Source: Gammaproteobacteria bacterium
Lineage (GTDB): Bacteria > Pseudomonadota > Gammaproteobacteria > UBA4575
Direction of reading: 5' to 3'
DNA length: 34,212 nucleotides
Assembly (NCBI GenBank): GCA_029253965.1
Contig: JAQWYM010000003.1
Location: 1 to 34,212 of the forward strand
Numbering within the stretch: the first letter of the stretch is position 1; each line of letters opens with the position of its first letter. The translations under genes were made by a program, and so were the position numbers. Of this stretch, positions 1-34,212 are shown in pieces. The notes under the pieces are model-generated. The model was not told where the DNA came from. It saw only the letters and a program-made list of their open reading frames with translations, and did not search any database.

Positions 1-468
1 GGTTGCAGCACTGTAGGAGAGGTCAATAATGCGATCTTCATGGAATGGACCGCGATCATTAATCTTAACAATTACTGAGCGCCCATTATCAAGGTTAGTC
101 ACTCGGGCATAGGTCGGTAAAGGCAATGTCTTATGTGCTGCTGTCATCGCATACATATCATAGCGTTCACCACTTGATGTGCGACGGCCATGGAACTTCG
201 TGCCGTACCATGAAGCGATACCCTCTTCTACATAACCCTTGGCACTGTCTTTCACATAGTAGCGCTTACCAAAGACAACATAGGATTCTGGGTTGCCATA
301 CTTACTCTTTGGCTCCACCTTGGGCACGGCTTCTTTGGCATTATCTATCCGTGTTTGCGACGGTTTTTTGGGGGCTGCATCTCTTGAGATCTTCTTTGTT
401 ACTGGTGAGGAACAAGACATCATCAAGCATAGGCATAAAAGAAAAGCGAATATCTGAGTTTTATTCAT
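1..468 (-). CDS. rlpA: RlpA septal-ring lytic transglycosylase, partial (C-terminus beyond left edge)
   Basis: The frame is open from an ATG at 468 to the window edge, giving 156 residues. Residues 1-19 form a lipoprotein signal ending in LMMSC, with Cys19 as the lipidation site. The double-psi beta-barrel begins near residue 83: ASWYG at 85-89, HGRRTSSGE at 93-101, MTAAH at 108-112 and NDRGPF at 137-142. Glu101 and His112 have the same spacing as the catalytic pair known in Pseudomonas RlpA. The family cleaves peptidoglycan strands lacking stem peptides, at the septum and outer-membrane face. It lies 14 bases after mltB on the same strand, the usual end of the mrdA-rodA cluster. A C-terminal SPOR domain would lie outside the window, so its presence cannot be judged. 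Confidence 0.95.
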
Positions 469-482
469 TACTGCTAGCACAC

Positions 483-1466
483 TTATTGAGCATCAAGCTT
501 TATTCGTTTTTTTAATTCTTGGCTTAACTGATAAACCGCCATCGCATACATAGCGCTGTGGTTATAACGCGTGATGACATAAAAGTTATGCTGTCCCAGC
601 CAATACTCTTTAGCTTGCTTATTTTGCAAGGAGACTAGTGAGTAGGGCTCCGCCAGACTTGGGTCAATATTAAAGCCTTGGCTATGTAAGTCATCTGCAG
701 TAAAACTGGGTTTCAACTTATTAGTATGATCGATATCTTCATCTGCAGCAGTCGTTTTTATTTCATGCGTTATGGCTTCCTCTGCACGCCAACCATGCTC
801 AGCGAAGTAATTAGCAATACTCGCAATCGCGTCATCATCACTGTTCCATAAATCACGACGACCATCTCCATCTTTGTCGACGGCATAGTGCCTGTAGCTA
901 CTGGATATAAACTGTCCCATACCCATAGCGCCAGCATATGAACCCTTAAGTTCGGTCAGAGGTAAACCCTCTTCACGACATAACAAAAGAAAATGCTTTA
1001 GTTCACTGCGGAAAAACTTACCACGCTTAGAATAGTCAAAACCCAAGGTAACCAGACTGTCGAGAACAGGGTGCTTACCTGTTCGACGACCGTAGTAAGT
1101 CTCGACCCCCATGACTGCAAGGATAATTTCAGCTGAGACACCATACTCCGCCTCAGCAGCTTTAAATTTGTCAGAGTGTGCATTCCAGTACTCCACACCC
1201 TCAGCAATACGCCTTTCTGTGACGAAGATGCCACGGTATTGATGCCATTGCTTTTTCTTCTCTGCTGGCGCCTTTATCGACTTCAAGACCTTTGGTTGAA
1301 CTTTGATAGCAGCAAAAATCGGCTCTAACTCAGACCGAGTAAATTGATGATCAGTCACCATACGGTCTATAAATTGTTGCACATCATCGCGCTCAACATA
1401 GGTTGCCGCAGTGCCTGCATTCGTAAGGATCATTACGAGACATAAAAGGTAGCTAATTTTTTTCAA
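483..1466 (-). CDS. mltB: MltB-type lytic murein transglycosylase
   Basis: This 327-residue exported enzyme cleaves the MurNAc-GlcNAc bond of peptidoglycan with formation of 1,6-anhydro-MurNAc. An N-terminal hydrophobic signal ends near residue 21 (AGTAA). The catalytic acid is Glu122 in MGVETYYG. Further MltB signatures are [13 protein letters not shown] and a DGDGRRDLW calcium-loop-like segment in the goose-lysozyme-like fold. Unlike E. coli MltB, I see no lipobox at the end of the signal, so the protein may be soluble in the periplasm. The start overlaps the rodA stop by 4 bases, which suggests translational coupling in the cell-elongation operon. Confidence 0.95.
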
Positions 1467-2584
1467 TTTCCTAACAACTTTTTGTGAGAATTAATGGACA
1501 TCAAGATACCAAACATGATCAATAACGTTACCATAGAGGTACCTCCGTAACTAATCAATGGTAACGGCACACCGACTACAGGCAAGAGCCCAGTAACCAT
1601 CCCTATATTAACAAATACATAAGAGAAAAATGAGAGGCTGATGCCGCCTCCCAGCAGTTTTGCATAGTTACTTTGTGCATGTGCTGCAATCACCAAGCCA
1701 CGCACCACAATAAAGAAATAGGTGAGAATAAGTACCGCTGCTCCCAGAAAGCCAAATTCTTCAGTGAAGGCTGAGAAAATAAAATCAGTCGAGCGCTCAG
1801 GAATAAAATCAAGGTGTGACTGGGTGCCATTAAGCCATCCTTTACCGTAAAAGCCACCAGAACCAATCGCTATTTTCGACTGAATAATATGGTAGCCCGC
1901 ATTCAGTGGGTCACTTTCAGGGTTAATTAAGGTCAAAATACGCGTGCGTTGATAGTCGTGTAGCTTGAACCAGATAATAGGAGCCGCTGCTATGCTCAGG
2001 GCAATCAAACTCAGGATTACGCGCGCACGTAATCCTGCAAGAAAAATGATGAATAGACCTGAGCTCACAACTAAGATTGTCGTCCCTAGATCAGGCTGTT
2101 TCAAGATCAGTACTGCCGGCATCAGCAGCAGAGCAGAGCCAGTAATGACATCTTTCAATGTTGCCGGTATTGGCCTTGCAGCAAAGTAATAAGCCATCAT
2201 CATCATCACCCAGATCTTCATTATCTCGGATGGCTGAAAACGAATTACCGCGATATCCAGCCAACGCTGCGCACCTTTTGCAGAATCACCGACTAACAAC
2301 ACCAATAGCAGCAAAATCAGGCCTAAGACATAGAGCATCACTGACCATGAACGGAGTTTATCAACAGGTATTTGTGCCATAACTAAAAGGCCAGTAAAGC
2401 CTATTGCTAAGCGCATAGCCTGACGTTGAACCAATCCCAGATCACCTCCACTAGCACTATATAAAAGCCCTAACCCAGAAAGGCTGAGTAATACCAATGC
2501 AATAAATAGTGGGCCATCCACCTTGAAGAACTGGTAAATGGATAGCAATGATGCAGTGGTCACATTGTTAGTATTATTGGCCAT
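1463..2584 (-). CDS. rodA: RodA SEDS peptidoglycan glycosyltransferase
   Basis: This 373-residue polytopic inner-membrane protein is the SEDS polymerase that extends glycan strands from lipid II in the elongasome, together with PBP2. About ten hydrophobic segments are visible. Family motifs include GAQRWLD near 104-110, FQPSE near 116-120, LKQPDLGT near 161-168, IPERSTDFIF near 261-270 and ISYGGTSM close to the C-terminus. Asp267 in the PERSTDF motif matches the catalytic aspartate described for RodA (Asp262 in E. coli). The gene overlaps mrdA by 11 bases and mltB by 4 bases, so the four cell-wall genes form one tightly packed unit. Confidence 0.97.
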   Translation of the reverse strand: MANNTNNVTTASLLSIYQFFKVDGPLFIALVLLSLSGLGLLYSASGGDLGLVQRQAMRLAIGFTGLLVMAQIPVDKLRSWSVMLYVLGLILLLLVLLVGDSAKGAQRWLDIAVIRFQPSEIMKIWVMMMMAYYFAARPIPATLKDVITGSALLLMPAVLILKQPDLGTTILVVSSGLFIIFLAGLRARVILSLIALSIAAAPIIWFKLHDYQRTRILTLINPESDPLNAGYHIIQSKIAIGSGGFYGKGWLNGTQSHLDFIPERSTDFIFSAFTEEFGFLGAAVLILTYFFIVVRGLVIAAHAQSNYAKLLGGGISLSFFSYVFVNIGMVTGLLPVVGVPLPLISYGGTSMVTLLIMFGILMSINSHKKLLGN

Positions 2585-4433
2585 CAGGCATCCAGTTCAA
2601 GAGATAAGCATCCATCACTTTGCGTGCTATCGGTGCAGCCACACGACTACCACCACCGCCATTTTCAACAATCACTGCGACCGCAATCTTCGGCTGTTCA
2701 ATCGGTGCGTAAGCAACAAATAAAGCGTGATCGCGCAGATGTTTAGCAACCTCTTCTTCTTTATATTCAGCGTCCTGAGCAATACTAAATACTTGGGCAG
2801 TTCCTGACTTCCCAGCCATAACGTAGGTTGCACCTTTTGAAATATTACGTGCAGTGCCTGTTTTACCCTGCACAACAGCATGCATACCAGCGATCACCTG
2901 TTGCCAATGCGCTTCTTTTTTAAGGTCGATCTGCTTTAAAGGTATCGGGTCCAAATTATTAAAACCAGTCCCCTTATTGTTACGCCTCGCAATAACAAAG
3001 CGTGGCTTGTAGCCTGCACCATTCATCGCAATACGAGCTGTCATGTGGGCTAATTGCAGAGGGGTTGTCAATAAATAGCCTTGACCAATACTGGTGATAA
3101 CTGACTCACCTGGATACCAGGCCTCGCCATGAATTCGTTTTTTCCATGCCGCATTAGGAACTAAACCACTCGCTTCACCTGCGGTATCAATCCCCAACTG
3201 ACTTCCCAAATCGAAGCGCGTAAGCATGTCGTGCATCGGTTTGATGCCCATAGCGAAACCTAATTTATAAAAATAAACATCACAGGACTGAGCTAGAGCT
3301 AACTTTAGATCAACATTGCCATGGCCGCCTTTTTTCCAATCACGATAGCGCCGTGACTGTTTTGGAACTTTAAAATGTGGCCCCATAAAGACCATATCAT
3401 TAGCATTCACCTGGCCGCTCTCAAGTGCCGCCAGGGCGATCACTGGTTTCACTGTTGAACCCGGAGGGTATTGTCCAATCAATGCGCGGTTGAACAACGG
3501 TCGATCCTTACTTAAGCGAAGTTGTGAATAAGCTTTTTGACTAATGCCATTAACAAAAAGGTTGGGATCAAAGCTTGGCATACTCACAAAAGCGAGCACA
3601 TCACCATTGTTGGGATCTATCGCGACAACTGCACCACGCTTTAAACCGAGCGTATCAGTTGCTACCTTCTGCAACTGCGTAATCAATGATAGCTTTAGAT
3701 CAACTCCTGATACCGCCTGCTCTGTCCTCAACACACGCTGCTGCCGACCCTGCGCGTTGATTTCATTATGCTGATAACCCACCTCGCCATGCAGGATATC
3801 TTCATAGTACTTTTCAAGACCTAATTTACCAATGTGCGTGGTTGCACGATAATTCTTAGCATCCATGCGCTGCTGGTCAGATCGATTCATGCGCGCAACA
3901 TAGCCTAAGGTATGCGTGAAGTATTCGTGTTGTGGGTAATGTCGTGTTGATGTTGCAAGGATTTCTACACCAGGGAATTGATGCTGCTTAACAGCAAAGA
4001 TTGCTAGCTCTTCATCACTAAGGTTAAATTTCAGCGGTGTTTGTTGGAACGATTGCCGGCCTAAGATAACCCTATGAAAGCGCCTTAACTCACGATCATC
4101 AAAGTTAATAAAGGCGCCCAGATCTTTTAGCAGGGTATCAATGTCTGTAACCAATGAAGGCGTAATCACAAGGCGATAACTGGGTTGGTTATCTGCTAAT
4201 AAAACCCCATCTCGGTCTAAAATTAAGCCACGTGTTGGCGCCACAGATTGTAAGCGCACATGATTATCATCTGAACGCGTTTGATAGTGTTTGTACTGCC
4301 TTACCTGCAGGCCATAAAGTTGTGACAAAAGAATGCCACAGGCAATTACAACCAAGATAACGGCCGCTATCGCGCGCCGATTAAACACCACAGATGCAAG
4401 GTGTTGGTCCCCTATTACAATTCGTCGAGCCAC
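2574..4433 (-). CDS. mrdA: Penicillin-binding protein 2 (peptidoglycan DD-transpeptidase)
   Basis: This 619-residue class B PBP is the elongasome transpeptidase that cross-links strands made by RodA. A short cytoplasmic tail is followed by one membrane anchor (about residues 20-42), the PBP dimerisation/pedestal region, and a transpeptidase domain. The domain has the active-site STVK (Ser326, Lys329), an SCD motif near 384 and a KSGTAQ triad near the C-terminus. KSG rather than KTG is normal for PBP2. The start is GTG at 4433; an in-frame TGA lies three codons upstream, so no longer start exists. AAGG overlaps the start region and no ideal Shine-Dalgarno is seen. The rsfS and rlmH genes that precede mrdA in many gammaproteobacteria are absent here. 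Confidence 0.96.
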   Translation of the reverse strand: MARRIVIGDQHLASVVFNRRAIAAVILVVIACGILLSQLYGLQVRQYKHYQTRSDDNHVRLQSVAPTRGLILDRDGVLLADNQPSYRLVITPSLVTDIDTLLKDLGAFINFDDRELRRFHRVILGRQSFQQTPLKFNLSDEELAIFAVKQHQFPGVEILATSTRHYPQHEYFTHTLGYVARMNRSDQQRMDAKNYRATTHIGKLGLEKYYEDILHGEVGYQHNEINAQGRQQRVLRTEQAVSGVDLKLSLITQLQKVATDTLGLKRGAVVAIDPNNGDVLAFVSMPSFDPNLFVNGISQKAYSQLRLSKDRPLFNRALIGQYPPGSTVKPVIALAALESGQVNANDMVFMGPHFKVPKQSRRYRDWKKGGHGNVDLKLALAQSCDVYFYKLGFAMGIKPMHDMLTRFDLGSQLGIDTAGEASGLVPNAAWKKRIHGEAWYPGESVITSIGQGYLLTTPLQLAHMTARIAMNGAGYKPRFVIARRNNKGTGFNNLDPIPLKQIDLKKEAHWQQVIAGMHAVVQGKTGTARNISKGATYVMAGKSGTAQVFSIAQDAEYKEEEVAKHLRDHALFVAYAPIEQPKIAVAVIVENGGGGSRVAAPIARKVMDAYLLNWMPDGQ

Positions 4434-4571
4434 CTTATCTCATTGACCTCTGCCTATTCCTGAAGCTTATGTTTTGTCATATAAAACTCTACTCTTGTCT
4501 GAACCCGAATAGAACCCAGTCATTATCAAAACTAACAGGCGCTGATTTTAATAATGCCCTATGCCAGCCCA

Positions 4572-5291
4572 CTAAAATAAAGGCAGGGTGTAAGGCTTGC
4601 TCTCAACATCTTGGCTGGTCTCTTTATTAACTGATTGACTAAGCTCTGACTGGCTTTTGCTATGTTCGCAAATAATCTCAATATCGTTATCTGAACTTGC
4701 CTGCATCAGCTGATCAATTGCAATCTGATCATCACTAAACAACCACTCTTGCGCCTTTTCTGGCGTTATCATGACGGGCATACGATGATGTATTTGCTGC
4801 ATGCTCTTATTCGGCTCAGTGGTGCAGACTGACATGCAAAACTCACCGTCTTGATTGATTTCATAGATTGCCCCCAGCGACATCACTTCACGCTGACGTG
4901 ACTCAATCCTATATCGCGGTCGCTGACCCCGTGGAAAATTTTGATCCCATTCATAAAAACAATCAACGGGCAGTAGACAACGCCGTTGCTTAATTGCCTC
5001 ACCCCATACTTTACTCTGCCAAATGGGTTGTCCTTTAGCACTACACTTACGCGCATTAAACAAGCGCTTAGACTCATCCCAAGGGCGCTGCCAACCCCAG
5101 CTCATCAATGCTAGCTCCATCTCCTGATGAGTATTAGCAAAGAGCATTGCCAAAGGCTTGTAGTAAGGGAATAGCTGCTCTTCTTTATTCACCTCAAGCA
5201 GTTGTTCTGCAGACCCCTCTGCAGAAAACCCCATGTCTGCCAACAGTGCTTGTATCGCAGATGTTTTCGAAACTTTAACGCGTGCGCACAT
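4572..5291 (-). CDS. SRAP-domain abasic-site processing protein (YedK/HMCES family)
   Basis: This 239-residue protein matches the SRAP family, which forms a thiazolidine cross-link with abasic sites in single-stranded DNA and shields them. Cys2, exposed after removal of Met1, is the expected nucleophile (MCARVKV; many relatives read MCGR). Other active-site elements are Asn79 in FNARKCSA, Glu114 in VDCFYEW, and His168 in IHHRMPV, matching the Asn, Glu and His of the family. The last 40 or so residues are Ser/Glu-rich and look like a flexible tail. It sits 9 bases downstream of metA and upstream of mrdA, an unremarkable strand-sharing position with no obvious functional link. The family call is secure; the role is inferred from the family. 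Confidence 0.93.
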   Translation of the reverse strand: MCARVKVSKTSAIQALLADMGFSAEGSAEQLLEVNKEEQLFPYYKPLAMLFANTHQEMELALMSWGWQRPWDESKRLFNARKCSAKGQPIWQSKVWGEAIKQRRCLLPVDCFYEWDQNFPRGQRPRYRIESRQREVMSLGAIYEINQDGEFCMSVCTTEPNKSMQQIHHRMPVMITPEKAQEWLFSDDQIAIDQLMQASSDNDIEIICEHSKSQSELSQSVNKETSQDVESKPYTLPLF

Positions 5292-5300
5292 GTTTTTATT

Positions 5301-6305
5301 CTAGATCGACTGGCGCTGATTTTTTATGCAACTCAGCCAGTTATGGAATATCTGCAATGCCGGTTGCCGCCAAGAGTGCGTCACTTTTTCTGAAAGTATC
5401 TTGTCAGGGAAAGAGTCGATTAAATTGAGACTTCGCTGCTGGCTTAAAACGTGAGTCTCATACTCTTGCAGAAGTTTCTGACTCTCTGAATCAAAGTAAG
5501 CCGCTGGCAATGGTGGGTAGATATCACGCTGTTGATTGAGATAAGCAAATATCTCTCGCTTATATTCTTTCAACAAACTAATGTCATCATACTCTGGGTG
5601 GCCTTGAAAAAAGACCATACGCATATCGGCATCACTTGCCAGCTGCACACCAACAGCATGACTGCGTACCAGCGTCTCAACGCCGGCCTCTTCAAATTGT
5701 TCTTCTGAAATGTCATTAAAACGTGAATGACACATATCAAAGTGATTTGAGATACCGCTTACCAAAGGATGTTTAGGAGAGACCACCTCGTGTTCAAACA
5801 CACCCCAGCATTTATCACCCAAGTGATGCCTATCCAACTGATAAAAAACCTTGGCTGCGGCATGCGTGGCAAGACAGGAACAGAGTGTTGATGACACATT
5901 TTCTTGCGCCCAATGCAAAACCTTTTGCAACGGCTGCCAAAATAATTCATGCGCCAATACTGTTTGCGTCACGTTAGCACCGGTGATAATTAAGGCATCT
6001 AAATTGCTTTGCTGAATCTGTTCGAAATTTTGGTAGTAGCTTTGCACGTACTGTAGCGCTTCATCTTGACGCTGAACACCTGTAATAGTGAATGGCAGGA
6101 AGTAGCAATTGATTTCACTATGACCTGCCAACAGGCGTAAAAACTGACGCTCCGTTGCTAACAATGCCTTATCTGGCATCATATTTAAAAAACCAATCCG
6201 CAGGCTAGGAAGATCAGCTTGCAGCTGCTCTGCACTGATCACAGCACCACCCTCTTCAGCGATTCGCTGGATACTCGGTAGAGAATTATGCTGGACTAGA
6301 GGCAT
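5301..6305 (-). CDS. metA: Homoserine O-acyltransferase, MetA (HTS) family
   Basis: This 334-residue enzyme acylates homoserine at the first committed step of methionine synthesis. The class I glutamine-amidotransferase-like fold shows the nucleophile Cys144 in LCSCLATHAA and the His236/Glu238 pair in FFQGHPEYD. The segment RIGFLNMMPDKALLATERQF near the N-terminus is strongly family-like. E. coli has FVCWAVQAA around the nucleophile, so this protein belongs to the SCLA(T/A)HA subgroup. The position that separates acetyl-CoA (Glu) from succinyl-CoA (Gly) users in E. coli/Bacillus comparisons aligns with Thr113 in TGANVT, so the acyl donor is not settled by sequence. The gene is 38 bases downstream of the ATPase gene and 9 bases upstream of the SRAP gene. 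Confidence 0.93.
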   Translation of the reverse strand: MPLVQHNSLPSIQRIAEEGGAVISAEQLQADLPSLRIGFLNMMPDKALLATERQFLRLLAGHSEINCYFLPFTITGVQRQDEALQYVQSYYQNFEQIQQSNLDALIITGANVTQTVLAHELFWQPLQKVLHWAQENVSSTLCSCLATHAAAKVFYQLDRHHLGDKCWGVFEHEVVSPKHPLVSGISNHFDMCHSRFNDISEEQFEEAGVETLVRSHAVGVQLASDADMRMVFFQGHPEYDDISLLKEYKREIFAYLNQQRDIYPPLPAAYFDSESQKLLQEYETHVLSQQRSLNLIDSFPDKILSEKVTHSWRQPALQIFHNWLSCIKNQRQSI

Positions 6306-6343
6306 CGGATTTTACTGTGGAATAAACTAAATAGAATGATCGA

Positions 6344-7186
6344 TTACTTACGATTAATCGCATCACAGATAAGACTCATAAAATCTTTTTCATCACGCAC
6401 CTGTGCAACCTCATGAAGCTCTACGGTATAACCATATTTCTTGGCAATGGATTCATACAGTGGCTTACGATGCTCCAGTAACTTTGGAAAGATCCAACTA
6501 CTGAATTGATCAGGATCCATATCCCCTGACTGTTTTAGATTATGCTCTTCAAGATATTCAGCTAGATTCTGATCTAAAAACTGCTCTTGAAAATACAATG
6601 GCTTTGGATGACTGATGGCACGTTGGCATAAGGTTTCCTCATGCTCCTCGTCTGCACGAATGTAGAGGATCAAACTATTTTCGGCGAGTGTTTCAAAGAC
6701 TTCATCGTCATTCAATTCACAGAGGCTGCCGCCGGCATCATTCAAAAAATTGGGGTAACCGTAGATATTAACTGCCTTATCCATAAAGGCTGGCACATCT
6801 AACATTGCATAGATCTCTGCTTGGCAGTGAAGACGTTGACGGTACTTAAACTCATCCAAACATAAGCCATCCAATGCCTCATCGCCCAATTTACCGAGGA
6901 AAGTCGATACCGGCTCTAAGTTATTCACTGAAATGTTGTTACAAATATAGATCGAGTCTGAACGCAGCAGATCAGCCAAGAAATCAATGCGCATGGCCTT
7001 AGCTTTAATATTATCGAGAATAGGCTCTTCTAGGTATTTTGTTCCGATACGGTAATCACCGGAATAATGGAACCATTTTGAGTTATCCAACTTATTTGAG
7101 AGCGTGGTCTTACCCACACCAGACATACCAAGCAAGGTAATTGCCTTATGCTGCTGATTTAAAAATTCTTCTGCAGTCAGTTTCAT
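6344..7186 (-). CDS. Uncharacterised P-loop ATPase
   Basis: This 280-residue soluble protein has an unambiguous Walker A motif, GMSGVGKTTLS (residues 20-30, Lys26). It is followed by the distinctive segment WFHYSGDYRIGTKY (39-51). The layout resembles small nucleotide or metabolite kinases, but I cannot name a substrate. ILYIRADEEHEE near residues 173-184 may include a Walker B-like strand. From memory, similar proteins with LLGMSGVGKT and WFHYSxDYRIGT are conserved in Alphaproteobacteria and marine Gammaproteobacteria as ATPase of unknown function. It lies 54 bases after the RND pump gene and 38 bases before metA on the same strand. It has no signal peptide or membrane segment. Confidence 0.8.
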   Translation of the reverse strand: MKLTAEEFLNQQHKAITLLGMSGVGKTTLSNKLDNSKWFHYSGDYRIGTKYLEEPILDNIKAKAMRIDFLADLLRSDSIYICNNISVNNLEPVSTFLGKLGDEALDGLCLDEFKYRQRLHCQAEIYAMLDVPAFMDKAVNIYGYPNFLNDAGGSLCELNDDEVFETLAENSLILYIRADEEHEETLCQRAISHPKPLYFQEQFLDQNLAEYLEEHNLKQSGDMDPDQFSSWIFPKLLEHRKPLYESIAKKYGYTVELHEVAQVRDEKDFMSLICDAINRK

Positions 7187-7240
7187 TCGCTCACGCCGCT
7201 AGCTTAAAGTTGATAATAATAACAGCTACATGGCGTTTTT

Positions 7241-10200
7241 TCAGTTTTCTGGCTCGTCTTGCTTAAACTTAAACTGCGACGCCCTAAGCCGCTGTAAAAA
7301 TGACCTGAAATCATCCGCCACCATGTAGAAACAGGGCACCACAATAAGTATCAGTACGGTTGCGAAAATTAGACCAAAACCCAAGCTAATAGCCATCGGC
7401 GATAAGAAGGCAGTTTGTCCGCTAGCAAAGAAGATCAAAGGTGAGATACCCAAAAAGGTCGTTACTGTGGTCAGTAAGATAGGTCGAATACGCGTGCGCC
7501 CAGCATCAATCAGCGCCTCAACACAGGCGATACCCTGCACCCTACGCTTTTTCGCAAAGTCGACCAAGATCAGCGAGTCATTGACGACAATACCGGTCAG
7601 GGCTAAGAAACCAATCATCGATAAGAACTGCAAATTATAATTGAACAACATGTGCCCAATAATCACACCAACGATACCAAATGGAATTGCCAGCATAATA
7701 ACGAGGGGATCAAGGATCGATTTAAACAAGGCAGCCAGAATAAAGAAAATCACCGCTAATGAAATAATTAAGACATTAAAGACATCCTTGAAAGAGTCAT
7801 TGGCTTCTTTCTTTTCACCTAGGAAAAGCAATTCATAGTTAGGGTCATTATCGAATGCATCACTGAATTGACGCTCAATCAGGGCATTCACTTCTATTGG
7901 TGTGGTGACCTTAGTATCAACCTCGGCTGTAACCAATGCTAAACGCTGAGCGTCTCTGCGCAGAATAGTGCCCAGCCCACGAGATAAGGTGATGTCAGCC
8001 ACCTCTCCCAAATAGACCGTCCCACCGCCTGACAATATGATCGGTAAGTTAGCCAGCGTACTGCCATCCTTTCGCAAATGATCTGGATAGATCAGGCGCA
8101 CCGGATAACGCTCGTTATCCCAGCTAACATGTTCTAGCTCAAGCCCAACATAACCAGTACGTACGGCATTCGATATTTGTTGCTGCGTCAGGCCTAGTTC
8201 ACGGCCACGCTCGTTCAAGCTGTATTGATATTCCAACTTGCCTGGCTCTAAATCCTGTTGCACGTCTTGAACGCCCGGTAACTGACGTAGGAATTGTTTC
8301 ACCTCAGTTGATAGTTGAATCAGACGATCAATATTGTCACCACTGACGCCTATCTCAATATCAGACCCTGCTGGCCCACCCTGTGGTCGCAGGATAGAAA
8401 AGCGCTGCACACCAGCAATGTCCTGTAACTGCAGACGGATTTGGTTAATCACTTCTTGCGTACTACGTTCGCGTGTACCCTCCGTACTAAACTTTAAATT
8501 CACCACGGGTGAAACATAGTTTTCAATAAAACCTTTTGGCGCTGCTTTTTCCAGATCAATAATGATTTGAATGTAGTGGCTACCCATCTTCAAACGATTG
8601 AAGTCAATCAGAGTGACACCAACATTCGTTAGCATAGACTTAAGCTCTTGCTCCTCATCCATGGACGCTAGAATCCGTCCCTCAATGGTTTCTGCTAATC
8701 CTGCTGAGTCATCTAGACTATAAGTGTTAGGCGCCTCAATATTGACCATGAATTGACCTGTCTCGACACTGCCAAATTGGTTATAAGGTAAACGTGTCGC
8801 GGCATAGGTAAGGAAGACGGCCAGAATAGCAATCGTCGCCACAGAGATAATATAGCGATTTAACAAAGACCACTGTAGGACTGACAAATAACGCTTCAAG
8901 CCCTTAGACCAAAACTCACTTTTTTTCTTCTTTTTTAGCCGCAGGTAGTCAGCAGCATGTGCCGGCAAAATGACAAAGGCTTCAATCAAGGAACCAATCA
9001 AGGTGACGGTGACAACCACGGGGATCACCTCAATAAACTTTCCCATGGTGCCAGTGATACCAAACATTGGCATGAATGCGGCAATGGTTGTGCTTGTCGA
9101 GGCCACGATAGGCCAAAACACTTCTGCTGCACCAACCCTTGCCGCCTGTCTTGGGGCAACACCATTTTCAATGTGCCTATAGACGTTTTCAGTAACAATA
9201 ATGGCATCGTCAACAATCATGCCCAAGGCAATCAGGAAGGCGAATAAGGAGATCATATTAATCGTGTAGCCAAGATAATACATGAGCATCACACCTATCA
9301 GGAATGATACTGGAATACCTAGCGCAGTAATAAATGCGACGCGAAAGTTTAAGAACCAATAGAGCGAGGCCAAGACTAAAATCAAACCAATCAAGCCCGA
9401 AGACTTAACCGTATCCAGACGTGTTTTGACATAACTTGAGAGATCACTAAAGAGCCCCACTTCAATACCGGGTGGCAGGCTTTGAGCAATCTCCTTTTGG
9501 TACACTCGGACAGCAGCAGCAATATCAATAGTCGAGGCTTTAGCTGTCTTAGTGATGGTTAAATTAACTGAAGGAGCACCATTAAAACGCCCTAAGGTCT
9601 GTTCTTCCTGAAGCCGCAGCTGTACCTCAGCAACCTCACTGAGCATCAGTTGACCACCACCCACTTCACTTTGTAGCACCAGCCGTTCGACCGCTTCAAC
9701 ATCATCAGCAACGCCCATACCACGCAGTAATATATCGCCTTCTGCTGATTGCACCGAGCCGCCAGGCAGGTCACGTAGATTGGCACGCAATGCCTGCTGG
9801 ACCTGCTCTAAGCTGACACCTCTAACGGCTAAGCGTTGTGGATCAACGACAACCCATAACTCCCATTCTCTGTCTCCAGCAATACCAACACTAGCAACAC
9901 CGGGTAGTGACAAAATATCACGCCTGACATCCTCTGCCGTGGCATACAAAAGCCCGGGCGGGATATCCCCATAGAGCGCTAAACTGATTACTGGGAAGCG
10001 TGTTTTCAGACGATTGACTACAGGTGTTTCAGCTTCATCAGGCAGGTCGTTAATGGCATCAACTAAGGCCCGTACCTCAAGCAAAAAATCATCAACATCC
10101 GTATCTGTCTTCAGTTGGATTTCAATCTTAGACAAGCCTTCAGAGCTCTCGGAGGTCACCAAATCTATATCTGGCAGACTTTCAAGCTCTTCTTCAATCA

Positions 10201-10396
10201 CTCGCGTAATTTGCTTTTCGACCTCAGCAGGTGGTGCACCTTCAAACTCTGTGACGATACGGACACGATCGAGATCGACTACTGGAAACATTTCCTGTGG
10301 CAGATTAGTCCACGCCATAGCACCAGCAATAACGATGATCAATAAGAACAAGTTAACGACTAAGGCGTTACGAATTGAAAATTGAATGATGTTCAT
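7241..10396 (-). CDS. RND-family efflux permease (AcrB/HAE-1-like)
   Basis: This 1051-residue inner-membrane pump has the RND layout: one N-terminal membrane helix, a large periplasmic loop, a bundle of helices, a second large loop and a final helical bundle. The TM4 proton-relay pair is present in GMIVDDAIIVTENV, and the arginine in RIRPILL matches AcrB Arg971. The TM10 lysine of AcrB (AKNAIL) is replaced: here the segment reads GIVVNDSLILVDF with Asn at that position. The protein therefore belongs to a different RND subgroup from the classical drug pumps, and its substrate is unknown. It follows the adaptor gene by 9 bases. No outer-membrane TolC-like factor is encoded in the window. Confidence 0.95.
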   Translation of the reverse strand: MNIIQFSIRNALVVNLFLLIIVIAGAMAWTNLPQEMFPVVDLDRVRIVTEFEGAPPAEVEKQITRVIEEELESLPDIDLVTSESSEGLSKIEIQLKTDTDVDDFLLEVRALVDAINDLPDEAETPVVNRLKTRFPVISLALYGDIPPGLLYATAEDVRRDILSLPGVASVGIAGDREWELWVVVDPQRLAVRGVSLEQVQQALRANLRDLPGGSVQSAEGDILLRGMGVADDVEAVERLVLQSEVGGGQLMLSEVAEVQLRLQEEQTLGRFNGAPSVNLTITKTAKASTIDIAAAVRVYQKEIAQSLPPGIEVGLFSDLSSYVKTRLDTVKSSGLIGLILVLASLYWFLNFRVAFITALGIPVSFLIGVMLMYYLGYTINMISLFAFLIALGMIVDDAIIVTENVYRHIENGVAPRQAARVGAAEVFWPIVASTSTTIAAFMPMFGITGTMGKFIEVIPVVVTVTLIGSLIEAFVILPAHAADYLRLKKKKKSEFWSKGLKRYLSVLQWSLLNRYIISVATIAILAVFLTYAATRLPYNQFGSVETGQFMVNIEAPNTYSLDDSAGLAETIEGRILASMDEEQELKSMLTNVGVTLIDFNRLKMGSHYIQIIIDLEKAAPKGFIENYVSPVVNLKFSTEGTRERSTQEVINQIRLQLQDIAGVQRFSILRPQGGPAGSDIEIGVSGDNIDRLIQLSTEVKQFLRQLPGVQDVQQDLEPGKLEYQYSLNERGRELGLTQQQISNAVRTGYVGLELEHVSWDNERYPVRLIYPDHLRKDGSTLANLPIILSGGGTVYLGEVADITLSRGLGTILRRDAQRLALVTAEVDTKVTTPIEVNALIERQFSDAFDNDPNYELLFLGEKKEANDSFKDVFNVLIISLAVIFFILAALFKSILDPLVIMLAIPFGIVGVIIGHMLFNYNLQFLSMIGFLALTGIVVNDSLILVDFAKKRRVQGIACVEALIDAGRTRIRPILLTTVTTFLGISPLIFFASGQTAFLSPMAISLGFGLIFATVLILIVVPCFYMVADDFRSFLQRLRASQFKFKQDEPEN

Positions 10397-10405
10397 GGCT
10401 AGGCC

Positions 10406-11596
10406 TTACTCAAAGACAACGGCTTGTCCATCACGCAGTGAGACGACATCTCTAGCAACCAATGATTGTCCGACCTGCAGGCCGGCAAGCACCAACACCT
10501 CTTGACCGACACGCCGTCCTAGTTGCACTAAGACTCTATTAAGCTTGCCTTCCTCATAGACAAACACATAGCTCTCTCCACTCAGGTTCATGACCGCAGC
10601 ACTAGGAATAGTGAGCACTTGGTTTAATGGCAGATGTGGCAAATTAGCGATTGCCAGCATGCCAGAACGCAGACCCTGCCCTTGCAAGCGTAAACGTAGT
10701 TTATGCGTATTCGTATCCAAGTCTGGGTCAGGCTGCAATGCAATGACCTTGGCAATATAGCTATTACCAACAGAGTTTACTGTGACTTCTTGACCTAAAG
10801 ACAAACCAGCTAATAGTTCGCCTCGCAGTTGCAGCTGAAGATCATAGGCACTGGTATCGACGACTGTCAGCGCAGGATCATTAAGACTCACGCGGTCACC
10901 CTGCTCTAACAGTACCTCGTTAACATAGCCATCAAATGGGGCGCGTAAAATGGTTCGTGCTAGATCACGCTCTGCTTGCGCTTGCTTACTTTGCTGCATT
11001 GCAATTCGACTACTGGCGGTTGCCGTCGCAAATTCCAGCTTCTGCACATCAGCACGCAGGGCAATCCCTTGTTGATGCATATCATCAAGCTGGCTCTTTG
11101 CGACCATATTTCTACTGCTAAGCTCTTCTATACGGCGCTGTTTATTCTTTTGCAGTACTACATTGACCTGTGCTAACTGCAGTAGCTCACGATCTCGCTC
11201 GGCACCTCGCTTTTCGATATCCAGTTGATACTGCGCCTGCTTTAATTGGTCTTGGTAGTCGTCCTGATCGAGCTTTAGCAGAGCTTGGCCACGACTCACC
11301 GCTGTACCGGGCTCGACTAAGCGTTCAGCGAGTCGTCCAGTAACCTCGAAATTTAGCGAACTAGAACGTAATGGATAGAGCCGCCCAGTGAGCTTTTCAT
11401 GCGGTTTTAAGGATTGCCTTTTTACCGTGGTTAGGGTCACCTTCAATGCTGGAGTGGCCTGTAGCACCATCACCGGCTCAGGCTTCGTCACCACTAAACC
11501 CCAAATAAGGACAATACTGAGTAAAAGCATCGCTACTATCACTAGCAAAGTCTTTCTAAGCGCACCTTTTTGTTTGTAATGCTCTATACTATTCAC
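10406..11596 (-). CDS. RND efflux periplasmic adaptor (membrane fusion protein)
   Basis: This 396-residue protein links the RND pump to an outer-membrane channel. An N-terminal membrane anchor (about residues 15-36) has no lipobox. A lipoyl/barrel-sandwich half motif follows (GTAVSRGQALLKLD near 97-110), then a helical hairpin rich in Gln/Lys/Arg (about 112-215). The second lipoyl half follows (RTILRAPFDGYVNEVLLEQGD, shortened here to its RAPFDG core), then beta-barrel and membrane-proximal domains. The start codon is GTG at 11596 with only a weak GAGA upstream. It is the first gene of the leftward unit and is divergent from lptD across a 109-base gap. Confidence 0.93.
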   Translation of the reverse strand: MNSIEHYKQKGALRKTLLVIVAMLLLSIVLIWGLVVTKPEPVMVLQATPALKVTLTTVKRQSLKPHEKLTGRLYPLRSSSLNFEVTGRLAERLVEPGTAVSRGQALLKLDQDDYQDQLKQAQYQLDIEKRGAERDRELLQLAQVNVVLQKNKQRRIEELSSRNMVAKSQLDDMHQQGIALRADVQKLEFATATASSRIAMQQSKQAQAERDLARTILRAPFDGYVNEVLLEQGDRVSLNDPALTVVDTSAYDLQLQLRGELLAGLSLGQEVTVNSVGNSYIAKVIALQPDPDLDTNTHKLRLRLQGQGLRSGMLAIANLPHLPLNQVLTIPSAAVMNLSGESYVFVYEEGKLNRVLVQLGRRVGQEVLVLAGLQVGQSLVARDVVSLRDGQAVVFE

Positions 11597-11705
11597 ACTA
11601 TCTCAATCTAATATTAGGCCAAAATAAACGACTACCTGTTACGTCCACCAAAACAGGCTGCCATCGAAATTCTCTTGTACTATCGGAACTAATTACCATT
11701 CTATT

Positions 11706-13853
11706 ATGCGTTTTAGCCTTGCTCTAATTTTAATCCTTTTCTCCAGCTCAATTGCTGTTGCAGAAAGCCTCTCTAACTTCAAACAATGTGGCCCTCAAGG
11801 GCAACCTCGTGAGAGCTTGGGTTTACCTGCGTTAGAAGATAGTACCTCTAATCGTGTGCACATGTTTCGTGACAATCAACACTTGCATGCTGACCATGTA
11901 CAGTATTCTGACAAAACGAATAAAGCGGTTGCGACTGGCAATGTTGTCATCTACGACGATGAGTACACCATGCAGGCGCCTATCTCTGCTGAATACCACA
12001 CTGATGATGAAACCGCGCTGGCTAATGATGTTACCTACTGGTACGCAGCATCACATGGCAGTGGCACTGCCGACCAAGCACGGAAGGTCTCAGAAGAGAT
12101 CATTGAACTGGATAACGGCACTTACTCCACCTGTACCTTCACGGCTCGTTCTTGGGAGTTACGTGGCAAGAATGTCAGTATCAACCGTAAAACAGGCGTT
12201 GTAACAGGGCGCAATGTCACCACACGCTTCAAGGGCGTACCAATTTTCTATTCACCTTATATGAGCTTTTCACTCACCGGTGAACGTAAAACCGGCTTTG
12301 TTGCCCCGACCTGGTCACGCAGTAGCTCATCGGGTTTCTCATTACAGACCCCTTGGTACTGGAACATCGCACCTAATCGTGACGCCCTGGTGACCCCACG
12401 CTATTACACCAAACGCGGCACTGAGCTTGGCCTAGAGACCCGTTATCTGAATCCGAACTCCGCCGGACAAGTAAATCTAAGAGCCATAGATGATAGCGAG
12501 TATAACGATGGCCGTTATTACTTTAGTCTCTCGCATAAGCAGCGCTTCAGCCAAGCATGGAGCACCGAGCTGATTTTCAATAAGGTCTCCGATGACACCT
12601 ATTTTGAAGACTTAGGGGATACCTTGGGTGCAAGTAGCTTGCAGCGTCTCGAACGACGGGGTGATTTAAACTATAGCGCGCAGCACTTCGGTGGTAACTG
12701 GAATGGTCATCTGCGTTTCCAAGATTTTCAGATAGTCGATAAAAACCATAACTCAATTGACGACCCTTATACGATCCGGCCACAACTACAGATTAATAAT
12801 CGCTTTGCCCTCCCAGCAAATCTTGAGTTCACATCACGCAGTGAATGGAGCTCTTTTGATCACGACTCCAAGGTTGATGGCGAACGCAGCCACTTTGAGA
12901 TGGAGATGAGCCGAACCTGGTCTAGTGCAGCCTATTCTATAAAGCCAGCAATGCGTTTGATGCATACTCGATATACTCTAAACAATAACCTAAGTGATGA
13001 CACGCCTGAGCGAAGCCTACCTAGCTTCTCAGTTGATGCTAAAGGTTTATTTGAGCGCCCACTTGCCGGCAGCTACCGCCAGACTCTAGAACCCCGTCTA
13101 TTTTATTTAAACACGCCAAAACGTTCACAAGGTGATATCCCCATCTTTGATAGCGGTGAGAATGAATTCACCTTTGCCCAGATATTCCGTACTAATCGAT
13201 TTTCAAGTGTCGACCGTATAGCCGATGCCAATCAATTGACAGCCGCCCTTAGCAGCCGTCTGATCTCAGAAGACAGTGGCCGTGAGCTAATGCGCGCCAG
13301 TATTGGTCAAATCTTTTACTTTAGAGACTTAGAAGTCACCGAAGATAAGAACAGCGCTGCGATTGATGAAAACACATCCAATCTAGCTGCAGAACTGTCA
13401 GTTGCGCCAAATAAATCAATGCGTGCCGTTGCTAGTGCGACCTATGACACCTATGAAGAGCAGCTTGACCGTTCCAATGTCAGCCTGAATTACACCTCAG
13501 AGCGCAACATAAAGCTCAATCTAGCGCATCGCTATCGTCGTTTAGACTACTCGCAGTCTGATCTCTCGGTTATTTTACCTATCAGCAGTGAATGGCGTGC
13601 CGTCGGCCGTTGGAACTATGATCTAAAAGAAGATCAGGATATCGATTTACTCGCAGGTCTTGAATATGACACCTGCTGCTGGAAAATCCGTGTTGTTGGT
13701 CGTCGCTACACAAATGATAGCGAAGGCGACTATAATAAGAGTATAGAGGTGCAATTCACTCTAAAAGGTTTAACCAGCTTAGGTTCTCCTCTCAGTGAAC
13801 AACTACAAGGTAGCATTCGAGGTTATGAAGATCGCAACACCTACATTGATTAA
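11706..13853 (+). CDS. lptD: LPS-assembly outer-membrane protein LptD
   Basis: This 715-residue protein inserts lipopolysaccharide into the outer leaflet with LptE. The signal peptide runs to about residue 19 (AVAES). An OstA/LptA-like jellyroll follows (about 52-150: HADHVQYSDK, ATGNVVIYDDEYTMQA), and then a beta-barrel of LptD type. Four cysteines, Cys28, Cys143, Cys657 and Cys658 (DTCCW), match the paired disulphides of E. coli LptD (Cys31, 173, 724, 725). The protein is somewhat shorter than the E. coli form (784), mainly in the barrel. No Shine-Dalgarno is visible before the ATG, but no alternative upstream start exists and the signal peptide fits. surA starts inside its 3' end. Confidence 0.96.
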   Translation: MRFSLALILILFSSSIAVAESLSNFKQCGPQGQPRESLGLPALEDSTSNRVHMFRDNQHLHADHVQYSDKTNKAVATGNVVIYDDEYTMQAPISAEYHTDDETALANDVTYWYAASHGSGTADQARKVSEEIIELDNGTYSTCTFTARSWELRGKNVSINRKTGVVTGRNVTTRFKGVPIFYSPYMSFSLTGERKTGFVAPTWSRSSSSGFSLQTPWYWNIAPNRDALVTPRYYTKRGTELGLETRYLNPNSAGQVNLRAIDDSEYNDGRYYFSLSHKQRFSQAWSTELIFNKVSDDTYFEDLGDTLGASSLQRLERRGDLNYSAQHFGGNWNGHLRFQDFQIVDKNHNSIDDPYTIRPQLQINNRFALPANLEFTSRSEWSSFDHDSKVDGERSHFEMEMSRTWSSAAYSIKPAMRLMHTRYTLNNNLSDDTPERSLPSFSVDAKGLFERPLAGSYRQTLEPRLFYLNTPKRSQGDIPIFDSGENEFTFAQIFRTNRFSSVDRIADANQLTAALSSRLISEDSGRELMRASIGQIFYFRDLEVTEDKNSAAIDENTSNLAAELSVAPNKSMRAVASATYDTYEEQLDRSNVSLNYTSERNIKLNLAHRYRRLDYSQSDLSVILPISSEWRAVGRWNYDLKEDQDIDLLAGLEYDTCCWKIRVVGRRYTNDSEGDYNKSIEVQFTLKGLTSLGSPLSEQLQGSIRGYEDRNTYID

Positions 13854-15144
13854 GTTAGCGCAGGCGCTATTCCTCTCACTGGTGCTCAGCAGCGCAGGTT
13901 ATGCTGAACTCCTCATCGACACGATTGCTGCAGTTGTTGAAGACTCAGTCATCACTGAGAATGAACTTATCCAGCGCATGGCTGTGATTCGTGCACAAGC
14001 CAGTGATCAAGCACAGTTCCCAAGGGATTCTGTTTTCCTTCAGCAAGTCCTAAATCGGATGATCACGGAGCGCTTACAAATCACCTATGGCAGCCGCCGT
14101 GGCATCGAGGTTGATGAATTACAGTTGGATCGAGCGATGCAAGAACTGGCAGAACGCAATCGCATGACCTTGGAAGAGTTTCGTCAAACCCTGCTTCAGA
14201 AAAAAATAGATTACATCTCTTTCCGTGAACAGGTACGCACCGAAATGTTAGTCGGCCAAGTTCGCCGTCGTGCCGTCGAGAGTAAAATTAAAATTTCAGA
14301 TCAAGAAATAAATGAATTACTGGAACAACAAAAAAACAGTCTTAATCTCGACGTGGAATACCGTATTGCACATATCCTCGTGCAGCTACCGACAGACCCA
14401 ACCCCTGAACAACTACAAGAGGCAAAGGCGAAGGTAGAACAGGTCGAACAGTTAGCACAACAGGGTGACAGCTTTACTCAGCTTGCTATCCGTTACTCAC
14501 AGTCACAGGATGCACTAGAAGGCGGTGACCTCGGTTGGCGTAACCGTGATCAAATTCCAGCTATATTTGCCGATCACCTTGATGGCCTGACAGCAGGTGA
14601 TCTGAGTAAGGTCGTCCGCAGCCCCAATGGCTTACACTTATTTAAAGTGATTGATACACGCGGCAATAAAACCGTACTGATTGAACAGATGCGCAGCCGT
14701 CACATCCTCCTCAGAGTTAACGCTGTGCGCAGTGATGATGATGCCTTACGTGATCTTACTTCCTTGCGCAGCCGTATCGTCAATGGTGCAGACTTCTCAG
14801 AACTAGCGCGTGCAAACTCTGATGACCCTGGCACCGCAGTGAATGGTGGCACCTTGGATTGGGTGGCACCTAGTGCCTTAGCCCCATCTTTCCGCGACAC
14901 CGCGGCCCGCTTAACGATTGGCCAAATCAGTGAGCCCTTCAAGAGCCGCTTCGGCTGGCACATCCTCGAAGTCTTAGAGCGTCGTCAACATGACAACTCA
15001 GAAGATGCCCGCCGTGAAAAGGCGCGTGGCACGCTACGTCAACGTAAGATCGAAGAAGAAACAGATCTGTGGATACGTCAATTAGTTGATGAAAGTTATG
15101 TCGATAATCGTTTATTGGCTAACGACACCAGCACGGCTCAATAA
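13825..15144 (+). CDS. surA: Periplasmic chaperone/peptidyl-prolyl isomerase SurA
   Basis: SurA escorts unfolded outer-membrane proteins, including LptD, across the periplasm. I start it at ATG 13825 rather than the in-frame GTG at 13795. The ATG opens a clean signal peptide (MKIATPTLIKLAQ... ending SAGYA before ELLIDTIAAVV) and is preceded by GAGG, though only two bases away. The 439-residue protein has an N-terminal SurA domain, parvulin domain 1 (RIAHILVQLP to LHLFKVIDTRG), parvulin domain 2 (RSRHILLRV to GWHILEVLERR) and a C-terminal helix. With this start it overlaps lptD by 29 bases, coupling a chaperone to its main client. Confidence 0.95.
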   Translation: MKIATPTLIKLAQALFLSLVLSSAGYAELLIDTIAAVVEDSVITENELIQRMAVIRAQASDQAQFPRDSVFLQQVLNRMITERLQITYGSRRGIEVDELQLDRAMQELAERNRMTLEEFRQTLLQKKIDYISFREQVRTEMLVGQVRRRAVESKIKISDQEINELLEQQKNSLNLDVEYRIAHILVQLPTDPTPEQLQEAKAKVEQVEQLAQQGDSFTQLAIRYSQSQDALEGGDLGWRNRDQIPAIFADHLDGLTAGDLSKVVRSPNGLHLFKVIDTRGNKTVLIEQMRSRHILLRVNAVRSDDDALRDLTSLRSRIVNGADFSELARANSDDPGTAVNGGTLDWVAPSALAPSFRDTAARLTIGQISEPFKSRFGWHILEVLERRQHDNSEDARREKARGTLRQRKIEEETDLWIRQLVDESYVDNRLLANDTSTAQ

Positions 15145-15150
15145 GCTGCT

Positions 15151-16113
15151 GTGCAGACCTATGCACCACTAGCAATCACTGCTGGAGAACCTGCCGGTAT
15201 CGGTCTCGATATCATTCTCCAGTCTATGCCTGAGCTCAAAGATTGCATTATTATTACCGATGAATCTGCACTTAGAGAACGTGCACAGCAACTCGGTATA
15301 GCGCTTGAAATAACCCAGACTGCAGCGCGCTATGATCATCAGCTACGGGTTAAACCAATAGCAACAAATAATGCTGTCTTTGCGGGCACCTTAGACTCAA
15401 ACAATGCCGAGCATGTTCTCGCCTGTCTGGATGAATCTCTGCGTGGCACTCTCGCGGGTGATTACAGTGCGATAGTGACAGCGCCCTTGCACAAGGGCGT
15501 CATTAACGATGCGGGTGTTGCCTTCACCGGACATACTGAATACTTTGCGAAACACACCAACAGTGAAGTTGTCATGCTCTTAGTTGCAGGTCAGGTGCGT
15601 GTCGCCTTAGCAACAACGCACCTACCTTTAGCAGCGGTGGCTGAGGCGATTACAAGCGACCTCATTATCCGCAAGATCACTATACTTGAGCATGACTTAC
15701 GCACTAAATTTGCACTAGAAAGACCACATATTGCAGTCTGTGGCTTAAACCCACATGCCGGTGAACAGGGGCATTTAGGCCGTGAGGAAATTGAGATTAT
15801 CGAGCCGGCCTTAGAGCATTTACGCCAACAAGGCATTAATGTCAGTGGCCCACATCCAGCAGATACTATTTTTTGTCAGCATCACTTAGAGCAGACTGAT
15901 GCCGTCTTTGCGATGTACCATGATCAGGGCTTGCCGGTACTGAAACATATTGGTTTTGGTGATGCCGTGAATACCACACTCGGCCTGCCAATTATCCGCA
16001 CCTCAGTTGATCATGGAACTGCCCTCGATCTAGCCGCTAGCGGTAAAGCTAATGCCGGAAGTTTACTCGCAGCATTAACCCTAGCCCGACATCAAGTAAC
16101 GTCCCGTTTATAA
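15151..16113 (+). CDS. pdxA: 4-hydroxythreonine-4-phosphate dehydrogenase PdxA
   Basis: PdxA oxidises 4-phosphohydroxy-L-threonine in the DXP-dependent pyridoxal phosphate pathway. The 320-residue frame begins with GTG six bases after surA and opens directly with the family N-terminus (ITAGEPAGIG). Metal and substrate motifs are all present: TAPLHKG, FTGHTEYFA, GLNPHAGEQGHLGREE, AMYHDQGLPVLK and a C-terminal RTSVDHGTALDLA. The divalent-metal histidines lie in GHTE, PHAGE and YHDQG. It is part of the surA-pdxA-ksgA order common in gammaproteobacteria, but three extra genes separate it from ksgA here. Confidence 0.96.
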   Translation: MQTYAPLAITAGEPAGIGLDIILQSMPELKDCIIITDESALRERAQQLGIALEITQTAARYDHQLRVKPIATNNAVFAGTLDSNNAEHVLACLDESLRGTLAGDYSAIVTAPLHKGVINDAGVAFTGHTEYFAKHTNSEVVMLLVAGQVRVALATTHLPLAAVAEAITSDLIIRKITILEHDLRTKFALERPHIAVCGLNPHAGEQGHLGREEIEIIEPALEHLRQQGINVSGPHPADTIFCQHHLEQTDAVFAMYHDQGLPVLKHIGFGDAVNTTLGLPIIRTSVDHGTALDLAASGKANAGSLLAALTLARHQVTSRL

Positions 16114-16140
16114 ATAATGACAAAGGATCAGAAGAAACCC

Positions 16141-16728
16141 ATGCGTTTCCTACTTAAGACCTCAATCTTAATCAGTGCCTTGCTGTTTAACACAGCATGC
16201 CAGTCTAAATCAGATAATGAACAACAATTTATTGCTCAGAGCAAAGAGCTTATTAAAGCCTTGGCCAGTGATCTTCAACACACTATGAAAACAGCGGTAA
16301 AATCAGGGGGGTTTGAAAAAGCAATTTCAGCCTGCCAGAATCAAGCACCACTGATCAAGCAAAGCCATAACCAAACCTCTGCCTTAGAAATTAAACGCAC
16401 CAGCTTAAAATGGCGCAACCCTAATAATAGTCCTGATGATTGGGAACGACAGGTGCTGCTTGCCTTTGAAGAGCAGAAGCGTGCAGGTGTTGCTATCAGC
16501 AAGCTCAATCATAGTGAAGTAATCGAAACAGATTCAACCTTAGAATATCGTTTCATGAAAGCCATCCCAATTAAATCAGTCTGCCTCAACTGCCATGGTG
16601 ATGAGAGTCAGATAACATCGCCAGTTGCTGCCGCATTAAAGCAACAATACCCTCTTGATAATGCGACACAGTTTAAGGCCGGAGATATTCGCGGTGCCTT
16701 TTCCGTGCGCAAAACAGTGGTGCACTAA
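16141..16728 (+). CDS. Tll0287-like (DUF3365) haem-type protein, probable lipoprotein
   Basis: I place the start at ATG 16141 because it opens an export signal (MRFLLKTSILISALLFNTAC) and AAAGGA/AGAAG lie upstream. The in-frame ATG at 16117 adds eight polar residues and has no ribosome site. The mature protein would begin at Cys20; the lipobox is imperfect (Asn at -3). A single CLNCH c-type haem motif (Cys148, Cys151, His152) lies in SVCLNCHGDE. The preceding region fits the Tll0287-like/DUF3365 domain, including an ACQNQAP segment with Cys65. Proteins with this domain are haem-binding sensors or redox proteins of uncertain role. It is 195 residues long and is followed two bases later by a flavin-barrel gene. 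Confidence 0.82.
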   Translation: MRFLLKTSILISALLFNTACQSKSDNEQQFIAQSKELIKALASDLQHTMKTAVKSGGFEKAISACQNQAPLIKQSHNQTSALEIKRTSLKWRNPNNSPDDWERQVLLAFEEQKRAGVAISKLNHSEVIETDSTLEYRFMKAIPIKSVCLNCHGDESQITSPVAAALKQQYPLDNATQFKAGDIRGAFSVRKTVVH

Positions 16729-16730
16729 TA

Positions 16731-17111
16731 ATGTCTAAGCCCTTACCACAAGAATTTATAGCTGCTTGGGAAAACCGTCAGGCTCTGATGTCTCTCAGTA
16801 CTGTAGACAATAATTCCCAGCCCAACAGCATCTGGTTACTGTGTGCTGAATTAATCGATGAGACACGCATCAGTATTGCTAACAATGCTATGACGAAAAC
16901 TCTACAGAACATCGAGCAAGGTAGTCATGGGGCATTGCTGATTATTGCCCCAGAGCGTGAGTCCTATCAGATCAAAGGTCGTCTTCAACATTTTTCGGAT
17001 GGCCCTTTTTACGATGAAATGAAAACTTGGCTTGACCCTAAATTTCCCGGCAAGGGCGCCGTTAATCTCCACATTGAAGAAATTTATTATGGCGCAGAAA
17101 AAGTTTTTTAA
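16731..17111 (+). CDS. Pyridoxamine 5'-phosphate oxidase-like split-barrel protein
   Basis: This 126-residue protein has the size and pattern of the FMN-binding split-barrel family. A helix leads into a strand ending SLSTVDNNSQPNS, then RISIANNAMTKTLQNIEQ (equivalent to the AxxxxKTxxN flavin-phosphate region), then ALLIIAPERESYQIKGRLQ and a C-terminal strand. Members include true PNP oxidases, haem-degrading proteins and many uncharacterised flavoproteins. The lack of the PdxH C-terminal extension argues against real PdxH activity. It is two bases downstream of a haem-type lipoprotein gene and close to pdxA. The next gene overlaps its end by 23 bases. Confidence 0.8.
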   Translation: MSKPLPQEFIAAWENRQALMSLSTVDNNSQPNSIWLLCAELIDETRISIANNAMTKTLQNIEQGSHGALLIIAPERESYQIKGRLQHFSDGPFYDEMKTWLDPKFPGKGAVNLHIEEIYYGAEKVF

Positions 17112-17610
17112 GTCATTACGAATAGTAGTTGGCATGAGCCTATTACTGCCAAGTACGGTGCTCTTACTGCTGCTCTTTATCAGTAGTACATCAATCGCAG
17201 ACGAGACTATCTCTATCACACTAAACTCAGATAAAGACTTTAAGTTCAGTGAAAAGGATACAACTGTTTTCCATCTGCGGGCATTGGATGACAAGCTGCG
17301 AGAACTGCAAGGTTTAGCACAGACACAATCCTTGGGAGTAGCCAACCTCGGGCAAGTCGAGCTCTTAGCGAGTGGCTCAACAGTCACTGTATTACGTAAT
17401 ATCGCAGCGCAGATTGCGCAGGCTTTAGAGATTAACTTCTATTTAATTGGCGATAGTGAGAGTGATCATGCGCTCGCTCCACATCAGTTATTATTGCTCT
17501 ATAACGAAGATAGCAAGATCACCTTGGCCTTAACAAAAAATACAGATAGTGAACACTATCAACTGATCGCTAGCTATGCTCTCAGCAAGCAGCCAGCCAA
17601 GACCCATTAA
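17089..17610 (+). CDS. Membrane-anchored hypothetical protein
   Basis: I do not recognise this protein. ATG 17089 has GAAGA eight bases upstream and opens a basic N-terminus (MAQKKFFKSLR) followed by a long hydrophobic stretch (about residues 12-38) ending SIADE. This could be a cleaved signal peptide or an anchor. A longer reading from TTG 17032 would lie wholly within the previous gene and would bury the signal, so I reject it. The 173-residue protein has a soluble, mixed alpha/beta-looking remainder with no cysteine and no motif I can name. It overlaps the split-barrel gene by 23 bases and ends 13 bases before ksgA, so it is almost certainly co-transcribed with both. Confidence 0.7.
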   Translation: MAQKKFFKSLRIVVGMSLLLPSTVLLLLLFISSTSIADETISITLNSDKDFKFSEKDTTVFHLRALDDKLRELQGLAQTQSLGVANLGQVELLASGSTVTVLRNIAAQIAQALEINFYLIGDSESDHALAPHQLLLLYNEDSKITLALTKNTDSEHYQLIASYALSKQPAKTH

Positions 17611-17623
17611 GGTCTAATTTATT

Positions 17624-18421
17624 ATGGCTACTCATCGCGCCAAAAAACGTTTTGGCCAAAACTTCTTAGTGGATGACAGTGTCATCCATAGCCTAATCAA
17701 TGCGATTGGCCCGCAGCGTACTGATCGCGTTCTTGAAATCGGCCCTGGCTTAGGGGCTATGACCTTACCGCTGCTAGCCCGTCTTCAACAGTTGGAAGTT
17801 ATTGAGATTGATCGTGATCTGATTGCACGTTGGCAGGCACGCAATTTAGAGCAGCTGATTATTCACCAATGCGATGCCTTGAAATTCGACTTTCGCAATG
17901 ATCTCAGTGCTGACACCAATACCAGACCACGACGCCTGGTGGGTAACCTACCATATAATATTTCTACACCTTTAATATTCCATATCTTGGAGCAGGCTGA
18001 AGCCGTACAAGACATGCACTTCATGCTGCAGAAGGAAGTGGTTGACCGTCTCTGTGCACGCTGTGGTGATCGACAGTACGGGCGCCTAGCTGTCATGGTG
18101 CAAAGTCGCTGTCAGACACAGAAACTATTAGAAATAGCACCTGAGAGTTTTTCGCCTGCACCTAAGGTGACTTCCGCATTTGTGCGTTTAGAGCCATTGT
18201 CTGAACCCATGGTGGCAGATACTATGCAAAGCCTTTTTGCGCAGTTAGTGCAACAGGCATTTGCTCAGCCAAGAAAAACCATTGCAAACAATCTGCGTGA
18301 GCAACTCTCGGCCGACGCCTTAAGGCAGTTAGATATCGACCCTGGTGCACGCCCACAAACTATTTCAATTGAGCAGCTAATTCGCATTACGCAACAGCTA
18401 TCAATGACAATCACTGAATAA
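17624..18421 (+). CDS. ksgA: 16S rRNA dimethyladenosine transferase (A1518/A1519)
   Basis: KsgA (RsmA) dimethylates the two adjacent adenosines in helix 45 of 16S rRNA, a late check on small-subunit assembly. This 265-residue protein begins with the family signature AKKRFGQNFL. It has the SAM-binding motif VLEIGPGLGAMT (about 36-47), an acidic ribose-binding residue in VIEIDRDL, and the catalytic NLPYNISTPL (about 107-116). The C-terminal RNA-binding lobe contains PRKTIANNLR. AAGG lies upstream of the ATG at suitable spacing. It leads the ksgA-apaG-apaH run with short gaps. Confidence 0.97.
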   Translation: MATHRAKKRFGQNFLVDDSVIHSLINAIGPQRTDRVLEIGPGLGAMTLPLLARLQQLEVIEIDRDLIARWQARNLEQLIIHQCDALKFDFRNDLSADTNTRPRRLVGNLPYNISTPLIFHILEQAEAVQDMHFMLQKEVVDRLCARCGDRQYGRLAVMVQSRCQTQKLLEIAPESFSPAPKVTSAFVRLEPLSEPMVADTMQSLFAQLVQQAFAQPRKTIANNLREQLSADALRQLDIDPGARPQTISIEQLIRITQQLSMTITE

Positions 18422-18436
18422 AAAGAGACATCAAGT

Positions 18437-18814
18437 ATGAGTGAACAACACAATATTACAGTCGATGTGACATCGACCCATATCAAAGAGCAGTCTGATG
18501 CTAATGCTGAGCGTTATGTTTTCACCTATACCGTTACCATTCGTAATGAAGGTTTGATGGCAGCCCAATTATTGAGTAGACATTGGATCATCACCAATGC
18601 TGATGGCAAGACACAAGAAGTGCGTGGTGATGGTGTTGTCGGTGAGCAACCCAATCTAAACCCGGGTGACAGTTTTCAATACACCAGTGGTACGATGTTA
18701 GAAACACCGGTGGGTAGCATGCAAGGTAGTTATCAAATGCAGGCCGATGACGGCACCACCTTTGATGCTGAGATCAAACCTTTCACATTATCAGTACCCA
18801 ATGCATTGCACTAA
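18437..18814 (+). CDS. apaG: ApaG (DUF525) protein
   Basis: This 125-residue protein is the full-length ApaG fibronectin-like beta-sandwich. Its family pattern is clear: YVFTYTVTIRNEG near the N-terminal third, LLSRHWIITNADGKTQEVRGDGVVGEQP in the middle (20-residue core RHWIITNADG...GEQP), PGDSFQYTSGT, and GSMQGSYQM towards the end. The molecular role of bacterial ApaG is not settled. Its fixed place between ksgA and apaH suggests a link to nucleotide or ribosome quality control, but that is inference from context only. Confidence 0.96.
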   Translation: MSEQHNITVDVTSTHIKEQSDANAERYVFTYTVTIRNEGLMAAQLLSRHWIITNADGKTQEVRGDGVVGEQPNLNPGDSFQYTSGTMLETPVGSMQGSYQMQADDGTTFDAEIKPFTLSVPNALH

Positions 18815-18839
18815 AACCCTTAAGATCAGCCAATAGATC

Positions 18840-19658
18840 ATGGCTGTCTATGCAATCGGTGATATTCAGGGCTGTCTAGCCTCACTAAAATTGCTGCTTA
18901 AGGAAATACAATTCAACCCACAGCATGACCAAGTTTGGTTTGTCGGTGACCTCGTCAATCGTGGCCCTGAGTCCTTACAAACATTACGCTTTATTCATGC
19001 CCTAGGTGATAGCGCTCGCTGTGTTTTAGGTAATCATGATATCCATTTGATAGCCTGTCATGCTGGTGTTAAAACCTGTAAACCACAAAGCTCTCTTAAT
19101 CAGGTATTGGCAGATGCCGAAGCTGAGAAATGGATTGAATGGTTACGACAGATGCCCTTACTACACCATGACCCACATCTTGATTGGTTAATGGTTCATG
19201 CTGGCCTTCTCCCAGAGTGGGACCTAAGCACTGCCAAGCGCTGTGCGGCTGAGCTTGAAGCACAACTGCGTTCTGATAACTATGCTGAATTTATCGCTAA
19301 CATCTATGGTGATGAGCCTCGACAATGGTCAGAGAACTTAGTTGAAAGTGATCGTTGGCGGCTTAGCATGAATGCTTTCACACGCATTCGAATGTGTGAT
19401 CAGCACGGCGCTCTGAATTTTTCTTACAAGGGCTCACTAGCAGATAGTGATGCACAGCTAAAACCATGGTTTGAGCTGCAGCGTGCGAGTGAAAAACAGC
19501 GTATCGTCTTTGGTCACTGGTCAGCATTAGGTTTAGTTAAACGCGATAATCTTTTAGCGATTGATACCGGTTGCTTATGGGGTAACAAAATGACCGCAGC
19601 ACGCATTGATTGCGAGACACCAGTCATTACCTCAATAGATTGCCCTAGTTATCGCTAA
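18840..19658 (+). CDS. apaH: Symmetrical diadenosine tetraphosphatase ApaH
   Basis: ApaH splits Ap4A symmetrically into two ADP and also removes Np4N caps from RNA in E. coli. The 272-residue protein has the metallophosphatase blocks in order: GDIQGC at 7-12, GDLVNRGP near 36-43, LGNHD near 60-64, VHAGLLPEW, and a late FGHWSALG. These blocks supply the di-metal ligands. It ends the lptD-to-apaH rightward run and converges with folA across a gap of about 42 bases, in which I see no strong terminator hairpin. Confidence 0.97.
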   Translation: MAVYAIGDIQGCLASLKLLLKEIQFNPQHDQVWFVGDLVNRGPESLQTLRFIHALGDSARCVLGNHDIHLIACHAGVKTCKPQSSLNQVLADAEAEKWIEWLRQMPLLHHDPHLDWLMVHAGLLPEWDLSTAKRCAAELEAQLRSDNYAEFIANIYGDEPRQWSENLVESDRWRLSMNAFTRIRMCDQHGALNFSYKGSLADSDAQLKPWFELQRASEKQRIVFGHWSALGLVKRDNLLAIDTGCLWGNKMTAARIDCETPVITSIDCPSYR

Positions 19659-19700
19659 GTTTTTTCTGAAACCTAGAACACTTAATAACGGCGGCTTTGT

Positions 19701-20195
19701 TTAAGTCCTGCGCTGGTAACATTGAAAACGCATCGCATGCGGATTTTTTTCATCTGCAGCAAACGCAGTTTCAGATTGTAACTGCCACTCCTCAGCTGCG
19801 ATCTCTGGGAAGTAACGATCACCCGCAACCTGCAACTCGACCTGTGTCACATAGAGCTCTTCTGCCTGGGTTAACATCTGCTTATAAAGCTCTGCTCCAC
19901 CAATGATAAACACTTTATCAACTGCTGCTAGTTGTTCTATTGCAGCCTCAATCGAAGTGAATATCTCACAGCCTGCAGCCTGATAATCAACATTACGGCT
20001 AATGATAATATTTCTACGCCCGGGTAATGGTTGGATCTTCAGCGATTCATAGGTCTTGCGTCCCATCACTACCGGCGCACCCATTGTTGTGCGCTTAAAG
20101 TATTGAAGGTCAGCGGGGCAATACCAAGGAATATCATTATCAGCACCGATAACACCGCCCTTAGCGATAGCAACGATCATTGCAATGACTGTCAT
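19701..20195 (-). CDS. folA: Dihydrofolate reductase
   Basis: FolA regenerates tetrahydrofolate with NADPH. The 164-residue protein shows the DHFR landmarks: [12 protein letters not shown] at 13-24, the catalytic acid Asp29 in CPADLQYFK, the NADPH-binding [10 protein letters not shown] and IISRN, and [10 protein letters not shown]. The active-site loop reads WYCPAD, with Cys26 where E. coli has Leu24 (WNLPAD). This is an uncommon residue next to the substrate pocket, though it does not by itself imply drug resistance. The start overlaps the thyA stop by 4 bases, coupling the two enzymes of the thymidylate cycle. Confidence 0.96.
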
Positions 20196-20986
20196 ACCGC
20201 CACCATGGCTTTGATATGCGGGTCAGCATCATAATTTTCTAAACTAAAATGCTCAAACTCAAAATCAAAGATTGACGTCACCGACGGATCAATTCGCATG
20301 CTCGGTAAAGGCTTTACTGTTCGCTGGAGTTGTAAATGTGCTTGATCTATATGATTTTTATAAAGGTGTAAATCACCAAAGCTATGCACAAACTCACCCG
20401 CTTCTAGACCGGTAACCTGTGCGACCATCATCAACAATAAGGCATACGATGCAATATTAAACGGCACGCCTAAAAAGGCATCCGCACTGCGCTGGTAAAG
20501 CTGACATGAGAGCTTGCCATCACTTACATAGAACTGAAAAAATGCATGACAGGGTGGCAGTGCCATATTTTCGACATCGGCCACATTCCAAGCACTAACA
20601 ATTAATCGGCGTGAACTCGGGTTGGTTTTTATCTCATGGATAAGTTCACTAATCTGATCAATGCTACTGCCATCTGCACGTGGCCATGCACGCCACTGTG
20701 AACCATAGACCGGCCCAAGCTCGCCCTGCTCATCCGCCCATTCATCCCAGATTGTGACATCGGCATCTTGCAGATACTGAATATTAGTCTCGCCACGTAA
20801 AAACCAAAGCAATTCATAAATAATGGACTTGGTATGCAGCTTTTTAGTGGTTACTAAGGGAAAGCCTTGAGCCAGATCAAATCGCATTTGATAACCAAAT
20901 ACAGAAAGTGTGCCGGTACCGGTGCGGTCATCACGCGAAGCGCCATGATCAAGGATGTGTTGGAGTAATGCGTGATACTGTTTCAT
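20192..20986 (-). CDS. thyA: Thymidylate synthase ThyA
   Basis: ThyA methylates dUMP to dTMP, using methylene-tetrahydrofolate and releasing dihydrofolate for FolA. The 264-residue length equals that of the E. coli enzyme. The nucleophile is Cys146 in [14 protein letters not shown]. Other signatures are the phosphate-binding [11 protein letters not shown] region (Arg21), [13 protein letters not shown] and [21 protein letters not shown]. It lies 21 bases after lgt and overlaps folA by 4 bases on the same strand, forming the lgt-thyA-folA unit. Confidence 0.97.
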
Positions 20987-21007
20987 TAATCAGTTTCTTT
21001 TATAGGC

Positions 21008-21796
21008 CTAGTGACGGCTTTGACGACTATAAGCCAGTCGAATCAGTAATAAGCCAAAGGCTATCATAGGTAAGGAGAGTAGCTGTCCCATACTCATCCA
21101 ATCAAGTGCAACAAAACCAAGATGCTGGTCTGGCTCGCGAACAAACTCAATACTAAATCTAAATAGGCCATAAAAGATCAGGAACAGGCCGCTGATCACA
21201 CCTGTTGGCCTTTCTTTATTAGATAGCAGCCATAGAATAGCAAAAAGTAAGGGCCCTTCTAATAAGCACTGGTAAAGCTGTGAGGGGTGACGTGCAAGGT
21301 TATCGACCTGTGGGAAGACCATCGCCCAAGGGACATCACTAGCGCGGCCCCAGAGTTCGCCGTTAATAAAATTACCCATCCGTCCAGCACCTAATCCCAG
21401 CGGTACCAACGGCGCAATAAAATCAGTTGTCCGCAGAAAACCCCAGCTCTGCTTACGCTGATAAAGGTAGATCGCCAGTATGACGCCAAGCAAACCACCG
21501 TGAAAACTCATGCCGCCTTCCCATATGCGCAGAAGGTAGAGTGGATCTTGTAGGAAGTAGTCAAAGTTATAAAACAACACCGAACCGAGACGGCCACCCA
21601 GGACGACGCCGAGCACGCCATAGAAAAGCACATCAGAGACCTGTTCAACGTCAATAAAGCTGTCACTACGCTTAGCGCGGTGTTGTCCCAGCAGCAGAAA
21701 AAAAACAAAGCCCAGTAAATACATTAATCCATACCAACGCACCGCTAAGGGACCGAATTGGATGAGGATGGGATCAATTTGCGGGTGAACAAGCAT
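21008..21796 (-). CDS. lgt: Prolipoprotein diacylglyceryl transferase Lgt
   Basis: Lgt transfers diacylglycerol from phosphatidylglycerol to the lipobox cysteine of prolipoproteins at the inner membrane. I start at ATG 21796, giving 262 residues that open [10 protein letters not shown] like known Lgt proteins. The frame can be extended to ATG 21835, but that adds 13 residues unlike the family, and neither start has a good ribosome site. Signature segments are [21 protein letters not shown] (conserved His), the Lgt motif [14 protein letters not shown], and a C-terminal [10 protein letters not shown]. About seven membrane helices are visible. It is the first gene of the lgt-thyA-folA set and diverges from the DUF255 gene. 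Confidence 0.93.
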
Positions 21797-21898
21797 GCTT
21801 AAGATAGTACCATGGTGTTTACAGATGTTCGCCATTTGGCAGCCGCTTATACGTGCTACCTTAAAGTCATTTTATAACCCAGAGTATGCCTTAACCTC

Positions 21899-23959
21899 AT
21901 GTCTAGCAATCAACTGAAAAATGAAACCAGCCCTTACTTATTGCAACATGCCGACAATCCGGTCAACTGGCATCCATGGGGTGAAGAAGCACTGCGCTTA
22001 GCGCGTGAACAAAACAAGCCTATCTTACTCTCGATTGGTTACTCAGCCTGTCATTGGTGTCATGTCATGGCACATGAATCATTTGAAGATACCGCCACCG
22101 CTGAGGTCATGAATGAGCTCTTCATTAATATTAAAGTCGACCGTGAAGAACGCCCAGACATCGATAAGATTTACCAGACTGCGCAATACCTACTAACGCA
22201 GCGCACCGGAGGCTGGCCATTAACGATGTTCTTGACGCCAGGTGATCAGATGCCATTTTTTGGTGGTACTTATTTCCCTGACAAACCCCGTCATAACCTC
22301 CCTGGCTTTAAAGAATTACTGCGTCATGTATCAAAAGCGCATGGCGAAAAAAGCGAACAGATCAGCACACAAAATGATTCATTACGTGGTGTCTTAGCGA
22401 ATGTCTACGGTTCAACTGAAGTGCCGCTGGACTTAGATCAAAGCATGCTTGAACGCGCTGCTAAACAATTACTAGAACAATTTGATAAGCGTAATGGTGG
22501 CTTTGGCCCAGCGCCTAAATTCCCTCACCCTGCCAATATCCAGCGCTTAATGCGTGAGTGGTATCACTCTGAGCGCGGTAAGGAAGAAGAACGTGAGCTA
22601 CTCCACCCGGCGCTATACACCCTAGAGCGAATGGCCGCAGGCGGCCTGTTTGATCATGTCGGTGGCGGTTTTTGTCGTTACTCTGTCGATGAGTATTGGA
22701 TGATCCCACATTTTGAAAAGATGCTGTATGACAATGGCCCTCTGTTAAGCCTGTGTGCAGAGGCTTATCAAATCGAAGCTCGATCAGACTTCAAACAAAC
22801 CGCTTTAGATACCGCCGACTGGGTGATGTCTGATATGCAATCTGAGGTCGGAGGCTACTATTCTTCACGTGATGCAGACTCAGAGGGTGAAGAAGGTAAG
22901 TTCTATGTTTGGGAAACCGAAGCCCTGCAAGAACTCTTAACTGAGGATGAATATGCGGTAGCGGCACAGCGCTTTGACTTCTCACGCGGGCCTAACTTTG
23001 AAGGCAGCTACCATCTACATGAGTTCAATCCCTTTGATGAGGTTGCCGAGACTTTAGGGGTTGAAGAAGAAGTTGCACGACAACGCTGGCAGCGCGCTAA
23101 AGAAAAGTTATTTATCCAACGCCAACTGCGCGTGGCTCCAGGCCGTGATGATAAGATCCTCACCAGCTGGAACGCATTAATGATCCGCGGCATGGTTATC
23201 GCTGCGCGTGTCTTTGAAAAACCAGAGTTACATCAATCGGCTGTTGCAGCGATAGATTTCATCCAGAAAACGCTGTTTGTTGAGGGTCGCCTATTAGCGA
23301 CTTACAAAGATGGCAAGGCGCATTTAAATGCCTACCTCGATGATTATGCTTATTTACTAGATGCCTTACTAGAAACCATTCAATCTGAATGGAGTTCAAA
23401 TTATTTAAACTTCGCGATTGAACTTGCAGACGTCTTATTAGAGCAGTTTGAAGATAAGACCAATGGTGGCTTTTATTTCACCGCTAATGATCATGAAAAC
23501 TTAATTCAACGACCTAAGGTCAGCAGTGATGAGGCCACACCTGCCGGCAATGGCATTGCCGCTAGCGCCTTGTTGCGTCTTGGTTATCTACTGGCTGAGC
23601 CACGTTACATTCGAGCAGCAGAAGACACCCTAGGCTATGCGAGCCAACAAATCAGTAACTCGCCAATGGCACATGGCAGTCTATTGCATTGTCTTGAAGA
23701 GATTGAAAAGCCAAGCAAGATTGTCGTCTTACGCGGCCCAGCCGCTGAGATTGCACTATGGCAGAAACGACTACAAAGTAGTTTCCGTCCTGATTTAATA
23801 TCGCTTGCAATTGCCTCTGATGAAACGGATTTACATCCGGCGCTAGCAACTAAAGAGGCGCATGAAGCCGTGCGTGCTTACCTCTGCATGGGTACACAAT
23901 GTCTACCCGCAATCGATAATTTGGATCAATTAATGACACAGGTCTCACCGACCCCATAA
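21899..23959 (+). CDS. Thioredoxin-fold/glycosidase-like protein, DUF255 (YyaL family)
   Basis: This 686-residue cytosolic protein belongs to the family of YyaL and animal SPATA20. The N-terminal thioredoxin-like domain has the family hallmark CHWCHVM (Cys51 and Cys54), followed by [16 protein letters not shown]. The rest (from about residue 170) is an alpha/alpha-toroid resembling six-hairpin glycosidases, with [48 protein letters not shown] and a late DEATPAGNG. Biochemical function is unknown. The gene appears to be monocistronic: it is divergent from lgt and followed by a strong hairpin. Confidence 0.93.
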
Positions 23960-23987
23960 ATCGGTCTGCAGTCATATTAAAAGCAAC

Positions 23988-24016
23988 CACGGATGAGCAC
24001 TGCGTACTCATCCGTG
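23988..24016 (+). terminator. Hairpin downstream of the DUF255 gene
   Basis: A perfect 10-base inverted repeat, CACGGATGAG and CTCATCCGTG, flanks a 9-base loop, 28 bases after the upstream stop codon. The following run is TCCTT rather than a clean U-tract, so termination may be partial or assisted. Position between two rightward genes fits a transcription end. Confidence 0.6.
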
Positions 24017-24104
24017 TCCTTAGCAGCCCTTCTAAAGGTCTTAATTGTATTTAAAAAATATCCCTATTGTGCCTTTTTTGAGGCGTAAATTGCTTCGCAG
24101 CTAG

Positions 24105-24113
24105 TGTTACAAT
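24105..24113 (+). promoter_or_regulatory. Putative extended -10 promoter before the copper-chaperone gene
   Basis: TGTTACAAT forms an extended -10 (TG-N-TACAAT), 29 bases before the ATG at 24143. No good -35 box lies at 17 bases, which is tolerated by extended -10 promoters. It lies in an AT-rich stretch after the upstream hairpin. Confidence 0.4.
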
Positions 24114-24142
24114 GAACAAAACCACTTACTCAGATTAATATC

Positions 24143-24571
24143 ATGCGTCTACTCAGCACCTTTCTACTAGCACTTTTGCTAACCGCCTGTGATCAACAAG
24201 CAGAAGGCTTCTTTATTGAAAAATCTTGGATACGTGAAGCCCCACCGAATGCTCGCGCCCTCGCCGGCTACATGCTACTCAATAACAACACAGCTAAAGA
24301 CGTTACCCTAGTAAGTGCTCAGAGTGATGATTTTGCGGTCGTTCAGTTTCATCGTAGCATCGAAGAAGACGGTGTTTATCGAATGCAACACTACCCGCAG
24401 CTGACGGTTGCTGCGGGTGAAACGATTGAGTTCAAACCTGCCGATTTTCATCTTATGTTGATGTCACCGAAGCGTGCATTAACGTTAGGGGATACGGTGA
24501 CTGTGCAACTCACTCTGAGTGATAAGACGGTAGTCTTACTGAATATCCCAGTACAAAAGAAAGCCCCTTGA
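24143..24571 (+). CDS. PCuAC-family copper chaperone, predicted lipoprotein
   Basis: This 142-residue protein carries the PCuAC copper(I) motif H-X10-M-X21-H-X-M exactly: His70, Met81, His103, Met105. The optional Met after the first His is Arg here. The family delivers copper to cytochrome oxidase assembly in the periplasm. The signal ends LLTAC, so Cys16 is a likely lipidation site; many family members are soluble instead, so membrane tethering is notable. The core AGYMLLNNN and FKPADFHLMLM match the family. No Shine-Dalgarno is obvious. The next genes encode an oxyanion transporter, not copper-oxidase factors. Confidence 0.9.
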   Translation: MRLLSTFLLALLLTACDQQAEGFFIEKSWIREAPPNARALAGYMLLNNNTAKDVTLVSAQSDDFAVVQFHRSIEEDGVYRMQHYPQLTVAAGETIEFKPADFHLMLMSPKRALTLGDTVTVQLTLSDKTVVLLNIPVQKKAP

Positions 24572-24595
24572 ATTCAAACCCGCTATGCAGTGGCT

Positions 24596-24626
24596 ATCAG
24601 TGCTGTCCTAATCAGTTACTGATCAG
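24596..24626. promoter_or_regulatory. Operator-like repeats before the ABC permease gene
   Basis: ATCAGT at 24596-24601 is repeated at 24611-24616, where it forms a perfect palindrome ATCAGTTACTGAT (24611-24623). It is followed directly by overlapping CTGATCAG. The cluster fills the 77-base gap between the copper-chaperone stop and the permease start. It could bind a regulator or form an RNA hairpin. It does not match the ModE box that I know. Confidence 0.3.
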
Positions 24627-24648
24627 CCTTTAGGCGCGTATCAAGAGC

Positions 24649-25356
24649 ATGCAGGAATCAACATCAATATGGGCACAGGCCTGGTATCTGATTAGCAGTC
24701 TCGATGCGACGCTGCTTGAAATTGTTAGCCTGTCACTACGTGTTAGCCTCAGTGCTGTTTTAATTGCCACCCTTATTGCTATCCCACTCGGCGCCATCCT
24801 TGCCTGTTATCGCTTTATTGGGCACACCGCCATCACCAGCATACTCACTGCATTAATGGGCTTGCCGCCTGTTGTCGTTGGCCTGGGTCTTTACATGCTG
24901 TTATCTCGCTCAGGCCCGATGGGTGATCTTAACCTCCTGTTTTCTTCCAGCGCCATGGTACTGGCACAGTCGATACTGATACTGCCCATTATTGCGAGTT
25001 TGATGCAGCAAGCTGTTGCTGAACATTATCAACGCCACCTAGAGCAGTTCAGGGCACTGGGTGCCCGCCAGCATCATGTTATTTTACCTTTATTGTGGGA
25101 TGCCAGGCGCGCCCTAATCACTTCGGTCTTAACCGGTTTTGGTCGTGCCTCCGCTGAAGTTGGAGCCGTTTTAATTGTCGGTGGCAACATCAATCATGTC
25201 TCACGAGTGATGACAACGACGATTGCACTAGAGACAAGCAAGGGCAACCTTGAGCTTGCCATGGCGCTGGGCCTGATCTTATTGTTTATCTCGTTTAGCA
25301 TTACCAGCTTGATGATACTCATCCGTGATGATCATCGCTTAAAAAACCACAATTAA
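24649..25356 (+). CDS. tupB: ABC transporter permease, TupB (tungstate/oxyanion) type
   Basis: This 235-residue inner-membrane protein has about six hydrophobic helices and the cytoplasmic coupling loop FRALGARQHHVILPLL, which docks to the ATPase. The run GRASAEVGAVLIVGGNI is characteristic of TupB/WtpB-type permeases for tungstate or molybdate. The substrate call rests on this resemblance and on the partner ATPase. No substrate-binding protein (TupA), usually the first gene of the operon, is present: the copper-chaperone gene stands in its place. The ATPase gene follows after 16 bases. Confidence 0.85.
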   Translation: MQESTSIWAQAWYLISSLDATLLEIVSLSLRVSLSAVLIATLIAIPLGAILACYRFIGHTAITSILTALMGLPPVVVGLGLYMLLSRSGPMGDLNLLFSSSAMVLAQSILILPIIASLMQQAVAEHYQRHLEQFRALGARQHHVILPLLWDARRALITSVLTGFGRASAEVGAVLIVGGNINHVSRVMTTTIALETSKGNLELAMALGLILLFISFSITSLMILIRDDHRLKNHN

Positions 25357-25372
25357 ATCAGTCACTGACAAC

Positions 25373-26104
25373 ATGACACAGCTTAACCCTCATCTACCAT
25401 TACGATTAGATAACCTCAGCTATTCGATTGGCAGTAAGACCTTGATTGATAATTTATCAGCCGAAATCAAGTCTGCTGGCATCAGCATTATCCTTGGCCA
25501 CAATGGTGCCGGGAAAAGTCTATTACTGAAGTTAATGCATGGCGTACTTCAGCCTTCAGCAGGTGCAATTTACTGGCAACAGCAGATACCCGATAGTGAC
25601 CAATACTGGCGTAGTTTGGTACTCCAGAAACCCAGCTTCTTTGAGCGCTCAGTGCGTTTCCATTTAGAATTTATACTTGGTGTCAGTAAAACAGAAAAAT
25701 CTCAACATAGAGAACGTATAGAGCATGCCCTAGAAATCTGTGGCCTCAGCGAGTTACATCAGCGCAAAGTCAGCAGCTTATCGGGCGGAGAGATACAACG
25801 GCTATCGCTTGCTAGAGCCTGGGTGCTGCGTCCCAAAGTATTACTATTGGATGAGCCTACTGTAGCGCTGGACCCACCGGCAGTCTCTCAGTTTGAAACT
25901 CTAGTAAAACAATTCCGCGACAGTGGCAGTAAGATCATCATGACCACCCATGATATTCCACAGGCACAGCGACTCGCAGACGAGGTGCTTTTTATCTATC
26001 AGGGGAAACTAGCAGAACAGGCTGAGGCCAATAGCTTCTTCAAGGCACCGACATCATGCATTGCTCAACACTATCTAAAAGGTCAGCTGATTGCTGAGAC
26101 TTAG
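25373..26104 (+). CDS. tupC: ABC transporter ATPase, TupC type
   Basis: This 243-residue ATPase powers the adjacent permease. Motifs appear in order: Walker A GHNGAGKS (about 42-49), Q-loop LQKPSFFERS near 84-93, signature LSGGEIQRLSLARAW near 140-154, Walker B VLLLDEPT near 160-167, and switch TTHDI. The Q-loop segment and the small size match the TupC/ModC subset without an extra C-terminal regulatory domain. It ends the rightward run and converges with the hydrolase gene 39 bases later. Confidence 0.9.
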   Translation: MTQLNPHLPLRLDNLSYSIGSKTLIDNLSAEIKSAGISIILGHNGAGKSLLLKLMHGVLQPSAGAIYWQQQIPDSDQYWRSLVLQKPSFFERSVRFHLEFILGVSKTEKSQHRERIEHALEICGLSELHQRKVSSLSGGEIQRLSLARAWVLRPKVLLLDEPTVALDPPAVSQFETLVKQFRDSGSKIIMTTHDIPQAQRLADEVLFIYQGKLAEQAEANSFFKAPTSCIAQHYLKGQLIAET

Positions 26105-26143
26105 CGTTTCTCTTAAGCAATACCATCGTTAAACTTTCGCTCA

Positions 26144-26893
26144 TTATGAACAGTAGCGGTGCTTCACTTTTGATAGAAGACTCGCTGTTTGACTTTCAAA
26201 CTTACCCTGCTTTAAAAAGTGAATAACTTCAGTGATTACTTGCTTATTTTTCATCATAAAAGCATGCGTTGTCGGTAGCACTATAAACCCACACATCCCT
26301 ACAACCTTGGTACTTTCAACAGAGACCTTGCCATCATCAGGGTTGGGTAGAAAGGCTGACAGTAGTAGATTTATAGATTTTGAACCAGCAATAACGCCGA
26401 GCTCAAAATTAACTGGGCCAAGACTTTTCGGAACATCAGTGACAGCAGTGCCCAACTGCATGCCGGCAGGACCATTAATAAGCTTAAAACCCATTATGCT
26501 TTTCAGCTTAGCAACAACTTCACTACCCTTATTGGGTGGCCCAAGCATCACCACTCTAGCGATATCGACACTCTTGTGATTTACCATGTATTGACGCACC
26601 AAGATGCCACCCAAGGAATGTGTAACAAGACTAACCGGCTTCGATTTATTATCTCGGCACCTCTGCAGCCCTTTATTTATGGCTAGTTCTGAGAGCTCAC
26701 TGATTGTTTTCTTTCTAGAAGGGTAATTTATATTTACCACGTCATAATCATGCCTCGATAGGCTTTCTTCAAGTTTCGACATGGAGTCAGATGTTCTTGC
26801 TAAACCATGCAGTAATATCACGCATTCAGCTGAGATGACCGGTGTAGAAAGCAACAATCCAATGACACTAAATAAATATTTTATTGAACGCAT
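26144..26893 (-). CDS. Exported alpha/beta hydrolase (triacylglycerol lipase/PGAP1-like)
   Basis: I start at ATG 26893, which has AAGG nine to twelve bases upstream and opens a signal peptide (MRSIKYLFSVIGLLLSTPVISA). A TTG nine codons upstream is the only longer start. The 249-residue protein has the oxyanion-hole strand ILLHGLART (27-34), the nucleophile Ser93 in VTHSLGG, PPNKGSE near 119-125, a likely acid in PNPDDGKVSVES (Asp186 or Asp187) and the catalytic His210 in PTTHAFM. This is the small secreted esterase/lipase group with THSLGG instead of GHSLGG. The natural substrate is unknown. The gene is flanked upstream by a long AT-rich stretch. Confidence 0.87.
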   Translation of the reverse strand: MRSIKYLFSVIGLLLSTPVISAECVILLHGLARTSDSMSKLEESLSRHDYDVVNINYPSRKKTISELSELAINKGLQRCRDNKSKPVSLVTHSLGGILVRQYMVNHKSVDIARVVMLGPPNKGSEVVAKLKSIMGFKLINGPAGMQLGTAVTDVPKSLGPVNFELGVIAGSKSINLLLSAFLPNPDDGKVSVESTKVVGMCGFIVLPTTHAFMMKNKQVITEVIHFLKQGKFESQTASLLSKVKHRYCS

Positions 26894-27028
26894 AATTTCG
26901 CTACCTTTTAAACCTATCAATAGATTGCTTTAGTTCAATTAATAACTCTTGTTGACTGGTTATGATCAAAGAAAACAACACTCATCTAAAAAAGCCAACT
27001 GATTATAAAAAAATATAATTTATCATGC

Positions 27029-27241
27029 TTATTTAATCAGTGATAAAATAATATTATGGGCTTTAACCATTTCGCTGGAAATCTCTGCGACTGCAATCTC
27101 AATTTGTTGATGACAAGGCGATATCCTCAAGCCGTCTAGTGGCTTGCTTATAACAGAAGTTTTACCTAGGGGGAGATTGGCAGAACCGATCGATGTCGCC
27201 AGCTTATTTAATAAGCGTTGACTCAACCGTTGCCGAGCATC
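27029..27241 (-). pseudogene. Possible coding remnant, 70 codons, no normal start
   Basis: A frame is open from just after TAG (27242-27244) to TAA at 27029-27031. It has no ATG near its beginning and only a TTG at 27226, with no ribosome site. The N-terminal stretch DARQRLSQRLLNKLA faintly recalls the GRQRMLSQR segment of PilJ-type sensory domains, and the end is an amphipathic helix (EIAVAEISSEMVKAHN). It may be a decayed fragment or chance. Confidence that it is or was coding is low. Confidence 0.25.
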
Positions 27242-27249
27242 CTATGAAG

Positions 27250-27282
27250 GAACAGCGCATAGCCAATGACTACGCACTGTTC
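27250..27282 (-). terminator. Terminator-like hairpin after the parvulin gene
   Basis: Read leftward, 13 bases pair across a 7-base loop (TCATTGG). Two of the pairs are G-U, so the stem is unbroken only in leftward RNA; the opposite strand would have two A-C mismatches. It begins 21 bases past the parvulin stop. The tail CTTCAT is a weak U-tract. Confidence 0.6.
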
Positions 27283-27302
27283 ATGATGCCAATGCTTGGT
27301 GC

Positions 27303-27584
27303 TTAGTCGCTGCGCTTAGTCACTTCTAATAAATGGTAACCAAACTGGGTCTTTACTGGGCCCTGCACTTCATTAAGCGGCGCACTGAAAACGACTTCGT
27401 CGAATTCACGGACCATCATGCCCGGGCTAAATTCGCCTAAATCACCACCTTGAGCACCTGATGGGCAGCTTGAGTGTTCCTGTGCTACTGCTGCGAAGTC
27501 TGCGCCTTCTGCAATTTTTGTCTTTAGATCGTTACAGCTCTTTTCGTCTGCAACTAGGATATGTCGTGCACTTGCCTTAGGCAT
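27303..27584 (-). CDS. ppiC: Parvulin-type peptidyl-prolyl isomerase PpiC
   Basis: This 93-residue single-domain rotamase is cytosolic, with no signal peptide. The parvulin pattern is complete: ARHILVADEKSC at 6-17, FAAVAQEHSSCPSGAQGGDLGEFSPGMM in the middle (core CPSGAQGGDLG), VVFSAPLNEVQGPVKTQFGYHLL, and a C-terminal VTKRSD. The two histidines in RHIL and YHLL and Cys40 in SSCPSG are the usual active-site residues. AAGGA lies upstream of the ATG. It is preceded by an inverted-repeat element and followed by a hairpin, so it may be transcribed largely on its own. Confidence 0.95.
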   Translation of the reverse strand: MPKASARHILVADEKSCNDLKTKIAEGADFAAVAQEHSSCPSGAQGGDLGEFSPGMMVREFDEVVFSAPLNEVQGPVKTQFGYHLLEVTKRSD

Positions 27585-27620
27585 AAAAGTTCCTTTTTTC
27601 TAGATTGAGATAATTAATCA

Positions 27621-27668
27621 TCACGAGCTTACTGCCCGGCAGTTATGCCTTACTCAGCAAGCTCGTGA
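27621..27668. repeat. Nested inverted repeat between the small gene and ppiC
   Basis: TCACGAGCTT (27621-27630) and AAGCTCGTGA (27659-27668) are perfect 10-base inverted repeats separated by 28 bases. Inside lies a second palindrome, ACTGCCCGGCAGT (27631-27643). The whole could fold as a branched hairpin in RNA. It starts 12 bases past the stop of the upstream small gene, so it may act as a terminator or processing site, but there is no U-tract on the leftward strand. Confidence 0.5.
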
Positions 27669-27680
27669 CAGGGTATATCT

Positions 27681-27899
27681 TTACTCAGCGGCCGCTTCTT
27701 CGGCTGCTGCTTCCTCTGCAGGTGCTTCTTCAACTGGCGCAACCGCTTTCGGCTCACTCAACTTAATTAGACCGGCTTCTAATAAGATCTTTTGCTTTTC
27801 TTCAGCGCTGACGATCTTACGCTCTGCATTTTTTACGGCGTAACGGCCTGATTTCTTTTCAAAAATAGTGAAATCACCGCTTTTTTTAACTTCTTTCAT
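27681..27899 (-). CDS. Small conserved-looking protein with Ala/Glu-rich tail
   Basis: The 72 residues split in two. Residues 1-50 are basic and ordered-looking (VKKSGDFTIFEKKSGRYAVK, then EEKQKILLEAGLIK), and the last 22 are an acidic low-complexity tail (APAEEAAAEE type). The first part resembles small gammaproteobacterial proteins of unknown function with a GxYxIxxKxSGRYAV pattern, recalled from memory and not checked. It has no cysteine, signal or membrane segment. AAGAGAG precedes the ATG, and a promoter-like sequence lies about 57 bases upstream. Its partner or role is unknown. Confidence 0.75.
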   Translation of the reverse strand: MKEVKKSGDFTIFEKKSGRYAVKNAERKIVSAEEKQKILLEAGLIKLSEPKAVAPVEEAPAEEAAAEEAAAE

Positions 27900-27955
27900 G
27901 ACATTCTCTCTTGCTGTGGTGGTGCTAATAGAAGGGTCAAAATAAATCTGCGCAG

Positions 27956-27984
27956 ATAATAGCCTATCCAGCGGTCGCTGGTAA
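27956..27984 (-). promoter_or_regulatory. Putative sigma-70 promoter with overlapping palindrome
   Basis: Leftward TTACCA (-35, 27979-27984) and TATTAT (-10, 27956-27961) are separated by 17 bases. The spacer and part of the -35 are covered by a perfect palindrome, CCAGCGGTCGCTGG (27968-27981), placed like an operator. The same palindrome could also be a short hairpin after ubiI. The downstream gene is the 72-residue protein. Confidence 0.4.
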
Positions 27985-28009
27985 GCACATATATGCTGTG
28001 GTCGTTAGC

Positions 28010-29209
28010 TTACAGTGGAATACCGAGGGCACGGCGCATAAATGCCATCTTTATCGGTTTACAGTGGTTACTCGCAGAGAAACCGATTGAACGTAACTGA
28101 CGCAGCCAAGGTTGCGGCTGACGAAAAAGCTTATCAATCGCTTCTAAAGACTTTTGCATTGCACTGTTTTCAGTTTTTCTAGCGCGTTGATAACGCTGCA
28201 ATATACGTTCACTGCCTAGCTCTCGATCACTGCTCTGAATGAGTTGCTGCAAACAACGCAGGTCTTCTAAACCAAGATTAAGACCGAGGCCTGCTAATGG
28301 ATGGATAGCATGCGCAGCATCTCCTAGCAGCACGACTCGGCGACCAACGTACTCATTGGCCTGACTACCCGACAAAGGGAATGAAACCCGCTTAGATGCA
28401 ATCTGTAGGCCTCCAAGACGGTATTCACTGGCTGCACTCAGCCTCGCATTGAAATCATCCTCAGATAACGCCAACATTTGTTTTGCTACGGCTGTGTCTA
28501 GACTCCAGACTATCGAACATTGCTTCGCAGCTAATGGCAATAAAGCCAAAGGGCCCTCTTCGCTAAAACATTGCCATGCCGTATTCTCATGCGATTTTTC
28601 AGTAAGCACCGTGCAGACCACGCCAGACTGCTGATAATCTTGTCGAGCTGTCGCGATGCCCGCGCAACTGCGCACCTTAGAATGGACGCCATCAGCACCA
28701 ATCAGCAAGCGACTGGTTAAACGTTGGCTTTGACCCTCTGCGTTTTCTAATTCGATTAAAACACTGTTATCAGATAACTCTGAGAAATTCTGCATACTGC
28801 TAGGTTCATAACAGCTGACGTTGGTTAAGGTTTTCAGGTGCAGCGTCAGTGCTTGTACTAATACATTATTCTCAACAATGGTACCTAATGACGTATGCCC
28901 TGTCATATTGGCTGAGAAATGAACCTCCGCATCAGACAGGCTTTGCCACACCACCATGTCGTGATAGGGCGTGCAACGCATCTGTTGGATGTCCTTCCAG
29001 ACACCGATTTCTGCGAGTAACTTTTGGCTCGCCAAATTAACCGCAGTGACGCGTAAGCCATAGTCACTTCCAGCACTCCATGCGCTCGCTGGAGATTGAT
29101 TCACTAAAGCAATACGCTTAACCATCGGCGCCAGCACACAGGCTGCACTGAGGCCGACGATACCGCCACCCACAATCACCACATCAAAATCTTCTATTGC
29201 TTGTGCCAT
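28010..29209 (-). CDS. ubiI: UbiI-type FAD-dependent ubiquinone C5 hydroxylase
   Basis: This 399-residue aromatic hydroxylase belongs to the UbiH/UbiF/UbiI/COQ6 group acting in ubiquinone synthesis on the cytosolic membrane face. The FAD dinucleotide motif GGGIVGLSAA sits at 14-23. A central RLLIGADGVHSKVR supplies the DG motif, and the second FAD motif is GDAAHAIHPLAGLGLNLG (about 294-311). I call it UbiI rather than UbiH from operon order (ygfB-pepP-ubiH-ubiI) and the GDAAH form of the FAD motif. UbiF-like activity cannot be excluded. The start is 15 bases after ubiH. Confidence 0.87.
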   Translation of the reverse strand: MAQAIEDFDVVIVGGGIVGLSAACVLAPMVKRIALVNQSPASAWSAGSDYGLRVTAVNLASQKLLAEIGVWKDIQQMRCTPYHDMVVWQSLSDAEVHFSANMTGHTSLGTIVENNVLVQALTLHLKTLTNVSCYEPSSMQNFSELSDNSVLIELENAEGQSQRLTSRLLIGADGVHSKVRSCAGIATARQDYQQSGVVCTVLTEKSHENTAWQCFSEEGPLALLPLAAKQCSIVWSLDTAVAKQMLALSEDDFNARLSAASEYRLGGLQIASKRVSFPLSGSQANEYVGRRVVLLGDAAHAIHPLAGLGLNLGLEDLRCLQQLIQSSDRELGSERILQRYQRARKTENSAMQKSLEAIDKLFRQPQPWLRQLRSIGFSASNHCKPIKMAFMRRALGIPL

Positions 29210-29224
29210 GCTCGAATAATACGC

Positions 29225-30436
29225 CTACTGATCAAACCAGTGATTGAGATAGCGCATGCCACTGTTGCGATTTAACAACACACGCTGTAACGGCGCCAAT
29301 GCTCCGAGCACACGTAAACCGATGCCACGCAGTGCACGTGCTGCTGGGAACTGCGTGGCAAACATCCGCGTTAAACCATCAGTGAGCTTAATGACATGCT
29401 CGCGATCAGCGACTCGACTGTCGGCATAGGTCTTGAGTAATTCGTCTAGCTGCTCTAACTGATAATTCTGTTTTTGTAATAAAACCAACAAACTCTGTGC
29501 ATCTCGTAGGCCCAAATTAAACCCCTGCGCTGCCACCGGATGTACCGATTGCGCTGCATTACCCACAAGCACTGCAGCTGGCGCAGTGAGCGTATTAGCA
29601 TGGGTCATTGATAGTGGGTAGGAGACGCGTTTACCGACTGCCTTTAAACGCCCCAGACGGCGACCAAAGGCTTGCTCTAAAGCCTCAAGAAAGGCGTCAT
29701 CATCCAGCGCCATATGGGCGGCAGCCTGTTCGCTACTATGTGTCCAGATTAAAGCGCAGTGCTGCTCTTGAATCGGCAGTATCGCTAGCGGCCCGTGCTC
29801 AGTAAAGCGTTCGTAGGCACAGTTCTGGTGCTCCTTTTCGGGCTGCACGTTACTAATAATTGCGCTTTGACCATATTCTTTATGCTGGCTCTCAATGCCC
29901 AGCAAAGAACGTAGCTTGGAGCGTGCACCATCGGCACCGACTACTAATTTTGCTTGCACCTGTAGCTCGGTCTCAGCAGCTTGGCATTGCAGTAAATAAC
30001 CCTGCGCATTTTTTTCTAACGCGACCAAGCTGGCAGGCGTCTGGATACTGACATTCTGTAATCCTTGCACGTGATCGCTAAGGACTTTGATTAAGTCGAG
30101 ATTAGGTGCCATGTAGCCAACCGGCGCCATTTCAAATTCTCGGGCATCGATGCGTGCACTGCCATATCCGCCCTGCTCTGAAATATCGAGCTTCTCAATA
30201 GCGGTCACCAGTGGCTCAATCTTTTCCCATAGGCCCATCTGTTGAAAGATGGTCGCTGAGCTTCGAGCTAAGCCTGTAGTTCGCAAATCAAGAATATTGG
30301 CCGCTATGGCAGCGACTGTGTTTTGCTCTAGGAGTAGTATGGATAACGGCGATTTCGCCAAGCCAGCAGCCAGCGCCATGCCGATGAGACCACCGCCAAC
30401 GATGACCACATCATATTGTTTAATAGTGTCTTGCAT
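29225..30436 (-). CDS. ubiH: UbiH-type ubiquinone hydroxylase (2-octaprenyl-6-methoxyphenol hydroxylase)
   Basis: This 403-residue flavoprotein is a paralogue of its neighbour and hydroxylates the ubiquinone ring at C1. Motifs are GGGLIGMALA near 14-23, LVVGADGARSKLRSL in the middle, and VGNAAQSVHPVAAQGFNLGLRD (core GNAAQSVHPVAAQGFNLG). The GNAAQ-HP-AAQGFNLG form closely matches UbiH, which reads GNAAQTLHPIAGQGFNLG in E. coli. Order after pepP also fits. A C-terminal MRYLNHW is shared by the family. It lies 28 bases after pepP. Confidence 0.9.
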   Translation of the reverse strand: MQDTIKQYDVVIVGGGLIGMALAAGLAKSPLSILLLEQNTVAAIAANILDLRTTGLARSSATIFQQMGLWEKIEPLVTAIEKLDISEQGGYGSARIDAREFEMAPVGYMAPNLDLIKVLSDHVQGLQNVSIQTPASLVALEKNAQGYLLQCQAAETELQVQAKLVVGADGARSKLRSLLGIESQHKEYGQSAIISNVQPEKEHQNCAYERFTEHGPLAILPIQEQHCALIWTHSSEQAAAHMALDDDAFLEALEQAFGRRLGRLKAVGKRVSYPLSMTHANTLTAPAAVLVGNAAQSVHPVAAQGFNLGLRDAQSLLVLLQKQNYQLEQLDELLKTYADSRVADREHVIKLTDGLTRMFATQFPAARALRGIGLRVLGALAPLQRVLLNRNSGMRYLNHWFDQ

Positions 30437-30464
30437 AGGTATGAATAACTAAATTAGTTGCCGA

Positions 30465-31775
30465 CTAGGCCGTGTTAGTGGCCATCAGGGCCTCAATATC
30501 TTTAGATGATTTAACCAGAGCTTGAGTTAATACTTCATTACCCTCTTTAGTCACACGAACATCATCTTCTATACGGATACCTATGTTCCTGTAACACTTC
30601 GGCACACCTCGGCTACCCTCTGGAATATAAATACCAGGCTCTACGGTTAGCACCATGCCAGGCTCAAAAATACGCCATTGCTCATCAATTTTGTAATCAC
30701 CGACATCATGCACGTCTAAACCCAGCCAATGCCCTGTGCGATGCATGTAATATTTACGATAAGCACCATCTTTTATAAGCTGTGCTGGGCGACCTTTAAG
30801 GATACCCAACTTAACCATGCCCTTAGTCAATACTTTGACGGCAGCCATATGCGGTTCATCCCAATGATTTCCCGGCTGCACGGCAGCAATTGCCGCCAGC
30901 TGCGCTTCTAGCACTAAGTCGTATAACGTTCTTTGCGCATCAGAAAAGCGACCATTGACTGGAAAGGTACGTGTGATATCACTGGCATACCCCTGATATT
31001 CAGCACCGGCATCAATCAGTAATAGCTCACCATCATTTAAAACTTCATTATTTTCGGTGTAATGCAGGATGCAGCCATTTGCACCGCCGCCGACAATAGA
31101 AGGGTAAGCGGTGGCGCAGCCTGCCTGCTTAAACTCATACAACAATTCGGCCTCAACCTGATATTCATAGAGCCCTGGCTTACAGCGTTGCAGGGCACGT
31201 TGATGGGCAGTCACTGAGGCCTTAGCGGCCGTCTTCATCATTTTAATTTCATGAGGCGATTTAAAGAGGCGCATCTCATGCATGAAGTAATCCAGAGAAA
31301 TCAGTTCATGCGGTGCTTGCGTGCCATTACGACTACCATCACGTAACTGCTTAAGCCAAGCCAGTACGCGTTGATCAAACTCGGCAGACATGCCCATGGT
31401 GTAAAACACACGCTGGCGCTGCTCGAGGAGACCGGGGAGAATTTCATCGATATCGCTAATTGGAAAAGCATCATCGGCATCATAACGATCTAGCGCACCC
31501 TGCTGCCCCGCTCGACGTCCATGCCAGGTTTCCATTTCTTCATTACGTTCACGAGAAAAAAGAATGTATTGGCCATGCCCACGACCGGGTATCAGAACCG
31601 CGACCGCCTCAGGCTCTTCAAAACCGGTGGCGTATAAGAAATCGCTGTCTTGCCGATAATCATGATCAACATCTCGATTTCGTGTTTTAACCATGGCTGC
31701 CGGCAAGATTGCGATTGCATCCTCACCCATCATCCGCATCAGATTTTTACGACGCTTTATAAATTCTTTATTCAT
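30465..31775 (-). CDS. pepP: Xaa-Pro aminopeptidase PepP
   Basis: This 436-residue pita-bread metallopeptidase removes N-terminal residues preceding proline. The N-terminal creatinase-like domain (about 1-165) contains DSDFLYATGFEEPEAV. The dinuclear manganese ligands are Asp255 and Asp266 in LLIDAGAEYQGYASDITRTF (core DAG...SDITRTF), His in TGHWLGLDVHDVG, Glu in LTVEPGIYIPEG and Glu in GIRIEDDV. The order ygfB-pepP-ubiH-ubiI is classical for gammaproteobacteria, but ygfB is 151 bases upstream rather than abutting, so pepP may have its own promoter. Confidence 0.96.
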   Translation of the reverse strand: MNKEFIKRRKNLMRMMGEDAIAILPAAMVKTRNRDVDHDYRQDSDFLYATGFEEPEAVAVLIPGRGHGQYILFSRERNEEMETWHGRRAGQQGALDRYDADDAFPISDIDEILPGLLEQRQRVFYTMGMSAEFDQRVLAWLKQLRDGSRNGTQAPHELISLDYFMHEMRLFKSPHEIKMMKTAAKASVTAHQRALQRCKPGLYEYQVEAELLYEFKQAGCATAYPSIVGGGANGCILHYTENNEVLNDGELLLIDAGAEYQGYASDITRTFPVNGRFSDAQRTLYDLVLEAQLAAIAAVQPGNHWDEPHMAAVKVLTKGMVKLGILKGRPAQLIKDGAYRKYYMHRTGHWLGLDVHDVGDYKIDEQWRIFEPGMVLTVEPGIYIPEGSRGVPKCYRNIGIRIEDDVRVTKEGNEVLTQALVKSSKDIEALMATNTA

Positions 31776-31926
31776 AACCTAATTTATCTCATGCTCAATG
31801 TGAGGCTTTGTGTCTCAGCTGATAAATGATGCTTAACACCTTTCATCAACACATTAGATTTTCAACTACGACTTAATAATAGCGCGTTTCTGACAAACAG
31901 TAGGTGATCGGCGGACTGTACGAGGA

Positions 31927-32478
31927 TTAATGTACAGTTCCTGATGATGTTACAGGCTGAACTTCCTCAGCCAGAAGCAACACCGCAACTCGCACAAACT
32001 CAACTAATTCGACAAAAGAGAGCTCTTCTTCCTCATCACCCAGCTCAGCAGCATCAACCTGAGCAATCGCACCAAAATCCTGCAGAATTTCTTCAACATC
32101 GGGACTGAGCTTACTTTTTGTTTGAATACCGGCATTAGCGAGGCCATAGAGAAAGCCTGAGCACCACTCTGCAAGAGCATTCACTTGCTGACTGAGATGA
32201 ATATCTTCACCTTCTGGCAAGCACAACTCGAATTGCAGATTAGAATCAGTCAATTGGGTGCGTACGGTATTATAAACCTCATCAATTTGGCCGCTGAAAT
32301 CGTCACCGACTGCCACTTCTGCCGTATTTGAGAGCAAGGTTTGAATAGAGGTCTCCAAGGGATAAGCAATATCCACGGATAACACACCGCAGAGAAAGCC
32401 ATGCCACTCAGAGGCACGTGTTTCTAAAGCAACATTTTTTAGGAGGGCTTCAACTTCATTATGGCTAGGTAAATACAT
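31927..32478 (-). CDS. ygfB: UPF0149 family protein YgfB
   Basis: This 183-residue acidic, mostly helical protein matches YgfB/UPF0149. Typical features are an N-terminal EVEALLKNVALETRASEWHGFLCG (core SEWHGFLCGVL), a middle WCSGFLYGL, an EEILQDFGAIAQ segment and a C-terminal FVELVEFVRVAVLLL. In Pseudomonas a YgfB protein modulates the AmpDh3 peptidoglycan amidase through AlpA; general function is unclear. It diverges from the ZapB-like/ZapA genes across 129 bases, the arrangement seen in E. coli. Confidence 0.92.
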   Translation of the reverse strand: MYLPSHNEVEALLKNVALETRASEWHGFLCGVLSVDIAYPLETSIQTLLSNTAEVAVGDDFSGQIDEVYNTVRTQLTDSNLQFELCLPEGEDIHLSQQVNALAEWCSGFLYGLANAGIQTKSKLSPDVEEILQDFGAIAQVDAAELGDEEEELSFVELVEFVRVAVLLLAEEVQPVTSSGTVH

Positions 32479-32549
32479 AAATAGAGTTTAACACCTAAAG
32501 CTTTCTTCTTTTAAGTCTCTATAAAATGTATTTGATTTAACTAAGAAGA

Positions 32550-32578
32550 TTGACCAGCGACATTACAAAAACTACTAT
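32550..32578 (+). promoter_or_regulatory. Sigma-70 promoter for the coiled-coil/zapA pair
   Basis: TTGACC (32550-32555) and TACTAT (32573-32578) are separated by exactly 17 bases. A start point near 32585 would give a leader of about 23 bases to the GTG at 32608, with AGGA at 32597-32600 as ribosome site. This is the best promoter match in the window. Confidence 0.65.
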
Positions 32579-32607
32579 CGTAAGGATATTCAATCTAGGA
32601 CAGCGTA

Positions 32608-32817
32608 GTGCAAGACGAAGACCTTAAACGATTAGAGATGCGTATCGATGAACTGATCGCTATATGCGCGCAATTAAAAGATGAAAATCGAGAATTACGT
32701 GAGCAAAAAGTAGAATTCAGTGCGGAACGTGAGAATCTCTTAGAAAAACAAGATCAAGCGCGCATACGTGTTGAGAAGATCATCAATCGATTAAAATCAC
32801 TAGAGAAGAGTGAATGA
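32608..32817 (+). CDS. Small coiled-coil protein, TIGR02449/ZapB-like
   Basis: The 69-residue frame starts with GTG, supported by AGGA seven bases upstream. It is almost wholly a heptad coiled coil (LKRLEMRIDELIAICAQL, then LREQKVEFSAERENLL, then IINRLKSLEKSE) with high Glu/Lys/Arg content. Small proteins of this type sit directly before zapA in many gammaproteobacteria. They resemble ZapB, the coiled coil that joins ZapA at the division ring. Its stop overlaps the zapA start as ATGA, which favours balanced expression. The division role is inference from context. Confidence 0.85.
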   Translation: MQDEDLKRLEMRIDELIAICAQLKDENRELREQKVEFSAERENLLEKQDQARIRVEKIINRLKSLEKSE

Positions 32818-33128
32818 GTAGCAAAAACGCTCCAATCGCTGTCAAGGTACTTGAAAAAGAATACCGCATTGCTTGCACGACAGGCCAGGAATCTGCACTC
32901 CGTGCTTCAGTCGACCTCCTAAATCAGCGCATCGTAGAAGTCCGCGAGGGTGGTAACGCCATCGGTTCTGATCGTGTCACTATTATGGCTGCATTGAACA
33001 TGGCTAATGATTACTTAGAAACCAAGGTAACAAATGAAACCAAGGCAGAACATATAAGTAATAAGTTACGTAGCCTAAATGACCGCCTTGAAGAAGCAAT
33101 ACGTACTAATCAACAGTTGGAATTATAA
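32814..33128 (+). CDS. zapA: Cell division protein ZapA
   Basis: ZapA binds FtsZ and bundles protofilaments at the division ring. The 104-residue protein has the family N-terminal head with IAVKVLEKEYRIAC and SALRASVDLLNQRIVEVR (13-45). Next comes SDRVTIMAALNMANDYLE, and then a C-terminal tetramerising coiled coil (SNKLRSLNDRLEEAI). It overlaps the coiled-coil gene by 4 bases. The 6S RNA gene begins about 25 bases after its stop, as in E. coli. Confidence 0.95.
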   Translation: MSSKNAPIAVKVLEKEYRIACTTGQESALRASVDLLNQRIVEVREGGNAIGSDRVTIMAALNMANDYLETKVTNETKAEHISNKLRSLNDRLEEAIRTNQQLEL

Positions 33129-33146
33129 GCCTGCGCGGCGTAGACT
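33117..33146 (+). promoter_or_regulatory. Putative promoter for 6S RNA
   Basis: TTGGAA (33117-33122) and TAGACT (33141-33146) are 18 bases apart, which places a start point near 33153. This coincides with the 5' end inferred from the 6S closing stem. The -35 lies at the zapA 3' end. The GC-rich bases at the start point suit growth-rate or stringent control (inference). Confidence 0.4.
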
Positions 33147-33152
33147 AAAGCT

Positions 33153-33336
33153 GCGCCTCTGAAGTATTTGTGAGTCAGCCGTTAATCCCCTTGAGCCTAT
33201 TAACACACCTCGGGTTTGTTCGGTTTGATTAGTAGTGTGCATATCCGTTCTACGGAGAGCCTAACACTGTCAACCACAGTCCCACTTGAACCTTTGGTTC
33301 AAGGTACGCGGAAAACCACGGTACTCTGGAGAGCGC
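33153..33336 (+). ncRNA. ssrS: 6S RNA
   Basis: 6S RNA mimics an open promoter and sequesters sigma-70 RNA polymerase in stationary phase. The terminal hairpin CTTGAACC-TT-GGTTCAAGG with neighbouring bases matches the TTGAACCaaGGGTTCAAGG element of E. coli 6S. The 5' arm CTCTGAAGTA (33157-33166) pairs with TACTCTGGAG (33322-33331), with two wobbles and one mismatch, aligning base for base with E. coli CTCUGAGAUG/CAUCUCGGAG. GCGC on each end closes the stem. ATCCCCTTGAGCC resembles the E. coli 5' bubble AGTCCCCTGAGCC. The inferred length, 184, equals the E. coli length, and the position after zapA is the conserved one. The exact ends are estimates. Confidence 0.93.
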
Positions 33337-33417
33337 ACTCTTAATCAGCGGCAATCCCTAATCCAAGAATCATTTCCTATTAGCTAGCTCTCTAGCAATT
33401 CATTAGTAAGGATAACT

Positions 33418-33870
33418 ATGCAATATTGGTTAATGAAGTCAGAACCCAGTGAATACAGCATCGATCATCTAAAGCGAGACAAGATTGAGCATTGGGATGG
33501 TGTTCGCAACTATCAAGCACGCAACATGATGCGAGATCAGATGAAAAAAGGTGACCTCGCCTTTCTCTATCACTCAAACTGCGATGAAATTGGCATTATT
33601 GGTGTCATGACAATTCACAAAGAAAGTTACCCCGATCACACTGCATTTGATTCAAAAGACAAACACTATGACCCGAAAAGCGATCCAGACAATCCACGAT
33701 GGTTTATGGTTGATGTTAAATATAAGCGAAAAATGAAGCGCGTCATTAGCCTGCAAGAACTGCGTGAAAAAAAGGGATTAGAAGACATGGCCCTAGTACG
33801 TAAAGGGAATCGCTTATCTGTTATGCCGGTAAATAAAGATGAATGGAATTTAATAATAGCAATGGAATAG
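33418..33870 (+). CDS. EVE-domain protein (thymocyte nuclear protein 1-like)
   Basis: This 150-residue protein is a single EVE domain, a PUA/YTH-related fold thought to bind modified bases in nucleic acids. The family pattern is complete: YWLMKSEPSEYSIDHL at the N-terminus, WDGVRNYQARNMMRD, KKGDLAFLYHSNC, GVMTIHKESYPDHTAFD, WFMVDVKYKRK and a late GNRLSVMPV. AAGGA lies upstream of the ATG. It occupies the position after 6S RNA where E. coli carries ygfA (5-formyl-THF cyclo-ligase). A ligand cannot be read from the sequence. Confidence 0.95.
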   Translation: MQYWLMKSEPSEYSIDHLKRDKIEHWDGVRNYQARNMMRDQMKKGDLAFLYHSNCDEIGIIGVMTIHKESYPDHTAFDSKDKHYDPKSDPDNPRWFMVDVKYKRKMKRVISLQELREKKGLEDMALVRKGNRLSVMPVNKDEWNLIIAME

Positions 33871-34010
33871 TATTTTCAAAAAATATTCTAGCTAATCAAT
33901 TTGATCCTAATGCGGCACAAGTTTTTACCACTATTTTAAAACGATAAAAAATAGTTACTGCTAACATTTAATTTGAAACTAAAAAAAGTAGCTTTTTTGC
34001 ATTTGTTGTT

Positions 34011-34016
34011 TATACT
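34011..34016 (+). promoter_or_regulatory. Possible -10 element before the H1-like gene
   Basis: TATACT lies 45 bases before the ATG, within a 191-base AT-rich gap. No good -35 is found at the normal distance. An A7-GTAGC-T6 hairpin-like stretch (33981-33998) lies just upstream and could end the EVE transcript. Confidence 0.3.
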
Positions 34017-34061
34017 CAATTTCGTTCTTATAATTAATATTCGAGTTCGGAGAAATTTTTG

Positions 34062-34212
34062 ATGGCCATCAAACGCAAGACTGTAACTGCGAAGAAAAAA
34101 GCAGCACCTAAGAAAAAGGTAGCCGCAAAGAAAAAAGCAGCACCTAAGAAAAAGGTAGCCGCAAAGAAAAAAGCAGCACCTAAGAAAAAGGCAGCGGCGA
34201 AGAAAAAAGCAG
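34062..34212 (+). CDS. Histone H1-like Lys/Ala/Pro repeat protein, partial (cut by right edge)
   Basis: An ATG at 34062 with GGAG nine bases upstream opens a frame that runs off the window; 50 codons are visible. After MAIKRKTVTA the protein is only K, A, P and V in 12-residue units of the form KKKAAPKKKVAA. It resembles the histone H1 C-terminal tail-like DNA-binding proteins of bacteria (AlgP/Hc-like), which coat DNA or RNA through charge. The full length and any folded part lie outside the window. Confidence 0.85.
   Translation, partial: MAIKRKTVTAKKKAAPKKKVAAKKKAAPKKKVAAKKKAAPKKKAAAKKKA
34092..34212 (+). repeat. 36-base tandem repeats inside the H1-like gene
   Basis: Three full units (34092-34127, 34128-34163, 34164-34199) and a partial fourth are nearly identical at the DNA level. 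The first two differ at no position; the third differs in its last ten bases or so. Such repeats expand and contract easily, so copy number may vary between strains. Confidence 0.9.

Follow-up and report, generated by a model that had tools for sequence, protein, structure and literature searches.

Three genes between pdxA and ksgA in an order of Gammaproteobacteria: a probable stepwise gain into a conserved operon

The window analysed here is the entire contig JAQWYM010000003.1 (34,212 nucleotides) of a gammaproteobacterial genome that is 83% complete and 1.47 Mb in size. Three genes, here numbered 1 to 3, lie between pdxA and ksgA, and the features of this interval are as follows.

15151 to 16113, forward strand: pdxA, upstream flank of the insert (PF04166, E 5.2e-104)
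16141 to 16728, forward strand: gene 1, a stand-alone Tll0287-like protein (DUF3365, sCache_haem), predicted to be an exported c-type haem protein (PF11845, E 2.9e-24)
16333 to 16335, forward strand: Cys65 of gene 1, probably the second axial ligand of the haem; all 18 aligned rows keep it, and in the alignment it falls opposite Cys68 of 5b82_A
16582 to 16596, forward strand: CLNCH, the CxxCH haem-c attachment motif of the gene 1 product, at residues 148-152 when numbering starts at 16141
16731 to 17111, forward strand: gene 2, a 126-residue PNPOx_N split-barrel protein (PF01243, E 5.4e-12)
16896 to 16910, forward strand: K56-T57-x-x-N60 of gene 2, which we take to be a motif of the FMN-phosphate type, with K56, T57 and N60 in 15 of 15 rows
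17089 to 17610, forward strand: gene 3, an apparently exported 173-residue protein of an unclassified, order-restricted family, overlapping gene 2 by 23 bases
17624 to 18421, forward strand: ksgA (rsmA), downstream flank of the insert, its identity read from the open reading frame

The flanking genes in the window run lptD-surA-pdxA-ksgA-apaG-apaH, the same backbone and order as the lptD-surA-pdxA-rsmA-apaG-apaH operon of Escherichia coli K-12; in E. coli, pdxA stands directly beside rsmA (ksgA) with nothing between, whereas the window has three genes there. All three are co-directed, and the successive gaps from pdxA to ksgA measure 27, 2, -23 and 13 bases, which bears out a preliminary description of this DNA as a conserved pdxA-ksgA order split by three genes with gaps of at most 27 bases. 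The same four values were found in G002, a genome of the same genus as the window. Gene 1 has an alternative start at an in-frame ATG at 16117, and a ksgA homologue was present in all ten relatives searched. A scan of positions 15000-18900 for promoters and terminators gave no excess over shuffled sequence (4 versus 6.4 and 3 versus 3.0, respectively), the one weak terminator-like site before ksgA (17600-17615) falling within that shuffle level, so that co-transcription is neither supported nor excluded by these counts.

All three genes look like maintained genes under purifying selection. Comparison of the window with the corresponding G002 locus (L020), leaving out the overlap between genes 2 and 3, gave dN/dS values of 0.091, 0.076 and 0.113 for genes 1, 2 and 3, and 0.054-0.091 for the six flanking genes (lptD, surA, pdxA, ksgA, apaG and apaH), all of these being rough values as dS exceeded 1 throughout. 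The G002 assembly carries the locus twice, on a 3 kb contig (C35, L019) and on a 187 kb contig (C2, L020); the two copies are probably mixed strains in the bin and not a duplication.

Gene 1 matches PF11845 with 86.6 bits, above the gathering cut-off of 24.1, and is matched to the solved structure of Tll0287 (PDB 5b82) at E 6.7e-8 as a single sequence and at 1.4e-16 with an 18-row profile. Residues C148, C151, H152 and G153 are invariant in all 18 aligned rows. The stand-alone proteins of the Tll0287/DUF3365/sCache_haem group share with gene 1 a domain that covers most of the length, the CxxCH motif, the aligned second cysteine, a signal sequence and the absence of other domains; unlike these relatives, gene 1 is encoded in the pdxA-ksgA interval. 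The preliminary description had called the protein a haem lipoprotein, and the haem family part of that name holds, as both the PF11845 match and CLNCH agree with it. The lipoprotein part is unsure, because the window protein fails the lipobox pattern (in the form that we take PROSITE PS51257 to have), with a cysteine near the end of the signal peptide and an Asn at -3, and because both same-genus copies in G002 have no cysteine near the end of the signal peptide and fail it as well. Among the 18 aligned gene 1 rows, the window row included, the pattern is matched by 8.

In the available portion of a 2026 preprint, the Tll0287-like family is reclassified as haem-c Cache domains, a stand-alone sCache_haem member acts as a redox protein and not as an NO sensor, another member that has a signalling domain does hold NO, and the haem of Tll0287 has Cys/His ligation (PMC12889525). 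By our own reading of the residue number, Cys68 of 5b82_A would be the Cys ligand of Tll0287. By family, gene 1 is a c-type haem protein with a probable redox role: it would be exported, its haem would be attached at CLNCH, and the iron would be ligated by His152 and Cys65. As an output domain is missing, it would not be a gas sensor with a signalling output of its own.

Gene 2 scores 46.6 bits against PF01243 (gathering score 28.1), and the same family was matched at E 0.01 in all 15 aligned gene 2 rows, 13 of which come from the order. In profile searches of the PDB, HupZ was the best match (5.9e-13), with 2htd, 3in6, HutZ and FMN-binding protein also matched, and the earlier assignment of gene 2 to the FMN-type split barrels is supported by these matches. 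The small PNPOx_N split barrels (FMN-binding protein 1axj/1flm, presumably from Desulfovibrio, HupZ 5esc, the COG3576 member 2htd, and 3in6) resemble gene 2 in being single domains of about 125 residues and in keeping K-T-x-x-N, which is seen in the FMN-binding protein 3in6; unlike them, gene 2 is in most cases overlapped or directly followed by a gene for an exported protein specific to the order. Compared with HugZ, gene 2 is too short for the C-terminal haem-ligand loop. No histidine is conserved: at most 5 of the 15 rows share one in any alignment column. The invariant K-T-x-x-N together with the lack of a conserved histidine favours FMN binding over a haem-oxygenase use of the HugZ or Pden_1323 type, and gene 2 probably binds FMN. 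No signal peptide is visible in gene 2, and its product would be cytosolic. Assignment as a haem oxygenase of the HugZ/HutZ/Pden_1323 kind was considered and set aside, as the histidine that binds the haem carboxylate (His64 of Pden_1323) has no conserved counterpart in gene 2.

Gene 3 carries what appears, by eye from the alignment, to be a cleavable Sec signal ending SIA-DE, and "exported" seems a better word for the protein than the "membrane-anchored" of the preliminary description. Of the 19 genomes of its family, which make up the whole order in the genome set, 17 have a homologue, and in a sample of 274 genomes of the class only 3 had a match, all of the same family and none of another. 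Eighteen sequences from 17 genomes share 24 invariant columns. No Pfam family was matched by gene 3 and its NCBIfam hits were weak; scans of 18 members against both collections returned only isolated weak hits (best values 0.023 and 0.0015, with no family hit in more than three members), a PDB profile search returned nothing under E 0.18, and no viral relative was picked up by the gene 3 profile. A weak match to BsmA (E 0.067) had hinted at a YdgH/BhsA-like protein, a candidate that was dropped as PF07338 is found in none of the 19 genomes.

Two AlphaFold2 models of gene 3, each built from three sequences, had mean pLDDT values of 56.3 and, for the core, 57.4. With the first, Foldseek gave no match below E 0.5, and the best VIA-align Z was 3.7, to folds other than the hot-dog. 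The core model has a strand-helix-four-strand order and gave a best Foldseek E of 0.034 and a best Z of 7.3 (rmsd 3.3, 89 aligned), with most of the matched rows being hot-dog thioesterases and dehydratases. At this low model confidence, the hot-dog-like arrangement is a hint that we do not count as an assignment, and it may be no more than a common arrangement.

In order to follow these genes through the order, gene contexts were read in 19 of its genomes. The arrangement of the window, pdxA-1-2-3-ksgA, was found in seven (G000, G002, G004, G006, G009, G015 and G012), with G012 counted although its gene 1 is a fragment at a contig end and pdxA is not seen. Five genomes have pdxA-2-3-ksgA with gene 1 elsewhere (G003, G005, G008, G011 and G014), and five have pdxA-3-ksgA and no gene 2 (G007, G010, G013, G016 and G018, which are all five members of genus g6); among these last, a gene 1 match was found only in G007, away from the locus and as a more distant homologue. 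One genome has pdxA-1-ksgA (G017), and in another (G001) the context is not readable, as the contig starts inside ksgA. G017, of genus g3 and 1.6 Mb in size, has gene 1 at L026 1498-2082 between pdxA and ksgA, with genes 2 and 3 missing there. Gene 2 stands directly 5' of gene 3 in all 12 order genomes that have it. Among 36 genomes outside the order, gene 1 was matched in nine and gene 2 in two; G032 has matches to both on separate contigs, and in G054 gene 2, found by profile, is on a different contig from its gene 1.

These arrangements do not fit the proposal, made in the preliminary description, that the three genes are a small redox or haem-handling module. Genes 1 and 3 each occur independently in relatives, an outcome that the preliminary description had itself named as speaking against a module, no contiguous trio was seen away from pdxA among the gene 1, 2 and 3 matches searched, and only the pairing of gene 2 with gene 3 is firm.

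The history of the insert can be read in part from two trees. In the ksgA tree, whose root is unsure as the outgroup is very long, genera g1, g3 and g5, which hold the eight rows with gene 1 at pdxA, are grouped (97/99) apart from g2, g4 and g6. Gene 3 occurs on both sides of this tree, gene 2 on both sides with the exception of g6, and gene 1 at pdxA on the g1, g3 and g5 side only. The gene 1 tree covers 23 of 28 matched places (the tree omits the fragment in G012, the partial sequence in G019, the second place in G043, one of two gene pieces in G052 and the second place in G052), and in it the eight rows from the pdxA locus and five from a dsrE2 locus form one clade (95/89), apart from ten other rows; the G007 homologue falls outside this clade. 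The simplest order of events would be that genes 3 and 2 came first and gene 1 later in one half of the order, with gene 2 lost in g6 and genes 2 and 3 lost in G017.

Gene 2 may have an older history at this site. Relatives below E 1e-39 outside the order were found in four (G020, G121, G197 and G380) of 369 genomes of the class, a set that includes three genomes of the order, and the G020 match is one by construction, as the profile contains one G020 row and one Elusimicrobia row. In G197, which belongs to another family, the order is lptD-surA-pdxA-(648-residue open reading frame)-gene 2-ksgA...apaG-apaH (L151 5934-12448), and gene 2 at pdxA-ksgA would therefore either be older than the order or have travelled with the site into it; G197 is the one genome on which this choice rests, and it does not decide between the two. 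Between its ksgA and apaG, the same locus has small open reading frames, and one of these resembles a nucleotidyltransferase by eye. Neither pdxA nor ksgA was recognised in the short stretches seen around the gene 2 relatives of G020, G121 and G380. Among plasmids, the one gene 2-like sequence was from Desulfosarcina (46.8%, covering 61% of the query), and a search of genome contigs returned three loci, two in one MAG taken as G002 and one in Elusimicrobia.

The genera that carry gene 1 away from pdxA give a lead to its role. In all five genomes of g2 and g4, the gene 1 orthologue adjoins a dsrE2-like gene close to a flavocytochrome c sulfide dehydrogenase (FCSD) gene, and a Pfam check of the G011 proteins found PF13686, PF11845 and PF09242. 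The FCSD family PF09242 is present in all 19 order genomes, that of the window included, and on this basis the order looks sulfide-oxidising. We consider it probable that gene 1 is linked to sulfide oxidation, in which it would carry electrons or buffer redox state in the periplasm and so serve the oxidation of reduced sulfur. This link may not carry over to the genome of the window, as none of the genera that bear the trio has gene 1 close to sulfur genes and no dsrE2 match was found in the three genomes of g1 or in G017. Five genomes of g3 and g5 have a more distant dsrE2, 54-59% identical, and none of the four such loci that were examined has gene 1 as a neighbour. In genus g6 (for example G013), a Tll0287-like protein of a different subtype stands beside dsrE2 (27.6-28.0 bits against the cut-off of 24.1, in two proteins scanned).

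Two further observations were made at such loci. A dsrE2 gene, a Tll0287-like gene and FCSD stand together in three genera, at L112 5276-8959 (G011), L113 4297-6653 (G005) and L097 1393-3582 (G013). Runs of proteins with an extremely high content of Met, Pro, Gly and Asn and with MMNPMMGM repeats are encoded near FCSD or dsrE2 (L112 327-3531, L106 2059-3465 and L102 917-1411), and one such protein has a DUF302 domain.

Taken together, the best explanation, which we think is probably correct, is that the lptD-surA-pdxA-ksgA-apaG-apaH operon gained the three genes of the insert stepwise and within this lineage, and not that they form a dedicated three-part system; gene 1 would be a redox haem protein of the periplasm, with a probable link to sulfide oxidation. 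Gene 3, apparently exported and order-specific, is the constant resident of the interval; gene 2, the small FMN-type split barrel, is tied to it and often overlaps it; and gene 1 has its place beside pdxA in one half of the order only, while two genera of the opposite half have its orthologue beside dsrE2 and near the FCSD gene.

It is possible, though we would not expect it, that genes 2 and 3 function as a pair, a cytosolic flavoprotein and an exported partner that are translationally coupled, with gene 1 as an accidental neighbour. The constant order of the two genes, their overlap of 23 bases in 7 of the 12 genomes (with starts taken as the nearest ATG) and the retention of gene 1 at the G017 locus, where both are missing, all point this way, and a pairing as firm as this could reflect a joint function. 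Gene 3 nevertheless stands without gene 2 in 5 of the 17 genomes that have it, all five of them g6, and profile searches of the fetched stretches around the gene 2 relatives of G197, G121, G020 and G380 found no gene 3.

Less likely by a clear step is a single redox or haem pathway, in which gene 1 would be a periplasmic haem c protein, gene 2, acting like HupZ or Pden_1323, would open the haem c of damaged cytochromes in the cytosol, and gene 3 would be an exported partner. HupZ is the best solved relative of gene 2, and a c-type haem protein by family is encoded two bases upstream, but of the 12 order genomes that have gene 2, 5 lack gene 1 at the locus, the FMN-type K-T-x-x-N is kept in every gene 2 row, and the gene 2 search of the PDB at E up to 10 matched 21 sequences without Pden_1323 (6VNA) being one of them. 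In the available parts of two reports, HupZ and the c-haem oxygenase Pden_1323 form one subgroup that does without the C-terminal His loop of HugZ (PMC9237417; PMC8131568), which is in favour of such a pathway; in the same portion of the second, Pden_1323 keeps the haem-carboxylate residues His64 and Arg92 (PMC8131568), and the scarcity of histidine in the columns of gene 2 speaks against it.

More speculative still, and in our estimate improbable, is the idea that gene 3 is a new exported family fixed in the outer-membrane-biogenesis operon of a single order that apparently oxidises sulfur, and that with the overlapping gene 2, joined in half of the order by a relocated gene 1, it would form a redox relay coupling periplasmic sulfur oxidation to envelope assembly through LptD and SurA.

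The preliminary description had offered a vitamin B6-related role for gene 2, and an enzyme acting with PdxA is the least probable reading of all: a PNPOx_N domain does adjoin pdxA, and gene 2 recurs between pdxA and ksgA in G197, but only this N-terminal domain was found, without the C-terminal PNP_phzG_C domain of PdxH (PF10590), which is encoded away from gene 2 in 19 of 19 order genomes, the NCBIfam pdxH score is 12.5 against a cut-off of 180 bits, and the five g6 genomes keep pdxA with no gene 2 match, so that gene 2 is very unlikely to be the B6 oxidase of these genomes.

For the stand-alone sCache_haem group, which in the available portion of its defining preprint is given only a general redox role (PMC12889525), the dsrE2 and sulfide dehydrogenase neighbourhood in the sister genera is a functional lead. 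Genes 1 and 2 are of known kinds, a haem protein and a small flavin barrel, and gene 3 adds an unclassified family held by 17 of the 19 order genomes. Breaks in synteny such as this one should not be taken for modules before relatives have been checked, and the pdxA-ksgA interval is a clear example of a conserved operon gaining passengers singly, apparently at different times, within one lineage.
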